NCBI GenBank assembly: GCA_016191845.1
Contig: JACPVF010000016.1
Coordinates: 186,001 to 250,000, forward strand
Reading direction: 5' to 3'
Origin: Chloroflexota bacterium
GTDB taxonomy: Bacteria > Chloroflexota > Anaerolineae > Anaerolineales > Villigracilaceae
DNA length: 64,000 bases
A model generated the notes under the pieces. It did no database searches and was not told the DNA's origin. It worked only from the letters and a program-made list of their open reading frames with translations. Shown piece by piece: positions 1-64,000 of this stretch (its first letter is position 1; each line of letters begins with the position of its first letter). The translations under genes and the position numbers were made by a program.

Positions 1-1513
1 GGCCCGTCAGGTTGGCGGCGGTGACGAAGCGCATAATCTCGACGGTGGTGGTCAGGTCTGAGTTGCCATCGGGCAGGGCATCGGCGGGGATGGCAGGCGC
101 GGGGAGTCCCGTGGTGGGGGTCAGGATCACGTCCACGCTTTGGAAGGCATCCTTGAAATGCTGGATCATGCGCGTGCGGATGCGCTGCGCGGTGACGTAA
201 TCGGTGGCAGTGAAGCGCCGCGCCAGCGCCAGGTTGAGACGCACGTCCAGTCCATGCTCGCGGTGATGATGCTGGTAAGTGGCGTTCATGGCTTGGGCCA
301 TCTCGCTGGTGATGGTGACGGTGTGCGCGACGCGGTTGGCCTCCAGGTTCGGGATGACGATCTCGCGTACCTCGCAACTCAATGCCTCGAACTGCTTGAG
401 CAGGGCCATGCACGTGCTGACCACTTCCGCTTCGGCATGACGGAACCAGGGCCAGTACACGCCGATCTTCAAGCCTTTCAGGTCGGAGTTCCAACCTGTC
501 AGTGTGGGATCGGGTTGCAGCAACGAGGTCGGGTCCTTGAGGTCGGGACCAGCGATCAGGGCGTAGGTCAGGGCCGCATCAGTGGCGGAGCCCGCCAACG
601 GTCCGACATGGGCGATGCTCCAGTCGAGCGGGGCCGCGCCAAATTCGCTGACGCGCCCGTAGGTGGCTTTCAATCCCACCACGCCGCAGAAGGAAGCAGG
701 GATGCGGATCGAGCCGCCGCCGTCCGCGCCGATCGCCACGGGACACAATCCCGCCGCGACGGCTGCCGCCGAGCCGCTGGAACTTCCACCCGTGAAGTGG
801 CCCACGTTATAGGGATTGCGCACCGTGCCGTGATGCGGGTTGAGGCCCGTCACATTGATGCCGATCTCATGCATGTTGGCCTTGCCGATCAACAGCGCGC
901 CTGCCGCGCGCAGACGGGCCACGACGGTGGCGTCCTCTCTGGCGGGCGACTTGCCGAGAAAGGATGTGCCGACCGTGGTGGGATAGGGCGTCATATCCAG
1001 CTCGTCCTTGACGGCCACGGGCACACCGTCGAAGAGGCCGAGCGGCTTGCCATCCTTGAAGCGCTGCGTGGACTCGCGCGCCATGCGCATGACCTCCTCA
1101 CGGTCCACAGCGATGACCGCGCGCAGCGGCGGGTTGGATGTATTGCTGGCCTCGATGGCCTCCAGAACTTTTTTGGCGACTTCCTCAGGTGTGGTCTTGC
1201 CCGAGCGATAGGCCTCGGCGTACTCGTGGATACTGGCGAAGCGGAAGCCCTTGCCTTCGGAGGGTTGGGTCGGCCACTCGCGCTCGGGCACCGACGCCGC
1301 CTCGGTTTGCATCCGCCCCGTGTAATGGATGGGATAGTTCGTGGGCGCGTCATCGAAGTTCTGCTTGCGCAGCCAGTTGACGCCCGCGCTCTCGAACAGG
1401 CTGGGCGTGAGCAGCCCTCCCAGCGGCCCTTCGACCAGGGAAACAAAAAATTTCAGCAGTCCACCCGAAAGATAGGGTAGTTTGACGGACTTGAGATCGT
1501 AGACGTCTTTCAT
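1..1513 (-). CDS. Amidase (amidase-signature family), 3' end cut by window edge
   Basis: Reading the minus strand from an ATG at 1513 gives an open frame of 504 codons that runs off the window start, so the C-terminus is missing. The amidase-signature triad is visible: a lysine in VPVAVKDEL, a Ser/Gly-rich loop [10 protein letters not shown], and the nucleophile region [13 protein letters not shown]. The family hydrolyses amide bonds; the substrate cannot be read from sequence. A GAGG ribosome-binding site lies about 7 nt upstream of the ATG. The first ~45 residues ([19 protein letters not shown]) form an extension ahead of the amidase fold. GatA of the tRNA amidotransferase is less likely because no gatB or gatC is nearby. 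A second, distinct amidase lies at 35271-36635. Confidence 0.9.
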
Positions 1514-1561
1514 GGGTACCTCGATGAGATTTGTTTTGGGCGCAGTGTTTTGGACTTCAGC

Positions 1562-2242
1562 TTACCAGAGTCCGGGGAACAGGCGGTAGCGCGTCTTTTG
1601 CGTATACTCGCGGTAGCCTGTCAGTTCTTTCATCAATAGTTTTTCCTCATCCTTGGCGCGGACCGCCAGCAGGGGAATCAGCCCGAGCGAGGGCAGGAAG
1701 GCCCAGAATGATCCGAGCGCGAGCGGAGTGGCGCTCATCAATAGGATCATCCCCAGGTACATGGGATGGCGCACGAGCGCGTAAGGACCTGTCGTGATGA
1801 CCTTCTGTCCTTGTTCCACCTCGATGACGCGTGATGCATAGCTGTTGGTTTGCAGGACGAGGATATACAAACCATAGCCCGCCACCACGACCAGGTCCGC
1901 CAGCAGAACCAGCCAGACAGGAACCTGTGACCAGCCGTAGCGTTTATCGAAGCCCGGCAGGAGGAAGATGACCAGGAAATAGATGCTCGAAGCGGCGATG
2001 ATGAGTCTTTGCTCGGGACGCGTCTCGTTCGTGCGGGTGCGCCGTTCGAGCAAGGCGGGGTCGCGGCGGATGAGGTACGCCAGTGAAATGCCCATTGGGA
2101 CGAAGAGCGCCGCCAGCCAGGCCCAGGCCTGCCAGTAATCGAAGGTCCCTGCGGGCCAGAAGAGACACGCGCCGATGACGATAACGCCCGATACCAGGCG
2201 GATGAGGTTGATGAGGACCGGATTTATTTTTTGTGAGGCCAT
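1562..2242 (-). CDS. Isoprenylcysteine carboxyl methyltransferase (ICMT/PEMT-like) membrane protein
   Basis: A 226-residue polytopic membrane protein with about five hydrophobic segments. The C-terminal part carries the pattern typical of ICMT/phospholipid methyltransferases: GPYALVRHPMYLGMILL, then a late Glu-rich stretch (KDEEKLLMKEL) and a Tyr-rich end (YREYTQKTRYRLFPGLW). Family members bind S-adenosylmethionine and methylate small or lipidic substrates at the membrane. Bacterial substrates are mostly unknown, so no specific reaction is assigned. The start has a strong AAGGAG site 6 nt upstream. A second member of the same broad family sits nearby at 3316-3864. Confidence 0.8.
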   Translation of the reverse strand: MASQKINPVLINLIRLVSGVIVIGACLFWPAGTFDYWQAWAWLAALFVPMGISLAYLIRRDPALLERRTRTNETRPEQRLIIAASSIYFLVIFLLPGFDKRYGWSQVPVWLVLLADLVVVAGYGLYILVLQTNSYASRVIEVEQGQKVITTGPYALVRHPMYLGMILLMSATPLALGSFWAFLPSLGLIPLLAVRAKDEEKLLMKELTGYREYTQKTRYRLFPGLW

Positions 2243-2269
2243 TCTATTCTCCTTTATCTTGGCTGAACC

Positions 2270-3277
2270 TCACACCTTTAAAACTTTTGTTCCACGAATT
2301 TTTCCCTGCTTCATCTCAAGCAAGGCTTGATTGGCATCCTTTAAATCATACTCCTGAAATTCGGGTTTGATGCCCGCCTGCGCGGCCAGTTCCAGAAACT
2401 CGCGCACGTCGGCGCGGGTCACGTTGGCCACCGACTTGATCTCCTTTTCCATCCACAACTGCGACGGATAATCCAACGTCGTCAGGACTTGTTTGTCCGT
2501 TTCCTGCTTGCGGATGGCGTTGATGACCAGCCGTCCGCCAGGCTTGAGCCGCTTCAATGCCTCCAGGTCTGGACCCCAGACGGGCGTCGTATCGATGACA
2601 GCATCCAACGCCTCGGGCGGGACTCCGTCAATCTCGCCTGCCCAGGCCGCTCCCAGCGACAGGGCGAATTCGCGCTCCTCGGGGTTGCGACTGAAGACGA
2701 AGACTTTGGTATTGGGGAATTGGTAATTGGTCATTTTCAACACAAGGTGATTGGAGCCGCCAAAGCCCATCAGACCCAAATTGCCCCCATCGCGCAGATT
2801 GCTGAGTCGCAGCGAGCGATAGCCGATGGCACCTGCGCACAACAGCGGAGCGGCTTCCACGTCTGAGAACGCCTCAGGGATGGGGTGCACAAAATCCGCG
2901 CGGACCTTCGTGTATTTGGCGTAGCCGCCGTCTACGTCACGGCCTGTGGCCTGGAATTGCGCACACAGATTTTCCTGCCCCGATTTGCAATACTCGCACT
3001 CCCCACACGCGGACGCGATCCACGCCACGCCCACGCGCTGACCTTTGCCTTTTCCTTCTTCGATCACGCCCACGGCCTGATGTCCCAGCACGACGGGTAG
3101 ATGCGGGGGCGGCGTGCGCCCTTCGATCTCGTCCAGTTCGGTATGACATACGCCGCAGGCCGAAACACGGACCAACACCTCGCCCGAGGCAAGTGTCGGC
3201 TCAGGGATGTCGACATAGGTCAGCGGGATCGGATTTTCGGTCAGAGGCGCGAGTCCGCGCAGGAGCATGGATTTCAT
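2270..3277 (-). CDS. Zinc-dependent alcohol dehydrogenase (MDR superfamily)
   Basis: A 335-residue medium-chain dehydrogenase. The catalytic-zinc segment is ACGVCHTELDEIEG followed by PVVLGHQAVGVIEEG. The structural-zinc Cys cluster is ACGECEYCKSGQENLC, with all four cysteines present. The Rossmann part contains LGLMGFGGSNHL, a departure from the usual GxGxxG that still fits the zinc-ADH YahK/AdhA-like group. It should oxidise an alcohol or reduce an aldehyde with NAD(P). An AGGA site precedes the ATG. It lies in the same orientation as the two membrane methyltransferases, but gaps of about 27-40 nt leave operon membership uncertain. Confidence 0.88.
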   Translation of the reverse strand: MKSMLLRGLAPLTENPIPLTYVDIPEPTLASGEVLVRVSACGVCHTELDEIEGRTPPPHLPVVLGHQAVGVIEEGKGKGQRVGVAWIASACGECEYCKSGQENLCAQFQATGRDVDGGYAKYTKVRADFVHPIPEAFSDVEAAPLLCAGAIGYRSLRLSNLRDGGNLGLMGFGGSNHLVLKMTNYQFPNTKVFVFSRNPEEREFALSLGAAWAGEIDGVPPEALDAVIDTTPVWGPDLEALKRLKPGGRLVINAIRKQETDKQVLTTLDYPSQLWMEKEIKSVANVTRADVREFLELAAQAGIKPEFQEYDLKDANQALLEMKQGKIRGTKVLKV

Positions 3278-3315
3278 AGATGAATCCTGGAGTGCAGACT
3301 TAAGTCCGTACTCTG

Positions 3316-3864
3316 CTAAAAGACAAATGGGATGAACATCTTCGAGCGTCGTATGTACTCCTGATACTCATCTCCAAAAAATTCCAGGCATTCTTGTTCA
3401 TCCATTTTGGCGGTGAAGAAAAGAAAAACACTGGACACCAAGGACAGGGTAAGGGCAGTCACATCGGGATGTTTGAAGAAAATACCCCAGGTCAACAAAA
3501 GTAATGAGCCATACAACGGGTGACGGATGTATTTGTAAATCCCGCTCGTGACCAACTGCGTGGTCTTCTCGAAACCCAGCAAGGCGGGGTCACTGGCACG
3601 CTGACGGGTTGGCTGGCCGCGGGTCCGCAGGGAGTGGACGCCGTATCTCAGCGGCACAAGCGACAGGAACAGCAGCGTCCATGCGGTGAGTTGATTCCAC
3701 GCAAAAGGCTCGACGAACCAGAAGTCCGCGTTGAGCAGGAACAGGCCAAGGATACATTCCCAGGCCAGCAGACGCGGAAATCCATGCGAGCGGGTGGCGC
3801 GCAGCGATCCGCGTGAGATGTAGATCAATATCGCCGAACCGAGGATGAAGATAGCCGTTTTCAT
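3316..3864 (-). CDS. NnrU/ICMT-like membrane methyltransferase family protein
   Basis: A 182-residue membrane protein with an N-terminal helix (KTAIFILGSAILIYISRG), further hydrophobic segments, and the ICMT-like motif SGIYKYIRHPLYGSLLLLTWG followed by a Glu-rich DEQECLEFFGDEYQEY. The ATG at 3864 is chosen because it forms a perfect ATGA overlap with the stop of the upstream TfoX-domain gene; the frame is open further upstream but without a supporting start. Third gene of the likely unit upp - TfoX - this gene. Substrate unknown. Confidence 0.72.
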   Translation of the reverse strand: MKTAIFILGSAILIYISRGSLRATRSHGFPRLLAWECILGLFLLNADFWFVEPFAWNQLTAWTLLFLSLVPLRYGVHSLRTRGQPTRQRASDPALLGFEKTTQLVTSGIYKYIRHPLYGSLLLLTWGIFFKHPDVTALTLSLVSSVFLFFTAKMDEQECLEFFGDEYQEYIRRSKMFIPFVF

Positions 3865-4193
3865 TTGGGCGGCAGCGCGGACGCAAATTCCACGCCAAAC
3901 TGAAGCCACTGGCTGAGTTGTCTCGCTGTTTTGTAGCCCTCGGGTTCCACCATCAGCCAGCCTTTCATCGGCCTGGGGCCATTCTTCATGGTGAAGACTT
4001 TGACGTGCGGCTGGCCGAGCAGGCGTGCATGGTCATCCAGACCGACGCGCACGATCAGGTCTGCGCCGAGGATGCCGCAGACCATGTTCCCATTGAGCAT
4101 ATAGCCCACCCCGCCGAACATCTTCTTTTCGACGATGGGCAGATCCTGCACCTCGGCCCGAATCCGCTCTGCGAGTTTCAGGTCGTAGGCCAT
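3861..4193 (-). CDS. TfoX N-terminal domain protein
   Basis: A 110-residue single-domain protein. KKMFGGVGYMLNGNMVCGI and the later PRPMKGWLMVEPEGYKT are characteristic of the TfoX N-terminal domain. In gamma-proteobacteria TfoX activates competence genes. Stand-alone domains such as this one are widespread and mostly uncharacterised, so a competence role is not claimed. It begins 2 nt after the upp stop codon and overlaps the following gene by ATGA, so the three are probably one transcript. Confidence 0.8.
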   Translation of the reverse strand: MAYDLKLAERIRAEVQDLPIVEKKMFGGVGYMLNGNMVCGILGADLIVRVGLDDHARLLGQPHVKVFTMKNGPRPMKGWLMVEPEGYKTARQLSQWLQFGVEFASALPPK

Positions 4194-4195
4194 GT

Positions 4196-4822
4196 TTATC
4201 CCGTCCCGAACTGACGGTCACCCGCGTCGCCCAGGCCAGGCACGATGTAGGCGCGTTCGTTGAGATGATCGTCGATGGCGGCCAGGTAGATGTCGATGTC
4301 GGGGTGGGCGGTCTGCATAGCTTTAATGCCTTCAGGGGCGCCGATCAGCCCGACGAATTTGATCTTCTTCACGCCCCAGCGCTTGAGCACCTCGGCGGTG
4401 GCAGTGGCGGATCCGCCTGTGGCCAGCATCGGATCGAGGATGATGCAGACCGAGACGGTCGGTTCGAGTGGCAGTTTGTTGTAGTATTCGACGGGACGCA
4501 GAGTATGCTCGTCGCGGTACAAGCCGATGTGCCAAACCTCGGCGCCTGGCATCAACTCCCAGAAACCTTCCACCATGCCCAGCCCCGCGCGCAACACAGG
4601 CACCAAACCGATCTTTTCCTTTAATTCCGCACCAACGACTTTTGCCAATGGTGTCTCCAACTCGCGTGGGACAGTCAGCAGGTCAGCAGTGGCCTCGTAG
4701 GCCAGCAGGCTCGCAATCTCGCGCACGAGTTCGCGGAATTTCTTGGGCTCGGTTTTCTTGTCACGCAAACGGGATAGTTTATGGGCAACCAGGGGATGAG
4801 TAGAGGCGTGGACGGTGGACAT
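4196..4822 (-). CDS. upp: Uracil phosphoribosyltransferase
   Basis: A 208-residue enzyme converting uracil plus PRPP to UMP in pyrimidine salvage. The PRPP-binding loop [12 protein letters not shown] and the C-terminal uracil-binding segment [17 protein letters not shown] are intact, and the length is the usual 208-209. The ATG at 4822 is preceded by AAGGAG with 6 nt spacing; the frame extends upstream to 4954 but lacks a site and would give a non-conserved extension. A TATAAT box on this strand at 4850-4855 gives a leader of about 25 nt. Confidence 0.96.
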
Positions 4823-4849
4823 GGGGTCTCCTTGAGAAGGGTTGCTTCT

Positions 4850-4855
4850 ATTATA
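4850..4855 (-). promoter_or_regulatory. -10 box of the upp promoter
   Basis: A perfect TATAAT on the minus strand, 27 nt upstream of the upp ATG. A TTGACA lies further upstream, but the spacing of about 20 nt is too long for an ideal match. The -10 is confident and the -35 is not. Confidence 0.55.
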
Positions 4856-4955
4856 GCGTGAGTGCTCTGCGGCGATGTCAATGACAAAAAGGTGATTTTT
4901 GGCCCGTGACGATGATTCCCTTTTGAAATAGACTGGGATTAACCAAGGAGGCATG

Positions 4956-5825
4956 ATGAAACTTTCTGGCCTTCATATCCTGTTGACGTATCAGTGCACC
5001 TTTGAGTGTGATCATTGTTTTATATGGGGAAGTCCACGCCAGGCGGGAGTTTTGTCTCTCGATCAGGTGAGACAGATCCTGATGCAGGCAAGGGAAGCAG
5101 GCGTCGAGTCAATCTACTTCGAGGGTGGCGAGCCCTTCCTCTACTATCCGATCCTTGTGCATGGGGTCCACCTGGCGGCGGACATGGGCTTCTCGGTGGG
5201 AATCGTGTCGAACGCATATTGGGCCACGAGTGTGGCGGATGCGACCGAATGGCTCAGACCCATGGCGGGACGCCTGGCTGATTTCACCGTCAGCAGCGAC
5301 GTGTTCCACTGCGGGGAATGCCTGGGCGAGCAGCCACAGAATGCGTTGGTGGCAGCCAAGTGGTTGGGGATTCCCACGGGGATGATCAGCATCGGTCAGC
5401 CCGAGGGCGCGGAGCATGAGCAGGGCGAGGTCATGTATCGCGGGCGGGCGGCGGTCAAACTTGTCGAAAGGGCGGGCAGGCGTCCGTGGCGGGAGTTTGA
5501 CTCCTGTCCTCATGAGGATCTACGTGACCCTGGGCGTGTCCACCTCGACCCGTTTGGCAATGTACATATCTGTCAGGGGATTGTCATCGGTAACGTATTC
5601 GAGGCTCCGCTCAACCAGATTTGCGAGGCCTACTGTGCCGACGAACATCCCATTTGCGGACCACTGCTGGATGGTGGCCCTGCCGCGTTGGTCGAGGAAT
5701 ATCACATTCCTCACGATGAGACTTATGCCGATGCCTGCCATCTTTGCTACAACGCACGCCTGGCGTTGCGCGAAACATTCTCTGAAATTCTTGGTCCCGA
5801 TCAAATGTATGGAGTTGATGTATGA
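4956..5825 (+). CDS. Radical SAM protein with C-terminal cysteine-rich (SPASM-like) region
   Basis: A 289-residue radical SAM protein. The 4Fe-4S cluster motif is near the N-terminus as CTFECDHC (Cx3Cx2C), followed by [13 protein letters not shown], the GGE motif for SAM binding. The C-terminal third contains several cysteines ([33 protein letters not shown]) that could bind an additional cluster. AAGGAGG ends only 1 nt before a first ATG (4953) and 4 nt before a second (4956), so the second is preferred. Its stop overlaps the start of the nitroreductase-like gene (ATGA), so the two are translationally coupled. The reaction is not identifiable. Confidence 0.85.
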
Positions 5826-6238
5826 ATGGAAATGATTTTATGTCCTGGGTGTTGCGCTCACCATTGCATGGCATGTTGAGCAATGGCATGATGCTCATCA
5901 CCATCACAGGCCGCAAGACAGGAAAGAAGTACACCACCCCTGTCGGTTATTACGAAGAGGGTGGATATTTATGGGTCATCACCAGTCGTGAACGGAATTG
6001 GTGGCGCAACCTCCAAGGCGGCGCGACGGTGGAATTGTTGCTTAAGCGCAAGCCCGTGCAAGGGTTTGCAGATGTCGACCTGGATGAAAAGTCAGTGGAG
6101 GCCAGGATGGTTGAGTACCTGCGCCACGTTCCCCAGGCGGCCAAACCGATGAAGGTCCGCGTGGAGGATGGCAAGCCCAATCTGCAGGATATTGCTGCCA
6201 CAGCCAGGGGACGGTTATTTGTTCGGATCAAGATCTAA
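5822..6238 (+). CDS. F420-type (deazaflavin) nitroreductase family protein
   Basis: A 138-residue protein of the DUF385/Ddn family. TITGRKTGKKYTTPVGYYEEGGYLWVITSRERNWWRNL is the typical motif block for binding coenzyme F420 or heme/FMN in this split-barrel family. Members reduce quinones, nitro compounds or other electrophiles, or act as accessory proteins; the physiological substrate is not readable. It starts inside the stop codon of the radical SAM gene and is followed directly by a strong terminator, so the pair forms a closed transcription unit. Confidence 0.85.
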   Translation: MNGNDFMSWVLRSPLHGMLSNGMMLITITGRKTGKKYTTPVGYYEEGGYLWVITSRERNWWRNLQGGATVELLLKRKPVQGFADVDLDEKSVEARMVEYLRHVPQAAKPMKVRVEDGKPNLQDIAATARGRLFVRIKI

Positions 6239-6240
6239 AA

Positions 6241-6276
6241 AACAACTGCTCCGTTCACACGAACGGAGCAGTTGTT
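6241..6276. terminator. Bidirectional rho-independent terminator
   Basis: A 16-bp perfect stem (AACAACTGCTCCGTTC and its complement) with a 4-nt loop. An A-run lies to the left and TTTT to the right, so it can serve both the plus-strand gene ending at 6238 and the minus-strand gene ending at 6293. Confidence 0.9.
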
Positions 6277-6292
6277 TTGCTCACCCACTTTT

Positions 6293-8821
6293 CTATAATT
6301 TGACCTTTACCTCGGTCAAACCCCTGGCCTCTTCCATCGCGGTGGGGCGGATCGAGATGGGGAAGCGATTATTCAACGGACTCAACTTCGAGCCCAGGAC
6401 GGTCGGTTTGAGCATCAGCCAGGCGACCACCGCTTGCAGCGGGCCTGTCATGGCGGTGGCGGTATGGAACTCATCAAGGGTGGCATCGTCCCAGCCGCCG
6501 ATCAGTCCATACAGGAACATGTACAGCGCCAGGCTAGGCAGGATGCCGATGAAGAAGATGATGATGCTGGTAATCTGGTCGCCCTGCCAGATCAGCGCGG
6601 AGAGGCGGTCCAGAAGCCAATAGTGGATGCCTGCAGCCAGCAACGGTGCGGCGACCGATTGCCAGAAGTAAAATTTTTGCGGGAAGCAGTATTTGTGGTT
6701 GATGAAATAGGCCACGAAGTCCTTGGTCAATAGGCCGACGAAATAGGCGATGACCAGCGCCGTGACCTGGTAACGCTCCAGCAGAATCCATGCCAACGCC
6801 ACGCGGATGAGTTGCTCGCCGATCACCAGCATCGACTTGATGTAGGGCTTGTTCGACCCCAACTGCACCTGGTCACCGACCCACGAGGGATATTGCACCG
6901 CGCCCCAGATCAACAGCGGCACGGCATAGATCGCCGCGCGCGAAAATTCCACACCTGAGGCGCCGATGATGAAGCGTGGACCCACTGCCAGCAGCACCGC
7001 CGCTAAAAAGGCCGAGATCATCCCGCCCCATTTGTAGATCATCACCGTGTAATATTGACTGAGGATTTTCCGCCCGTGCGAGATGGCTTCCGAGATGGAT
7101 GCCATCGTCCCGTCGGTCAGCGTGCTGACCACGTTGAAGGCGAACACGAAATTCTGTGCCAATACCCAGTTGCCCCAGATCTCGGCATAGTTGATCAGCC
7201 GCGCTTGCGTAATCCACACCTCGGCGGCTTGTCCAAAGGACCAGGCTGCCGAACCCAGCATCTCGAACACACCAAAACGGAAACTGGCCTTGACGATGTC
7301 CCAGTCAAAATGTGCCAGGAACAGCACCCGCGCGTTGAACCCGATGCGGCCATACAGCCACAATCCGAGCAGGAAAGTGATCAACTCAGCGACGTAGGCT
7401 GCCACGCCCATGCCGAGCAAGCCGCCTGTCGCGCCGCCGAAGGCAGGGTTGGCTTTACCCCATGCATACGCGATGGTCACAAAGATCGGCTGGACGAGCA
7501 TCGGCAGCAACACATTCAGTCCCACGTCGAGATAGCGCGCATAATCGTTGCGTTGAAAACCCGAGAACGCATACAGGAACACGCGGTAAAAGCCAGGGAT
7601 CTGAATGAAGGCATGAATTACCACGCTCCACGCGTACAGCGCATAGGCCGAACGCGGCGCGACCGTCGCCGCCAGCGCCACCACCAGCGCCACTTGTACG
7701 GCGCCCGAAAGCAACTGCCACCACACGAATACCTGCCCGAACTTGATGCCGCGCTGTGGGTCATTCACGCGATACTGCGACATGTATTTGACGAAGGCCA
7801 CGCTTGTGCCCATGTCGAAGAAGAACCAGGCCAGATTGAAGAACTGCGTCACGCGGCCCCAGATTCCCAACGCCTGCGCCGATGGCAGGATGAATGATGG
7901 CAGGATCAAATTCTGGTAGATGATGAGCGGGATGAAGAGGATCACACCTGTGGAGAGCGCCACCAAAAAGCCCGAAAGCGGACGATGGAAACCGACCTCC
8001 TCCCAGCCTGTCGATTCCTCGCGGACCTCGAAGTTGGTCCGGTCCGAGACGATCTGGTCCAGCGCCTCGGGGTGACTCTGGCTATAGCGCCGCACCCAGA
8101 AGAAGGCCCCGAACGATGTGACGATCATCAGCCCGATCACCGCGAACAGGATATTCCGTTCCACAGCATGTGGCACGGGCGAGGCGGGATACTCCGCGAA
8201 CGGAAGCGGCGTCCGCCCCGCGGCGCGTTCCACGAGGTGATAGATCAGATAGTTGTAATACGCCCATTCCTGGATCTGCGGGTTGACGTCATCTAAAAAG
8301 GCGTTGACCATGTACTCGTTCGGCCGCGCCTGCCATAGGATCCACTCGCCGTCTTCGTACGCCGTGACCAGCGGCTGAACCGACGATAGCGGAGTCCCCA
8401 CTTCGTAGCGTTCCCGTACCTGCGGCGCTCCATTCCAGATGATCTCGGTCACCAGCGGGTCATCCAGCGGAAGCGACGTGAGGCTGACGGCATCGTCGCG
8501 GCGCGTCAGCGTCAGCGGAATCCCCAGCAGCCCGCTGACCTGCGCCTCGCTCAGACTCGGGCCGAGGATCAGCACCAGTCCCGCCTCTCCGCTTTGGGCG
8601 CGGGATTGAATCACTTCATCGGCAGGGACCTCCCCGTTCAGTACGAACACGTCCGCCTGGGCGGGGTCCGTTACCAGTTCGAACTTTGCGAGTTTCAACG
8701 CGGTCTTCACGCTGCCGTCTGTGCCTGCATAAAAAACGCGCAGATTCCCGTCCGCATAAACTGGCTGAACGATGGAGAAGAGTGTGACGAGCAGCAGCAA
8801 CAGAACGACGATTCTTTTCAT
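6293..8821 (-). CDS. Large polytopic membrane protein, flippase-like (MOP superfamily) C-terminal half
   Basis: An 842-residue protein. Residues 1-24 form a signal peptide (KRIVVLLLLLVTLFSI). Roughly 25-225 is an extracytoplasmic domain of unknown fold. A single TM segment at about 227-245 leads to a soluble linker. From about 290 onward there are at least twelve hydrophobic helices with the organisation of polysaccharide/lipid flippases. The ATG at 8821 has AAGGTG just upstream; a TTG six codons earlier is less likely. Lipid-linked saccharide translocation is an inference from topology and weak motif resemblance only. No glycosyltransferase cluster adjoins it. Confidence 0.6.
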   Translation of the reverse strand: MKRIVVLLLLLVTLFSIVQPVYADGNLRVFYAGTDGSVKTALKLAKFELVTDPAQADVFVLNGEVPADEVIQSRAQSGEAGLVLILGPSLSEAQVSGLLGIPLTLTRRDDAVSLTSLPLDDPLVTEIIWNGAPQVRERYEVGTPLSSVQPLVTAYEDGEWILWQARPNEYMVNAFLDDVNPQIQEWAYYNYLIYHLVERAAGRTPLPFAEYPASPVPHAVERNILFAVIGLMIVTSFGAFFWVRRYSQSHPEALDQIVSDRTNFEVREESTGWEEVGFHRPLSGFLVALSTGVILFIPLIIYQNLILPSFILPSAQALGIWGRVTQFFNLAWFFFDMGTSVAFVKYMSQYRVNDPQRGIKFGQVFVWWQLLSGAVQVALVVALAATVAPRSAYALYAWSVVIHAFIQIPGFYRVFLYAFSGFQRNDYARYLDVGLNVLLPMLVQPIFVTIAYAWGKANPAFGGATGGLLGMGVAAYVAELITFLLGLWLYGRIGFNARVLFLAHFDWDIVKASFRFGVFEMLGSAAWSFGQAAEVWITQARLINYAEIWGNWVLAQNFVFAFNVVSTLTDGTMASISEAISHGRKILSQYYTVMIYKWGGMISAFLAAVLLAVGPRFIIGASGVEFSRAAIYAVPLLIWGAVQYPSWVGDQVQLGSNKPYIKSMLVIGEQLIRVALAWILLERYQVTALVIAYFVGLLTKDFVAYFINHKYCFPQKFYFWQSVAAPLLAAGIHYWLLDRLSALIWQGDQITSIIIFFIGILPSLALYMFLYGLIGGWDDATLDEFHTATAMTGPLQAVVAWLMLKPTVLGSKLSPLNNRFPISIRPTAMEEARGLTEVKVKL

Positions 8822-8877
8822 GGGCACCTTGTCGGTCAAGTGGATGTGAAATTTGTCAAAATGAACAAAGTGGTTTG

Positions 8878-9447
8878 TTAGTTGCTTTTGTTCATTTTGA
8901 TTTTCTTATAAAGATAAACGCTATAGCAAATCATTAGTGTGCTCATTGCACTACCAGATGCAGAAGTCGAAAACTCATATGATGAATTCGAGAAGTGTAG
9001 AAAAAACGGTATCAATAGTGCACTGCTAACAATAAAGAAATAAAATTTTCCTATTTTTTCCAAGCGAGATGACTTTTGATTGCCTTTTGAAATTCCTTGA
9101 AGATAAGCAAAAATATCTTCGTCTGTAAAATCGTCAAGATAACAATTTTTAAAAGGCTCATAGAGGAGGCCTGATTTTATGAATTGAAAACCAATGAAAA
9201 ACAAAGCCGACCCCGTAAGCATCCCAAATGTACTTTCCCGACTCATGTGATAAGCATGTCCCCACAGATAAAGACTTGCGAATGAAATTATAGGAGCTGA
9301 AATAGAAGAAAAAACAATAAGTTTCTTGTTAATCTTTATTTGTTCCTCCCTCATTTGAATGACAAAGTCCCGTCGCTCTTCTGGGGTAAGGCTTTTCAGG
9401 TGTTGAACCCAATCTTCTATTGATTTTGTCTCAGTATTCTTTTGCAT
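8878..9447 (-). CDS. AT-rich hypothetical membrane protein
   Basis: 189 residues with four apparent TM segments in two pairs (about 43-63, 75-93, 132-150 and 160-180). The N-terminal region (IEDWVQHLKSLTPEERRDFVIQMREEQIKINKK) is charged and helical. No family was recognised. Its base composition is strikingly AT-rich against the GC-rich neighbours, and codon use is dominated by A/T third positions. That points to recent acquisition. An AGG just upstream of the ATG is a weak ribosome-binding site. Confidence 0.7.
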   Translation of the reverse strand: MQKNTETKSIEDWVQHLKSLTPEERRDFVIQMREEQIKINKKLIVFSSISAPIISFASLYLWGHAYHMSRESTFGMLTGSALFFIGFQFIKSGLLYEPFKNCYLDDFTDEDIFAYLQGISKGNQKSSRLEKIGKFYFFIVSSALLIPFFLHFSNSSYEFSTSASGSAMSTLMICYSVYLYKKIKMNKSN

Positions 9448-9479
9448 GGATGGCCTGGTGATGGTTTAACCTTTTCAAT

Positions 9480-9842
9480 TTATCGGAACAGCCTGAGCAA
9501 AAACGGCAACCCGCCCAACGCCACACATGCCAGACACAAAACTACCAGCACAATCAGACAGCCTGGCAGCAAACGCCACAGCCAGGTCCACCACGCGTAG
9601 GCATTCCACGCGCCGATGGCGATGGGCTGGGCCTTGCGCAACAGGTCTGGTGCATCGACCTAAGGGGACGCGGTGACAGGTTTGGCTTTCGGCGTGTTGG
9701 TACTCTTTGGCGTTGCCTTGATGTGCAGTTCTTCAGGGATGTTCAAATTCGTGCCGCAAAACGTACACGCCATGCGGGCCGCACCTGGCAGCGGCTCGTT
9801 CGGTCCGCCACAGGCGGGGCAGGTGATGGAGGTTCCAGTCAT
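9480..9842 (-). pseudogene. Zinc-ribbon membrane protein gene interrupted by an in-frame TAG
   Basis: From the ATG at 9842 a 60-residue product is read, with a zinc ribbon (CPACGG...CTFCG) and a basic Thr/Pro/Lys-rich linker, ending at TAG (9660-9662). The same frame then stays open for 59 more codons to a TAA at 9480-9482. That part encodes DAPDLLRKAQPIAIGAWNAY followed by one long hydrophobic segment (CLIVLVVLCLACVALGG). Together this is the usual zinc-ribbon, linker and TM-anchor layout. The simplest reading is one ~120-codon gene broken by a nonsense change. A shortened but functional ribbon protein, or a sequencing error, cannot be excluded. Confidence 0.65.
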
Positions 9843-9870
9843 GTTCGATGCTTTCTATTATGTTATTTTC

Positions 9871-9914
9871 GCCCTGAGCGGAGCCGCGCGCTTTTCGCGG
9901 CGCAGTCGAAGGGC
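9871..9914. repeat. Dispersed palindromic repeat, CTTCGACTGCG/CGCTCAGGGC family
   Basis: GCCCTgagcggag ... cgcagtcgaAGGGC with complementary ends and an inner GC-rich stem. Related copies or partial copies lie near 9957-9990, 24956-25003, 27055-27105, 33220-33239, 35188-35227, 36456-36493 and 42201-42259. Confidence 0.7.
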
Positions 9915-9985
9915 AAGTGAATTGTCGATTATATACTTCCAAGATACTTTCGGTTCGACTGCGTTCGCTTGGCGGCTCACTCTAC

Positions 9986-11329
9986 TCAGCGAGAAATGTC
10001 GAGGCCATTTTCCTGGATCACCTTCGCGAACCAGCGCCCGCTGTCCTTCGTGATACGTTTCTGTGTCTTCCAATCCACATGGACCAACCCAAAGCGCTGA
10101 CCATATCCCAGCGCCCATTCAAAGTTATCCAGCAAGGACCAGTGGAAATAGCCCTTTACAGGGATGCCATCTTCAATGGCACGATGGACCTGCGCGATAT
10201 GATCCCGCAAATAGCGGATGCGGCGTTCGTCCCGCACGCGCCCATCGAAGTCCACGCCGTCGGGGACGGGAATGCCATTTTCGGTGACCATCAGTTCGCA
10301 GGTGGGATGATACTCCCAAACCATCTTGAGGGTCTCATGCATGCCTTCGGGATAGATCTCCCACATGCCCGAATATTCGTTCCCCACGGGATGGACCTGC
10401 TCTGCGTTGACCACGGGCAGGCTGTTCGAATGTTTCATCACCGTGCGCGAATAGTAGTTGACGCCCAACAGATCGAGCTGACGAATCTTCTGCAGGTCGC
10501 CGTCCTGAATGAGGCGGGCTGTCAGGATCTTCGTGAGCGCGGAATCCTGAATGGGCGTCGTGCCTTTCAGCAGCGGGTCGAGCACGATGCGGTTCATGAA
10601 CAGGTCCACGCGCTCGGCGGCTTCGCGATCCTTCTTTGAATTTGTAGCAGGGTGGACGGGATTCAGGTTGAGCGTGATGCCGATCTGGACAGGTCCCTTC
10701 ACCGCCGCGCGGATCGCCTCCGCGGCCAGCCCGTGCGAGAGCAGCAGGTGATGCATGGCCTTGATCGCCGCGCCCAGATCCTTTTGGCCTGGCGCATGTT
10801 CGCCGAAGAGATGTCCCACAAAGGCCGCCACCCAGGGTTCGTTGTGTGTAAACCAGGTTTTGACTCGATCCCCCAATCGTTCCGCCGTCACGCGGGCATA
10901 CTCAGCAAAGTGTGACGCCGTCTCGCGGTTGGTCCAGCCGCCCTGGTCCTGTAATGGTTGGGGCAGGTCCCAGTGGAAGAGGCAAATGTACGGCTCGATT
11001 CCCCGCCTGAGTAATTCATCCACGAGGCGGTCGTAGAAATCCAGCCCTTTTGGGTTGACACGCTCCACGCCCTCGGGCAGGATGCGCGGCCAGGCCGTGG
11101 AGAAACGATACGCCTTGACGCCCAACTCGGACATCAAGGCCACGTCTTCCTTCCAGCGGTGATAATGGTCGGCGGCGACGTCGCCGTTTTCGTTGTTCAG
11201 TACCTTGCCTGGGATGTGGCTGAAGGTATCCCAAATCGAGGTCCCGCGTCCGTCCTCGTTCCACGCGCCTTCGATCTGATAGGCCGATGCAGCCACGCCC
11301 CAGATGAAATCCTTGGGAAAGGAAAGCAT
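9986..11329 (-). CDS. Glycoside hydrolase family 1 beta-glucosidase
   Basis: A 447-residue cytoplasmic enzyme (no signal peptide) of the usual GH1 length. The acid/base glutamate is in WFTHNEPW (about E164) and the nucleophile in LMVTENG (about E350). The N-terminal signature FPKDFIWGVAASAYQIEGA is intact. It should release glucose or galactose from beta-linked oligosaccharides. The start is set at 11329 because GTGGA lies 6 nt upstream; ATG at 11335 is the alternative. The 3' end runs into a partial copy of the CTTCGACTGCG repeat family, so the last codons may derive from the repeat. It is not clustered with a sugar transporter. Confidence 0.93.
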   Translation of the reverse strand: MLSFPKDFIWGVAASAYQIEGAWNEDGRGTSIWDTFSHIPGKVLNNENGDVAADHYHRWKEDVALMSELGVKAYRFSTAWPRILPEGVERVNPKGLDFYDRLVDELLRRGIEPYICLFHWDLPQPLQDQGGWTNRETASHFAEYARVTAERLGDRVKTWFTHNEPWVAAFVGHLFGEHAPGQKDLGAAIKAMHHLLLSHGLAAEAIRAAVKGPVQIGITLNLNPVHPATNSKKDREAAERVDLFMNRIVLDPLLKGTTPIQDSALTKILTARLIQDGDLQKIRQLDLLGVNYYSRTVMKHSNSLPVVNAEQVHPVGNEYSGMWEIYPEGMHETLKMVWEYHPTCELMVTENGIPVPDGVDFDGRVRDERRIRYLRDHIAQVHRAIEDGIPVKGYFHWSLLDNFEWALGYGQRFGLVHVDWKTQKRITKDSGRWFAKVIQENGLDISR

Positions 11330-11474
11330 ATTCATTCCACAAGCATACAGGCGATTTAAATTTATGGCAAGAAAATAACCGTCCATCCCCCTTTGTAAAG
11401 CCGCCGTAAGTTGTGTGAATTGGCGCAAATAGGACGGAAGGGGTAAAATTAATGTCGTATGGCATTCCCCCGCG

Positions 11475-11499
11475 AACGGTTGCCTCGGCGACCGTTTTT
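11475..11499 (+). terminator. Possible leader hairpin/attenuator upstream of the exporter cluster
   Basis: AACGGTTG-C-CTCG-G-CGACCGTT followed by a T-run, about 75 nt before the first ABC gene. The stem includes one G-U pair. It could be an attenuator in the leader or the end of a short upstream RNA. Confidence 0.4.
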
Positions 11500-11574
11500 G
11501 TGTGTCTACGATTCGGCCGTAGGTTTTGGCTGCGGCTTGTTGTCAGGTACAGGTAAACATTGACATTTAACACC

Positions 11575-12312
11575 ATGGATCCCATTATCGAATTGCGCGA
11601 TGTCGTCAAAGTCTATTCCACCGCGGCGGGTGAATTTCCCGCCCTGCGGGGGATCAATGCCCAGGTCTACGCGGGGGAATTTCTCGGCGTGGTGGGCAAG
11701 TCGGGCGCAGGCAAGTCCACGCTGCTCAACATGCTCAACGGCGTGGACCATCTCACCAGCGGCGAGGTCATCGTCAACACCGATGGCAAGCCCGTTTCCA
11801 TCCACAAATTGAGCGAAGATGCGCTGGCCTTGTGGCGCGGACAGAACCTGGGGGTCGTCTATCAATCCTTTCAGTTACTGCCCATGCTGACCCTGGTCGA
11901 GAATATCACCCTGCCCATGGACCTGTGCGGACTCTACAATCCGCGCGAGAGCAGGGAGCGTGCCATGCAATTGTTGGAGCTGGTCGAATTGGAAGAGCAC
12001 GCCAAGAAACTGCCCGCGTACATCTCGGGCGGTCAGCAGCAACGCGTGGCCATTGCGCGCGCCCTGGCCAATGATCCGCCCATCCTGATTGCCGATGAGC
12101 CGACAGGCAGCCTCGACTCGCTGACGGCTGACCACATCTTCGACGTCTTCGAGCAACTGGTGGGCGAACATGGCAAGACCATCGTGATGGTCACACACGA
12201 TAGCGGACTGGCCGCGCGCTTCTCGCGTCACCTGGTGCTGGCCGACGGGGAGATCGTGCACGAGGTGCGGAATCTGTCCGAGGTCGGCGCGGGCCAGGGA
12301 GGCGCGGCATGA
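11575..12312 (+). CDS. ABC transporter ATP-binding protein (MacB/LolD-type), canonical motifs
   Basis: A 245-residue ATPase. It has Walker [10 protein letters not shown], an SGGQQQR signature and Walker [16 protein letters not shown], followed by the switch histidine VTHD. The subfamily energises FtsX-type permeases. The ATG at 11575 is the conventional start; a TTG five codons earlier has a weak AGGT site and could be used instead. Its stop overlaps the start of the next ATPase gene (ATGA). The two ATPases are about the same size and clearly related, so they probably arose by tandem duplication and may act as a heterodimer with the permease at 17949. Confidence 0.93.
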
Positions 12313-13436
12313 ACCCGACGCCTGCTCCCGTTCAATGGGCCGAATCCACCCCCGAGCCGATGATCCAGATGCAGCGCATCAAGAAGATTTACAAGAATGC
12401 AGCGGGGGAGTTCCTCGTTCTCAAAGGCCTCAATCTCACCATCAACCGCGGCGAGTTCGTCTCCATTGTGGGCAAGTCGGGTAGCGGAAAATCCACGCTG
12501 TTAAACATGATCACGGGCATCGACCATCCCACCGACGGACTGGTCGTCATCGGCGGCAAGGACATCTACACCAAGGTCACCGAAAGCGAGCGCTCCAAGT
12601 GGCGCGGCCGCAACCTTGGCATCGTCTTTCAGTTCTTCCAGTTGCTGCCGATGTTGACCCTGCTCGAGAACGTCATGTTGCCGATGGACTACGCCGACAT
12701 GTACGATTTCGACGAACGCCCCGAGCGCGCCATGGAATTGCTCAAACTGGTGCACCTCGAGAAGTTTGCCAATAAACTTCCCGCGCTGGTCTCCACAGGA
12801 CAGCAGCAGACAGCCGCCATCGCGCGCGCGCTGGCTTGTGACCCGCCCGTGCTGGTGGCGGATGAGCCGACGGGCAATCTCGACTCGCGCTCGGCGGATG
12901 CCATCATTGACCTCTTCCAGGAATTGACCCAGCGCGGCAAGACCATCGTCATGGTCACACACGACCCGTCGCTGACCTCGCGCACCACGCGCAATATCGT
13001 CATCTTTGACGGCGAGTTGATCGACGAAACCATCTCGCGTGCGCTGCCGCAGTTGCGCCACCGTCACATGCTGGAGATGACCAAGAAGGCCGAGCGCATG
13101 ACGATGACGCCAGGTCAAACGATCCTCGATTATGACCAACCCGTGGACCATTTCTACATGATCGCGCGTGGCCGCGTGGACGTGTTGACCCGTTCCACCT
13201 GGGGCGAACGTGTGTCCACGTTGGGCAAGGGCGAATTCTTCGGCGAGATGGAATTACTGCGCGGTGGACACTCGCGCGCCTGTGTGCGCGCCGCGGAAGA
13301 TACGCCCGTCGAGTTGCTGACCTACCCGCGCGACGCCTTCAAGAGCATCGTGGACGAGTCGCCCATCACCGCGGAAGCCATCCACGAGATCATCGAGAAG
13401 CGCCTGGCAGAAGACCCCGCAAACGGAGGCGCGTAG
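12309..13436 (+). CDS. ABC ATPase fused to a C-terminal cyclic-nucleotide-binding-like domain
   Basis: 375 residues. Residues ~18-240 form an ABC ATPase with Walker [10 protein letters not shown] and Walker [16 protein letters not shown]. The signature reads STGQQQT instead of SGGQQQR. Residues ~255-370 form a cNMP-binding beta-roll ([25 protein letters not shown], then [13 protein letters not shown] and [23 protein letters not shown]). The roll contains the FGEMELL phosphate-cassette region, followed by SRA. A regulatory domain directly on an exporter ATPase is unusual. It may gate transport by ligand, by protein contact, or structurally; the ligand is unknown. Confidence 0.9.
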
Positions 13437-13441
13437 CGGAT

Positions 13442-15343
13442 ATGTCTCAGCCCGCCCTCGACCCACGTTCGCTGCCGCGTGTCCTCTACATCGAGGATAA
13501 CGCCTCGGCGCGCCTGCTCGTGCGGCGTCTGTTGGAGGGTCGATATGTGGTGCTGGAGGCGGCCGATCCACTGGACGGGTTGCAGTTGGCTGAAGAGACG
13601 CATCCCAATATCGTGCTGCTCGACCACAACCTGCCGCACATGACGGGTCGCGAGGCGGCCACCCGCCTGAGCAAGATCCTGCCGAACGTGCCGCTGGTGA
13701 TCGTCTCGGCCGATACGAGCGGGAACGCACGCGAGCGGGCGTTGGCGGCGGGCGCGGTGGGTTTCATCCCCAAGCCCATCGAGGTGGACATCTTCCGCGA
13801 TCAAGTGGACGCCTACCTGAACGGCAAGCGCGAGAAGCTGGAGCAGGCCGAGCGCCACCATGAGGCCTACCAACAGGAATTGGTCGAGCGGCTGGAGAAT
13901 AATGTCCGCCAGTTGACCAATGCGGCCGAGCGCAACAAATACTTGTTGCAGCAAAACGAGCGCATGTTGTCGATGCTGGAACGACGCCATAAATTGCTGG
14001 AGATCGCGGCGCGCGTCGGTCAGGCGGTCACCTCGATCCTTGACCTGGACGAGTTGCTCGAATTTGCCGTGAACGTCATCTGCAAGGAATTCGAGTTGTA
14101 TTACTCGGGCGTCTTCCTGGTTTCGGAAGACGAGCAGTGGGCCATCCTGCGCGCGGGATATGGCGAGGCGGGCCGCGCCATGCTCGACGAGCAATTCCGC
14201 CTGGCTGTGGACGACAGGTCCATGATCGGGAAGGCCATCCGCTCGCAGAAGGCGCAGATCGCGCTGGACGTCGAAGGCGAGATCTCGCACTTTAAGAATC
14301 CACATCTGCCGCACACCCGCTCTGAGATGGCGCTGCCGTTGATCGTTCAGTCGCACTCTCTGGGCGCGCTGACCGTACAAAGCGAGCGCCTGAATGCCTT
14401 CACTGAAGAGGACATCACCTCGCTGCAAACCATGGCCGACCAGGTGGCCATCGCCATCAACAACGCGCAATTGCTGTCCAAGCTTGAGGCGGCCAATGCG
14501 GAGTTGGTCCGTACCAAGACGTACGAGGCAATTGCCACGGCCACGGGGGAGGCCATCCATTGGGTGGGCAACAAGGCCGCACCCATCGCGGGCAGCGTGC
14601 GCCGCGTCCGTGAGGACCTGTCCTTGTTGCTGGCGGTCTTTTGGCGGTTGAAGACCTCGGGCGTGGATTTTGGCCCGTTAAACGGGACCCTCCAATCGGT
14701 CCTGGACGAGGCGGAGGAGGGTGGCCTCGAGTTGGAACGGCTGGCGGACGAGATGTCCGCTTATTCGCCGAAACGGCTGGCGGCGCTACTGAGCGTCGAG
14801 TCACTGCTCGAGGACTTGAAGATCATCGAGCATAGCGCCGAGATCATCCTCAACATCAAAGAGGACTTGATCGGGCCTGCGCGCCAGATGAAACCCGATT
14901 TTGTTTCGTTGGACGAGATGCTGACCACCATGGTGGCGGATATGGGCCTGCCACGCGGCGTCGTGACACTCGACCTGGCCGAGACTCTGCCGAAGGTGTA
15001 TTGCGACGCGCGTCAGGTGGAACAAGTTTTCAACAACCTGGTCAAGAATGCCTGGGAGGCGCTGGTGGTACAGCCTGCTCCGCATATCACGGTCAAGGCT
15101 CGGCGCGACAAGCAGCCCGAGCACGTGCTGGTGACCATCAGCGACAACGGGCCAGGCATCCCGCCCGAGATCCAGGAGCGAGTCTGGATGTCGTTCTTCA
15201 CCACCAAGGGTGACCGTGGCGGCACGGGGCTGGGACTCTCGGCCTGTATGCAGATCGTGACGCAGAACCGCGGCCAGATCTGGCTCGAAAGCGAAGTTGG
15301 GAACGGCGCGACGTTCTTTGTGAGGTTACCAATCAAACCCTAA
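13442..15343 (+). CDS. Hybrid sensor kinase: receiver - coiled coil - GAF - histidine kinase
   Basis: 633 residues, with no TM segment, so cytoplasmic. Residues ~14-125 are a receiver (phosphoacceptor D61 in VLLDHNLPH, Lys in IPKPIE). About 130-185 is helical/coiled-coil. About 190-345 is a GAF domain. The likely phospho-His is H373 in GEAIHWVGNK, and ~500-630 is a HATPase domain (NNLVKNAWEAL, SDNGPGIP, GGTGLGLS). The H-box does not look like canonical HisKA, but the same sequence recurs in the second kinase at 15807. It lies 5 nt after the ATPase-cNMP gene, inside the exporter cluster. The signal bound by GAF is unknown. Confidence 0.92.
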   Translation: MSQPALDPRSLPRVLYIEDNASARLLVRRLLEGRYVVLEAADPLDGLQLAEETHPNIVLLDHNLPHMTGREAATRLSKILPNVPLVIVSADTSGNARERALAAGAVGFIPKPIEVDIFRDQVDAYLNGKREKLEQAERHHEAYQQELVERLENNVRQLTNAAERNKYLLQQNERMLSMLERRHKLLEIAARVGQAVTSILDLDELLEFAVNVICKEFELYYSGVFLVSEDEQWAILRAGYGEAGRAMLDEQFRLAVDDRSMIGKAIRSQKAQIALDVEGEISHFKNPHLPHTRSEMALPLIVQSHSLGALTVQSERLNAFTEEDITSLQTMADQVAIAINNAQLLSKLEAANAELVRTKTYEAIATATGEAIHWVGNKAAPIAGSVRRVREDLSLLLAVFWRLKTSGVDFGPLNGTLQSVLDEAEEGGLELERLADEMSAYSPKRLAALLSVESLLEDLKIIEHSAEIILNIKEDLIGPARQMKPDFVSLDEMLTTMVADMGLPRGVVTLDLAETLPKVYCDARQVEQVFNNLVKNAWEALVVQPAPHITVKARRDKQPEHVLVTISDNGPGIPPEIQERVWMSFFTTKGDRGGTGLGLSACMQIVTQNRGQIWLESEVGNGATFFVRLPIKP

Positions 15344-15367
15344 AGGTTTCAAAAACCTTTAGGGTTT
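15335..15367 (+). repeat. Inverted repeat between sensor kinase and response regulator
   Basis: AAACCCTAAAGGTT ... AACCTTTAGGGTTT, a 14-bp perfect stem with a 5-nt loop. Its left arm overlaps the kinase stop codon. There is no good T-run, so it looks more like an attenuating or mRNA-processing hairpin, or a dispersed repeat, than a full terminator. Confidence 0.6.
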
Positions 15368-15396
15368 CGGAATGATATTTTTCAAGGAGAAACTTT

Positions 15397-15786
15397 ATGA
15401 CGACTGTTCTTCTGGTGGACGACGAAAAACTGGTGCTGCGCAGTTTGGAGAAGACCCTGCTGCGTGCGGGGTATGACGTGGTCACTGCTTCGGATTGCAA
15501 GAGCGGCAGCGAGACCTTCGCCCAGAACAAGGGTCAGGTGGACATCGCCATCCTCGACCTGAACATGCCAGGCTTCGACGCCACGCCCAAAGCGGGTGCG
15601 GGCCTGGACCTGTTGGCCGATCTCAAAAAGCAGCGGGCCGACCTGCCCGTGGTGATCCTCACCGCATACGATGAAGTCAACAAGGCCAAGGACGCCGTCT
15701 CGGGTGGGGCGAGCGCCTTCTTCGTCAAGGGCCGCGAACAAGGCCTGGTGGAACTGATCCAAAGAATCCTGGGTGGCCAGGGTTAA
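15397..15786 (+). CDS. Stand-alone response regulator receiver
   Basis: A 129-residue single receiver domain with the acidic pocket LLVDDE, phosphoacceptor D54 in AILDLNMPG, Thr in VILTAYDE and Lys in FFVKGR. There is no output domain, so it probably works by protein contact or as a phosphate shuttle between the two kinases on either side. AAGGAG lies 8 nt before the ATG. It carries a short insertion (DATPKAGAG) just after the phosphorylation site. Confidence 0.93.
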   Translation: MTTVLLVDDEKLVLRSLEKTLLRAGYDVVTASDCKSGSETFAQNKGQVDIAILDLNMPGFDATPKAGAGLDLLADLKKQRADLPVVILTAYDEVNKAKDAVSGGASAFFVKGREQGLVELIQRILGGQG

Positions 15787-15806
15787 AAATCATAGCGAGG
15801 TACAAC

Positions 15807-17888
15807 ATGACTCCAGCCGAACGACAGACGCATTTGTTGAAGACCGCCGCTCGCACGGCCAAGATGGTCACCATGATCCTGGATCCGCAGGAATTGCTCC
15901 AGCGTATGGTAGACGTGATCTGCGATGAGTTCAAATTCTATTATGCAGGTGTGTTCCTGCTCAACGCCACGGGACAGTACGCCGTGCTGCGCGCGGGACG
16001 CGGCGAGGCGGGTGCGGCTATGATCGCCGAGGGGCACAAGCTGCTGGTGGGCGGTAACTCGATGATCGGCGCCTGTATCCAGCATCGTCAGGCGCGCATC
16101 GCGTTGGATGTGGGCGCGGAGGCGGTCCGTTTCGAGAATCCGCATCTGCCCAGCACACGCTCCGAGATGGCCCTGCCGCTGATCGTCGGCGATGAGGTCA
16201 TCGGTGCGTTGACCGTCCAAAGTGAACAGGAAGCCGCCTTCCTCGATGACGACATCTCTGTGCTGCAAGCCATGGCTGACCAGCTTGCCATCGCCATCCA
16301 CAACTCGAATCTACATCGCAGGAACCAGGACCTCATCCGCCAGGCGGAGCGCCGCACGCGCCTGCTCGAAGCCGCCAACGTGGTCGGCCGTGAGGTGACC
16401 TCGATCCTCAGCCTGGATGATCTGCTGCCTGGCACGGTCAACATCATCTGCGAAGCCTATGGCTTCTATTACGCGGGCGTCTTTCTATTGGACGATGCGG
16501 GCGAGTATGCCGTGCTGCGCGCGGGATATGGCGAAGCGGGTAGGGCCATGCTGTCCGAAGGCTATCGCCTCAAGGTAGGGCCTGGCTCGATGATCGGGGC
16601 CGCCATTAGCTTTGGGGAAGCGCGCATCGCGCTCGACGTCGAAGAGGAACGCGTCCATTTCAAGAATCCGCACCTGCCGCATACCCGCTCCGAGATGGCG
16701 CTGCCGCTCATCTTTGGGCATCGCGTCCTCGGTGCGGTGACCATCCAAAGCGTGGAGGAGCGCGCCTTCAGCCAGGACGATATCACCACGCTGTTGACCA
16801 TGGCGGAACACCTGGCCGTTGCCATCAACAATGCCTACACCCTTGACCGCCTCAAGGAAGCGCACGCCGAATTGCTGCGCACCAAGGTCTTCGAGGCGTT
16901 GACGACTGCCACCACCGAGGCCATCCACTGGATTGGCAACAAGACCCTGCCCATCTCGCTGACGGTCTCCCGCCTGCGCGAGGAGATCGCCGAGGGTAAT
17001 GTGGATCTTGACTCGCTCAAAGAAGACCTCGACATGATCGCCGAGAGCGCCGAACAGATCACCCAGGTCAAGGAACAATTGATTGGTGCGGTGCGTGAAC
17101 AGAAGCCGCGTCCTGTCCTGTTGGCGGACATCCTCCAGGCGGCGGCTCAGCAGCGCGGACTGTCTGCCAGCCTGCTTTCGACTCAGATCGACCCCTCGGC
17201 GGCCTACGTCATTGCAGACAGTACCCAGTTGGTGCGCGCGCTCGGCAACCTGCTGCAAAATGCGGGCGAGGCGGGCGCCAGGTCGGTGCGAGTCATGTCA
17301 GCCCCGTCCGATGAGCGTGGCATGCTGCGCCTTGTGATCCTTGATGATGGCGCGGGCATGCCCACGGAAACCCTGGAAAAGGCCTGGTCTCCGTTCTTCT
17401 CTACGCGCGGACATCAGGGCCTGGGCCTGCCTGCCAGCTTGCATGTCATCTCGCAGGCGCAGGGACGCATTACCCTCAACAGCGAAGAGGGCCACGGCTC
17501 GAAGATTGAGATTCATCTGCCGATGGCGCGCCTGACCGAGGAAAGCCTCTCGCGCGACGGTGTCTCTTCCATCTTGTTGGTGGATGACGATGATGAGTGG
17601 GCGTCCGCGTTTGCGACCCTGCTTGAGGGTGCGGGCGTCAAGGTCACCCGTCAGACCAGCCTGAAGAAACTCCCCGCCGCCGACCTGGTCCTGGTCGACG
17701 AGTATTGCTCCGCCCTGGGCGTGGACGAGGCCCTGTCCGCCCTCGAAAAAGCAGGACTAACCTCGAAAACGGTCATCCTCACCGCGGCGCTCAATCCCGA
17801 GCGCGTCACGCGCTATCTACGCAGCGGCGTCAAGGATGTACAGTCCAAGCCGTACACCGCCGCTGAGATCGGCGCACTTTTACAGTAG
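15807..17888 (+). CDS. Hybrid sensor kinase: GAF - GAF - histidine kinase - receiver
   Basis: 693 residues, soluble. Two GAF domains (~20-175 and ~195-345) are close copies of each other and of the GAF domain in the 13442 protein, all sharing YYxGVFL, RAGxGEAG, SMIG and RSEMALPLI blocks. The H-box is EAIHWIGNK (H374). The HATPase domain (~470-560) has NLLQNAGEAG, DDGAGMP and GLGLPAS. A C-terminal receiver (~575-693) has LLVDDDDE, likely acceptor D631 in LVLVDEYC, and SKPYT. It probably works with the neighbouring kinase and receiver to control, or respond to, the exporter encoded around it. Confidence 0.92.
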   Translation: MTPAERQTHLLKTAARTAKMVTMILDPQELLQRMVDVICDEFKFYYAGVFLLNATGQYAVLRAGRGEAGAAMIAEGHKLLVGGNSMIGACIQHRQARIALDVGAEAVRFENPHLPSTRSEMALPLIVGDEVIGALTVQSEQEAAFLDDDISVLQAMADQLAIAIHNSNLHRRNQDLIRQAERRTRLLEAANVVGREVTSILSLDDLLPGTVNIICEAYGFYYAGVFLLDDAGEYAVLRAGYGEAGRAMLSEGYRLKVGPGSMIGAAISFGEARIALDVEEERVHFKNPHLPHTRSEMALPLIFGHRVLGAVTIQSVEERAFSQDDITTLLTMAEHLAVAINNAYTLDRLKEAHAELLRTKVFEALTTATTEAIHWIGNKTLPISLTVSRLREEIAEGNVDLDSLKEDLDMIAESAEQITQVKEQLIGAVREQKPRPVLLADILQAAAQQRGLSASLLSTQIDPSAAYVIADSTQLVRALGNLLQNAGEAGARSVRVMSAPSDERGMLRLVILDDGAGMPTETLEKAWSPFFSTRGHQGLGLPASLHVISQAQGRITLNSEEGHGSKIEIHLPMARLTEESLSRDGVSSILLVDDDDEWASAFATLLEGAGVKVTRQTSLKKLPAADLVLVDEYCSALGVDEALSALEKAGLTSKTVILTAALNPERVTRYLRSGVKDVQSKPYTAAEIGALLQ

Positions 17889-17896
17889 TCACAAAA

Positions 17897-17929
17897 AGAC
17901 CTCGGAGATCTATAAGACCTCCGAGGTCT
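17897..17929. repeat. Palindromic repeat AGACCTCGGAG / CTCCGAGGTCT
   Basis: Two 11-nt complementary arms separated by 11 nt, between the second kinase and the permease. The same AGACCTCCGAGGTCT-type palindrome occurs twice at 27819-27833 and 27908-27922, so this is a dispersed element that may also fold as an intercistronic hairpin. Confidence 0.7.
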
Positions 17930-17948
17930 GCATGGTTAGAAAGGCAAA

Positions 17949-20384
17949 ATGTTCCGACCCCGTTGGCGTAAGGTTGTTCACGACCTGTTTGATAACGTTG
18001 CCCGCACCCTGCTGGTGGTCTTTTCCATCGCAGTTGGTGTGTTTTCGATTGGTGTGATCTCGGGCGCGTATGTGATCATTAGCAATGACATGCCCATCAC
18101 CTATGCGGCCAATGTCCCTGCCAACGTTGAGTTGCGCATGGCTAATTTTGGCGACGAAGTGTTGACCTCGGTGCGCAATTTCAAGAACGTTAAGGATGCC
18201 GAAGCACGGTACGTTTTCAACGTCCGCGTGCGCGTGCCTGGCACCCAAAAATGGACCACGCTCGACCTGATGGCGTTTGACGACTACAAAAAGAATCAGG
18301 TCAACCTGTTGCAACCTGTGGAAGGAGAGTCTGTCCCTGGCAAGCACGAAGTGGTGCTCGAAAAAGGTGCACTTGATGAGCTTGACACGGGGGTGGGCGG
18401 CCAGCTCGAATTCGAACTGCCCGATGGCACGACGAAGATCCTGCCTGTCGTCGGCATCGTCAAGGACTCGGCCACGGGCGCAGGCGATTTCCTTGGGTCT
18501 GAGACGGCGTATATCACCATGTCCACGTTGTCGTCTTTGCAGCAACCTCAGGTTTTCAATCGGATCTACTTAACCGTATCTTCAGGCGGCGACAACCTGG
18601 CGCACATCCGTGAGGTGGGCGCAGACTTGAAGGACAAACTCGAAAAGGGCGGGGCGCTGGTCATTCGTCAGCGATTTTCGGAGACGCACAAGCATCCGCT
18701 GGCCGATACGCTCAACGCCGTGTTGGGTATCCTGTTGGCGCTCGGCGTGCTGATCCTGTTCCTGTCCAGTTCGTTGATCGCCAACACCTTGAGCGCCCTG
18801 CTCAACCAGCACCTGCGCTTCATCGGCGTGATGAAACTGATCGGCGGACGCGGCCGACAGGTCCTGATCATGTACCTGGTGTTGATCCTGTCCTTCGGCA
18901 TTATCGCCCTGCTGATCGCGGTCCCACTGGGTGGAGTAGGCGCGTACGCACTTGCCAATTACATCGCGACCACATTGGGCTTCGATTTACTGGGCTATCG
19001 TGTGGTGCCGTTTTCGGCTTCCATTCAAATTGCGGTGGGATTGTTGGTCCCCCTGATTGCGGGCCTGGCGCCCGTGGTCAACGGCTCGCGCATCACGGTG
19101 CTTTCCGCCCTGAGCGGGAACCTGACCGAGGACGAGAAACCCCACGACGGGACTGGCGAGAAACGCGTCCACTGGATGGACTGGATGCAGGTCCAGTTCA
19201 CGCACATGCTGGCCAAGCGTGGTATCCATATTCCGCGCCCGTTCGTCATCTCACTGCGCAACACTTTCCGCCGTCGCAGCCGACTTCTGCTGACGCTCTT
19301 CACCCTGACGATGGGCGGTGCCATCTTCATCGCGGTCTTCAATGTGCGCGTGACGTTGCACGACTACATGGGCATCATCGGAAAATATTTCTCTGCTGAT
19401 GTGACCCTCGATTTCAACCGTCCTTATCGATTGCGTGAGATCGAGCAGGCTGTCATGCAGGTGGATGGGGTAACGGGCGTGGAAGGCTGGCAATTTGTCA
19501 GTGGTGAGATCCTCGACCCGAATGGCAACGTGCTGGAGAACCTCAACGTGTTTGGCCCGCCTGCCAACAGTTTATTGGTGCGGCCCTTGATGGTATCGGG
19601 CCGTTGGTTGCATGCCGATGATGTTCGTGGCCTGGCCTTGAGTGAATCGGTCCTCAAATATTATCCCGACCTGCAGCCTGGTCAGACAATCAGGCTCAAA
19701 ATCAATGGCGACGACCAGGACTGGACCGTGCTTGGCATCTTCAAGTTCATGGACCGCGAGGGTGTGTTTGCGTACGCCCCATTTGGCTATATTTCGGAAG
19801 TGAACAACCTGACCAATCGCTCCTACTCGTTCCGTGTTGTCGCTTCGAGTCATGACCGCTCCACACAGGATGCCATGGCCGAGAAACTGGATACTTACCT
19901 GCGTGATAAAGGCTTCGATCTGCGCCGTTCCGAGGCAGGACACGCCTCGCTGGATACCGCCACCGAGAGCCTCGATATCCTCGTGACCTTCCTGCTGATC
20001 ATGGCGATTCTGACAGCGGTGGTCGGCTCGATGGGGTTGACAGGCACCATGGGCATGAACGTGCTCGAGCGCACGCGCGAGATCGGCATCATGCGCGCCA
20101 TCGGGGCGGATGACCGCGCTGTGATGCGTACGGTCATTGCTGAGGGTGTGGTCATCGGCGTCATCTCGTTCGCGCTGGCCATCCTCCTTTCGATCCCCTT
20201 CACTTATATGTTGTCTACCATCGTCAGTTTGGCGGTCTTTCAGACGCCCATCGACGTGGTCTTCACCTACTCAGGTTATGCCATCTGGCTGGCATTGGTG
20301 CTGGCGCTCTCCGCTGTGGCCAGCATCCTGCCTGCCCGTAATGCGGCCAGATTGACCATCCGCGAAGTGTTGGCCTACGAATAA
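17949..20384 (+). CDS. FtsX-type ABC transporter permease (two FtsX domains)
   Basis: An 811-residue permease. TM1 is at about 20-45, followed by a large extracytoplasmic domain. A first FtsX bundle spans ~255-390 (LGILLALGVLILFLSSSLIAN; RFIGVMKLIGGRGRQVL). A second TM at ~445-470 leads to another extracytoplasmic domain, and a C-terminal FtsX bundle spans ~675-805 (ERTREIGIMRAIGADDRAVM). Two FtsX units in one chain suggest a complete membrane part needing two ATPase subunits, which the 11575 and 12309 genes would supply. This resembles the MacB/LolCE class, which moves lipids, lipoproteins or peptides across the envelope. Substrate unknown. Confidence 0.92.
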   Translation: MFRPRWRKVVHDLFDNVARTLLVVFSIAVGVFSIGVISGAYVIISNDMPITYAANVPANVELRMANFGDEVLTSVRNFKNVKDAEARYVFNVRVRVPGTQKWTTLDLMAFDDYKKNQVNLLQPVEGESVPGKHEVVLEKGALDELDTGVGGQLEFELPDGTTKILPVVGIVKDSATGAGDFLGSETAYITMSTLSSLQQPQVFNRIYLTVSSGGDNLAHIREVGADLKDKLEKGGALVIRQRFSETHKHPLADTLNAVLGILLALGVLILFLSSSLIANTLSALLNQHLRFIGVMKLIGGRGRQVLIMYLVLILSFGIIALLIAVPLGGVGAYALANYIATTLGFDLLGYRVVPFSASIQIAVGLLVPLIAGLAPVVNGSRITVLSALSGNLTEDEKPHDGTGEKRVHWMDWMQVQFTHMLAKRGIHIPRPFVISLRNTFRRRSRLLLTLFTLTMGGAIFIAVFNVRVTLHDYMGIIGKYFSADVTLDFNRPYRLREIEQAVMQVDGVTGVEGWQFVSGEILDPNGNVLENLNVFGPPANSLLVRPLMVSGRWLHADDVRGLALSESVLKYYPDLQPGQTIRLKINGDDQDWTVLGIFKFMDREGVFAYAPFGYISEVNNLTNRSYSFRVVASSHDRSTQDAMAEKLDTYLRDKGFDLRRSEAGHASLDTATESLDILVTFLLIMAILTAVVGSMGLTGTMGMNVLERTREIGIMRAIGADDRAVMRTVIAEGVVIGVISFALAILLSIPFTYMLSTIVSLAVFQTPIDVVFTYSGYAIWLALVLALSAVASILPARNAARLTIREVLAYE

Positions 20385-20411
20385 CGAATCAACCCATTGG
20401 GAAGAGGTACC

Positions 20412-21530
20412 ATGAAAAAACAGAATCCAATTTTCCTGACCCTGGCCATTCTGGCCATCCTCCTCTCGGCTTGCGGATCGCAGCAGGCGACCGCTACGCC
20501 GTCTATGGCTACGCCTGTGCCCGCCTCCGACGTGATCGCCGAGGCTCATTTCGTCCCTGCCCGATATGCCACGCTCTCGTTCCTCGCGCGGGGTGGAGTC
20601 GCCGAGGTGAACGTCCAGATCGGTGATACGGTCAAGGCGGGTGATGTGCTGGCCCGCCTCGACAGCGCCGCTCCCGCTGAGGCGCAGGTGGTGGAACTGC
20701 AACAGGCCTACGACTCGCTCCTGCGCAACGCCAGCGCCGACCATGCCGCTGCCTGGCAGGCCTACATGAACGCCCAGAAGGTCCGTGAGACGGCCACCAA
20801 GAAGTGGAACGACATCAACCTGCGTGACATCGAGAAACGCATCGAGGATCGCCAGAAGGATGTGGACGATCGCAAGGCCGACCTCGACAAGGCCCAGGCA
20901 AACTTCGATGCGGTCAAGGATCGTGGCAAGGACGACTCCAACTACAGGGCCCGTGAGGATGACCTGGAGCACGCCCAGGCCGATTACGACGAGGCCGTCA
21001 AGGACCTCGAGTCCACCATTCGTGAGCGCGACGTCCCGCGCGCCAACCTCGATGCCGCGCTGGCCGCCGAAGCCGAGGCCAAGTATCAGTATGAGATCAG
21101 CCTCGACGGTCCCAACAAGGACAAATTGGCGCTGATCAAATCGCAGTTGGCGGCTGCCCAATCCACGCTGACCAACTACGTCATCACCGCGCCGTTCGAT
21201 GGGGTCGTGATGGACGTCAGCGTGTCGGTGGGTGACCAGGCTGGCCCAGAAGCCTATGCTGTCAAGATCGCCGACACCAGCGCCTGGTATGTTGAGACCA
21301 GCGATCTGACCGAGTTGGATGTGGTCAAGATCAGCCAGGGGCAGTCTGCCGCCGTCGTGGCTGATGCCCTCCCCGAGGTCACCATGCACGGCACGGTCGA
21401 AACCATCTCGCAAGCCTACACCCTGCAAAGCGGCGACATCCTCTACAAGGTCAAGCTCAAGGTCGAGGATGTGGATCCGCGTGTGCTATGGGGTATGACC
21501 GTGGAGGTCACCTTCACCTCGGGTAAGTAG
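20412..21530 (+). CDS. Lipoprotein membrane-fusion (HlyD/MacA-like) adaptor
   Basis: 372 residues. A signal peptide ends in the lipobox LLSACGS, so the mature protein is lipid-anchored. A lipoyl/barrel-sandwich half (AEVNVQIGDTVKAGDVLARLD) is followed by a long charged alpha-helical hairpin (~100-240, rich in Asp/Lys/Ala). The second half of the barrel is VITAPFDGVVMDVSVSVGDQAG, and the C-terminal beta domain follows. This is the adaptor of a MacAB-type efflux assembly, and it closes the exporter cluster. The ATG at 20412 has GAGG upstream. In a monoderm-like envelope the adaptor may serve permease regulation or substrate handling rather than docking to a TolC channel. Confidence 0.92.
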   Translation: MKKQNPIFLTLAILAILLSACGSQQATATPSMATPVPASDVIAEAHFVPARYATLSFLARGGVAEVNVQIGDTVKAGDVLARLDSAAPAEAQVVELQQAYDSLLRNASADHAAAWQAYMNAQKVRETATKKWNDINLRDIEKRIEDRQKDVDDRKADLDKAQANFDAVKDRGKDDSNYRAREDDLEHAQADYDEAVKDLESTIRERDVPRANLDAALAAEAEAKYQYEISLDGPNKDKLALIKSQLAAAQSTLTNYVITAPFDGVVMDVSVSVGDQAGPEAYAVKIADTSAWYVETSDLTELDVVKISQGQSAAVVADALPEVTMHGTVETISQAYTLQSGDILYKVKLKVEDVDPRVLWGMTVEVTFTSGK

Positions 21531-21545
21531 AACAGTTGTTGTATT

Positions 21546-21578
21546 GAATTCGCGCGAAAGCGTGCAATAATAAAATTG
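21546..21578 (+). promoter_or_regulatory. Putative promoter of the tandem riboswitch transcript
   Basis: TTGAAT, about 16-17 nt, then the AATAATAAAAT region, ending just before the first aptamer (21581). This would start transcription immediately 5' of the riboswitch array, independent of the exporter cluster. Confidence 0.5.
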
Positions 21579-21580
21579 CT

Positions 21581-21663
21581 CCGATAAAAGGCAAACCCGG
21601 GGAAACCCGGCGACGCAAAGTCATGGGTCTACGGTCAAATCGACCAGGACTGCCAGACTACCG
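21581..21663 (+). ncRNA. GEMM / cyclic-di-GMP-I riboswitch aptamer, copy 1 of 3
   Basis: Matches the GEMM-I consensus: AAAGGCAAACC, a stem CCGGG-GAAA-CCCGG capped by a GNRA tetraloop, then GCGACGCAAAGTCATGGGTCTA. A second stem GGTC/GACC follows, then AGGACTGCCAGACTACCG. The conserved GACGCAAAG joining region, the G just before CAAACC, and the C in the closing ACCG are all present, as in known c-di-GMP-binding members. It binds the second messenger in the 5' leader of an RNA. Ligand class is assigned by homology. Confidence 0.9.
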
Positions 21664-21748
21664 ATAAAAGCAAAACCGTCGAAAGACGGCGACGCAGAGC
21701 CCGGCATCTAACATCGGAAACAAAACGATTAGGATCGACCGGCCGACC
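21661..21748 (+). ncRNA. GEMM riboswitch aptamer, copy 2 of 3 (divergent)
   Basis: Directly abuts copy 1, sharing CCG. AAAGCAAAACC is followed by stem CCGTC-GAAA-GACGG, then GCGACGCAGAGCCCGGCATCTA, a second stem ATCG/CGAT, and TAGGATCGACCGGCCGACCG. Compensatory changes against copies 1 and 3 keep both stems. The joining region reads GACGCAGAG instead of GACGCAAAG, changing the middle A that in characterised aptamers stacks between the two ligand bases. Affinity or ligand choice may therefore differ, or this copy may be degenerate. Confidence 0.82.
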
Positions 21749-21831
21749 GAAAGGTAAAACCAGGGAAACCTGGCGACGCAAAGTCATGGGTCTAAAGTTG
21801 ACCACAGTCAACCATGACCGCCAGACTGCCG
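21746..21831 (+). ncRNA. GEMM riboswitch aptamer, copy 3 of 3
   Basis: AAAGGTAAAACC, stem CCAGG-GAAA-CCTGG, then the same joining sequence as copy 1 (GACGCAAAGTCATGGGTCTA). A longer second stem GTTGAC/GTCAAC follows, then GACCGCCAGACTGCCG. Its 3' end lies 11 nt before the terminator hairpin at 21843. The TGCCG at the aptamer 3' end can alternatively pair with CGGCA at the base of the terminator's 3' arm, giving a plausible switch. Confidence 0.88.
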
Positions 21832-21842
21832 AAGAGTTTTAC

Positions 21843-21880
21843 AGCAGGGATGTCAGCAACGGCATCCCTGCTTACATTTT
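21843..21880 (+). terminator. Terminator hairpin (expression platform) after the riboswitch array
   Basis: AGCAGGGATG / CATCCCTGCT, a 10-bp stem with a 10-nt loop, followed by TTACATTTT. It sits between the third aptamer and the ruvB promoter. This is the expected position for ligand-controlled transcription termination. Confidence 0.75.
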
Positions 21881-21911
21881 CTGAACCTGAGGCGGGTCCC
21901 GTTTCATTGGG

Positions 21912-21917
21912 TATAAT
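21912..21917 (+). promoter_or_regulatory. -10 box of a leaderless ruvB promoter
   Basis: A perfect TATAAT ending 7 nt before the ruvB ATG (21925). Transcription would begin at or next to the start codon. It lies downstream of the riboswitch terminator, so ruvB can be made without passing through the riboswitches. Confidence 0.7.
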
Positions 21918-21924
21918 CGAACCT

Positions 21925-22950
21925 ATGAGCGAATCCCGTCCCCGCCCCCTCGACCCCGAAGCCAAACCCGACGACCGCGTCGACAACGCCCTGCGTCCGC
22001 AAAAACTGGACGACCTGATCGGCCAGGACCAGGTCAAGGAAAACCTGTCCATCCTGATCGCTGCCGCGCGCGCACGTGGCGAGGCCCTGGACCACGTCCT
22101 CTTTTACGGACCGCCCGGGCTGGGCAAGACCACGCTGGCACATGTGGTTGCCAATGAGATGGGCGTCAACGTCAAGGTGACGGCAGGTCCCGTCATCGAG
22201 CGGGCGGGCGACCTGGCCGCCATCCTCACCAACCTGCGCGCAGGCGATGTGCTCTTTATCGACGAGGTCCATCGCCTGGGCCGCGCCGTGGAAGAGGTGC
22301 TGTATCCCGCCATGGAAGATTTCGCGCTGGATATCGTCATCGGCAAGGGACCCTCGGCACGCTCGATCCGCCTCAAGCTGCCGCATTTCACGGTCGTCGG
22401 TGCGACCACGCGCCTGGCGCTGGTCACGGCTCCGCTGCGGGCGCGCTTCGGCGCCGTCTATCGCCTCGACTATTACGACGCGCCCGCCATGCAGTCCATC
22501 GTCAGCCGTGCGGCGGGCATGTTGAAAGTGGAAGTGGACCAGGGCGGCATCGAAGAAGTGGCCCGTCGGGCCCGTGGCACCCCACGCGTGGCGTTGCGCC
22601 TGCTGCGGCGTGTCCGCGACTTTGCCCAGGTCCGCGCGAATGGCATTGTCACCCGCAAGGTGGCTCAGGAGGCGCTCGACCTGTTACAGGTCGATCCGCT
22701 GGGCCTGGATGATGTGGACCGCCGCGTGCTCAAGACCATCATCGAAAAATACAAGGGCGGACCCGTGGGCCTGAACACCATTGCCGCCTCGATCAGCGAG
22801 GAGCAGGACACCATCATGGACGTGGTCGAGCCCTACCTGTTGCAGTTGGGTTTCCTCGACCGCACCCCACAGGGCCGTGTGGCGACTAAATCCGCGTATG
22901 AGCATCTCGGGCTGGAGTGGAAGGAAGAGGGGCAGCCAAGGCTTCTTTGA
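21925..22950 (+). CDS. ruvB: Holliday junction branch migration helicase RuvB
   Basis: A 341-residue AAA+ ATPase that drives branch migration of Holliday junctions with RuvA. Walker A is [13 protein letters not shown], Walker B is [11 protein letters not shown], sensor 1 is VGATTR, and the arginine finger is in APLRARFG. The C-terminal winged helix ([19 protein letters not shown], then RTPQGRVAT) is complete. The ATG at 21925 is chosen because N-terminal residues from here match the family ([12 protein letters not shown]). The frame is open upstream into the riboswitch region but that part is not protein-like. ruvA and ruvC are not in the window. Confidence 0.97.
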
Positions 22951-22951
22951 T

Positions 22952-23030
22952 GTCATTGCGAGGCCGTAGGCCGAAGCAATCTCCTATTCGTACGAGATTG
23001 CTTCGCTCGCTGGCGCTCGCTCGCAATGAC
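22952..23030. repeat. Dispersed inverted repeat GTCATTGCGAG ... CTCGCAATGAC, copy A
   Basis: Complementary ends enclose GAAGCAATCTC / GAGATTGCTTCG arms, forming a nested hairpin in the ruvB-DUF2905 gap. Degraded relatives lie at 23275-23371 and 58840-58930. A short non-coding REP-like family. Confidence 0.8.
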
Positions 23031-23041
23031 GGAGTTTGACG

Positions 23042-23269
23042 ATGGAAACCTTCGGACGATATGTAATGCTCGGCGGCGTGCTGCTGTTCCTGGTGGGAGG
23101 CGCGATCTTCCTTTCCGCCAGGTTTGGCTTTCCGTTAGGCCGTCTGCCAGGGGATATTCGCATCGAAGGGGCGAACGGCAGTTTCTATTTCCCGCTGACC
23201 AGCTCGATCCTAGTCTCTGTCATTTTGACGATTGTGCTGAATGTGATTGTCAGGTTGTTTAAAAAGTAA
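23042..23269 (+). CDS. DUF2905 domain small membrane protein
   Basis: A 75-residue protein with two TM helices flanking the conserved GRLPGDIRIEG core, which defines DUF2905. Function is unknown. In many bacteria this gene travels with ruvB and the queuosine genes queA/tgt, and here ruvB is upstream and tgt 4.7 kb downstream on the same strand. A repeat element separates it from ruvB. Confidence 0.9.
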   Translation: METFGRYVMLGGVLLFLVGGAIFLSARFGFPLGRLPGDIRIEGANGSFYFPLTSSILVSVILTIVLNVIVRLFKK

Positions 23270-23274
23270 GACAT

Positions 23275-23371
23275 GTCGTTGCGAGGGCGATGTTTTTCGC
23301 CCGAGGCAACCTCCCAATTTTGGGGTATTTACTTTATTCCATGAGATTGCTTCGCTCGCTGGAGCTCGCTT
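23275..23371. repeat. Dispersed inverted repeat, copy B (degraded)
   Basis: GTCGTTGCGAGGGCG ... GAGATTGCTTCGCTCGCTGGAGCTCGC, the same family as 22952-23030 with an altered centre and a truncated right end. Its edge abuts the stop codon of the minus-strand permease at 23370. Confidence 0.65.
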
Positions 23372-24155
23372 AAATTTCCACCTGCATGCTGCTTCCACTC
23401 TCATACCGCTTCAATCCCCTATAAAAGACCCAGACTGAAAACAGCATCAACAACACTGCGCTGACCAGCAGTTGCAGCAACGCGCCCCATGAAAAGGACT
23501 TGACGAACTCCGCGGGCAGCGAACCGATCAACGAAGCAGGGATGATGGTCAACAGGATGAACTTTGCCGCGCCCTCGAACAGGGAGCCTGGATACAACGA
23601 AAAGGTCAGGAGCGCATTCAGAGCCAGTTGACTGATGGCGGTGGTGTTTCCCATCCAAAAGGACAGGCTCTGCACCAGCGTCAGGAATGAAAGAAAGATC
23701 GAGACCGCCACGGTCACGCCGAGCAGGTAGCGCAGGAAACCATCAGGGGTGAGGTAACCTGAGAGGATGTAGCTGCCCAGGCCGTAGATCAGGTCGCCCA
23801 TGCCGCTGCCGAGGCTGCGCGAGGCCAGCGTGTGTAATAGTACAGGCCGGGGCAGGGATAAATAATAATCCAGCCGTCCAAGGGTGATGATCTCGGAGAG
23901 TGTCGTGAAGTTGCCGAAGAAATAGGCAGCGATGCCCCAGGCCGTGGCCGCAATGCCGAACAGCAGCATCATGTCCTGTAAGTTCCAGCCGCGCACTGCG
24001 TTGAACTTGTTGAAGTACAGCACCCAGAACATGAAATAAGCCAGGTTGTTGAGCATCATGAACACCACCTGCGTCAGGAACGCGGCGCGATATTCCATGG
24101 CGCTTTGCAGGTTGGCCTTCCATAAGGCGGCGAGGAGTTGCAGGTGGCGCTTCAT
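23370..24155 (-). CDS. ABC-2 type transporter permease (second subunit)
   Basis: 261 residues with six TM segments; the N-terminal cytoplasmic part (HLQLLAALWKANLQSAMEYRAAFL) and LSLPRPVLLHTLASRSLG fit the DUF990-like ABC-2 permeases. It pairs with the permease directly upstream, whose stop codon lies 1 nt before this ATG, and with the ATPase at 25922-26911. Such three-gene sets export drugs, lipids or unknown molecules. A GTG three codons earlier is an alternative start. Confidence 0.85.
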   Translation of the reverse strand: MKRHLQLLAALWKANLQSAMEYRAAFLTQVVFMMLNNLAYFMFWVLYFNKFNAVRGWNLQDMMLLFGIAATAWGIAAYFFGNFTTLSEIITLGRLDYYLSLPRPVLLHTLASRSLGSGMGDLIYGLGSYILSGYLTPDGFLRYLLGVTVAVSIFLSFLTLVQSLSFWMGNTTAISQLALNALLTFSLYPGSLFEGAAKFILLTIIPASLIGSLPAEFVKSFSWGALLQLLVSAVLLMLFSVWVFYRGLKRYESGSSMQVEI

Positions 24156-24156
24156 C

Positions 24157-24942
24157 TCAACCACCGTTCACGGCCAGCGAGCGGACGCTGCTGCGGTAGG
24201 CCAGTCCCAGCAGGAAGATGAGCATGACGATCCAGATCCACTGCACGGACAGGAACTGCCAGAACAACGTGGGGTCGGGTTTGACGAACAGACGCGCGGG
24301 CGCGTACATCATGTAAGCGAAGGGCAGCGACTTGGTGATAGGTTGCAGCCAGCCAGGGAACATGTCCAGTGGCAGCAGCATTCCGCCGAGGATGAAGACC
24401 GCCTTCTGGTAGATTAACTCGAAGGAGTTGGTCTCTTCCACAAGAAAGGCCAGCAGTCCGATTAGTGACATCATGCAGAAATGCAATATCCAGGCACCGA
24501 AGGCCAGCGTCACAGCCATGCCCCAGCCGATCAGCGTGGGCAGCGGACCGACCAGCAGCCATACGGCAGGGATGCCCACCAGCAGGTTGAGCACCGCGCG
24601 AACGCCGCCATCGCCTAATCCGTGAAAGAAATGATAGACAAGGAAGTTATACGGCTTGCTGAGCAGATAAGCTACTTCTCCGCTTTTGACCTGCTCCGAG
24701 ATGACGCGGTTCACGCGCGGACGTCCCAGCTCGATGACCTCGCACATCAGCAGGTACCACAGCATGTTTGGGAAGGTCAGCCCGTTGATGGACTCGGTCC
24801 CAGCCGCCGCGAAAGTGGCGCGCCACAAGCCCGCGAAGATCAGCATGAAGATGACGATGCTGACCGAACGCCCGAGGAAGTCGCCAGGGTAGGCGAGGGA
24901 GTTGACGATCTGAGTGGAGAAGATGGCCCAATATTTTTTCAT
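24157..24942 (-). CDS. ABC-2 type transporter permease (first subunit)
   Basis: 261 residues with six TM segments and the motif VISEQVKSGEVAYLLSKPYNFLVYHFFHGLG, typical of ABC-2 permeases of the DUF990 type. It probably forms a heterodimer with the following permease. The upstream 146 nt before the DUF2785 gene hold repeats, so co-transcription with the ATPase is possible but not certain. Confidence 0.85.
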   Translation of the reverse strand: MKKYWAIFSTQIVNSLAYPGDFLGRSVSIVIFMLIFAGLWRATFAAAGTESINGLTFPNMLWYLLMCEVIELGRPRVNRVISEQVKSGEVAYLLSKPYNFLVYHFFHGLGDGGVRAVLNLLVGIPAVWLLVGPLPTLIGWGMAVTLAFGAWILHFCMMSLIGLLAFLVEETNSFELIYQKAVFILGGMLLPLDMFPGWLQPITKSLPFAYMMYAPARLFVKPDPTLFWQFLSVQWIWIVMLIFLLGLAYRSSVRSLAVNGG

Positions 24943-24955
24943 GATTTGTTATTTC

Positions 24956-25003
24956 GCCCAGAGTGGAGGGCCGAGGGCGCTTCGAGGCCCGCAGTCGAAG
25001 GGC
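24956..25003. repeat. Dispersed palindromic repeat (CTTCGACTGCG family)
   Basis: GCCCagagtggag ... cgcagtcgaaGGGC, a copy of the repeat described at 9871, in the gap between the first permease and the DUF2785 gene. Confidence 0.65.
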
Positions 25004-25023
25004 GGGTATTTTGGTTACATGCG

Positions 25024-25070
25024 CTCCCTGGCACCGCCCGTGATTTGCTTGGCAAATCAGGCAGGTGTCG
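25024..25070 (+). repeat. 47-bp repeat, left copy (inverted partner at 26988-27034)
   Basis: From CTCCCTGGCACCGCCCG to GGCAGGTGTCG. An exact reverse complement of 47 nt occurs at 26988-27034. It contains an inner palindrome around GATTTGCTTGGCAAATC. The two copies bracket the DUF2785 and ABC ATPase genes. Confidence 0.9.
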
Positions 25071-25088
25071 GCTACGCTCAGCGCGGAG

Positions 25089-25925
25089 TTAATATGGTTT
25101 CAAATTTGCGTTTGCTTCCAGCAGCAGAGATTGCAGCTTTTCTTTGTGTTTCAACTCTTCAGCAGCGACCACGCGCAACGTGAGGCTGCGCAGGAAATTG
25201 CGGACGTTGAAGTAGGCAAAACTGCGCTCTTCGTTCATCCAGGCGCCCTTCCAGCCGTCAGTGTTGGGATTCGTCAAGGTGGCGAGCCAGCCCTGGACGG
25301 CGGCTTCGTCGAGCAGGTCACGCTCGAGGGCGGTCAGCGCGGCGCGGACCAGGCGATCATCCTCGCCGTGGATATAGATCCAGTTTGTGGCGTGGACCAG
25401 CTTGGTCGAGATCCCGTTCAGGATGCTGAGCAGGTCGTTTGCCCGCAGGTGAGTGCTGCGCGCCAGTACGAACAGTAGGTCGGCAGTGTGGGCCAGGGCG
25501 TGCCCCCAGCCTTTTTCGCCTGTGTAGCCGCGCGGGTCGGCTTCTGATTCGAGATAGGCCAGCCCACGGGTCAGCAGGTTGTGGACCTCGTCCGCATCCA
25601 GGAAAGGCTGCTGATTGTCATGGTTGATCACCTCGGCCAGGCACAGCACCGAGAAGGCGCGCAGATACAGGCTGTCCTCGCCGACCTCGCCCAGGCCTTC
25701 GTTGAGGTTGGCCAGCAGGCGCATGATGTAGGTGCGGACCAGCTCGGGCGGATACAGTCCCTTGTCGAGCCAGGTGGCGAAGACCTCGTAGGCGATGGTG
25801 TCGCGCAGGTCAGGGTCGGGACTGCCGAGGTAGACGAACAGTTCCTCGGTCAGGGTGAAGACGTCCTGCCCGTCGGGGACGGTGAACTCGTTGTTGCGGA
25901 TGTCGAGCCAGAATTGTTTGTTCAT
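25089..25925 (-). CDS. DUF2785 domain protein
   Basis: A 278-residue soluble, mostly helical protein. GWGHALAHTADLLFVLARS and the spaced helical repeats fit DUF2785, whose function is unknown. The ATG at 25925 overlaps the ATPase stop by ATGA, so translation is coupled to the exporter ATPase. The frame is open far upstream, but that part is antisense-like sequence within the ATPase gene. Its link to export is by position only. Confidence 0.8.
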   Translation of the reverse strand: MNKQFWLDIRNNEFTVPDGQDVFTLTEELFVYLGSPDPDLRDTIAYEVFATWLDKGLYPPELVRTYIMRLLANLNEGLGEVGEDSLYLRAFSVLCLAEVINHDNQQPFLDADEVHNLLTRGLAYLESEADPRGYTGEKGWGHALAHTADLLFVLARSTHLRANDLLSILNGISTKLVHATNWIYIHGEDDRLVRAALTALERDLLDEAAVQGWLATLTNPNTDGWKGAWMNEERSFAYFNVRNFLRSLTLRVVAAEELKHKEKLQSLLLEANANLKPY

Positions 25926-26911
25926 GTCGGATTCGCTTCCTGATAGATCCTCGCAATGACCTCTTCCAGCGGCGGGTCGGAGATGGTGATGTCGACCACA
26001 TCGCCTGCTTCGGTGAGGTGTGAGAGCACTTTCTGGACAGGCGTCTGGTGCGTGTCGAAGCGCAGCTTGACGCCGTAGTGGCCGACCTTGAGCACTTCCA
26101 CGCCGTCGAGGTGGAAGTCGCGCGAGACCTGCTCGGCGTAGCGCACCTCGACCATCTTGCTGGCCAGGTATTTGCGCTTGAGGTTCGAGACCTTGTCTTC
26201 GTACACGATCTGCCCGTGGTTGACGATGATGACGCGTTTGCACATGGCTTCCAGGTCGCCCGCGTCGTGTGAGGTGAGCAGCACACCCACGCCTTCCTCC
26301 TGGTTCATGCGGCGGATGGCGTCGCGGATGTGCTGTTTGGCGACCACGTCCAGGCCGATGGACGGCTCATCGAGCAGGAGTAGCTTCGGGCGGTGGAGCA
26401 GGGAGGCGGCCACCTCGCAGCGCATGCGCTGTCCAAGCGAGAGCTTGCGCACGGGAGTCTCCAGCAGGTCCTGGATCTCGAAGGCCTCGGACAGGAATCC
26501 GATGCGGCGCTTGACGTCCTTGTCATCCAGCTCGTAGATCTTGCCGAACAGCATGAACGTGTCGATGGCGGGCAGGTGCACCCACAGCTGCTGGCGCTGA
26601 CCGAAGACCGTGCCGATGTGATAGGCCAGCTTCTGGCGGTCCTTCCAGGGCGTGAAGCCCAGCACACTGGCCTCGCCTGCGCTGGGATGCAGGATGCCTG
26701 TCAGCATCTTGATGGTGGTGGATTTGCCCGCCCCGTTGGGACCGATGAACCCGAGCAGCTCTCCCGCTTCCATCTGGAACGAGAGGCCGCGTACCGCTTC
26801 GACGGAGCTGTACTGCGGGCGGACCAAGGCGCGCAACGACCCGCCCAGCCCCGCGGCTTTGCGCTTGGCTCGGAAGGTTTTCTGAAGGTTGGTGACGGTA
26901 ATGGATGACAT
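25922..26911 (-). CDS. ABC-2 exporter ATP-binding protein
   Basis: A 329-residue ATPase. Walker A is GPNGAGKSTT, the Q-loop is GTVFGQRQQLW, the signature is LSLGQRMRCE (LSLGQ in place of LSGGQ, common in this subgroup), Walker B is LLLLDEPSIGLD, and the switch is TSHD. A C-terminal extension of about 90 residues has a DrrA-like fold. It powers the two ABC-2 permeases at 23370-24942. The start lacks a clear ribosome-binding site; TACAAT about 25 nt upstream could be its -10 box. Confidence 0.93.
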   Translation of the reverse strand: MSSITVTNLQKTFRAKRKAAGLGGSLRALVRPQYSSVEAVRGLSFQMEAGELLGFIGPNGAGKSTTIKMLTGILHPSAGEASVLGFTPWKDRQKLAYHIGTVFGQRQQLWVHLPAIDTFMLFGKIYELDDKDVKRRIGFLSEAFEIQDLLETPVRKLSLGQRMRCEVAASLLHRPKLLLLDEPSIGLDVVAKQHIRDAIRRMNQEEGVGVLLTSHDAGDLEAMCKRVIIVNHGQIVYEDKVSNLKRKYLASKMVEVRYAEQVSRDFHLDGVEVLKVGHYGVKLRFDTHQTPVQKVLSHLTEAGDVVDITISDPPLEEVIARIYQEANPT

Positions 26912-26987
26912 TTTTTAGACCGTGGATGCATTTATTGTACAGGAGATTCGCGCTAAGCGGAGAGGTGGTGTTCTCCCGCCTCGTAGT

Positions 26988-27034
26988 CGACACCTGCCTG
27001 ATTTGCCAAGCAAATCACGGGCGGTGCCAGGGAG
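26988..27034 (-). repeat. 47-bp repeat, right copy (inverted partner at 25024-25070)
   Basis: An exact 47-nt reverse complement of the left copy, running from CGACACCTGCC to GGTGCCAGGGAG. It is flanked by fragments of the CTTCGACTGCG family (27055-27105) and by CGCGCTAAGCG at 26950, so it is part of a larger composite element. Confidence 0.9.
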
Positions 27035-27054
27035 TGCAATGGTTGCAAGATCGC

Positions 27055-27105
27055 CGCACTTCGACTACGGCCTTCGACAAACGCTCAGGCCTCCGCTCAG
27101 CGCGG
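27055..27105. repeat. Composite copy of the CTTCGACTGCG repeat family
   Basis: GCACTTCGACTACGGCC ... GCTCAGGCC ... CGCTCAGCGCGG, next to the stop of the metalloprotease gene. Two CTCAG half-motifs suggest one copy inserted in another. Confidence 0.55.
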
Positions 27106-27106
27106 A

Positions 27107-27790
27107 TTATTCCAAATGTAATTTGTTCCCATGCTCCTTCAGCCAGCGGACGTGAACCTTGCAGTCGGGCAAAATATCCCCCACCAGCTTCCAGAACTTC
27201 GGTCCGTGGTTGTGGTGGACGGTGTGCGCCAGTTCGTGGACCACGACGTAATCCACCACTTCAGGCGGGGCCATCAGCAGACGCCAGGCGAAGGCCAGCT
27301 CGTTCTTGGAATTGCACGATCCCCAGCGTGTGCGGGCGGAGGTGATGCGCAGTCCGCGATAGCTGAAATGATGCAGGCGGGCGAAATGGTCGAGACGGGA
27401 TTGCAGATAGCCGCGGGCCTGTTCCTTGTACCAGGCTTCAAAGTAGGTTTTCGCGTTGACCTGCGCCTTCTGCGACAAAGTAAAGCGCAGGCCGTCAAAT
27501 TGCAGGGCAGGCCGCTGGGCAGGGACCAGGGTCAACGGGATGAACTGCCCCAGCCAGAGGAACGAGTCGCCTGTCTCGAAGGTATGGCTCGGGCGCTGGG
27601 CCGCGCGCGCCTTTAGTTTGGACTGGGTGCGCAAGACCCAGTCCGCTTTCTGTGCCAGGAACTCCTGAATGGCGGAGTTGGCCAGCTTCAACGGCGCGCG
27701 GACGGTCAACGTGCCGTCCGTGTCGATTACCAGCGCCAGCGTGCGCCGCCGCGAGCGCACCAGACGATAGTCAGGCAGGGGAGAGGTCAT
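27107..27790 (-). CDS. YgjP/DUF45-type M48-like zinc metallopeptidase
   Basis: A 227-residue soluble protein. The zinc site is HELAH in VVHELAHTVHHNHGPKFW, with the third ligand expected in the downstream His. The family block SARTRWGSCNSKNELAFAWRLLMAPPEVVDYV is complete. YgjP-type proteins often associate with restriction or phage-related genes, but here no such neighbours are seen. The start at 27790 has no clear ribosome-binding site; a TATGAT box about 12 nt upstream suggests a very short leader. Confidence 0.9.
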   Translation of the reverse strand: MTSPLPDYRLVRSRRRTLALVIDTDGTLTVRAPLKLANSAIQEFLAQKADWVLRTQSKLKARAAQRPSHTFETGDSFLWLGQFIPLTLVPAQRPALQFDGLRFTLSQKAQVNAKTYFEAWYKEQARGYLQSRLDHFARLHHFSYRGLRITSARTRWGSCNSKNELAFAWRLLMAPPEVVDYVVVHELAHTVHHNHGPKFWKLVGDILPDCKVHVRWLKEHGNKLHLE

Positions 27791-27818
27791 GCAGGGAAGT
27801 CTATCATAAACAGACGAT

Positions 27819-29068
<1,250 letters not shown>

Positions 29069-29138
29069 GATTGACATCGTCGTTTCTCACAGCGCATTTC
29101 CCATTCCCCCTGTCAGCGGAAATTAATCCGCCTATGGG

Positions 29139-29144
29139 TATAAT
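29139..29144 (+). promoter_or_regulatory. -10 box upstream of uppP
   Basis: TATAAT about 33 nt before the uppP ATG, followed by a leader containing TTAAGGAAC as a ribosome-binding site. Confidence 0.6.
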
Positions 29145-29177
29145 CGGGGACATACTACGAAGCTTAAGGAACATTTC

Positions 29178-29996
29178 ATGACGATATTGCAGGCATTGAT
29201 TTTGGGGGTCATCGAGGGGTTGACCGAGTTTCTTCCTGTTTCGAGCACCGCCCATATCCTGCTCACTGAGAAGCTATTGGGCGTTCCCGCAGATCAGACG
29301 GCGTTTGTGTTCACCGTACTGGTGCAATTGGGCGCCATCGCCGCCCTGGTGTTGTATTTCTGGCAGGACCTGTGGTCTTTGTTGTTGGCCTTCCTCACGG
29401 GAATCCGCACCCGCAAGCCGTTCGAGGATTTCGAGTCCAGGCTGGCCTGGCTGGTCCTGTTGGCTAGTCTGCCGACGTTGGTGATCGGGTACCTCATCCG
29501 CGACCTGGTTACGGATCTGTTCACCGATCCGCTGGCCAGTGCGGGCTTGCGCCTGTTGGTGACGGCTGTCCTGCTGACCGCCGCCGAATTGCTCTACAAG
29601 GCCCAGCGCCCGCTGACGGGCATCACCTGGCTGGATGCGTTGTGGATCGGCGTGGTGCAGGTGCTGACGATCCTGCCTGGCTCCTCCCGTTCGGGGGCGG
29701 CCATCCTGGGCGGTATGTCGCGCGGCTTTGACCGTTCGTCCGCGACGCGCTTTGCCTTTCTCATGTCCGTGCCGATCATGTCCGCGGCGGGGATTTACGA
29801 GGGGTTGGGTGCGCTCACGCACGAGACCCTGTCCTTCCTGCCTGTCATCCTGGTCGGGTTGATCGCGGCGGGGATCTCGGGCTGGTACTCCATCCGCTGG
29901 CTGGTGAATTACGTGAGCAAGCGCTCGTTGTATCCTTTTGTGATCTACTGTCTCGTGCTGGGCGTCATTTGCTTTGCCGCCTACCTCATCCGCTGA
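29178..29996 (+). CDS. uppP: Undecaprenyl-diphosphatase
   Basis: A 272-residue membrane enzyme (BacA type) that dephosphorylates undecaprenyl pyrophosphate to recycle the cell-wall lipid carrier; overproduction gives bacitracin resistance. The two catalytic blocks are EGLTEFLPVSSTAHILL and LPGSSRSGAAILGGM, facing the external side. Eight or so TM helices are visible. It is followed after 13 nt by an M20 peptidase gene in the same orientation. Confidence 0.96.
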   Translation: MTILQALILGVIEGLTEFLPVSSTAHILLTEKLLGVPADQTAFVFTVLVQLGAIAALVLYFWQDLWSLLLAFLTGIRTRKPFEDFESRLAWLVLLASLPTLVIGYLIRDLVTDLFTDPLASAGLRLLVTAVLLTAAELLYKAQRPLTGITWLDALWIGVVQVLTILPGSSRSGAAILGGMSRGFDRSSATRFAFLMSVPIMSAAGIYEGLGALTHETLSFLPVILVGLIAAGISGWYSIRWLVNYVSKRSLYPFVIYCLVLGVICFAAYLIR

Positions 29997-30009
29997 CCCT
30001 GAGGCTCTC

Positions 30010-31107
30010 ATGGACATGAAATCCCTGCTCCGACAACTGGTCGAGATCGAATCTCCCACCAGCGACAAGGCTGCCGTGGATCGCGTTGGCGCGCGGGTGG
30101 CCGAGGAAGCTCGCGGGCTAGGTGCACAAGTCGAGGTCGTGCCCAATGCCGAGACGGGCAACCACGTCATCTCGCGTTTCCCGTCCGCCGACGGCCGCAC
30201 TGAGGGCGGCATCCTGCTGCTCTGCCACATGGACACGGTCTTTCCGCTGGGCACGCTCGAGCGGATGCCTTTCCGCGAAGCCGACGGCAAACTCTATGGT
30301 CCAGGTGTGCTCGATATGAAGGCGGGCATCGTCATCGCGCTGGCGGCAGTCGAGTCCGCCCAGGCGCATGGATTGAAACATCCTGTCACCCTGTTATGTA
30401 CCTCGGACGAAGAGACGGGCAGCCACACCTCGCGCGCGTTGATCGAACGCCTGGCCCGCGAATCCGCGATGACCTTCGTGCTCGAAGGTGCCATGCCCGA
30501 TGGCGCGCTCAAGATCTGGCGCAAAGGTGTGGGCGAGTTCAAGGTCCACGTCAAGGGGTGTGCAGCGCATGCAGGCGGCGACCACAAGAATGGGCGCAAT
30601 GCCATCGAGGAGATGGCGCATCAGGTCATTGCCATCCAAAAACTGACCGACTATGACAAGGGCACGACCGTCAGTGTGGGCGTCATCCAGGGCGGCACGG
30701 TCTCGAACGTGGTGCCCGAGGAAGCTTTCATCGAAGTGGATGTGCGCGTCCTGCAACCCGAAGAGTGGTCCCGTTTGGAGACCGCCATGCAATCCTTGCA
30801 TCCCGTATTGGATGGAACCGCCATCACTGTAACGGGCTTCCTCAATCGCGGTCCCATGCCCGTCACCGAAACGACGAAAACTGTCTTCGCCAAGGTCCAG
30901 TCCATCGCGGCGGGCCTCGGCATGGACGTCCAATCGGGCGGCACGGGCGGCGTCTCGGATGCGAACTTCGTGGCGGCCCTCGGTCTGCCCGTGCTGGATG
31001 GGCTGGGCGCGGTCGGCGAGGGCTATCATTCCGAACGTGAGTTCATCCACGCCGCCAGCCTGGAAGAACGCGCCAAACTGCTTTCTGCGTTGATTCAAAA
31101 TTGGTGA
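30010..31107 (+). CDS. M20 family metallopeptidase (glutamate carboxypeptidase-like)
   Basis: 365 residues, soluble, no signal peptide. Metal and catalytic residues are in LLLCHMDTVFPLG, GVLDMKAGI, SDEETGSHTS (catalytic/metal Glu) and near the C-terminus GTGGVSDANFVA. Layout fits carboxypeptidase G2/ArgE-like enzymes that remove C-terminal amino acids from small amides or peptides using two zinc ions. GAGG lies 5 nt before the ATG. Its stop overlaps the next gene's GTG start. Confidence 0.9.
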   Translation: MDMKSLLRQLVEIESPTSDKAAVDRVGARVAEEARGLGAQVEVVPNAETGNHVISRFPSADGRTEGGILLLCHMDTVFPLGTLERMPFREADGKLYGPGVLDMKAGIVIALAAVESAQAHGLKHPVTLLCTSDEETGSHTSRALIERLARESAMTFVLEGAMPDGALKIWRKGVGEFKVHVKGCAAHAGGDHKNGRNAIEEMAHQVIAIQKLTDYDKGTTVSVGVIQGGTVSNVVPEEAFIEVDVRVLQPEEWSRLETAMQSLHPVLDGTAITVTGFLNRGPMPVTETTKTVFAKVQSIAAGLGMDVQSGGTGGVSDANFVAALGLPVLDGLGAVGEGYHSEREFIHAASLEERAKLLSALIQNW

Positions 31108-31745
31108 CCTTGAAACTGCGACAAGCCCTGATCGCTTCCTTGCTGTTGTGGATCGCTGCCTGCGCCCCCACGCCGACAGCGGCTCCCGTTTCCCAGGCGG
31201 ACGTCTACGCCTCGGCCGCGGCGGGTCCCTGGCTGACGGAAGCGTTCACCTGTGCTGCGGACTCGAACCTTGTCTTGAATGTGGTTCATGATCCCGCTCA
31301 AGCCGACCTGATTCTCCGTATCGGTGAACCCGCGGACCTTTCCACGCCCGCCTTTCAGATCGACACGGAAGAGATTCTGGTCGTCACGCATCGCGAGAGT
31401 CCGCTGCAAAACATGACCCTCGAACAAGTGCAAAGCCTCTTTATGAAAGGCGACCCGTCAGTGCAGGTCTGGGTCTATGCCTCAGGCGAGGATGTGCAGG
31501 AGGTGTTCGATCAGGCTGTGATGGCGGGACGTCCCATCAACTCCTTTGCGCGGATAGCCTCGTCGCCGCAGGAAATGTCCGATGTATTGAACGCCCAGTC
31601 GGATGCGGTTGGCATCCTGCCGCGCCACTGGCTGGCTGGCAGTCCGCGTTTTATCTATTCGGTTGGAAGTGTGCCCGTGTTGGCTGTTACTTCATCCGAG
31701 CCGCAGGGCGCTTTGAAAACCTTGATTGCCTGTTTACAAAAATAG
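31104..31745 (+). CDS. Lipoprotein with a PstS-like substrate-binding fold
   Basis: 213 residues. A signal peptide ends in lipobox WIAACAP. The body contains TEEILVVTHRESPLQNMTLEQVQSLFMKG and VGILPRHWL, which resemble the phosphate-binding-protein-like (PBP) domain. No ABC permease genes adjoin. The GTG at 31104 overlaps the M20 stop (GTGA), so it is probably co-translated. Ligand unknown. Confidence 0.75.
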   Translation: MTLKLRQALIASLLLWIAACAPTPTAAPVSQADVYASAAAGPWLTEAFTCAADSNLVLNVVHDPAQADLILRIGEPADLSTPAFQIDTEEILVVTHRESPLQNMTLEQVQSLFMKGDPSVQVWVYASGEDVQEVFDQAVMAGRPINSFARIASSPQEMSDVLNAQSDAVGILPRHWLAGSPRFIYSVGSVPVLAVTSSEPQGALKTLIACLQK

Positions 31746-31753
31746 GAGGCAGC

Positions 31754-32149
31754 ATGTTCGCGATTCCCGTCTTCGATGTGGCTGGGCCTGGAGTGGTCCT
31801 TTTGGTGGTTGGAATGGGATTGTTGGCTTTGTGTATCCTGACCGCGCTGATCGTCGTAGCCGAGGCGGCTGTTTTGTTCTTCCTCAAGTGGGGGACGTTC
31901 AAGCGCAGCCTGCTGGCTTCGCTGGTGATGAACTTGGTCACGACCTTGATCGGCGGCGGATTGATGTTCCTGCTTTCGAACACGTATCTGGGGTTGCTGG
32001 TGGACTTTCTCCTGTCGGTGTTGATCGAGGGCGGCGTGCTGCTTCTCTTCAATCGCGAGACGGTCCGCAAAAATTGGATCGCTGCCCTGGCGGCCAACGC
32101 GGTCAGCTATCTGCTGATTCTGCTCCCCGCGGTCTTGATCTTTCGCTAA
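31754..32149 (+). CDS. Small polytopic membrane protein
   Basis: 131 residues, four TM segments, strong AGGAGG ribosome-binding site. No family recognised. It lies 8 nt after the lipoprotein gene and touches the start of the transporter gene, so it is part of the same operon. Confidence 0.75.
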   Translation: MFAIPVFDVAGPGVVLLVVGMGLLALCILTALIVVAEAAVLFFLKWGTFKRSLLASLVMNLVTTLIGGGLMFLLSNTYLGLLVDFLLSVLIEGGVLLLFNRETVRKNWIAALAANAVSYLLILLPAVLIFR

Positions 32150-33166
32150 ATGAACTGGCTTCTGCCGCTCCTGCTCGGGCTGGCGCATGGCGTCTCGGAT
32201 GCTTCCGCGGGATTGCTGGTGGGCCTCATCTGGAGGTCGAACCTGCCGAACGGGGCGCTCCTTGTTTTGCTCTACAACGGGGTCGCCTTTGGCCTTCAGC
32301 CTGCGGCGGGCCTGGCCCTCGATGCATGGAACCAGCCCAGGCGGGGCGCTGCCCTGGGGCTGGCCTGTACTGCGCTGGGACTGTTCGCCAGCCTGCATTC
32401 TGTTGCGCTCGGTATGTTGCTGACGGGGATTGGTTCCGCCTTTCTGCATGCGGGCGGCGGGGCGGTGGCCATCCAGGCGCGGCCTGGGCACGCGGCGCAA
32501 ATCGGCTTGTTTGCCGCCTTTGGCGTGGTCGGGCTGGCATTGGGGACTTTGGTCTCGGCAATTTTCTCGTTCAAGACCGTGATGATGTTCATCCTGCCCC
32601 TGCTGCTCGTTGCAGCGCTGGTCTGGTTCTGGAAACCTCGTCTCCTGGCGGATTCTCATCCCGCAGCTGCCGACTCGTTCGCCTCTGCCACGTCGACAGC
32701 GGCCATCGTGCTGGTGGCGGCGGTTGCCGTCCGCTCCCTGGCCTGGACGGGGACACAGACCAGTCAGCAGGTCGTCAGCGCGTTACAACTGGCCCTTGCG
32801 GCGGGGACGGGCAAGCTGCTGGGCGGATTCCTCTCCGACCGTCTTGGCTGGCGGACCTGGTCCATGTTGGCGTTGACGGGAGCATTGGTGCTATTGGCTT
32901 TTGGCGCAGGATGGGCGGCGGCCGTGATGGTGGGTGTGGCCTTGCTGCAATCGCTCACACCGCTCTCGATGGCAGCCATGTTCAGGCGGATGCCGAACTC
33001 GCCCGCCCTGACATCCGCGCTGACCAATGGCCTGGGCGTGATGTTGGGCGGCATTGTTTTCTTCTTCCTGCCGCGGGGCTGGTTCGGTCCGGGCATCCTC
33101 ATTCCTGCCATGATCGTCAGCGGCCTGTTGTACTTTTGGGCTTTGACAGTAAAATACGACTCGTAA
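32150..33166 (+). CDS. MFS-like transporter
   Basis: A 338-residue membrane protein of about eleven TM segments. LGLAHGVSDASAGLL, GSAFLHAGGGAVAIQ and LLGGFLSDRLGWRTW are the family-like motifs of a compact MFS transporter. It starts immediately after the preceding stop codon. Substrate unknown. Confidence 0.75.
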   Translation: MNWLLPLLLGLAHGVSDASAGLLVGLIWRSNLPNGALLVLLYNGVAFGLQPAAGLALDAWNQPRRGAALGLACTALGLFASLHSVALGMLLTGIGSAFLHAGGGAVAIQARPGHAAQIGLFAAFGVVGLALGTLVSAIFSFKTVMMFILPLLLVAALVWFWKPRLLADSHPAAADSFASATSTAAIVLVAAVAVRSLAWTGTQTSQQVVSALQLALAAGTGKLLGGFLSDRLGWRTWSMLALTGALVLLAFGAGWAAAVMVGVALLQSLTPLSMAAMFRRMPNSPALTSALTNGLGVMLGGIVFFFLPRGWFGPGILIPAMIVSGLLYFWALTVKYDS

Positions 33167-33202
33167 CAAAAATCTTATTGTTTCCTCGCCAAAGGAGAAG
33201 CC

Positions 33203-35182
33203 ATGTCCGAGCCGTTCGACACTTCGACTGCGCTCAGTGCAAGTTTTGGAGGTGAGATCGTCTGGCGTCCCACGCCCGCGCATGTCGAGCGCGCACACCT
33301 GACCGCGTTCATGCATCAGTATGGGATCGCCGATTTTAACGAGTTGATGCAGCGTTCCACGCAGGATGTGGCCTGGTTCACGGATGCAATCCTGAAGTAT
33401 CTCGACATCCAGTTCTACCAGCCGTATTCACAAGTCGTGGATCTGAACAAGGGCATCCAGTTCCCCAAGTGGTGTGTGGACGGCAAAATGAACATCGTCC
33501 ATAACCTGCTCGATAAGTATCAGTCCAGTGGGGCGGCGGATCGCCTGGCGATGGTCTGGGAGGGGGAGGAACATATTATCCGCAATTTCACGTATCGCGA
33601 ATTGTATGGCATGGTCAACAAGACGGCCAACGCGCTGCGCTCGCTCGGGTTGGGCAAGGGTGACGCGGTCGGTCTGTTCATGCCGATGACGCCCGAGATC
33701 GTGATCGCCTTGCTGGCCATCGCCAAGATCGGGGGGATCATCCTGCCGTTGTTCTCGGGATATGGCGCGGGCGCGATCGTCTCACGCCTGAACGATGCCG
33801 AGGCCAAGGCCCTCTTCGCTGCGGATGGGACCTTCCGCCGCGGCAAGCCAGTGGACATGAAGTCCATTGCCGACGAGGCCGCCGCGCAGGTGACGACTCT
33901 TCAACACATGATCGTCCTGCAGCGCACGGGTCAGTCTGTGTCCATGATGGCGGGCCGCGATCATTGGTGGCATGAGCTGATCCAGATCCAGTCGCCGCAG
34001 GCCGAGACCGAGGTCACATCCGCCGAGGATCCGTTGATGATCATCTACACGTCGGGCACCACGGGCCGACCCAAGGGCGCGCTGCACACCCATTGCGGAT
34101 TCCCTGTCAAGGCCGCGCAGGACATGGCCTTCGGCACCGACGTCCACGCGGGGGACGTCATCTATTGGATGACCGACATGGGTTGGATGATGGGTCCCTG
34201 GCTGGTCTTCGGTGCTTTGGCGCTCGGGGCGACCCTGCTGCTTTACGACGGTGCGCCCGATTTCCCTGGCCCCGACCGATTGTGGGAGTTGACTTCCACT
34301 CACAGGGTGGCGCAGTTGGGCGTCTCGCCGACCTTGATCCGCTCCTTGATGCATCACGGCGAGGAGCAATTCAAAGGTCAGGATCTCTCCGCCTTGCGCT
34401 GTTTCGCCTCGACGGGCGAGCCGTGGAATCCCGAGCCGTGGAAGTGGCTGTTCGAGAAGGTCGGTGAGGGCAGGCGGCCGATCATCAACTACTCGGGCGG
34501 GACCGAGATCAGCGGTGGCATCGTGATGGGCAATCCGCTGTTGCCGCTCAAGCCGTGTGCCTTTTCCGCGCCCTGCCCGGGCATGGATGCGGACGTCTTC
34601 AACGAGCATGGCCGTCCGCTGCGCAACGCGGTGGGGGAGTTGGTGATCAAGGCCCCGTGGATCGGCATGACGCGCGGATTCTGGCGTGACCGTCAGCGAT
34701 ATCTTGATACCTATTGGTCGCGCTGGGAGAACGTGTGGGTGCACGGCGATTTTGCCGCCATCGACGAGGACGGCCTGTGGTACATCCTGGGTCGCTCAGA
34801 TGACACGATCAAGATCGCGGGCAAGCGGTTGGGCCCCGCCGAGGTGGAGTCGATTCTCGTGCGGAATCCCACCGTGGTCGAGTCAGCTGCCATCGGTGTC
34901 CCGCATGAGGTCAAGGGCAGCGAGTTGGTGCTGTTCGTCGTGCTGAAGAAGTCCGCCCAGCCGAGCGAGGAATTGCGCCGCGAACTGCACGACCTGGTCG
35001 TGGCCGAGATGGGCAAGCCGCTTGCGCCCAAGGCGGTACTGTTCGTCAGCGACCTGCCCAAGACGCGCAACGCCAAGGTTATGCGGCGCATGATCCGCGC
35101 GGCCTACCTTGGGCTGGAACTGGGTGACACATCCTCGCTGGTCAACCCCGAGGCGGTGGAGGAGATCCGCAAGGCAAGATAA
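33203..35182 (+). CDS. AMP-dependent acyl-CoA synthetase (acetyl-CoA synthetase-like)
   Basis: 659 residues of the ANL superfamily. The P-loop is IIYTSGTTGRPKGALHTH. Other blocks are YSGGTEISGG, the hinge GLWYILGRSDDTIKIAGKRLGPAEVE, and the C-terminal lysine in PKTRNAKVMRRMIR. It activates a short carboxylic acid (acetate or propionate is most likely for this length) to acyl-AMP and acyl-CoA. A good AAAGGAG site precedes the ATG. Residues 5-12 (FDTSTALS) are encoded by a small copy of the CTTCGACTGCGCTCAG repeat, so the extreme N-terminus may be repeat-derived. Confidence 0.92.
   Translation: MSEPFDTSTALSASFGGEIVWRPTPAHVERAHLTAFMHQYGIADFNELMQRSTQDVAWFTDAILKYLDIQFYQPYSQVVDLNKGIQFPKWCVDGKMNIVHNLLDKYQSSGAADRLAMVWEGEEHIIRNFTYRELYGMVNKTANALRSLGLGKGDAVGLFMPMTPEIVIALLAIAKIGGIILPLFSGYGAGAIVSRLNDAEAKALFAADGTFRRGKPVDMKSIADEAAAQVTTLQHMIVLQRTGQSVSMMAGRDHWWHELIQIQSPQAETEVTSAEDPLMIIYTSGTTGRPKGALHTHCGFPVKAAQDMAFGTDVHAGDVIYWMTDMGWMMGPWLVFGALALGATLLLYDGAPDFPGPDRLWELTSTHRVAQLGVSPTLIRSLMHHGEEQFKGQDLSALRCFASTGEPWNPEPWKWLFEKVGEGRRPIINYSGGTEISGGIVMGNPLLPLKPCAFSAPCPGMDADVFNEHGRPLRNAVGELVIKAPWIGMTRGFWRDRQRYLDTYWSRWENVWVHGDFAAIDEDGLWYILGRSDDTIKIAGKRLGPAEVESILVRNPTVVESAAIGVPHEVKGSELVLFVVLKKSAQPSEELRRELHDLVVAEMGKPLAPKAVLFVSDLPKTRNAKVMRRMIRAAYLGLELGDTSSLVNPEAVEEIRKAR
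33220..33239. repeat. Intragenic copy of the CTTCGACTGCG/CGCTCAG repeat
   Basis: CACTTCGACTGCGCTCAGTG, a short palindrome inside the first codons of the acyl-CoA synthetase. It is read in frame. Confidence 0.55.
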
Positions 35183-35187
35183 AAACA

Positions 35188-35227
35188 CTTCGTCCTGTCT
35201 GCGCCGTGCGCGGCGTAGCCGAAGGAT
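35188..35227. repeat. Divergent CTTCGnCTG-family repeat
   Basis: CTTCGTCCTGTCTGCGCCG ... CGGCGTAGCCGAAGGAT with an inner CGCCGtgCGCGGCG hairpin, between the acyl-CoA synthetase stop and its terminator. Confidence 0.45.
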
Positions 35228-35239
35228 AGATTTATTGAA

Positions 35240-35265
35240 AAACGTCCCGTATCAGCGGGACGTTT
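35240..35265. terminator. Rho-independent terminator of the acyl-CoA synthetase
   Basis: AAACGTCCCG / CGGGACGTTT, a 10-bp stem with a 6-nt loop, followed by CCTTTTT. It can also serve the minus-strand amidase ending at 35271. Confidence 0.88.
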
Positions 35266-35270
35266 CCTTT

Positions 35271-36635
35271 TTATAAATCGGGATGCTGGAACTTTCCATC
35301 GGGTCTGACTTTTCTTTCATACGCTTGCGCTGCGCGCAGCAGCCTGGCCTCCTGCCAATGCCCGCCGACGATCTGCAGGCCGATCGGCATCCCCGTGGAC
35401 GAGAATCCGCACGGCAGCGAGAGCGCGGGCAGGCCCGTCAGGTTGAAGGGCGCGGTGAAGCGCGTCAGGCGGCGGGCCTGTTCGAGCGCGTCGTTGCCCT
35501 CGATGAGCGGGGCGGTGATTGGCGTGGACGGCAGTAGCAGGACATCATATTTTTGGAAGAGAATCTCCGCCTGTCTGCGCGCCTCGGCCTGTTTCCGTCG
35601 CGCGAGCGCATACTCGCTGGAGGTGTAGGCCGCGCCCATCTCCAACCGCTGACGGATGTCCGCGCCGAAGAGCTCGGGCTGGGTCTGTAGCCGCTCGCGA
35701 TGGAAGGCGGCCCCGTCGGCCTGAGTCATCAGGGAGTTCGCCAAGGCTGCTTCGCGTAGCCACTCGATTTCAACTTCCTCCACGTGTGCACCCAATGATT
35801 GGAAAACCTCCGCCGCCGCGCGGATGGCCGCCAGCACCTCAGGGTCGGAGTCCGCGATGTAATCCCCGATGGCCAGCGCCACCCGCCAGCCTGCCACGCC
35901 TTCATCAAGGTGGGCGAGATAGTCGTCCACGGAGACGTTCGCCGAGCCAGGGTCGAGTTCGTCGTAGCCCGCCAGCACTTGCAGGAGCAGGGCCGCGTCC
36001 CGCACGGATCTGGTCAACGGTCCCGCGTGGTCGAGGTTCCATGAGAGCGGGAAGACCCCGCGCAGGCTGATGCGCCCGTAGGTGGGCTTGAGTCCCACCA
36101 CGCCGCACAGTGAAGCGGGGATGCGGATCGAGCCACCCGTATCGGTGCCGAGCGCCGCCAGGGCCATGCCGCTGGCTACCGCCGCCGCGCTGCCACCCGA
36201 GGATCCGCCTGTGATGCGGTTCGTATCCCATGGGTTGCGGCAGTTCCCGAAGGCCGCATTGACGTTGGTCACGCCCAGCGCGATCTCGTGGGTGTTGGTC
36301 TTGCCGAGCAGGATGGCGCCCGCCTCCTTGAGTTTCCGCACGGCAACCGCGTCCTCCTCGGGCACGAAATCCGCGAAGAATTTGCTGCCTGCTGTGGTGC
36401 GAATACCCGCCGTGTAGTATAGATCCTTGACGGCCACGGGAATTCCAGCGAGTACGTCCTGAGCGGAGCGGCGAAGCCGCGCAGTCGAAGGACGGATAAT
36501 CGTGAGGAAGGCGTTGATGGTCGGGTTGAGGCGCTCGATTTGACGGAGGCAGGCCTCGGTCAGGTCCGCGGCGGAAAATTCCCCTTGAGCAAAGGCGGTT
36601 TGGGCTTGGGCGAGGGTCAGGGAGGCTATATCCAT
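35271..36635 (-). CDS. Amidase (GatA-like) with an intragenic repeat
   Basis: 454 residues. The triad regions are GIPVAVKDLYY (Lys), TGGSSGGSAAAV (Ser) and [14 protein letters not shown] (nucleophile Ser). Just before the catalytic lysine, the segment RPSTARLRRSAQ is encoded by a palindromic repeat (36456-36493). It replaces the helix normally found here and shortens the spacing to AGIPVAVK. The catalytic core is otherwise intact, so activity is likely. It may be a general amidase; gatB/gatC are not nearby. TATAAT only 6 nt before the ATG suggests a leaderless transcript. Confidence 0.88.
   Translation of the reverse strand: MDIASLTLAQAQTAFAQGEFSAADLTEACLRQIERLNPTINAFLTIIRPSTARLRRSAQDVLAGIPVAVKDLYYTAGIRTTAGSKFFADFVPEEDAVAVRKLKEAGAILLGKTNTHEIALGVTNVNAAFGNCRNPWDTNRITGGSSGGSAAAVASGMALAALGTDTGGSIRIPASLCGVVGLKPTYGRISLRGVFPLSWNLDHAGPLTRSVRDAALLLQVLAGYDELDPGSANVSVDDYLAHLDEGVAGWRVALAIGDYIADSDPEVLAAIRAAAEVFQSLGAHVEEVEIEWLREAALANSLMTQADGAAFHRERLQTQPELFGADIRQRLEMGAAYTSSEYALARRKQAEARRQAEILFQKYDVLLLPSTPITAPLIEGNDALEQARRLTRFTAPFNLTGLPALSLPCGFSSTGMPIGLQIVGGHWQEARLLRAAQAYERKVRPDGKFQHPDL
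36456..36493. repeat. Palindromic repeat inserted in the amidase coding sequence
   Basis: GTCCTgagcggagcgg ... cgcagtcgaAGGAC, 38 nt with complementary ends, a close copy of the 9871 element. It is translated in frame as PSTARLRRSAQ. Confidence 0.8.
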
Positions 36636-36641
36636 GCCCCG

Positions 36642-36647
36642 ATTATA
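36642..36647 (-). promoter_or_regulatory. -10 box of a leaderless amidase promoter
   Basis: TATAAT on the minus strand, 6 nt from the ATG at 36635. Confidence 0.65.
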
Positions 36648-36699
36648 TCCTTACCCCCATATCTGGCGGATGCAAAAAATTCCTTTCGGCGGCTTGCAT

Positions 36700-36705
36700 T
36701 ATAAT
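36700..36705 (+). promoter_or_regulatory. -10 box upstream of the SUMF1-domain lipoprotein
   Basis: TATAAT, 23 nt before the ATG, with AAAGGAG between. Divergent from the amidase promoter only about 50 nt away. Confidence 0.65.
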
Positions 36706-36728
36706 AGCGGGCGTCAAAAGGAGACCGA

Positions 36729-38489
36729 ATGAAAAGAGCCTCAAACTGGACGCTGACCGTGGTGCTGGCCGTGTTGCTGCTGGCGGCCTGCGTGCCTGCG
36801 ACCGCCACCCCGACCGCTGCTCCCACGCTTCCGCCTGCCACCGAGCCGCCGACGGCCCTTCCGCCCACTGCCACCCCGACGCTGTTCCCCGTGTCGCTGG
36901 CGGGACCCCAGGCGGGTACTCCCATGAAATGGATCGACACCTCCGTGCTGGCATTCGTGCCCGCGGGCGAGTTCCAGATGGGAAACAGTGCGGCCAACAC
37001 TCCTCAACATACCGTGTACCTGGACGGCTTCTGGATCCAGCAGACCGAAGTGACCAACGGCATGTACAGCCAGTGTGTGGCCTCGGGTTCGTGCACGCCG
37101 CCCACGCAGGAACTGGGCGCGCCGCAGTACACCAACCCTGAATACAACAGTCATCCCGTGGTGGGCGTCACCTGGGACCAGGCCAACGGTTATTGTCAGT
37201 GGATCGGCGGCAGCCTGCCAACTGAGGCCCAATGGGAAAAGGCCGCGCGCGGCACCCAGGGCGGGCAATTTCCCTGGGGCAATGATGGCGCTGCCTGCGA
37301 CTTCCTCAACTTTGCCAACTGCATCAACCACACCACCGATGTGACCGATTACGCCGAGGGCCGCAGTCCGTATGGGCTGTATGACATGGCCGGCAACGTC
37401 TTCGAGTGGGTCAACGATTATTACAGCGAGACTTATTACAACGAGTCGCCTGCCCAGAACCCAACGGGGCCCGCCTCGGGCGATTCTCGCGTGGTGCGCG
37501 GCTCGAGCTTCGAAACCGACCCCGACCAGGCGGATTCGTCCATCCGTCACTACAACAATGCTGGGAATTCCCGCCGTGACCTGGGCTTCCGCTGTGTGGT
37601 AACCCAGCCCAAGCCACTGGCTCCGTATTGTCAGTTGACCTCTTACGTGCCCAGCGCCTCATCCCTCCCGCAGGGACAGTGCGAATTGCCCGTGGTGGAT
37701 TTGCGCGGTCAGTACTGCTCGAAGGGCGATGGCTTCGTGACCATGAATATTTCAGAGGGCGCGGTCTATCAGTTAAGCCGTACCGACTATGACTGTGTGG
37801 AAACCCTCGTGGACGGCAAGCGCCTGCTCACCTGTAAGGGTCCGCGCAGCACCGAGAACACGGTCGAAGTGACGGTCTGTAACGCCTCCTGCACCGAGAC
37901 GTCCACCAACGCCACGGCGGCAGTCTGCGACCCAGGCTATACCCTCGATGCGAACACAGGCTCCTGCGTGTACTCGCCGATTCCCTCGCAGGTTGGCGTG
38001 ACGGGTTGCCCCGTCGGCTACCGCACGATCGACCGTGGCGGAGTCAAGACCTGTGCCCTGGCGGCAGGCAATGATGGTTTGTGCCCGCCTGGACTGTATC
38101 TCGACAGCCAGTATGGCGCGTGCATCTCGCCTACAGGCATGGCTGACATCCCGTACGGTTTGAGCAGCCCCGACCTGGCGCAGCAGTCTTATGCGGGCTG
38201 TGCGCCTGGCTACAACTACGACTCATCCTTCCAGTGCTGCCAGGCCTCGAATGCCACGGCCTATCCCGCCTGCCCCGCGGGGACGCGCTACAGCGTGGAG
38301 CAGAAAGCCTGTCTCTCCACCCAGGTGCGCTTGAGCGGACCAGGCTGTGTCACCGTTCAGGCCACCACCCTCAAATGCAGCGAGCCCATCGACATCTGCT
38401 CGAAGATCGTCTACGAGCCTGTCTGCCGCCGCAACTCTTATGCCTGCGTGTGGGACGACAAGAACGACAAGTGTGAGATGAAGGAATAA
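36729..38489 (+). CDS. Lipoprotein with SUMF1/FGE-sulfatase domain and Cys-rich C-terminal half
   Basis: 586 residues. A signal peptide with lipobox LLAACVP is followed by a Pro/Thr-rich linker (~25-60). The SUMF1 domain (~70-295) has PAGEFQMGN, WIQQTEVTN, HPVVGVTWDQANGYCQW, LPTEAQWEKAARG, DMAGNVFEWVND and DLGFRCV. The C-terminal ~290 residues contain more than 20 cysteines in short loops (CPVGY, CPPGLY, CAPGY, CPAGTRY), resembling extracellular disulfide-rich repeats. SUMF1 domains include formylglycine-generating enzymes, but many are binding or structural; no sulfatase is nearby. Probably exposed outside the cell. Confidence 0.85.
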   Translation: MKRASNWTLTVVLAVLLLAACVPATATPTAAPTLPPATEPPTALPPTATPTLFPVSLAGPQAGTPMKWIDTSVLAFVPAGEFQMGNSAANTPQHTVYLDGFWIQQTEVTNGMYSQCVASGSCTPPTQELGAPQYTNPEYNSHPVVGVTWDQANGYCQWIGGSLPTEAQWEKAARGTQGGQFPWGNDGAACDFLNFANCINHTTDVTDYAEGRSPYGLYDMAGNVFEWVNDYYSETYYNESPAQNPTGPASGDSRVVRGSSFETDPDQADSSIRHYNNAGNSRRDLGFRCVVTQPKPLAPYCQLTSYVPSASSLPQGQCELPVVDLRGQYCSKGDGFVTMNISEGAVYQLSRTDYDCVETLVDGKRLLTCKGPRSTENTVEVTVCNASCTETSTNATAAVCDPGYTLDANTGSCVYSPIPSQVGVTGCPVGYRTIDRGGVKTCALAAGNDGLCPPGLYLDSQYGACISPTGMADIPYGLSSPDLAQQSYAGCAPGYNYDSSFQCCQASNATAYPACPAGTRYSVEQKACLSTQVRLSGPGCVTVQATTLKCSEPIDICSKIVYEPVCRRNSYACVWDDKNDKCEMKE

Positions 38490-38525
38490 CGACCGACGAA
38501 GAAAATCGTCGGACTCCAGACAAAA

Positions 38526-38554
38526 AACGAGCGGACTCATCGAGTCCGCTCGTT
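38526..38554. terminator. Bidirectional rho-independent terminator
   Basis: AACGAGCGGACTC / GAGTCCGCTCGTT, 13-bp stem with 3-nt loop, T-run to the right and A-run to the left. It serves the converging lipoprotein and aminotransferase genes. Confidence 0.9.
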
Positions 38555-38568
38555 GCTTTTCGGTTGGC

Positions 38569-39900
38569 TTACTTGCCCGCCTTGGCTTCCTTCTCGGCCA
38601 GGGTCACGGCCTCTTCGAAGATGGCCAGGCCCTCGTCCACCTCGGATTTGGAGATGGAGAGCGGCGGCGCGATGCGGATGACCGACTTGCCGCACGAGAG
38701 CATCAGCAAGCCGCGTTCAAAGGCCAGGTCGACCACGCGCTCGGTCAGGTCGCCCGCGGGTTCCTTCGAGGTGCGATCCTTGACGAACTCCACGCCGATC
38801 ATCAGGCCGATGCCGCGCACGTCGCCGATGGACGGGTGGCGGCTTTGGATCTCGGTCAGTGCGTCGAGGGTGTACTGGCCCACCGTGGCGGCGTTTTCCA
38901 TGTACTCGTTTTCGATCAGGTCGATGGTCGCCAGGGCGGCGGCGCAGGAGATCGGGTTGCCGCCGTAGGTATTGCCATGCGAGCCCTTCTCCCAATCCAT
39001 GATGTCGCGGCGGGCGATGCACGCGCCGAGCGGCATGCCCGAGGCGATGCCCTTGGCGGCGGTCACGATATCGGGCTCCACGCCGAAGTGCTCGATGGCC
39101 CACCACTTGCCCGTGCGCCCCATGCCCGACTGGACCTCGTCCACAATCAGCAGGATATCGTACTTGTCGCACAGTTCACGCAGGGCGGGGTAGAAACCCG
39201 CGGGCGGGACGATGTATCCGCCCTCGCCCTGGATGCTTTCCACCAGGATGCCCGCCACTTCCTCGGGCGGCAGGATGTGACCCAGGATCTGGTCCTCGAT
39301 GTAGCGCACCACGGTCTGGCCGTCATCCTCGCCCTTGCGACGTTCCAGCATCGGGCGGTACGGGTTGGGGTAAGGCGCGTGCAGCACGCCGTTCATCAGC
39401 GGGTAGAAGCCCTTGTGATATTTCGGCTTGCTGGCGGTGAAGGTCACTGCACCCATCGTGCGCCCGTGGAAGGCGCCCGTAAAGCCGATGAAATTACTGC
39501 GGCCTGTGTGATAGCGCGCCAGTTTGATGGCCGTCTCGACCGCCTCGGTGCCCGAGTTGGTCATGAACGACACACCGTAATCGTCGAACGGAGCGATCTC
39601 GGCCAGCCTTTCGCCGAGCTGGATCCACTTCTCGTGATAGAAATCGGACGAGATGTGGATGAACTTCTCGGCCTGCTCCTGGATGGCCTTGACCACCTTG
39701 GGGTGGGCGTGCCCCGTCGAGGTCACGGCGATGCCCGCCATGAAGTCGAGGAAGCGATTGCCATCCACGTCCCACACCTCGGTGCCCTTGCCGTGATCCA
39801 TCGCGAACGGGTATCCGCGTGGATACGACGGCGAAATGACGGCAGAATCACGCTTGATCAGCGCGCGGGTCTTGGGGCCTGGTAATTTCATTGGTTCCAT
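38569..39900 (-). CDS. Class-III (ornithine/GABA-type) PLP aminotransferase
   Basis: 443 residues. The PLP lysine is in IVTAAKGIASGMPLGA, with FMTNSGTEAVETAIKLARY and GAFHGRTMGAVTFTAS for phosphate binding and LLIVDEVQSGMGRTG for the pyridine ring. It belongs to the acetylornithine/4-aminobutyrate aminotransferase group; the amino donor cannot be chosen from sequence alone. The ATG at 39900 has AAGGAG 8 nt upstream; an upstream open frame is antisense-like and rejected. A gap of about 200 nt separates it from the ROK kinase stop, so it may have its own promoter. Confidence 0.92.
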   Translation of the reverse strand: MEPMKLPGPKTRALIKRDSAVISPSYPRGYPFAMDHGKGTEVWDVDGNRFLDFMAGIAVTSTGHAHPKVVKAIQEQAEKFIHISSDFYHEKWIQLGERLAEIAPFDDYGVSFMTNSGTEAVETAIKLARYHTGRSNFIGFTGAFHGRTMGAVTFTASKPKYHKGFYPLMNGVLHAPYPNPYRPMLERRKGEDDGQTVVRYIEDQILGHILPPEEVAGILVESIQGEGGYIVPPAGFYPALRELCDKYDILLIVDEVQSGMGRTGKWWAIEHFGVEPDIVTAAKGIASGMPLGACIARRDIMDWEKGSHGNTYGGNPISCAAALATIDLIENEYMENAATVGQYTLDALTEIQSRHPSIGDVRGIGLMIGVEFVKDRTSKEPAGDLTERVVDLAFERGLLMLSCGKSVIRIAPPLSISKSEVDEGLAIFEEAVTLAEKEAKAGK

Positions 39901-40096
39901 GAATATTCTCCTTGAAATGTCTGTCGACGCGACTGCGAGGGGACGGAGGATGCTCCCACCAAGGGAGTTGGGCGCGAGAACCACGCCACTACATCGCGAA
40001 GAAGTGTCCCCGTCTCGCAAATCAATTTTGGTTTGGACCTCGAACCTGCTCCCGTTACAGGAGCCGATTCTCCCCTCAGGCGGCTTGGTCACGCCT

Positions 40097-41041
40097 TCAG
40101 GGCGGGTCCTCTTCGGACATACGCGCCAGGGCCAGCGCCCCCAGCAGGCCCGCGTCATCCCCCAGCGCAGCGCGGGCAATGACCAGGCGCTCGAGGTAGC
40201 GTGGATGGAAGACGCGCTTGCGCAGGCTTTCCTCGAATGGCACGAACAACAGGTCGCCTACTTGCGAAACTCCGCCGCCGAAAATCAGCGCCGAGGGATC
40301 GAAGGTATGCAGGAAGTTGACCACGGCGATCCCAAGATAATCCCCCGCACGCTCGAAGGCCGAAATGGCCAGCGTGTCGCCCTGGCGGGCGGCTTCCGCG
40401 ATCTGGTAGGTTGAAAGCGCGGGGTCCGCCTTCAGGCTCGACTTCGCACCCGCCTGCAACTGCTCATTAACGTAGCGTGCGATGGCTCGTCCCGACGAAA
40501 GCGCCTCGATGTGACCTGGCGCGCCGCACGAGCAGGGCGGGCCGTTCGGGTCCACGGTGACGTGACCCAACTCCGCAGCCAGGCCGTGGTAGCCTTCCAA
40601 CAGACGCCCATTGCAGATCACCCCGCCGCCGATACCCGTGCTGATGGTCAGGTAGAGCAGGTCATCGTGGCCGCGTCCCGCGCCGTATTTCCACTCGCCC
40701 AGCGCCGCCAGATTGGCGTCGTTGTTGAGGTAGACAGGCACGCCGAAACGTTCGGCCAGTTTGGGGCCGACGGGGAAATTCTGCCATTCGAGGATGTTGG
40801 GGGTGTTGAGGATGATCCCTTGGTGCAGGTCGAGCGCGCCTGGCACAGCCATGCCAATGGCGGTCACGTCTCCATTAGCAGGCCAGACAGCTTCCACAGC
40901 CTGGACAAGACGGTCGAACACGCCTGGTTTCAACCCCTCCGAGGGGACGCGCTGGTGCTTGATGGGAGTGGTCTGGTCGGGCTCATAGGCAGCCACGCGG
41001 ATGTGCGTGCCGCCGATGTCCACGGCGATGACGAGGCTCAT
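40097..41041 (-). CDS. ROK-family sugar kinase (glucokinase-like)
   Basis: 314 residues. ATP site AVDIGGTHIRV; sugar site LNNDANLAALGEW and STGIGGGVI; ROK motif ELGHVTVDPNGPPCSCGAPGHIEAL. The zinc motif has a His (GAPGHIE) in place of the third Cys, a variant that can still bind metal. It probably phosphorylates glucose or a related hexose and feeds glycolysis together with pfkA at 46962. TATAAT lies only 6 nt before the ATG, with no ribosome-binding site, so the mRNA is probably leaderless. Confidence 0.9.
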   Translation of the reverse strand: MSLVIAVDIGGTHIRVAAYEPDQTTPIKHQRVPSEGLKPGVFDRLVQAVEAVWPANGDVTAIGMAVPGALDLHQGIILNTPNILEWQNFPVGPKLAERFGVPVYLNNDANLAALGEWKYGAGRGHDDLLYLTISTGIGGGVICNGRLLEGYHGLAAELGHVTVDPNGPPCSCGAPGHIEALSSGRAIARYVNEQLQAGAKSSLKADPALSTYQIAEAARQGDTLAISAFERAGDYLGIAVVNFLHTFDPSALIFGGGVSQVGDLLFVPFEESLRKRVFHPRYLERLVIARAALGDDAGLLGALALARMSEEDPP

Positions 41042-41047
41042 GCCGCC

Positions 41048-41053
41048 ATTATA
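41048..41053 (-). promoter_or_regulatory. -10 box of a leaderless ROK kinase promoter
   Basis: TATAAT on the minus strand followed by GGCGGC and then ATG. Confidence 0.65.
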
Positions 41054-41114
41054 ACCGAGGCCGCAGGGCGGGGCATCACGCGGTTGGTGTGCCGAATCTC
41101 ACATTCTATCGCGC

Positions 41115-42134
41115 TTATTTCTTTTTCGGTTCGACCAACAGGATCAAATCCTTCAAATATCGTTCCGAAAACTCGATGATGACCACGTCGGGTTTCTGCT
41201 CGTCCACCCAGGAGAGATTCCATAGGCCGCCGCCCATGTAGTTCTGGACGTACACTCCGTAGCTGAAATGTTCTCCCAACAGCGGGATGACGCGGAAAAA
41301 GAATGAATCGTGGTAAAGCACCAGGCGCGGCAGGCTGGAATCGGGGTTGGCTGAGAACATCAACTTTCGCCCGCCGACGGTCACGTTCTTGTAGGTGGTA
41401 TGCGTCTCGTATTTGGGCGCGAACTGGATGCGGGGTTCCTCGTAATAGGTCGTGCCGATATTGGCCGCCAGGTCGAACTGCTCAGGCGCGCGGACCTCCA
41501 CTTTGAAGTCCGACATCGGGTGCGGAGACAGGCTGGGATAGGCCTTGCGTACCTCGTTCATGACGGTGGCGTAGGCGATGTACGCGCCGTAATCGTTCCA
41601 GTGCGTGTCGGTGGCGTAGTAGATCTGGCGTTCCGCTTTGGCGGCTAACAATGTGGGGCGCAAGTCGAGCAGTTGGACCTGTCCATGAATCTTCAAGTAC
41701 TCGATTAGTTGATCCAATTTTGAAACGTCGCCGAAGACGGGCACTCGCGGCGGGACGCGCTCGGGGTAGATGGTGTTCTTGTTGGGCGGCACGACCACGA
41801 TCAATTGGATGCCCCGTTCCTTGTAGCGCGCGGATAGGGCGTCGAGGTTCTTTTGGATTTGCGCCATCTCCTCCTCGGTGAAGGGGTCGGCGCGCTGATA
41901 GTCCTCGATGTCGTTTTCAGCCGTGTAGACCAGCCAGCCGCCGTCCCCGACGATGACCTTGGGAAAGACACGGTCGCCGATCCATAGGCGTACACGCGCT
42001 GTCCAGTCGATCAGACGTCCGCGCGGATAGAATGATTCCTCGATAGTGCTTGGATCCAGGTTCAGGGTCCGCAGGGGAGTCAACAACAGTCCGAGAAAAA
42101 TGATAATAAGGAGATAGGAATAGTATTTTTTCAT
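41115..42134 (-). CDS. AlgX/AlgJ-like SGNH acyltransferase-associated protein
   Basis: 339 residues with an N-terminal signal anchor (YYSYLLIIIFLGLLLTP) and an extracytoplasmic SGNH-like domain. The family signature TDTHWNDYGAYIAY (catalytic Asp-His) is clear, as is VVVPPNKNTIYPERVP near the N-terminus. AlgX/AlgJ proteins transfer acetyl groups to extracellular polysaccharides with a partner MBOAT protein, which lies directly upstream in the same orientation (42263). The acylated polymer is not known. Confidence 0.88.
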   Translation of the reverse strand: MKKYYSYLLIIIFLGLLLTPLRTLNLDPSTIEESFYPRGRLIDWTARVRLWIGDRVFPKVIVGDGGWLVYTAENDIEDYQRADPFTEEEMAQIQKNLDALSARYKERGIQLIVVVPPNKNTIYPERVPPRVPVFGDVSKLDQLIEYLKIHGQVQLLDLRPTLLAAKAERQIYYATDTHWNDYGAYIAYATVMNEVRKAYPSLSPHPMSDFKVEVRAPEQFDLAANIGTTYYEEPRIQFAPKYETHTTYKNVTVGGRKLMFSANPDSSLPRLVLYHDSFFFRVIPLLGEHFSYGVYVQNYMGGGLWNLSWVDEQKPDVVIIEFSERYLKDLILLVEPKKK

Positions 42135-42200
42135 GAGTATATTTGTTCATCCCAGGCGGACCACATGGTTTTTGTGAAGTCTAAGAGTCTCTTTCCAATT

Positions 42201-42259
42201 GCGCTTCGACTGTGGCGCTTCTTCGCTGTCGCTCGGAAGCACCTCCGCTCAGCGCGAAG
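42201..42259. repeat. CTTCGACTG-family repeat between MBOAT and AlgX-like genes
   Basis: GCGCTTCGACTGTGGCGC ... CTCCGCTCAGCGCGAAG with complementary ends and an inner hairpin. It lies just 3' of the MBOAT stop codon, where it could act as an mRNA hairpin. Confidence 0.6.
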
Positions 42260-42262
42260 TTT

Positions 42263-43696
42263 CTAGAAATTCCCGTAAATGCCAGGCAGGAAGCGGCCGC
42301 TGGTCATCATGCCGACGGATAGCACGAAGAGTGTCAGCAGCAGCAGGTCGCCCGCAATCGTCAGAGGAAAAGCCAGGTGTGGACGCGCTTCGAGCTGTTT
42401 CTGAATCCACGGGCCGACGGGTAAGGACAGAATGATCGCGGCAACAAACGCCAGCATGAAGGATGGCTCGATGAACGGCAGAGGCGTGGTCTCGCTGAAG
42501 GAGAGCTTCATCGTCTGTTGAACATTCCCGACCAGCAGACGCAGGAAGTCGAGCGCGTACCCCAGGCTGGGCGCGCGGAAGAAGACCCAGGTTAGCAGCA
42601 GGGCGGAGAGAGTGTACAAGTGGCGGACAGGGCGCAGCCAGTCCGCTTTCAGCCAACGGTTGAGGAATAGACCCTCGATGACCAGGAAAAAGCCGTGCAG
42701 CAGACCCCAAATCACGAAGCCGATTGTCACGCCGTGCCACAGGCCCGTGAGCAGGAAAACGACCAGGACGTTGATTTGTTGCCCTGCCACGGGCAGGCGC
42801 TTACGCTCGAGCGGATAGAAAACATAGTCACGGAACCAACTGGATAGCGAGATGTGCCAGCGCCGCCAGAAATCGCTGATACTTTGCGCAGTGTAGGGGT
42901 AATTGAAATTTTCGATGAAGCGCAGTCCCATCATGGCAGCCAGACCGATGGCCATGTCGGTGTAGCCTGAAAAGTCAAAGAAGATCTGTAGAGCATAGCC
43001 GACCAGGGCCAGCCAGGCATACGCAGGCGTGGATGCTGCGACAGGCAGGACGAAAATGGCATTGACCGTCCTGGCCAGCACGTCAGCGATGAGGATCTTC
43101 TTGGCAAAGCCGCGCAGGAAACGGCGAACGCCATCCGCGACCTGGTCTGCTTCGAGGGTTGGTGCGGGCAGCGAGTCGGCCAGAGTGCGGTAGCGGACGA
43201 TCGGTCCGACCAGCAGTTTGGGAAACAGCAACACATAAAAGGCGAAAGTCACGAGATTCCGCTCAGGCTGAACTGTCCCTTTGTTCACATCCAACAGGTA
43301 CGAGATGACCTGAAAGCTGACGTACGAGAGCCCCAGCGGGAAGGTCAACGCGGTTAGGAGATTGGTAAGGCGGGTGGGGAAGTACGGGGTCAGCCCAAGG
43401 AACAGGTCCAGGCCGTAGGCGGCAAACAACTTGAAGAAGGCCAGCAACCCCACGTTCACGAGCAGGCCGAGGGGCAACAACCATTTGGCAGGCTTATCCT
43501 TCAGGCGCAGGCCCAGCCAGTAGTTGAAGAGAATCAGGCCGAGCATCCACAGCAGGTTGACGGCGCTGCCCCAAGCATAGAACAGAAGACTTCCCAAAAT
43601 TCCCACCACAGGCCGCCAGCGCGGCTGGGCGAAGAAGTAGGCAATCAGGAAAATGGGCAAAAATAAGAACAGGAACAGGGCGGTGTTGAAGTTCAT
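42263..43696 (-). CDS. MBOAT family O-acyltransferase (AlgI/DltB-like)
   Basis: A 477-residue protein with about ten TM segments. MBOAT signature residues are in the block YPYTAQSISDFWRRWHISLS, and the catalytic histidine is in LTGLWHGVTIGFVIWGLLHG. It moves acyl groups from a cytoplasmic donor across the membrane. With the AlgX-like protein it should acylate a secreted or surface polysaccharide. Start at 43696; the divergent glycosyltransferase starts only 40 nt away, so the two promoters overlap. Confidence 0.93.
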   Translation of the reverse strand: MNFNTALFLFLFLPIFLIAYFFAQPRWRPVVGILGSLLFYAWGSAVNLLWMLGLILFNYWLGLRLKDKPAKWLLPLGLLVNVGLLAFFKLFAAYGLDLFLGLTPYFPTRLTNLLTALTFPLGLSYVSFQVISYLLDVNKGTVQPERNLVTFAFYVLLFPKLLVGPIVRYRTLADSLPAPTLEADQVADGVRRFLRGFAKKILIADVLARTVNAIFVLPVAASTPAYAWLALVGYALQIFFDFSGYTDMAIGLAAMMGLRFIENFNYPYTAQSISDFWRRWHISLSSWFRDYVFYPLERKRLPVAGQQINVLVVFLLTGLWHGVTIGFVIWGLLHGFFLVIEGLFLNRWLKADWLRPVRHLYTLSALLLTWVFFRAPSLGYALDFLRLLVGNVQQTMKLSFSETTPLPFIEPSFMLAFVAAIILSLPVGPWIQKQLEARPHLAFPLTIAGDLLLLTLFVLSVGMMTSGRFLPGIYGNF

Positions 43697-43716
43697 GAAG
43701 TGACCTCAAACACAAT

Positions 43717-43722
43717 TATAAT
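43717..43722 (+). promoter_or_regulatory. -10 box of the glycosyltransferase gene
   Basis: TATAAT, 13 nt before the ATG at 43736. It overlaps the upstream ATG at 43721, which rules that ATG out as the start. Confidence 0.6.
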
Positions 43723-43735
43723 GGACGGGCTTGCC

Positions 43736-45310
43736 ATGAACTCAACCAACCCTTTTCAACGCTACAAGACCCTGCCTGTTCTTCTGCTGATCCTGGTCAA
43801 TGTGATCCTTGGCCTGCGCACCTTCCGTGATTATGGACTTTCCATCGACGAGCCCCTGTTTTACGGATATGCCGACGCCATCGGCTATGCCTACAATCCC
43901 GCAAACTGGTTTAGCGGACATTTCGACCTGGAGGCCAACGCCTATGGTCCCAGCCCGTGGGACCACCGCAACCGCGGACCCGCCTACCTGCTACTCACGC
44001 GCGGACCTGTGCACATGCTCCAATCAATGGGCGTGGACCAGGCCTCGGCCTGGCACCTAATCAACTTCCTGGCCTTCCAGGTGGCGGTGTACTTCTTCTA
44101 TGTGCTGGCCCGCCGCTGGATGGGACAATGGGCGGCATTATTTGCCACGGTCTTCTTTTCGTCCCAGCCCGTGTTATGGGAACACGCCTTTATTAATCCC
44201 AAAGATCCGTCCTTTTTGCTGTTCTTCCTGCTCTCACTGGAATTCGGCCTGCGGATGGCCGATCATCTGGCAAACGCTCCCGAGGATGAGAAGCCACTTC
44301 AAACTCTCAAACACATTCTCGTCCCCGCCATCCTGCTGGGGCTGACCACCAGCATCCGCATCCTGGGTCCGCTGGCGGGGGCATTGGTGGGATTGTATTT
44401 TCTGCTGCTCAAAAAGCCCAGGCGAATCTGGTGGTTCGTCCCCTATGGATTGATCGCCATTCTGGCGATGTTCATCTCGTGGCCGTATCTGTGGGAGAAT
44501 CCCATCCAGAACTTCATCGGCACGCTGACCTTCATGGCCGACAACCCGACCACCCTGCGCGTATTGTTCAATGGTGAGTTATACCGCGCCGACCAATTGC
44601 CAATGCGCTACCTGCCGATGATGATGCTCCTCACCTTGACTGAGTTCACCTGGCCGCTGGCTGCGCTGGGTGGAGTGATCGCCATCTTGCGCGCACGCAA
44701 ACGAGACCTTGAATGGAAAAGTCTGCTGGTTACTTTCCTGTGGCTGGCCATTCCAATGATCTATGTATTATGGAAGAAGCCGCCCATGTACGATGGCTTC
44801 CGCCATTTTATGTTCATCGTCCCGCCTTTGTTCATCCTGGCTGGGTTGGGGGCTGAGGCGTTCTTTCGCTGGATCAAGCCCATCTGGGGAAGAAGCCTGC
44901 TGGTCTTTCTTATACTTCTGCCTGCCCTGTTTGCCGATGTGCGTTTGCACCCATATCAATACACGTATTACAACCTGTACGCGGGCGGCACCTGGGGGGC
45001 AGCCTATCGTTACGAGACCGATTATTGGCTGACCTGTTACAGAGATTCCATGAATTGGATCAATGCGTATGCCGAGACCTCCCCGCGTGTGTTTGTCAAT
45101 CGCGATGGTGCAATTGCCGAGTATTACGCTGTCGCAGGTGTTAAAGTCATTGACTTGGGGCGTACCCGCAACACCGAACCCCAGTCAGGCGATTTTGTTA
45201 TCACCAGTTCGCGTGCCAACCCTGGCATTCGCAGGGTTCGTTCAGAGGCGGGCATTTTTACCGTACAGAGACAAGGCGCCATCTTTTGCGCCGTTCAGAG
45301 GGTCCCATGA
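43736..45310 (+). CDS. GT39/ArnT-like membrane glycosyltransferase
   Basis: 524 residues, about eleven TM segments. The first external loop has the acidic GLSIDEPLFYGYADAIGY motif typical of GT-C glycosyltransferases that use lipid-linked sugar donors, and a WEHAFINPKDPSFLLFFLLSLEFG segment common to the PMT/ArnT group. A C-terminal soluble domain of ~110 residues follows the last TM. It may glycosylate surface polymers or proteins, and its position next to the MBOAT/AlgX pair fits envelope polysaccharide work. Its stop overlaps the UroD-like gene start (ATGA). Confidence 0.85.
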   Translation: MNSTNPFQRYKTLPVLLLILVNVILGLRTFRDYGLSIDEPLFYGYADAIGYAYNPANWFSGHFDLEANAYGPSPWDHRNRGPAYLLLTRGPVHMLQSMGVDQASAWHLINFLAFQVAVYFFYVLARRWMGQWAALFATVFFSSQPVLWEHAFINPKDPSFLLFFLLSLEFGLRMADHLANAPEDEKPLQTLKHILVPAILLGLTTSIRILGPLAGALVGLYFLLLKKPRRIWWFVPYGLIAILAMFISWPYLWENPIQNFIGTLTFMADNPTTLRVLFNGELYRADQLPMRYLPMMMLLTLTEFTWPLAALGGVIAILRARKRDLEWKSLLVTFLWLAIPMIYVLWKKPPMYDGFRHFMFIVPPLFILAGLGAEAFFRWIKPIWGRSLLVFLILLPALFADVRLHPYQYTYYNLYAGGTWGAAYRYETDYWLTCYRDSMNWINAYAETSPRVFVNRDGAIAEYYAVAGVKVIDLGRTRNTEPQSGDFVITSSRANPGIRRVRSEAGIFTVQRQGAIFCAVQRVP

Positions 45311-46293
45311 AAACACACCGTGAACAAATTCAAGCCTGTATTTCGGGCGAATTGCCCGATCATCTGCCTGTGGCGTTGTGGCGGCATTTTCCCGTCGACG
45401 ACCAGACTCCCGAGGGCCTGGCTGCTGCGACCCTGCATTTCCAGCGGACGTATGACTTCGACCTCGTCAAGGTGACGCCATCCTCGTCATTCTGTCTGCG
45501 CGATTGGGGGATCGAGGATGAGTGGCAGGGGAATCCCGAGGGGACACGTACTTATACCAGGCGCGTCATCCATGACCCGCGCGACTGGGAGTCCCTGCCT
45601 GTACTTGACCCCGTTTCTGCGCCGTATTTGGCGGAGCAATTAGCCTGCCTCCGTTTAATCCGCGCGGAGCTTGGTCCTGAGACCCCCGTGCTCCAGACGG
45701 TGTTCAGTCCGCTGGCGCAGGCACGCAATCTGGCAGGTGCAGACGTGCTGTTGGCTCATCTGCGCTTATATCCCGAGGCTGTGATGAAGGGGCTAGAGAT
45801 CATCGCGGAAACGACCCGCCGTTTTGTGGAAGCTTCGATGGAGACGGGCATCGACGGTGTCTTCTATGCCATCCAACATGCGCAGGCGCAATTGCTCAGC
45901 TTGGACGAGTACAAAACCTTCGGCGTGCCCTTTGACCAAAAGGTTCTCGAACCAACACGTGATCTTTGGTGCAACATGCTGCACCTGCACGGACACAACG
46001 TCCACTTCCCGCTGTTGAGTGCGTACGACTTTCAGATCGTCAACTGGCATGACCGCGAGACTCCGCCCACGCTCTCAGAAGCGGAGAAAACCTTCCGTGG
46101 TGTGCGCTGTGGCGGCCTGCGGCAGGATACGCTCGTATATCGGGACCAGGCCGAGGTCCAGAAGGAAGCCGCCGATGCGCTTGCACAAACGGGCGGACGT
46201 CGTTTCCTCCTCAGCACGGGCTGTGTGGTCCCCATCCTGGCTCCGCATGGAAATTACAAGGCGGTTGCTCAATTTGGCAAGGAGTCGCTATGA
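45307..46293 (+). CDS. Uroporphyrinogen decarboxylase-family protein
   Basis: A 328-residue TIM-barrel protein. The start REQIQACISGELPDHLPVALWRHF and the late LHLHGHNVHFPLL and LLSTGCVVPILAPHGNYKA blocks place it in the UroD/methyltransferase (MtaA/CmuA) superfamily. The CxxxxxH-type zinc motif of corrinoid methyltransferases is only partly matched, so heme synthesis versus methyl transfer is undecided. No other heme genes are in the window. It is coupled on both sides by ATGA overlaps, an odd mix of envelope, UroD and rRNA-modification genes in one transcript. Confidence 0.82.
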   Translation: MKTHREQIQACISGELPDHLPVALWRHFPVDDQTPEGLAAATLHFQRTYDFDLVKVTPSSSFCLRDWGIEDEWQGNPEGTRTYTRRVIHDPRDWESLPVLDPVSAPYLAEQLACLRLIRAELGPETPVLQTVFSPLAQARNLAGADVLLAHLRLYPEAVMKGLEIIAETTRRFVEASMETGIDGVFYAIQHAQAQLLSLDEYKTFGVPFDQKVLEPTRDLWCNMLHLHGHNVHFPLLSAYDFQIVNWHDRETPPTLSEAEKTFRGVRCGGLRQDTLVYRDQAEVQKEAADALAQTGGRRFLLSTGCVVPILAPHGNYKAVAQFGKESL

Positions 46294-46859
46294 CCTTACG
46301 CGTTATCTCTGGCGAGGCGCGCGGGCGCAAGCTTAAGTCTGTGCCTGGGGACACCACGCGGCCGATCACCGACCGCGCCAAGGAGTCGTTGTTCAATATT
46401 CTGGCGGGCGACGTGGTCGACTCGACCTGGTGGGACCTGTTTGGTGGCACGGGCGCGGTGGGCATCGAGGCCCTTAGTCGCGGCGCGAGTTTCGTGCGCT
46501 TCAGCGACCGTGAGCGGCTGGCGGTCGAGACCATCAAGGAGAACCTTGAGCACTGTCGCTTCACGTCCCGCGCGGAGGTGCGACGGGGGGATGCCTTCGG
46601 CCTGTTGGCAGGCACGCCCGACCGTGCCTTCGATTATGTCTACATTGCGCCGCCCCAATATAAGGATATGTGGAAGCAAGCGCTCCATCGACTGGATGAG
46701 AACCCAGGCTGGCTGGGCGAGGACTGCGAGGTCATTGCACAGATTGACCCCAGGGAGTACGAGTCGGTTGAGTTGGAGTATTTGGTTGAGTTCGAGCGAC
46801 GTCGTTATGGCTCGACGCTGTTGGTGTTTTACGAGCGCAAAGTTCGACCGCAGGAATAG
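46290..46859 (+). CDS. rsmD: 16S rRNA (guanine(966)-N(2))-methyltransferase RsmD-like
   Basis: A 189-residue SAM-dependent methyltransferase. Motifs include VISGEARGRKL, TRPITDRAKESLFNIL and the SAM loop WWDLFGGTGAVGIEALSRGA. The motif IV region reads YIAPPQYKDMW instead of the usual DPPY, so the conserved acidic residue is Ala. Either this clade tolerates the change or the enzyme is altered. It begins inside the UroD-like stop codon. Confidence 0.88.
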   Translation: MTLRVISGEARGRKLKSVPGDTTRPITDRAKESLFNILAGDVVDSTWWDLFGGTGAVGIEALSRGASFVRFSDRERLAVETIKENLEHCRFTSRAEVRRGDAFGLLAGTPDRAFDYVYIAPPQYKDMWKQALHRLDENPGWLGEDCEVIAQIDPREYESVELEYLVEFERRRYGSTLLVFYERKVRPQE

Positions 46860-46866
46860 TCTTTCC

Positions 46867-46897
46867 AACTTCCAAAATCGTTAAAGTTTGGAAATTT
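46867..46897 (+). terminator. Weak hairpin after rsmD
   Basis: TTCCAAA / TTTGGAA stem with an AT-rich loop and a short T-run, in the gap before the pfkA promoter. Confidence 0.4.
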
Positions 46898-46922
46898 GTC
46901 TATGCAAAGCTTTTCCTTGGAC

Positions 46923-46928
46923 TATAAT
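46923..46928 (+). promoter_or_regulatory. -10 box upstream of pfkA
   Basis: TATAAT, 33 nt before the pfkA ATG, with CACGGAGAA as the ribosome-binding site. Confidence 0.65.
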
Positions 46929-46961
46929 TAGCGTTTGTAAAAAATTTCACGGAGAACTTTT

Positions 46962-48071
46962 ATGACCACCTATCCACCCATTAGAAAAATTGCGATCAGT
47001 ACGGGCGGCGGCGACGCCCCTGGTTTGAATGCAGTCATCCGCGCGGCGGCGCTTTCGGCCCTGCAACGCGGATGGGAAGTGTACGGCGTCCGCGACGGTT
47101 TTCACGGCTTGTTGCTGCCTGAGGAGTATCCTGATGGCGGTTTGATCCCGTTGACGCGTGACCGCGTGCGTGGCATTACCCACCTGGGCGGTACCATCCT
47201 TGGCACCAGCAATCGTAACAATCCGCTCAAGTACCCGATCATGAGAGATGACGGAACCGTCGAGGAAGTTGACCGCTCCGATGAGATTGTGCGCAGTTTC
47301 CGCCTGCATCACATCGATGCGTTGATTACCGTTGGCGGCGACGGTTCGCTGGCCATTGCCAGCGTCCTTGCGAAGAAGGGCCTGCGCCTGATTTCGGTCC
47401 CCAAGACCATCGATAATGACCTCGATAAGACCCAGGTCACGTTCGGGTTTGACACCGCTGTCGGCTTTGCGACCGAGGCGCTCGACCGCCTGCATTCGAC
47501 GGCGGCCTCTCACGGGCGTGTGATGGTCGTCGAAGTGATGGGACGGTATGCAGGTTGGATCGCCCTGCATGCGGGCGTGGCAGGTTCCGCCGATGTAATC
47601 CTGATCCCCGAACACCCCTATGACATTCACAAGGTCATCGAGAAGATCAAGGAGCGTGAAGCACGTGGCAGCAAGTTCACCATCGTGGTGGTGGCCGAAG
47701 GCGCGCTGCCCGTTGGGGGTGGCGTGTCTGTCGTGGAGCATGAGGCAGGCCGCGCCGAGCGTTTGGGCGGCGTTGGTGAGAAAGTGGCTGCCGAGATCCA
47801 CGCCATCTCGGACAAGGAGACTCGTGTCGTCGTGCTTGGCCACCTGCTGCGCGGCGGTTCGCCGACCGCCTTCGACCGCCTCACTGCGCTGCGCTTCGGC
47901 GCGGCTGCCATCCGCGGGTTGGAGGAGGGCCAGGCAGGCGTGATGGTGGCGCTCGATCCGCCGCAGGTCAAGTATGTGCCCATCGAAGAGGCCATGGGTC
48001 AGATGAAGATGGTCCCAATGGACTCGGACATCGTGCTGACTGCCAAAGACCTGGGTATTTCATTCGGTTAG
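46962..48071 (+). CDS. pfkA: 6-phosphofructokinase
   Basis: A 369-residue PfkA-family enzyme that phosphorylates fructose 6-phosphate. Motifs are GGGDAPGLN, GGDGSLAIA, PKTIDNDLDKT and EVMGRYAGWIAL. At the two donor-determining positions it has Gly (GGDGS, as in ATP enzymes) and Lys (PKTIDND, as in PPi enzymes). This mixed signature is known in one PFK subgroup and leaves ATP versus PPi open. Monocistronic: its own promoter and a strong terminator. Confidence 0.95.
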   Translation: MTTYPPIRKIAISTGGGDAPGLNAVIRAAALSALQRGWEVYGVRDGFHGLLLPEEYPDGGLIPLTRDRVRGITHLGGTILGTSNRNNPLKYPIMRDDGTVEEVDRSDEIVRSFRLHHIDALITVGGDGSLAIASVLAKKGLRLISVPKTIDNDLDKTQVTFGFDTAVGFATEALDRLHSTAASHGRVMVVEVMGRYAGWIALHAGVAGSADVILIPEHPYDIHKVIEKIKEREARGSKFTIVVVAEGALPVGGGVSVVEHEAGRAERLGGVGEKVAAEIHAISDKETRVVVLGHLLRGGSPTAFDRLTALRFGAAAIRGLEEGQAGVMVALDPPQVKYVPIEEAMGQMKMVPMDSDIVLTAKDLGISFG

Positions 48072-48095
48072 TTTTGACTCGGTAGTGAAGGATGT

Positions 48096-48123
48096 GTGCA
48101 TCCTCGTTTGATCGAGGATGCAC
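48096..48123 (+). terminator. Rho-independent terminator of pfkA
   Basis: GTGCATCCTCG / CGAGGATGCAC, 11-bp stem, 6-nt loop, followed by GTTTTATTT. Confidence 0.88.
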
Positions 48124-48186
48124 GTTTTATTTCTGCGGCACTTGCAAGCGAGGGCTGAACAAGCCGCGCAATTTTTTATCGTAAGG

Positions 48187-48192
48187 TATAAT
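48187..48192 (+). promoter_or_regulatory. -10 box upstream of the uncharacterised gene pair
   Basis: TATAAT about 50 nt before the ATG at 48243. Confidence 0.6.
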
Positions 48193-48242
48193 TACAGACC
48201 GACACCACGGTGTTGCATCATCGAATCTGCATAAGGCAAGTT

Positions 48243-49811
48243 ATGAGCCCCGATACCCTCTTTCCCTCTGATTACTGGACCGAATTCCAGATCTCCCGAC
48301 CGGACGTTGAATTTCTCCATAACTATCTCTTCGAGCAGGAAGTTCCGCTGACCACGCGCGAACTCGTTCCTGTTCTAGTGGAGGAACGAGTCCGCGCCCA
48401 ACGCGCCGCAGCGCAGGCCAGGCGTCAGGCCGCTGGCCGAACCTATCTCCCAAAGGAATCCCATCAGGCCGGGGAGGAACTCATCTTCCCTGTGTTGAAT
48501 TGGCAGAAGGGTACGGTCACTGCCGTGCGCGCGGGTTCGAATCCTGCTGTGGGCGAGTTCCAGGTGGTCTCGGTCGCGATGGAAGATGGCGCCGAGCGTA
48601 TGTTTGCCTCATCGTTGGCGGATCATGCGCTAAACGATGCGCCTGTCATCCCTGCTGATGAACAGGAATTTGACCAGCCCGCTCTGATCGCTGAATATGG
48701 CGACGGGTTGGAGAAAAAGATCGAAGCCGCCTTTCTGGCGGATGACAACCTCGTTCGTATTGCGGGACGTTGGTTCCCGCGCGCCCTGTTGGTGGATGTG
48801 AATGTGGGGCACCTCAACCTGGCGGAAGCCGTGCTCGACATGTCGGGTGGCGAGCCTCAGCTCACATCCGCGCTGTTGAAGGATGTCGAGATGCCCGCTG
48901 GCGTCAACCCGAGGCTGGCGGAGTTCTCGCTCAATTGGGCCTTGCAGGAAGACGACCGCTTCGACGAGGTTGGTCCCGCAGGGCAGGTGCTTTGGTGCCT
49001 GCATCGCCTCGAACCCGAAGGTGTGCGTGAGACGCCCCTGCATCTGCGTTACGAGACCATTCAGCATGATCGCGGCACATTGACCCCGCAAATGCTGAGC
49101 CTCGAATCCCAGCTCGATGATGAACTTAGTCCTGTCCAGGATGTTCCAACCAAGGACAAGATCAATTCAGTGACCATCAGTCTGATCTATCCGCACCTGC
49201 GCGCGGGCACCCTGCCGCTTTCCCCGCGTGCGCGGGCCTTCTTCCCGACTGCCTACGAGTCGCCGCGTGTGCGCTTCACGCTGGTGGACGGAAAGACAGG
49301 CTCCCGCATGCCCGCCTGGGTGGTGCGTTCGGGCGGATATGTCCACGGCCTGCGCGAATGGTACAAGTCCCAGAGCCTGATGCCAGGCAGCCTGGTGGAG
49401 GTCAAGCGCGGTGAGAAGCCTGGCGAGGTGATCGTTACGGCCCGCACCCAGCGCGCCACCAAGGATTGGGTCCGCACATTGATCGTCGGTGCGGATGGCG
49501 GCATGGTCTTTGCCATGCTCAAGCAGCCCATCACCGCCGAGTTCAACGACCGCATGGCGATCTATGTCCCCGATTTCAAATTGCTCGACCCGCTGTGGGG
49601 AAAACAGCGCTCTTTCCAGGACCTGGTGCTTTCCATGATGCGTGAGCTGACCAAGCTGACTCCCCAGGGCCATGTCCACGCGCAGGAATTGTATGCGGCA
49701 CTCAATCTGGTGCGCCGTGTGCCACCCGCTCCGCTGCTGGCTTTATTGGCAAACAAGCCGTTCACCCACGTCGGCGACCTGCATTTCCGAATAGATGAGG
49801 ATGCGGTATGA
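48243..49811 (+). CDS. Uncharacterised 522-residue protein
   Basis: Not recognised. It is soluble, with no signal peptide or TM. The N-terminal ~75 residues are charged and helical. About 80-130 is beta-rich (FPVLNWQKGTVTAVRAG), and 330-440 is a beta-rich, Arg/Lys-rich segment (SPRVRFTLVDGKTGSRMPAWVVRSGGYVHGL). The last ~50 residues (HVHAQELYAALNLVRRVPPAPLLALLANK) look like a small helical or winged-helix unit. The positive patches and the helix-turn-helix-like end of its partner at 49808 hint at nucleic-acid binding, but that is inference. It overlaps the partner by ATGA. Confidence 0.8.
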   Translation: MSPDTLFPSDYWTEFQISRPDVEFLHNYLFEQEVPLTTRELVPVLVEERVRAQRAAAQARRQAAGRTYLPKESHQAGEELIFPVLNWQKGTVTAVRAGSNPAVGEFQVVSVAMEDGAERMFASSLADHALNDAPVIPADEQEFDQPALIAEYGDGLEKKIEAAFLADDNLVRIAGRWFPRALLVDVNVGHLNLAEAVLDMSGGEPQLTSALLKDVEMPAGVNPRLAEFSLNWALQEDDRFDEVGPAGQVLWCLHRLEPEGVRETPLHLRYETIQHDRGTLTPQMLSLESQLDDELSPVQDVPTKDKINSVTISLIYPHLRAGTLPLSPRARAFFPTAYESPRVRFTLVDGKTGSRMPAWVVRSGGYVHGLREWYKSQSLMPGSLVEVKRGEKPGEVIVTARTQRATKDWVRTLIVGADGGMVFAMLKQPITAEFNDRMAIYVPDFKLLDPLWGKQRSFQDLVLSMMRELTKLTPQGHVHAQELYAALNLVRRVPPAPLLALLANKPFTHVGDLHFRIDEDAV

Positions 49812-50242
49812 TGACTGAGATGAAACGTCCCAGCCTGCTCAAACCTACGGTCCAAACCCCCTTCCACATCGATTTCCAATGGTGGAAGCAAAACGAGCGC
49901 GACTGGCATGTCTTCCTGCGCTCACTGCTGTGCCTTGAACACCAGGCGGCTTTTGCCAACTACGAGGAAGGCCAGTTGATCGATTGGATCGACCCGCTCA
50001 CCGCAGAGGTTAAAACCGTGGATGGCATCGAGCATGCCCTGATGAGTCACTGCGCCCTGCAGCCCGACTTTGTCAACGAACGCACAGCGCTGGTCGAGGC
50101 GGTCTTCCGTCTGTTCCTGGTCAATGGGAATTCGCCCATGTCGGCTGAGGATCTGTCGGCCCGCCTGAACCGTCCCGCCGACACCATCCTGCGCACGCTG
50201 GCAGGTCCGCGTGTGTATCGCGGCTTGAGGCCCAAACAATAG
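49808..50242 (+). CDS. Uncharacterised partner protein with HTH-like C-terminus
   Basis: A 144-residue soluble protein. The last ~40 residues (MSAEDLSARLNRPADTILRTL) look like a helix-turn-helix or winged-helix unit. The first ~100 residues contain conserved-looking Trp/His/Cys positions (WWKQNERDWHVFLRSLLCLEH). It overlaps the 522-residue gene, so the pair is translationally coupled and probably acts together. Family not recognised. Confidence 0.78.
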   Translation: MMTEMKRPSLLKPTVQTPFHIDFQWWKQNERDWHVFLRSLLCLEHQAAFANYEEGQLIDWIDPLTAEVKTVDGIEHALMSHCALQPDFVNERTALVEAVFRLFLVNGNSPMSAEDLSARLNRPADTILRTLAGPRVYRGLRPKQ

Positions 50243-50257
50243 ATTTTGTTGGAGTTC

Positions 50258-50275
50258 GGAAGCCAGGCTTCCGAT
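50258..50275 (+). other. Short hairpin between gene pair and tRNA
   Basis: CGGAAGC / GCTTCCG stem with a very short loop and no T-run; a possible mRNA end or processing hairpin just before the tRNA. Confidence 0.35.
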
Positions 50276-50279
50276 ACTG

Positions 50280-50352
50280 GCCCCCGTAGCTCAATGGATA
50301 GAGCACCAGCCTTCTAAGCTGTAGGTTACAGGTTCGAGCCCTGTCGGGGGCG
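50280..50352 (+). tRNA. tRNA-Arg (anticodon TCT)
   Basis: A 73-nt cloverleaf. The acceptor stem is GCCCCCG / CGGGGGC, the anticodon loop is CTTCTAA with anticodon TCT, and the T-loop is GGTTCGAGCCC. CCA is not encoded. It reads AGA/AGG arginine codons. Confidence 0.96.
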
Positions 50353-50399
50353 CTGGTTACAAAATATATCAACAATATAAAGGTAAAGGAGAGAATAAT

Positions 50400-50924
50400 A
50401 TGGCTGCAGAACGCAAAGGACTGATCAAATTCGCTGGCATGGACCAGACCGTGATCGGCGAGGACATCCAGGTGGGGCAGAAGGCACCCAATTTCACCAT
50501 CCAGAAGAATGACTGGACCATCAGCAAGGGCCTGAAGGAGACCAAGCGCAAAGTGCGCATCATCCTTTCGAATCCGTCGCTGGATACGGCCACCTGTGAC
50601 CGCGAGACCCGCCGTTTTAGCGAAGAAGTCGGCAAAATGGGCAAGGGTGTGGCGGTGTTGGTCGTGAGCATGGACCTGCCTGTAGCGCAGAAGCGCTGGT
50701 GCGGTGCCGCGGGCATCGATAACGTCATTACTGTCTCCGATGCGGTCAAGGCTGACTTCGGCAAGAAGTATGGCACACTGATGAAGGAAGTCCGCCTGCT
50801 GCGGCGTGCGGTCTTTGTCGTCAACAAGAAGGGCATTGTCACCTATGCCGCTTACATGGCTGCCAACGGCGACGAGCCGAACTACGAAGAAGTGATCGCT
50901 GCGGCCAAGGCCGCTCTCGGGTAA
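50400..50924 (+). CDS. tpx: Thiol peroxidase (Tpx, atypical 2-Cys peroxiredoxin)
   Basis: 174 residues. Peroxidatic Cys66 in SLDTATCDRETRRF and resolving Cys101 in RWCGAAGIDNV, with the spacing expected for Tpx. It reduces hydrogen peroxide or organic peroxides using thioredoxin. An AAAGGAG site precedes the ATG. hsp20 and lon follow, so this is a stress-related block. Confidence 0.94.
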   Translation: MAAERKGLIKFAGMDQTVIGEDIQVGQKAPNFTIQKNDWTISKGLKETKRKVRIILSNPSLDTATCDRETRRFSEEVGKMGKGVAVLVVSMDLPVAQKRWCGAAGIDNVITVSDAVKADFGKKYGTLMKEVRLLRRAVFVVNKKGIVTYAAYMAANGDEPNYEEVIAAAKAALG

Positions 50925-50948
50925 GGTCCGTTTTGTAAGGAGGCAGTC

Positions 50949-51347
50949 ATGCCCACCGTTGTTCGCAAGTCTACTATGTCGCTGGCTGAAAGTAGGCGTG
51001 AGGTGTTGCACGCCATCAGTTGGCAGGTGTACTCCAGTGTATGGAGCCCGCCCACCGACTTGTTCGAGTCGGAGGAAGCGTTGGTGGTGCGCGTGGAGAT
51101 CGCAGGCATGAAGGAAGAGGACTTCGAGGTGGCGCTCGAGAACAACGTGCTCCTCATCGCCGGCGCCCGCACTGATTCGCCCGAACGTCGAGCTTATCAC
51201 CAGATGGAGATCCGCTTCGGGAAGTTCGCCACCTCGGTGGCCCTGCCTGCCCCCGTGGACGCCGAAGCTGCCCATGCCGAATACAAGGACGGTTTCTTGA
51301 CCGTCACATTACCAAAAGCCAAACCAAACCAGATCAAGGTGAAATAG
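50949..51347 (+). CDS. Small heat-shock protein (Hsp20/alpha-crystallin)
   Basis: 132 residues with an alpha-crystallin domain (~40-130): [27 protein letters not shown], then [16 protein letters not shown] and the A-x-x-x-n-G-x-L motif [14 protein letters not shown]. An ATP-independent chaperone holding unfolded proteins. The AAGGAGG ribosome-binding site is near perfect. It ends 5 nt before lon, so the two are probably co-transcribed. Confidence 0.93.
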
Positions 51348-51352
51348 ACTCC

Positions 51353-54004
51353 ATGCCTGCAACCCGCTGGCAATCCAGCCTGGGAGATTTCTTCCAATGG
51401 ATCGGTGAACTGGACGACGAAATGCTCGCGCTCTTCATGCCGTCCATGTTTGCCCGTTTCCAAAAGAAGGAAGCCGACCCCGCCAACCCCGAACCCGAAC
51501 AGCCTCAGGAGACTCCCAGGTATCCTGAGGTGTTGCCCATCCTGCCGTTGCGCGGGGTGGTTGTGTATCCCCAGACCGCTGTCCCGCTGACAGTGGGGCA
51601 GCCGCGCTCCGTCCGTTTGGTGGATGATGTCGTTGCGGGGGACAAACTGGTCGGTCTGGTGGCATCGATCAATCCCGAGTTGGAGACGCCAGGTCCGAAA
51701 GACCTGTATCGCGTCGGGACCATTGCTACGGTCCACCGCCTATTGCGCGCCCCCGATGGAACGGTCCGCCTGCTGGTGCAGGGCATGGACCGCTTCCGCT
51801 TGGGCGAGTTCGTAGGCGAGGAGCCCTACCTCAAGGCACGCATCGAACTGGCTCCCGAGCAGATCGAAGCAGGCATTGAATTGGACGCGCTGGCCCGCAA
51901 CGCCCGTGACCAATTCCAGCAGATCACGCAGATGATCCCCTCCTTCCCTGAGGAGCTGGCAGCATCCATTGCCTCGGTGGAAGATCCCCTGCAAACGGCC
52001 TATACCATCGCCAACTTCCAGCGCATCGACCTGAAGGACGCCCAGGAGATCCTCGAGATCGACTCGGCCGCCGAAAAGTTGCGCAAGTTGAATGGGCTGC
52101 TGGTGCGCGAGGCCGAGGTGCTCACGCTCGGGCAGAAGATCCAGAACGAGGCGCGCGGTGAGATCGAAAAGGTCCAGCGCGAATACTTCCTGCGCGAGCA
52201 GATGAAGGCCATCCAGAAGGAACTTGGCGAGAAGGATGAACAGGCCGCCGAGACTGAGGATTTCCGCAAGAAGATCGAAGACTCGAAGATGCCCGAGGAG
52301 GCCGACAAGCAGGCCCGCCGCGAGTTGGACCGACTCTCGCGCCTGCCGACTGCCGCCGCCGAATATGGCGTCATCCGTACCTACCTCGATTGGTTGACCT
52401 CCCTGCCGTGGTCCAAATCCACGGAGGACAATCTCGACATCCCGCACGCGCGCACCATCCTCGACAAGGACCATTACGGCCTGGAGGATGTGAAGGAACG
52501 CATCCTCGAATTCCTGGCCATCCGCAAACTGCGCATCGACCGCAAAGACGAAGTCAAAACAGAGTCTGAAGATGCCATCCGCCGCGAACGCGAAGGCGTG
52601 ATTCTGTGCTTCGTGGGGCCGCCAGGTGTGGGCAAGACCTCGCTGGGACAATCCATCGCGCGCGCCATGGGGCGCAAGTTCATCCGTGCCTCACTGGGCG
52701 GTATCCGTGACGAGGCCGAGATTCGCGGTCATCGCCGTACCTACATCGGTGCCATGCCTGGACGTGTTCTGCAAGCCCTGCGCCGTATCGAGACGCGCAA
52801 CCCCGTCTTCATGCTCGACGAAGTGGATAAGTTGACCGCCGACTTCCATGGCGACCCTGCGTCGGCCCTGCTCGAAGTACTCGACCCTGAGCAGAACAGC
52901 GAGTTCCGCGACAACTATCTCGAAGTGCCCTTCGACCTCTCGCAGGTCTTCTTCATTGCCACTGCCAACACGCTCGAAACCATCCCCGGGCCGCTGCGTG
53001 ATCGCATGGAGATCATCTTCCTTTCGGGCTATACCGAGAGCGAGAAGACCGCCATTGCCAAGGGCTACCTCATCCCGCGCCAGATCCGCGAGAACAGCCT
53101 GCACGAGGACGAGGTAACCTTTCAGGATGAGTCGCTGCAGAAGATCATCCGTGAGTACACGCGCGAAGCGGGTGTGCGCAGCCTGGAGCGCCGTATTGGC
53201 GCGATCTGTCGCAAGGTAGGCACGCGCATCGCGGAGGGGAAGGGAGGTCACTTCGATGTGACTCCTGACCTGGTGGAGGAATTGCTCGACCACCCGATCT
53301 ACCTCGGCCCCGAGGAATTGAACCAGCGCACCTCCATCCCGGGCGTGGTGCCAGGCCTGGCCTGGACCGCCTTTGGCGGCGACATCCTCTTCATCGAATC
53401 CACCTCCATGCCTGGCGGGCGCGGATTCCAGATCACGGGCTCGGTGGGCAACGTGATGCAAGAGTCGGCGCGTGCGGCGCTATCCTATGTCCGCTCGCGG
53501 GCCGGTTCGTTGGGACTTAACCCCGCCTTCTTCGAGAAGCACGACATTCACCTGCACATCCCCGCAGGCGCCCAGCCCAAGGATGGCCCCTCGGCGGGCG
53601 TGACCATGGCCACCTCATTGGTGTCGCTCATCTCGGGACGCAAGGTCAAGCCGCGGGTGGGGATGACGGGCGAGATCACGCTCAGGGGTCAGGTCCTGCC
53701 GATTGGCGGCGTCAAGGAAAAAGTCCTGGCCGCGCATCGCAATGGGTTGAGGACGGTGATCCTTCCGAAGCGTAACGAGCAGGATCTCGAGGATGTGTCC
53801 GAGGAGATCCGCACCGAGATGAAGTTTGTGCTGGCCGAGACCGTGGATGATGTGCTCAAGGCCGCGCTCGAGGCTCCCAAACCCGAACCTGAAGAGCACC
53901 ATAAAAAAGAAACCAAACCCGCTGGAAAAAAGCCAGCAGTTGAGACTAAAACCGTGAAGACGAGGGCAAAGAAGAATGCCAAAAGTTCTGCTGGCCGAAG
54001 ATGA
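51353..54004 (+). CDS. lon: ATP-dependent protease Lon
   Basis: 883 residues. The N-terminal substrate domain (~60-265) begins with [14 protein letters not shown]. The AAA+ domain has Walker [10 protein letters not shown] (~422) and Walker [10 protein letters not shown]. The protease domain has catalytic S747 in DGPSAGVTM and K788 in GGVKEKV. It degrades misfolded and regulatory proteins. About 55 residues precede the usual Lon start ([20 protein letters not shown]), and a Lys-rich tail ends the protein. The start at 51353 lacks a clear ribosome-binding site, so translational coupling to hsp20 is possible. The last 29 nt overlap the next gene. Confidence 0.96.
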
Positions 54005-54335
54005 CGCCATCATGGTGTCGCTGTTGAAGACCCTCTTGAAAATGGAGGGTTATACCGTGGTGGCGGTGGATGCCGATGCCGACGTGCCTGCTGCCGTCCG
54101 TGCTGAGAGCCCGGATGTGTTGCTGCTCGATGTGCACCTCTCCCGCCAGGATGGGCTGGCCATCCTGGATCAGTTGCGGGCCGCGCCCGATACCCAGTCG
54201 GTGAACGTGGTCATGTCTTCGGGCATGAATTTGCGCGAGGAATGTTTGAAACGCGGGGCGAGCGATTTTCTGCTCAAACCTTACATGCCCGACGATCTCG
54301 TGACCATGCTTAAAAAGGTCATCAACCCCGCGTGA
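53976..54335 (+). CDS. Stand-alone response regulator receiver
   Basis: A 119-residue receiver: acidic pocket LLAEDDA, phosphoacceptor Asp in VLLLDVHLS, Ser in VMSSG, Lys in LLKPY. No output domain. It begins inside the last codons of lon (29-nt overlap) and its stop overlaps the GNAT start (GTGA), so it belongs to the same transcript. The cognate kinase is not adjacent. Confidence 0.9.
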
Positions 54336-54760
54336 CCATCTCGTTGCGCCCCTACCGTCACCCGCAGGACTATTTGGCTGTCCGCGCCTTGTGGGAAAGT
54401 ATGGAAAAAGGCGTGAACGTGGGCCGCTCCGACAGTCCTGAAGAAATTGCCAAGAAAGCTGCCCGTGACCCCGATCTGTTCCTGCTGGCTGAGGCTGACG
54501 GCGATCTGGTCGGCTCGATCATCGGCGGCTTCGACGGTCGGCGCGGGATGATTTATCATTTGGCCGTGAAGCGGGAATTTCGCAAGCAGGGCATCGCCGC
54601 TCAACTCATGGATGAAGTCGAATCCCGCCTGCGTACCAAGGGCTGTCTCAAGTGTTACCTGCTGGTCATGCAGGGCAATGACGAAGCGGCGCATTTTTAC
54701 GAGCGGCATGGCTGGAACGAAATGAAGACCGTGCGCTTGTTCGGCAAGGAATTCTCCTGA
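54332..54760 (+). CDS. GNAT family N-acetyltransferase
   Basis: 142 residues. The acetyl-CoA site is LAVKREFRKQGIAAQLMDEV (the R-x-x-G-I-A pattern), followed by LLVMQGNDEAAHFYERHGW typical of the RimI-like GNAT C-terminus. Substrate may be a protein N-terminus or small amine. It starts with GTG in overlap with the receiver and ends in TGATG overlap with the mog gene. Confidence 0.88.
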   Translation: MTISLRPYRHPQDYLAVRALWESMEKGVNVGRSDSPEEIAKKAARDPDLFLLAEADGDLVGSIIGGFDGRRGMIYHLAVKREFRKQGIAAQLMDEVESRLRTKGCLKCYLLVMQGNDEAAHFYERHGWNEMKTVRLFGKEFS

Positions 54761-55245
54761 TGGGAATCCGCGTTGGAATCCTCACCGCCTCCGACCGCTC
54801 CGCACGCGGGGAACGTCCCGATGCCTCGGGCCCCGCACTGGCGGACCGAGTCCGCGCCGAGGGCTGGTCGGTGGTCCAGACGGCCATCCTGCCTGATGAC
54901 CGCTCCGCGCTAGCCGAGACGATGCGCCAGTGGGCTGATAGCGGCCTGCTGGACGTGATCCTGGTCACGGGCGGGACGGGCTTTGCCCCACGTGACGTGA
55001 CTCCCGAGGCCACCCGCGATGTGATCGAGAAGGAAGCGCCAGGTCTGGCCGAGGCCATGCGTGCCGCCAGCCTGAGTATCACTCCGCATGCCATGCTCTC
55101 GCGTCTTGTGGCGGGTACCCGCGGACGGACGCTGATCCTCGACCTGCCTGGCAGTCCCAAAGGCGCGGTCGAAAATTTGCAGGTGGTCCTGCCTGTTTTG
55201 GAGCATGCCATCCATCTGCTGCGCGACGAGGACGCAGGGCATTAG
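54760..55245 (+). CDS. mog: Molybdopterin adenylyltransferase (MogA/MoaB-like)
   Basis: 161 residues. Signature blocks GGTGFAPRDVTPEAT and LPGSPKGAVENL bind molybdopterin. It adenylates molybdopterin before metal insertion. No other moa/moe genes are in the window. It shares one base with the GNAT stop codon, completing a lon - receiver - GNAT - mog chain. Confidence 0.92.
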   Translation: MGIRVGILTASDRSARGERPDASGPALADRVRAEGWSVVQTAILPDDRSALAETMRQWADSGLLDVILVTGGTGFAPRDVTPEATRDVIEKEAPGLAEAMRAASLSITPHAMLSRLVAGTRGRTLILDLPGSPKGAVENLQVVLPVLEHAIHLLRDEDAGH

Positions 55246-55271
55246 CCTTGCCTTCCCTGCTAACCTTGGGC

Positions 55272-55277
55272 TATAAT
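55272..55277 (+). promoter_or_regulatory. -10 box upstream of efp
   Basis: TATAAT about 38 nt before the efp ATG, with ATAAGGAAAG as the ribosome-binding site. Confidence 0.65.
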
Positions 55278-55314
55278 CCGCCCGTTTGCAACTTCACCAG
55301 ATAAGGAAAGAACC

Positions 55315-55872
55315 ATGATCGACGTAAACGAACTTCGCAAAGGCGTTACTTTTGAAATGGACGGCACCCTCTACAAAGTGCTGGATTACAGTCACAACAA
55401 GACGGGCCGTGGCAACGCCAACATCCGCATCAAGGCCCGCAACCTGTTGACAGGTGCCAACATCGAGCGCACCTTCTCCTCGGGCCAGTCTGTGCAGGAT
55501 GTGCGTCTCGACTTCCACAATGTCCAGTACCTGTACACTGACGGTGAGTTCTATCACTTCATGGACAACGAGACCTTCGAGCAGCCTGCCATCAAGGCGG
55601 ACATGCTGGGCGACGATGCGCTCTACCTCATCCCTGAGATGGAGGTCAAGTTGACCTTCTACAAGGGCGAGCCGCTCGACATCGAATTGCCCACTTCCGT
55701 GGACCTGGAAGTGACCGAGGCTGAAATGGCCATCCGTGGCGACACCGCTACAGGCGTGACCAAGAAGGTCACCACCAACACGGGCCTGCAGGTGCAATGC
55801 CCGCAGTTCGTCAAGGTCGGTGACAAGATCCGCGTCGATACCCGCACGGGCGAATACGTCACCCGCGTATAA
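55315..55872 (+). CDS. efp: Translation elongation factor P
   Basis: 185 residues, full length, three OB-like domains. EF-P rescues ribosomes stalled at polyproline. The modified tip, usually Lys34 in PGKGGA, is Arg32 here (NKTGRGNA), the residue and position used by arginine-rhamnosylated EF-P (EarP type). No earP or lysine-modification gene (epmA/epmB) is in the window. The C-terminal signature GDKIRVDTRTGEYVTRV is complete. It has its own promoter and terminator. Confidence 0.95.
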   Translation: MIDVNELRKGVTFEMDGTLYKVLDYSHNKTGRGNANIRIKARNLLTGANIERTFSSGQSVQDVRLDFHNVQYLYTDGEFYHFMDNETFEQPAIKADMLGDDALYLIPEMEVKLTFYKGEPLDIELPTSVDLEVTEAEMAIRGDTATGVTKKVTTNTGLQVQCPQFVKVGDKIRVDTRTGEYVTRV

Positions 55873-55882
55873 TGATTTCATC

Positions 55883-55915
55883 AGGTGACAGCCACCACTC
55901 GGGTGACTGTCACCT
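55883..55915 (+). terminator. Terminator of efp
   Basis: AGGTGACAG / CTGTCACCT, 9-bp stem, followed by TTTTCT. Confidence 0.8.
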
Positions 55916-55932
55916 TTTCTAAAAGAGACTCC

Positions 55933-56262
55933 ATGCGCACTCCTGCCGGCAAAGAATGTTCGTATTTCTTCGGGGACTATTACCGTGGCCGCAATGTCGA
56001 AGAGTGCCGCCTGCTCAAAGCCTCCAATGAGCAGTGGACGCCCGACCTGTGCAAGACCTGTCCCGTGCCGTCCATCGAGATGGCGAATGCCTGTCAGTTC
56101 ATGCGCCTGCGCGGCACGGTCAACCGTCCGTTGACGGCCCTGTTGCAGCGGCGGGTGCAGGTCACGGCCTACTGTGAGAAGTCCCATCGGGATGTGGCTG
56201 AGCCGCACGTCGGCTGCGGCGAGTGTCACGGGTTGCCCTTCCAATTCAAGATCAAAGAATAG
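55933..56262 (+). CDS. Cys-rich small protein, probable metal/FeS binding
   Basis: 109 residues with eight cysteines: KECSYF, VEECRLL, DLCKTCPVP, NACQFM, TAYCEKSH, and CGECHG at the end. The last four (CKTC / CGEC type) could bind zinc or an iron-sulfur cluster. Basic N- and C-termini. No family recognised. It precedes the HAD-DinB gene by 2 nt, so the two are probably co-expressed. Confidence 0.75.
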   Translation: MRTPAGKECSYFFGDYYRGRNVEECRLLKASNEQWTPDLCKTCPVPSIEMANACQFMRLRGTVNRPLTALLQRRVQVTAYCEKSHRDVAEPHVGCGECHGLPFQFKIKE

Positions 56263-56264
56263 CC

Positions 56265-57458
56265 ATGCTTACATTACTGCTCGATCTGGACGACACCCTG
56301 TTGGACACCAACATGGATGCCTTCATCCCTGCCTATTTTCAGGCACTCTCGTCGCACATGGCCTCCCGTGTGGCCCCTGAGATGATGCTGCCCGCGCTCG
56401 TCTCGGGCACGCGTGCCATGATGGCCAGCGAGGACCCGTCCCGCACCCTGCGGGAGGTCTTCAATGAGAAATTCTTTCCCAAGTTGGGCGTCGATGGACG
56501 CGAACTTGGCACGGTGATCGACCAGTTTTACGACGAGGTCTTCCCCAATCTTGGTGCATTGACGGGCAAGCGCCCTGAGGCAGTTGACCTGGTTAAATGG
56601 GCCTTTTCCAAGGGTTATCGCGTAGCCGTCGCTACCGACCCTTTCTTTCCGCGCAAGGCCACCCTGCATCGCCTGCGCTTTGCCGACCTGGCCCCCGAAG
56701 CCTACGATTTCGCACTGATCTCCTCCTACGAAACTTTTCACTTCACGAAATCACACCCCATGTATTTTGCCGAATTTCTCGGCCGCCTGGGTTGGCCCGA
56801 GGGACCCGTGTTGATGGTGGGTAACGACGCCGAGCGCGACCTGGCCCCCGCACGCACCCTGGGTCTGCCGACCTTCTGGGTTAACGGTGACGTGCCCAAG
56901 GTGGAGGATCCCGCTTCGACGGGGCGCGGCTCCCTGGCGGATCTGCGCGCCTGGCTTGAGGCGGTGGACGTTAAGACCCTCGAAGCAGATTTCAGCTCGA
57001 TAGGCGCCATCCTGGCCTTGATGACCTCCACACCCGCAACGATTGCATCCCTGCTCGAGGAAGCTCCCGCTTCTGCCTGGACCTCGCGGCCTGCTCCCGC
57101 TGAGTGGGCGTTGACCGAAGTCCTGTGCCATCTCCGTGACACCGAGCGTGAAGTCAACCAGCCGCGCCTTGAACGCCTGCTCGAAGAGACTGAGCCTTTC
57201 ATCCCTTCGCGCAACACAGATGCCTGGGCTGAGGAGCGCAATTATCTTGCGCAGGATGGTCGTGCTGCTTTTTCGGAATTCCTGGCTGCGCGGCTCGAGA
57301 CCCTGGCAACGCTCAAGGCGCTCACCGAAGCGGATTGGGCGCGCAAAGCCCGCCACTCGATCTTTGGTCCGACCACGCTGCAGGAGTTGGTCGGTTTCAT
57401 GTCCACCCACGACCGCATTCACATCCAACAGATGTGGAAACTGATCCACCCTGCGTAA
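56265..57458 (+). CDS. HAD hydrolase - DinB fusion protein
   Basis: 397 residues. Residues 1-~230 are a HAD phosphatase: LLLDLDDTLLDTN (Asp nucleophile), VAVATDPFF, and LMVGNDAERDLAPAR. Residues ~245-397 are a DinB-like four-helix domain with the metal histidines in CHLRDTEREV and HDRIHIQQM. DinB proteins are often metal-dependent transferases or hydrolases, some thiol-dependent. Fusion to a HAD domain is uncommon and suggests sequential chemistry on one substrate, but the substrate is unknown. The ATG at 56265 follows the Cys-rich gene. Confidence 0.87.
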   Translation: MLTLLLDLDDTLLDTNMDAFIPAYFQALSSHMASRVAPEMMLPALVSGTRAMMASEDPSRTLREVFNEKFFPKLGVDGRELGTVIDQFYDEVFPNLGALTGKRPEAVDLVKWAFSKGYRVAVATDPFFPRKATLHRLRFADLAPEAYDFALISSYETFHFTKSHPMYFAEFLGRLGWPEGPVLMVGNDAERDLAPARTLGLPTFWVNGDVPKVEDPASTGRGSLADLRAWLEAVDVKTLEADFSSIGAILALMTSTPATIASLLEEAPASAWTSRPAPAEWALTEVLCHLRDTEREVNQPRLERLLEETEPFIPSRNTDAWAEERNYLAQDGRAAFSEFLAARLETLATLKALTEADWARKARHSIFGPTTLQELVGFMSTHDRIHIQQMWKLIHPA

Positions 57459-57464
57459 TTTATT

Positions 57465-57487
57465 GGGGCGATCCATCGGATCGCCCC
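57465..57487 (+). terminator. Terminator of the HAD-DinB gene
   Basis: GGGGCGATCC / GGATCGCCCC, 10-bp stem with 3-nt loop; the T-run is short. Confidence 0.7.
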
Positions 57488-57534
57488 TTACATTTCACGC
57501 GGTGCACACCGCATCGCTTTTCGGTAAGCCGTGT

Positions 57535-57576
57535 TATAACTTCCTGTAATCTGTGGGACAAGAGGACCTCTTGTCC
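57535..57576 (+). promoter_or_regulatory. fabF promoter -10 box and leader palindrome
   Basis: TATAAC at 57535-57540 is a likely -10 box. GGACAAGAGGACCTCTTGTCC at 57556-57576 is a near-perfect 21-nt palindrome, about +9 of the transcript. It could be an operator for a fatty-acid regulator or a leader hairpin. Then comes AGGAGAAG as the ribosome-binding site. Confidence 0.5.
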
Positions 57577-57598
57577 TGCACTTTTAATAGGAGAAGCA

Positions 57599-58837
57599 AT
57601 GCAGAGAAAAGTTGTGGTGACAGGCTTGGGATGTGTCAGCCCATTGGGCAACAACATGAACGACACCTGGACAGCCCTGCTGGCGGGCAAGTCGGGCGCA
57701 GCTCCCATTACCTTATTCGATGCCAGCAAGCACAAGACGCGCTTTGCAGCCGAGGTAAAAGGTTTCGACGCTGCAGGGATATTTGGTGCACGCGAAGCGC
57801 GCAAAATGGATCGCTATACCCAGTTCGCCACCGCCGCCACCCTGGAAGCGCTGACTCATGCAGGCTTTACTGTGGATGAATCGAACCGCGATCGCGTGGG
57901 TATCTTGATCGGTACGGGCATCGGCGGTATTGGCACGTTGCTGGAACAGGCCGAGGTCCTGCGCGAGCGCGGACCCGAGCGAGTCAGCCCCTTCCTTGTC
58001 CCGATGATGATCTCTGATAGCGCGGCGGGTATGATCGCCATCCGCGTGGGTGCGCGCGGTCCCAACATGGCGGTCGCCACGGCTTGCGCCACAGGCACGA
58101 ACGCCCTGGGCGAGGCAGCCGCCATCATTCGCCGCGGGGCTGCAGATGTGATGATTGCAGGTGGAGCTGAGGCGGCCATCGTCTCATTGGCGATGGCGGG
58201 TATGAACGTGATGGGGGCGCTTTCCACCCGCAACGAGTCGCCCGAGACGGCTTCCCGTCCGTTCGACAAGGAGCGCGACGGCTTTGTGATGGCTGAAGGC
58301 GCGGGCGTCTTGATCCTCGAAGAGGAGGAACATGCCAGAGCCCGCGGCGCGCGCATCTTGTGTGAGTTCAAGGGGTACGGCACCACCGACGACGCGCATC
58401 ATATCTCCGCGCCCGCCGAGAACGGTGCGGGGGCGGCCCTCTCGATGAGCCTGGCCCTGCAGGATGCAGGCCTGAAGCCCGAGGATATCGGTTATATCAA
58501 TGCCCACGGCACATCCACACCATTGAATGATAAGAGCGAGACTGCTGCCATCAAGACCGTCTTTGGCGAGCATGCCTATCGCGTGGCGATCTCCTCGACC
58601 AAGTCGATGACGGGGCATATGCTGGGTGCTTCGGGCGCGGTGGAGGCGGCAGCCTGCGTCAAGGTGTTCGAACACAATATCCTGCCGCCCACGGTGCATT
58701 ACTCCACGCCCGACCCTGAATGTGACCTGGACTACGTGCCGAACCAACCCCGCGCGGCCCAGCCCGAACACGTCATGTCCAATTCCTTCGGCTTCGGCGG
58801 ACATAACGCCACGTTGATCCTGAGCCGATACAAATAG
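57599..58837 (+). CDS. fabF: Beta-ketoacyl-ACP synthase II
   Basis: 412 residues, condensing enzyme of fatty-acid elongation. Catalytic Cys163 is in ATACATGTNALGEA, with histidines in NAHGTSTPLND and SMTGHMLGASGAVE. The N-terminus QRKVVVTGLGCVSPLG matches the family exactly, so the in-frame upstream extension is rejected. It is followed by fabH after a repeat element; the two enzymes act in initiation and elongation of the same pathway. Confidence 0.96.
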   Translation: MQRKVVVTGLGCVSPLGNNMNDTWTALLAGKSGAAPITLFDASKHKTRFAAEVKGFDAAGIFGAREARKMDRYTQFATAATLEALTHAGFTVDESNRDRVGILIGTGIGGIGTLLEQAEVLRERGPERVSPFLVPMMISDSAAGMIAIRVGARGPNMAVATACATGTNALGEAAAIIRRGAADVMIAGGAEAAIVSLAMAGMNVMGALSTRNESPETASRPFDKERDGFVMAEGAGVLILEEEEHARARGARILCEFKGYGTTDDAHHISAPAENGAGAALSMSLALQDAGLKPEDIGYINAHGTSTPLNDKSETAAIKTVFGEHAYRVAISSTKSMTGHMLGASGAVEAAACVKVFEHNILPPTVHYSTPDPECDLDYVPNQPRAAQPEHVMSNSFGFGGHNATLILSRYK

Positions 58838-58839
58838 TT

Positions 58840-58930
58840 GTCATGTGATGAGGGCGGCGTTCTTCCGCCTGAGGTAATCTCTCGCAAAGACGGGAGATTG
58901 CTTCGCCGAAAAAATGCGGCTCGAAATGAC
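58840..58930. repeat. Dispersed inverted repeat, copy C (degraded)
   Basis: GTCATGTGATGAG ... GGGAGATTGCTTCGCCG ... CTCGAAATGAC, the same family as 22952-23030 but with a different centre. It lies between fabF and fabH. Confidence 0.65.
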
Positions 58931-58947
58931 AAGATTCAGAGGTGTTT

Positions 58948-60051
58948 ATGCCGTTTGCACATATCACGGGTTGGGGCATGTCGGTCCCCGAGCCGGTGCT
59001 GACCAACGATGACCTGTCGAAGATGGTGGATACCAACGACCAGTGGATCCGCGAACGGACGGGCATCCGCGAGCGCCATATCGCCCGCGAGAATCAGTTC
59101 CCGTCCACGCTGGGGGCCGAAGCGGCGCTCAAGGCGTTGGAGGTGGCCAACGTCCAACCGACGGATGTGGACCTGATCATCTGCGCCACGTCCTCGCCCG
59201 AGCACATCTTCCCCGCCACAGCCTGCCTGATCCAGGATCTGATCGGCGCGGACAAGGCGGGCGCTTTCGATCTTTCGGCGGCGTGCTCTGGCTTTATTTA
59301 TGCTCTCAACATGGCGGCCCAGTCCATCCGCAGCGGGTCGATCAAGACCGCGCTGGTGATCGGCACGGAGACGCTTTCGCGTTTCGTCAACTGGAAGGAC
59401 CGCAACACCTGCATCCTTTTCGGGGATGGAGCGGGAGCCTTTGTGCTGCAGGCCAGCGAACGGCCTGGGGGCGTGCTCTCGGCTGTGATGCGCTCGGACG
59501 GTTCGGGCGGGGACCTGCTCTCGATCCCCGCAGGCGGAAGCCGCCATCCCGCCACCGAGGCAGCCATCCATGCGGGCAGCCAGTACATCCACATGGACGG
59601 GCGGGAGGTCTTCCGCTTTGCCACGCGCGTAATGGCGTCCTCGACCAAGGAGGCGCTCGACGCGGCGGGCCTGACCGTCGACCAGATCCAGCATATCGTG
59701 CCTCATCAGGCCAATATCCGCATCATCGAGGCGGCCGCGCGCGGACTTAAGCTCCCGATGGACAAGTTCGTCGTCAACCTGGAGCGCTACGGCAACACAT
59801 CCACGGCCTCGATCCCCATTGCGACGGCGGAAGCGGTGACAAGCGGGCGCATCAAGCCTGGCGACAAACTGGTGATGGTGGGATTCGGCGGCGGCTTGAC
59901 CTGGGGCGCCCTGGCCGCTGAGTGGACGGGTCCGCTGCCCTCGGAGCGTAAGGTGAAGCCGCAGAAGGGATCGGCCCTGCGCCGTGCGCGTTCGTTCCTA
60001 CGCCGCGTGTTGCGCTTCATTGACGGGCTGCTCTCGCCGCGCGAGTTGTAA
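58948..60051 (+). CDS. fabH: Beta-ketoacyl-ACP synthase III
   Basis: 367 residues. Catalytic triad: Cys113 in FDLSAACSGF, His in IVPHQANIRIIEAAARG, and Asn in YGNTSTASIP. It condenses acetyl-CoA (or a branched acyl-CoA) with malonyl-ACP to start fatty-acid synthesis. About 40 residues extend past the usual end (SERKVKPQKGSALRRARSFL), basic and amphipathic, perhaps for membrane or protein contact. The ATG at 58948 has AGAGGTG upstream; a GTG two codons earlier is possible. Confidence 0.95.
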   Translation: MPFAHITGWGMSVPEPVLTNDDLSKMVDTNDQWIRERTGIRERHIARENQFPSTLGAEAALKALEVANVQPTDVDLIICATSSPEHIFPATACLIQDLIGADKAGAFDLSAACSGFIYALNMAAQSIRSGSIKTALVIGTETLSRFVNWKDRNTCILFGDGAGAFVLQASERPGGVLSAVMRSDGSGGDLLSIPAGGSRHPATEAAIHAGSQYIHMDGREVFRFATRVMASSTKEALDAAGLTVDQIQHIVPHQANIRIIEAAARGLKLPMDKFVVNLERYGNTSTASIPIATAEAVTSGRIKPGDKLVMVGFGGGLTWGALAAEWTGPLPSERKVKPQKGSALRRARSFLRRVLRFIDGLLSPREL

Positions 60052-60123
60052 GCATACCCAATTCAGTCCCTTTGTGGTAAAGTTGCGGCTGGCTGAAGGC
60101 AAGCCATATGCAAAGGAGAAAAC

Positions 60124-60309
60124 ATGTTGTTTCGTGATTTTGGTATTCCCGAATTACTGATCATCCTGGTGATCGTGATCCTTTTGTTCGGACCAGGTCG
60201 CATTGGCAAGATCGCTGGTGAACTGGGCAAGGGCATCCGCTCCTTCCGCGAGGGAATCAGCAAGGACGATGAGAAAAAGGACGAAGAGAAGAAGGAAGAG
60301 GATAAATAA
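60124..60309 (+). CDS. tatA: Twin-arginine translocase subunit TatA/E
   Basis: 61 residues. One short TM helix (ELLIILVIVILLF), the FGPGRIGKIAGELGKGIRSFREG amphipathic helix, and an acidic/basic C-terminal tail (DDEKKDEEKKEED). It forms the pore of the Tat pathway that exports folded proteins. tatC is not in the window. A strong AAAGGAG site and a terminator directly after the stop make it a single-gene unit. Confidence 0.93.
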   Translation: MLFRDFGIPELLIILVIVILLFGPGRIGKIAGELGKGIRSFREGISKDDEKKDEEKKEEDK

Positions 60310-60337
60310 AAAGAGACCCCGAAAGGGGTCTCTTTTT
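60308..60337. terminator. Bidirectional terminator after tatA
   Basis: AAAAAGAGACCCC / GGGGTCTCTTTTT with a GAAA loop, 13-bp stem, A-run left and T-run right. It serves tatA and the converging cupin gene. Confidence 0.92.
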
Positions 60338-60365
60338 GATCTGGAAGACCAGTTTGCAACTGTTT

Positions 60366-60707
60366 TTAGCAATTCACCCGATCCCCGTGACTCTTCGGCG
60401 CGGAAACGACCAGGAAAACGACATCCTCCTCTGACTCGTTTCGAAACTGATGCAGGACCTGTGGCGGAATCTCGATCCCTTCGCCTTTGTGCAGGCTGAC
60501 GGTTTCTTCGCCGATGGTCATGGTCCCAGTCCCTGCGAGGATATAAAAGAACTGACGTGAGAGGTTGTGATAATGCCTGACCTCGGCTCGTCCAGGCGGG
60601 ACGCGTTCCTGGATGACGCTCATGTCGTTGCGTTGGAGCAGGTGCCAGCCGTCACAGTCGCCGCCCCAAAAATAATGTTCTGCGTTGGAAGTGGAAACGG
60701 GATTCAT
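60366..60707 (-). CDS. Cupin-domain protein
   Basis: A 113-residue single cupin. Motif 1 is GRAEVRHYHNLSRQFFYILAGTG (metal His) and motif 2 is IPPQVLHQFRNESEED. A metal-binding beta-barrel; many bind small ligands or sugars, and the reaction is not assigned. It starts in ATGA overlap with the small membrane gene upstream. Confidence 0.85.
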   Translation of the reverse strand: MNPVSTSNAEHYFWGGDCDGWHLLQRNDMSVIQERVPPGRAEVRHYHNLSRQFFYILAGTGTMTIGEETVSLHKGEGIEIPPQVLHQFRNESEEDVVFLVVSAPKSHGDRVNC

Positions 60708-60871
60708 TTCTTGCGCGGCCTCATCCAGCGCCCGCCTGTGAACAGGGAGAGCAGGATCAGGACGGCACTGGCCCAGCTATAGGCGGTGTTGTTTGTGTAC
60801 ATACCGATGGCAAGTAATATGATGCCGATCAGGAGCAGGATGGGAGAAAGAGTGCGGAGTCTGGTTTTCAT
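60704..60871 (-). CDS. Small 55-residue membrane protein
   Basis: Two TM helices (SPILLLIGIILLAIGMYTNN and SWASAVLILLSLFTGG) with a basic C-terminus. AAGGATCCCC before the ATG overlaps the stop of the hydrolase gene upstream, and its stop overlaps the cupin ATG. The tight packing on both sides supports a real gene. Function unknown. Confidence 0.7.
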   Translation of the reverse strand: MKTRLRTLSPILLLIGIILLAIGMYTNNTAYSWASAVLILLSLFTGGRWMRPRKK

Positions 60872-60879
60872 GGGGATCC

Positions 60880-62289
60880 TTATTTCAACGGATGCACTTC
60901 TGTAAAAGCGTCAAACTTGCCGTCGAATAACTCTGTGGGCTGACCTTGCAGCGTGGAGTTGAAGAAGGCCAGCAGGTAGGTGTCCACGATCTTGACCACC
61001 TGCTTCCCGTCCAGCGGACCCTTGAGTCCGAGTTGAGGGGCGATGGGTGAGAGCAGGGGCAGGTCGCTGAAGTCGTAGTGACGTGTGCCGTCGATGGAGA
61101 CTACGCCCAACGCGCTGGGAGCGTGCGCAATGAAACCGCGGAACAGGCGTGCATTCTTGCTGTCTACGTCATCGGCCCAGGCCTGGCTGAACATGAAGAA
61201 GGCAGGCTGGTCGAGTCCGTTTTCAAGGACGGCGAGCGAAACAGGCGTCATGAACGGGTCGAGGCCGAGCACGGCCTTGCAGCGTGGATCCGTGCCGCAA
61301 AACTGGATGGCCGCTCCGCCGCCCGTGGAATGCCCGTACACGCCGATGCGGTTCAGGTCGAGTGCGCCGCTGAAGGAACTGGCCGAGTCCGCGTTTTGGG
61401 CGGCCAGAAAGTCCATTGTAAAGGAGATGTCCCCCGCCCACTGGTCCACCAGCTGACGTGCGGCGGCATCATACTCCGCCTCAGGCTTGCCCTCGGGCAG
61501 GGCGTTGGGGTTGTTCAGTGCCACCGTCCCATCGGGGAAGACCGTGATGCGCGCACCGTAGGTATGCTCGATGCTGACCACCACGTAGCCGTGGCTGGCC
61601 AGTTCCACCATCTGACCCGTGTTCTGGGCGGCGAATCCGTTCCAGCCGTGCGAGAAGGAGATCAGTGGATATCCACCCTCGGGCGCGGGATGCAGCGGTG
61701 CGTCCACATAGGCGGGTGATTTGACCAACGTGAGGTGGTCAAGGAAGAAATGCGGCAGGCGCAGATAGTCGGAGATGGAGGGCGCATAGATCTCGGCGTG
61801 ATTCATCCACGGGGCCTGCTCGTCTTCGGGGCGCGGGTCGGCGGGGTACCAGACCTGGATCATGAAGCGGCGCGGGCCGTCCTCACCCGAGTAGAGTTCT
61901 TTGCGCGACGCGTCTTCCATGTAGAAGGTTCGGGTGCCCACCTGATAGGGGCCGCTCATCTTCGGCAGGCGCGGGACGGGCAACAGGATGGGCAGCGCCG
62001 TCGAAACGGCCAGCAGGATCAAGGTCAGGGTGGAGCCAAGTGCCGATGATGGGAAGCTCCCTGCCCGTGGCTGGTTCAGTCCGAGCAGCCCCGCCAAAGC
62101 CAGGAGCGGAGTCAACCCATACAGTGGAATCATCTGCCAGCGATAGCCTTCCACCCAAAAGTGGACCAGCGTGACGATCAGCGCCAGCGCAGGCAAAGAC
62201 GTGACCCACACAGGGCGCGGTCTGCGGCTGAGCGGCCAGGCCAGGTAAACGGCCAGCAGGGCGGCGATGAGGATCTCAAGCGGACGCAT
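60880..62289 (-). CDS. Membrane-anchored PAF-acetylhydrolase/chlorophyllase-like alpha/beta hydrolase
   Basis: 469 residues. About four N-terminal TM segments (1-~115), then an alpha/beta-hydrolase domain (~125-469). Nucleophile Ser is in GVYGHSTGGG, with ISFSHGWNGF as the oxyanion-hole region, catalytic Asp probably in GLDPFM, and His in GTRHYDFSDL. Resembles PAF-acetylhydrolase II/dienelactone-type hydrolases acting on esters or phospholipids; substrate unknown. Start at 62289 with GGAG upstream overlaps the DUF4013 gene by 14 nt. Confidence 0.85.
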   Translation of the reverse strand: MRPLEILIAALLAVYLAWPLSRRPRPVWVTSLPALALIVTLVHFWVEGYRWQMIPLYGLTPLLALAGLLGLNQPRAGSFPSSALGSTLTLILLAVSTALPILLPVPRLPKMSGPYQVGTRTFYMEDASRKELYSGEDGPRRFMIQVWYPADPRPEDEQAPWMNHAEIYAPSISDYLRLPHFFLDHLTLVKSPAYVDAPLHPAPEGGYPLISFSHGWNGFAAQNTGQMVELASHGYVVVSIEHTYGARITVFPDGTVALNNPNALPEGKPEAEYDAAARQLVDQWAGDISFTMDFLAAQNADSASSFSGALDLNRIGVYGHSTGGGAAIQFCGTDPRCKAVLGLDPFMTPVSLAVLENGLDQPAFFMFSQAWADDVDSKNARLFRGFIAHAPSALGVVSIDGTRHYDFSDLPLLSPIAPQLGLKGPLDGKQVVKIVDTYLLAFFNSTLQGQPTELFDGKFDAFTEVHPLK

Positions 62290-63028
62290 GTGTCTCCGCC
62301 TGCAGAGCCGAGCGTCCATCTGCATAGGCCTGCGCAAACAAGGTGTTCATCACCAGCATCAGATAGGCGGAATAGCCAGCCATCAGGAAGGGGAACAGGC
62401 ACATCAGCACGATGGTCATCATCGCGATCTGTATCACGAATGTCAGGACCATGCTGACGGCCATCACCAACAGGTAGGATAGCAGGAATTGCACCAGGCT
62501 CTTACGGAGGACCTGCCACCAGCCCTTGACATCGAAGCCCGCCTGGAAGGACCCTTGTGCCACGACGTGAGATTCCACTGCACCGAGGACGATGACCAGC
62601 GGCAGGGACAGAATGCCAATTAGCATGATAAATCCGATCCCCGCGACCATGGCCAATCCACCCAAGGCAGGGGGGATATTGCTATCCGAGGAGGCGGCGA
62701 GCAATCCTGTCCCTGAGAACATGGCAATAAACCCGCAGCTCATCAGCAGCATCAGGGGTAGGCCGTAGACCAGTTGCACGATCCACAGGCGAAACCCGTC
62801 CTGCAGCAGCGTGCCCAGGTCATTGCTTTGCCATTTGGGCATGGACGGTTCGCGGCCTTCGTGGATGACCTGGCGCATGATCTTGATGCTGTAGCCCATC
62901 ACCACCAGCGTCGGCAGGATGGGGACGATGAGGCCTGCCAGCGTGATGGAGGAGGCGATCAGCCATTGTTTGCGGGCATCCGCATCGCGGACGGGGAAGA
63001 GGAGCGTGGCTTGCAAGTTGTTCATCAT
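62276..63028 (-). CDS. DUF4013 membrane protein
   Basis: A 250-residue protein with about six TM segments, including SITLAGLIVPILPTLVVMGYSIKIMRQVIHEGREP near the N-terminus, the DUF4013 hallmark. Function unknown. Start at 63028 chosen by GAGG 6 nt upstream; the frame is open to 63112 but through a palindrome region. It leads a four-gene unit with the hydrolase, small membrane protein and cupin. Confidence 0.85.
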   Translation of the reverse strand: MMNNLQATLLFPVRDADARKQWLIASSITLAGLIVPILPTLVVMGYSIKIMRQVIHEGREPSMPKWQSNDLGTLLQDGFRLWIVQLVYGLPLMLLMSCGFIAMFSGTGLLAASSDSNIPPALGGLAMVAGIGFIMLIGILSLPLVIVLGAVESHVVAQGSFQAGFDVKGWWQVLRKSLVQFLLSYLLVMAVSMVLTFVIQIAMMTIVLMCLFPFLMAGYSAYLMLVMNTLFAQAYADGRSALQAETHASA

Positions 63029-63324
63029 AGATGACCTCGGTGTTTGGTTTTCACCCTGTGCAGAACCGCGCACTCTCTTCGCTAGCGAGAGACGACCTTT
63101 GCGCGGTGTCATAGTAGGGAAGGATGGTTACTGTGTCGATCTGTTCAATTTTAACCGTTCTGTAGGTTTTTTGCTCGGCGGGTCCTCTGGCGCTTTTATC
63201 AAGGACCCCAAACGATTATGGATCAGATCGGGGAAACCTTCAAAGAGAGGCTCATTTTTTGTTCCCTGACAGGTTTGTGGGCAGGGAACTGTCTCCCTGC
63301 GATACAATCGAGCGCGGAGGCTGC
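63029..63324. other. Intergenic region with nested inverted repeat and promoter
   Basis: ACCGCGCA (63065-63072) pairs with TGCGCGGT (63100-63107) around an inner CTCTC ... GAGAG hairpin. TACAAT at 63303-63308 is a likely -10 box for the plus-strand gene. No further gene is seen. Confidence 0.5.
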
Positions 63325-64000
63325 ATGTTTCAATTTGCCCTAAGCATTTTCCTGTCCGCTTTTTTGCTTTTTCAGATTCAGCCAATGATCGGAAAGTTCC
63401 TGCTGCCCTGGTTTGGCGGGACGCCTGCGGTGTGGTCCACGGCCATGCTGTTCTTCCAGGCCCTGCTGACGGGTGGGTATGCCTACGCCTATTGGTTGAT
63501 CGGCCGCATCCGTGCCGAGAGGCAGGGCAAGCTCCATGCCGGACTGCTGGGTGTCACCGCCCTGGTTGTGATGGCGCTGGGGCTGTTCTGGCCGTCGCCC
63601 ATCACCCCGTCCGCAGCGTGGAAGCCTGATGTGGGCGCTGAGACGCCCATTTGGCAATTGTTCGTATTGCTGGCGGTCTCGGTTGGCTTGCCTTACTTCA
63701 TGCTGGCCTCGAATGGACCGTTGATGCAGGCCTGGTTCAGCCGTTTGTTCCCCGCGAAATCTTATGCACGCTTGTATTCGCTCTCGAACGTCGGCTCGCT
63801 GCTGGGGCTGCTATGTTATCCTTTTCTGACCGAGCCATGGCTGACGCTGCGTGCCCAGGGCTGGACCTGGGCCCTCGGCTTCGTGCTGTTTGCCATCCTG
63901 GTGGGCGGACTGGCCCTGAGGGTGGGGAAGCGCCCCGAAACGGCGACCGAGGCGGCGGGTCCCGTTGTGGAGCGCACGCCAAAACCGTCCGCACCCATGC
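63325..64000 (+). CDS. Spermidine-synthase-like membrane protein, N-terminal part (truncated by window end)
   Basis: The visible 225 codons hold at least six TM segments. FLLFQIQPMIGKFLLPWFGGTPAVWSTAMLFFQ is the hallmark of fused MFS/spermidine-synthase-type proteins, in which a TM half precedes a SpeE-like methyltransferase fold. The catalytic half lies outside the window, so polyamine synthesis cannot be claimed. GGAGG precedes the ATG. Confidence 0.85.
   Translation, partial: MFQFALSIFLSAFLLFQIQPMIGKFLLPWFGGTPAVWSTAMLFFQALLTGGYAYAYWLIGRIRAERQGKLHAGLLGVTALVVMALGLFWPSPITPSAAWKPDVGAETPIWQLFVLLAVSVGLPYFMLASNGPLMQAWFSRLFPAKSYARLYSLSNVGSLLGLLCYPFLTEPWLTLRAQGWTWALGFVLFAILVGGLALRVGKRPETATEAAGPVVERTPKPSAPM

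Follow-up and report, generated by a model that had tools for sequence, protein, structure and literature searches.

Three c-di-GMP-I (GEMM) riboswitch aptamers stand in a row in the window (the whole 64-kb stretch of DNA analysed here), and our analysis suggests, with a probability of roughly three in four, that they form a free-standing gene for a noncoding RNA, some 300 nt long, that is closed by a helix, P0, and acts in trans, and that they are not the leader of a downstream gene. This reading draws on the anatomy of the array, on its conservation among relatives, and on its independence of the terminator and of the neighbouring genes; from these we infer that the RNA would be transcribed, would bind ligand and would act in trans.

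A conserved array of three abutting aptamers

The Rfam c-di-GMP-I covariance model (RF01051; gathering score 35 bits) scores all three copies above its cut-off: copy 1 at 21580–21665 with 73.2 bits, copy 2 at 21659–21750 with 50.6 bits, and copy 3 at 21743–21833 with 72.2 bits, all on the plus strand, as are the other window features described here. A first-pass annotation of this DNA had assigned three GEMM aptamers to a single transcription unit, at coordinates that prove to lie within a few bases of the Rfam matches; the GAAA (GNRA) loop and GACGCA(A/G)AG joiner that it described are present in each of the three copies, and the compensatory helix changes that it noted between copies can be seen by eye. 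The score of copy 2 was obtained from a scan of copy 2 alone and from a whole-genome search; wider scans list the outer copies only, presumably because copy 2 shares a few bases at each end with its neighbours. Adjacent copies abut with no space between them, the CCGA between neighbours serving as the 3′ end of one copy and the 5′ start of the next, and there is one hairpin, after copy 3. No Rfam family spanning the whole array was reported for the window.

The unit is conserved in the family. In BLAST with positions 21560–21890, the list of matches being read by eye, at least 61 of 152 family genomes carry the array complete or almost complete. The 61 rows align through all three joiners, few of which are altered, and their identity to the window in the aptamer part ranges from 66 to 82% (median 74%). 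Among 56 of these arrays (L084 and L108 were left out, as were L099, L110 and L116, near-identical by eye), one or more sequences are changed on both sides at 41 of 58 consensus pairs, and such covariation is found in all three copies; a second alignment of 55 arrays additionally leaves out L111. That chance or an assembly artefact explains the array is very nearly inconceivable given the E-values of the outer copies (1.8e-12 and 3.2e-12 in the Rfam scan of the 64 kb) and the occurrence of the unit in 61 genomes, and we found no point in its favour.

When 400 genomes of the order were searched with a model built on copy 2 plus its flanks, three genomes belonging to one other family scored at least 90 bits. 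These loci were read by eye along with two that scored lower and come from two more families: L189–L192 carry three-copy arrays and L193 has a degenerate copy 1, which puts related arrays in three families of the order besides that of the window. Among 400 genomes sampled from the phylum, the copy 2 model reached at least 90 bits only in the family of the window. An exact match to the junction occurs in 14 named records, all from Chloroflexota and 8 of them labelled Anaerolineales or Anaerolinea, in a set from which near relatives of the window may be absent. A pattern search allowing two mismatches matched 149 of the 152 genomes and was uninformative. Carriage of the array by viruses was considered and rejected: in the stretch examined, the two viral-contig matches have neither the aptamer joiner nor the neighbour genes and are attributed to chance. 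Copies 1 and 3 of the window are 77 nt apart, a gap that recurs in doublets of relatives; inspection by eye of 20 tandem loci, with gaps of several lengths, identified L020 (genome G127) as a true triple with a divergent middle copy and revealed no hidden middle copy in the other doublets.

Promoter, closing helix and terminator

The first-pass annotation had recognized a promoter-like element before the array and a terminator hairpin after it, and both recur in relatives well above shuffled controls. The σ70-like promoter (21544–21571) comprises TTGAAT at 21544–21549, a 16-nt spacer and an extended −10 element, TGC-AATAAT, at 21563–21571. A promoter-like pair scores at least 9.5 in 60/64 arrays versus 9.8% of shuffled upstream segments, and the −35 element begins with TTG in 63 of the 64; promoter and P0 counts cover 64 of 66 arrays, L108 and L084 being left out at contig ends. 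From the end of the −10 element to the CGA of the first aptamer the distance is 10 nt in 49/64 arrays, so the predicted transcription start falls at the 5′ strand of P0. We also observed a block, TGAGTGATTGA, just upstream of and overlapping the −35 element in 34 of 61 arrays (L059–L119); it is a possible activator site of the array promoter.

P0 joins the predicted 5′ end of the RNA to the segment right after copy 3: in the window, GCUC at 21578–21581, the predicted transcription start, pairs with GAGU at 21834–21837, with one G-U pair. Neither this closing helix nor the conservation of the unit figured in the first-pass annotation. At least 4 bp of P0 are found in 63/64 arrays, and the longest example, in L192, has 10 bp. 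The letters of the helix vary by clade while the pairing is kept (GCUC/GAGC, ACUU/AAGU, ACUC/GAGU and AUCC/GGAU). The summed length of P0 over the 64 arrays is 373 versus 298.8 (sd 8.5) with shuffled partners, and none of 2,000 shuffles reaches 373; because the array rows are related, such shuffles, like the Mann–Whitney comparison given below, overstate significance and independence. An earlier count on fixed columns found 303 of 354 cells paired against a shuffle mean of 273.7 (0/2,000). Pairing of the copy 1 5′ strand with its own flank was tried as another closure and rejected, as it yields at most 3 bp in 62/64 arrays. On this evidence P0 is the predicted replacement for the P1 helix of single aptamers, the inner copies sharing CCGA.

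The intrinsic terminator hairpin (21843–21872; −21.5 kcal/mol) is followed by an imperfect U tract, UACAUUUU. A terminator-like hairpin lies behind 65/65 arrays (65 of 66 were counted, L108 being left out), and 63 of these hairpins score above 95% of shuffled segments. The predicted RNA has a median length of 316 nt, and 303 nt in the window. By consensus (60/64 promoters, 63/65 terminators) the array would have its own promoter and terminator, independent of its neighbours; against a standalone gene, P0 in the window has only 4 bp, one of them G-U, and the U tract is imperfect.

Independence from the terminator and the neighbouring genes

One alternative is a conventional cis-acting tandem riboswitch, in which the three aptamers govern read-through of the single terminator into ruvB. 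Such a device calls for an expression platform able to form alternative pairs with the aptamer, and we compared this complementarity in arrays and in conventional c-di-GMP-I riboswitches of the same family, accepting hairpins of −10 kcal/mol or better with four T in eight; 28 conventional aptamers were kept (L028 was dropped as like L026) and 55/61 arrays passed. Between the terminator 5′ arm and the aptamer 3′ half, the conventional riboswitches have a median z of −2.31 (n = 28), whereas copy 3 and the terminator arm of the 55 arrays, with shuffled arms as control, have a median z of 0.04 (Mann–Whitney p 1.2e-10, 55 vs. 28); the window array has a z of −0.1 in this comparison. Values below −2 occur in 18/28 conventional riboswitches, the other 10 failing to reach them, and in 2/55 arrays (L064 and L104). 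When the whole array is set against the terminator, the median z is 0.38 (n = 65), with one value below −2 (L193). An earlier complementarity test that included weak hairpins gave medians of −12.5 vs. −7.8. The array terminator looks, in these predictions, to be without detectable coupling to the aptamers and not switch-like.

Coupled aptamer–terminator pairs do occur elsewhere in the same genome (L001, L004 and L006), which counts in favour of cis control as a capacity of this aptamer class in this organism. The genome search found eight c-di-GMP-I aptamers: the window array, two singles and a second triple (G000:C7:46547–46993; L006 1501–1947, minus strand). The second triple has coupled terminators after copies 1 and 2, so the two arrays of this genome are built differently; judged by these predicted terminators, it is a classic tandem riboswitch of the kind published for Bacillus. 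It lies upstream of a gene that by eye resembles one for a secreted protein. One single aptamer (L004 989–1591, on G000:C15) is located some 70 nt downstream of RNase P RNA, ahead of a gene that by eye resembles a response regulator.

Triple-tandem c-di-GMP-I riboswitches are already published (PMC4759541, PMC9481103). Bc3-5 of Bacillus thuringiensis, in the 5′ UTR of cspABCDE, resembles the window array in that a single transcript carries three successive c-di-GMP-I aptamers, but in the part of that paper available to us it is described as three riboswitches that are independent of one another and can each form a terminator (PMC4759541), whereas the copies of the window array abut, are closed by P0, share one uncoupled terminator and lack a constant target. 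For c-di-GMP-I riboswitches, one survey reports 347 doublets and 12 triplets, and its Table 1 seems to place c-di-GMP-I tandems among the entries with multiple expression platforms (pseudo-cooperative); in the portions of that survey available to us we found no shared-platform or free-standing c-di-GMP-I array (PMC9481103). Tandem glycine aptamers are similar in that abutting homologous aptamers are followed by one terminal element; as far as that source could be consulted, they act in cis via the platform, whereas the window array has an uncoupled terminator, three copies and a mixed position 20 (PMC9481103). A 2025 survey of contiguous riboswitches, available in part, distinguishes tandem from adjacent-aptamer types (PMC12452182). 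Among the top-ranked titles and starts of abstracts in the open full-text literature, we found no free-standing, P0-closed three-aptamer RNA with a single terminator.

The neighbouring genes point the same way as the terminator. Upstream, a gene for a HlyD/CusB-type periplasmic adaptor (20397–21530; Pfam HlyD_D23 and HlyD_3) ends with a stop codon 13 nt before the −35 element. The gene 5′ of the 61 arrays, named like the other neighbours from one or two representatives per cluster, is an HlyD-type adaptor in 45 cases, a histidine kinase in 5, IMPDH in 3, an FtsX permease in 2, another gene in 4 and unassigned in 2; a PHROGs scan of two neighbour genes added nothing. Downstream, ruvB (21925–22950; RuvB_N and RuvB_C on the homologue in L096) is co-oriented and begins 52 bases beyond the hairpin, and its presence after the array in 33 of 61 loci likewise speaks for cis control. 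Against this, a different gene is found in 25 of the 58 visible loci, so that no co-oriented gene is constantly downstream: MBOAT genes follow in 8, response regulators in 5, other co-oriented genes in 3 and convergent genes in 9 (molybdopterin-binding 5, DnaJ 2, adenylosuccinate synthetase 1, unnamed 1), the remaining 3 loci meeting a contig end.

The ruvB gene also has a −10 element of its own, TATAAT at 21912–21917, 7 nt before the ATG, and its promoter appears, from this spacing, to be near-leaderless; in 31 of 33 ruvB loci the interval from the array to the ruvB start region contains an exact TATAAT, versus 4.5% of shuffled segments. In genome G014, of the same genus, ruvB is 97% identical and has its own TATAAT with no aptamer in the stretch before it, and the array BLAST gave only single-copy matches there. 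Therefore, ruvB needs no such leader, and the synteny reflects descent. Taken with the uncoupled terminator, these results make cis control by the three aptamers very unlikely, and they do not support the first-pass view of one leader that would give a steep response of the downstream gene. We judge that ruvB in the window is not controlled by the array; given its place at 33/61 loci, read-through may have a weak effect in cis.

Ligand specificity and possible action in trans

Position 20, whose place in the Rfam numbering we take to follow that of Vc2, was read from alignment columns. It is G in copy 1 (base 21590), A in copy 2 (base 21669) and G in copy 3 (base 21753) of the window. According to the part of the survey available, G at the contact position favours c-di-GMP and A favours c-AMP-GMP (PMC9481103), so that in the window copy 2 only has the base of the GEMM-Ib type. 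Across the 61 arrays, copy 1 has A in 49 and G in 12; copy 2 has A in 55, G in 5 and C in 1; and copy 3 has G in 45, C in 11, A in 4 and a gap in 1. The commonest pattern is A-A-G (37/61), the window being G-A-G; in the other families, position 20 reads by eye A-A-G in L189 and L190, A-G-G in L191 and G-G-G in L192. In a sample of 44 conventional aptamers picked for doublets, it is G in 35, A in 7 and C in 2. We know of no ligand for C at this position.

As a separate observation, in nine conventional loci (L009, L012, L013, L014, L015, L017, L023, L123 and L125) the first scored aptamer, or the sole one, carries A or C at position 20, and in six of the nine a G20 aptamer then follows; from this arrangement such riboswitches are possible mixed-ligand switches.

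Copy 3 looks like a canonical c-di-GMP site by its predicted features, and copies 1 and 2 would either have shifted in ligand or have become structural. It is possible, if doubtful, that the first two copies are ghosts, either degenerating or structural, and that copy 3 alone binds c-di-GMP, in effect as a single-site device. This would fit the prevalence of A at position 20 among copies 1 and 2, and the GNRA loop, which by automatic call is kept in 55/61 copies 3 vs. 27/61 copies 1 and 20/61 copies 2; however, the joiner (GACGCAAAG or GGCGCAAAG) is kept in 56/61 copies 1 and 49/61 copies 2, the helices of both copies covary, and all three window copies have GAAA loops.

The window array resembles c-AMP-GMP (GEMM-Ib) riboswitches and the Desulfobacca acetoxidans variant in having A for G at the contact (PMC9481103, PMC6456294). 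In the parts of these sources available to us, the GEMM-Ib riboswitches described are gene leaders, and Geobacter has a Hypr cyclase, that is, a GGDEF protein with Ser/Thr replacing D in GHxxGD (PMC9481103, PMC6456294); the window differs in having A in one copy of an array and in the lack of any Ser/Thr GGDEF seen in its genome. The genome has 27 GGDEF matches, none of them within the window (C15:186001–250000), as the first-pass annotation had stated for the window. Among the GGDEF proteins of this genome, D is found wherever GHxxGD is readable, a few degenerate matches lacking the motif, and no Ser/Thr variant was seen. The idea that c-AMP-GMP is made by a Hypr GGDEF of this genome was thus set aside; a c-AMP-GMP reading of copy 2 lacks a known source of ligand here, and c-AMP-GMP may be absent from the organism. 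The earlier suggestion of a multi-input response keeps some support from A20 in copy 2, and its companion, steep leader control of a downstream gene, is not supported.

We propose that the RNA would be transcribed from its own promoter, starting at the 5′ strand of P0 and probably in good amount, and that as many as three of its sites would bind cyclic dinucleotides: copy 3 as a canonical c-di-GMP site, and the copies with A20 (copies 1 and 2 in most relatives, copy 2 here) for c-AMP-GMP or both ligands, if they are not structural ghosts. Its output would be in trans, perhaps by titrating or buffering the messenger. Titration is the likeliest form of such action because the conserved parts are nearly all binding cores and closure. 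We therefore put forward, tentatively and with the odds somewhat against it, a new RNA family that serves as a trans-acting sink or buffer for cyclic dinucleotides, P0-closed, with up to three sites of mixed specificity (from the bases at position 20, possibly c-di-GMP at copy 3 and c-AMP-GMP or both at A20 copies), and that regulates the messenger pool.

Next after titration we rank a ligand-gated small RNA, in which ligand hides or exposes a pairing segment or a protein-binding surface. The candidate segments are the apical loop of P3 in copy 1, GAACUG, and the linker before the terminator; the loop, a candidate seed, protein site or tertiary contact, is fixed in 43/61 arrays, whereas copies 2 and 3 have variable apical loops. 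The standalone features (promoter, P0 and terminator) suit such an RNA too, and pure titration leaves the conserved GAACUG loop unexplained, so a gated small RNA stays a contender. We nevertheless hold it to be unlikely, since GAACUG is absent from the window array and from 18/61 arrays overall.

Trans action by aptamer-bearing RNAs has precedents in the ethanolamine regulons, where the AdoCbl-controlled small RNAs EutX and Rli55 act in trans through one aptamer and a protein-sequestering module. They resemble the proposed array RNA in working in trans, and differ from it in having one aptamer and another ligand. To our knowledge, riboswitch aptamers are otherwise almost entirely leaders of genes.

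If our reading of the array is true, aptamers would serve bacteria in trans, as a means of taking up or integrating second messengers; in the case of a sink or buffer, what is regulated would be the messenger pool itself and not a downstream gene. The array makes several questions testable: whether abutting aptamers without a P1 of their own still bind ligand, whether they cooperate through P0, and what A20 selects in bacteria without a recognised c-AMP-GMP cyclase.
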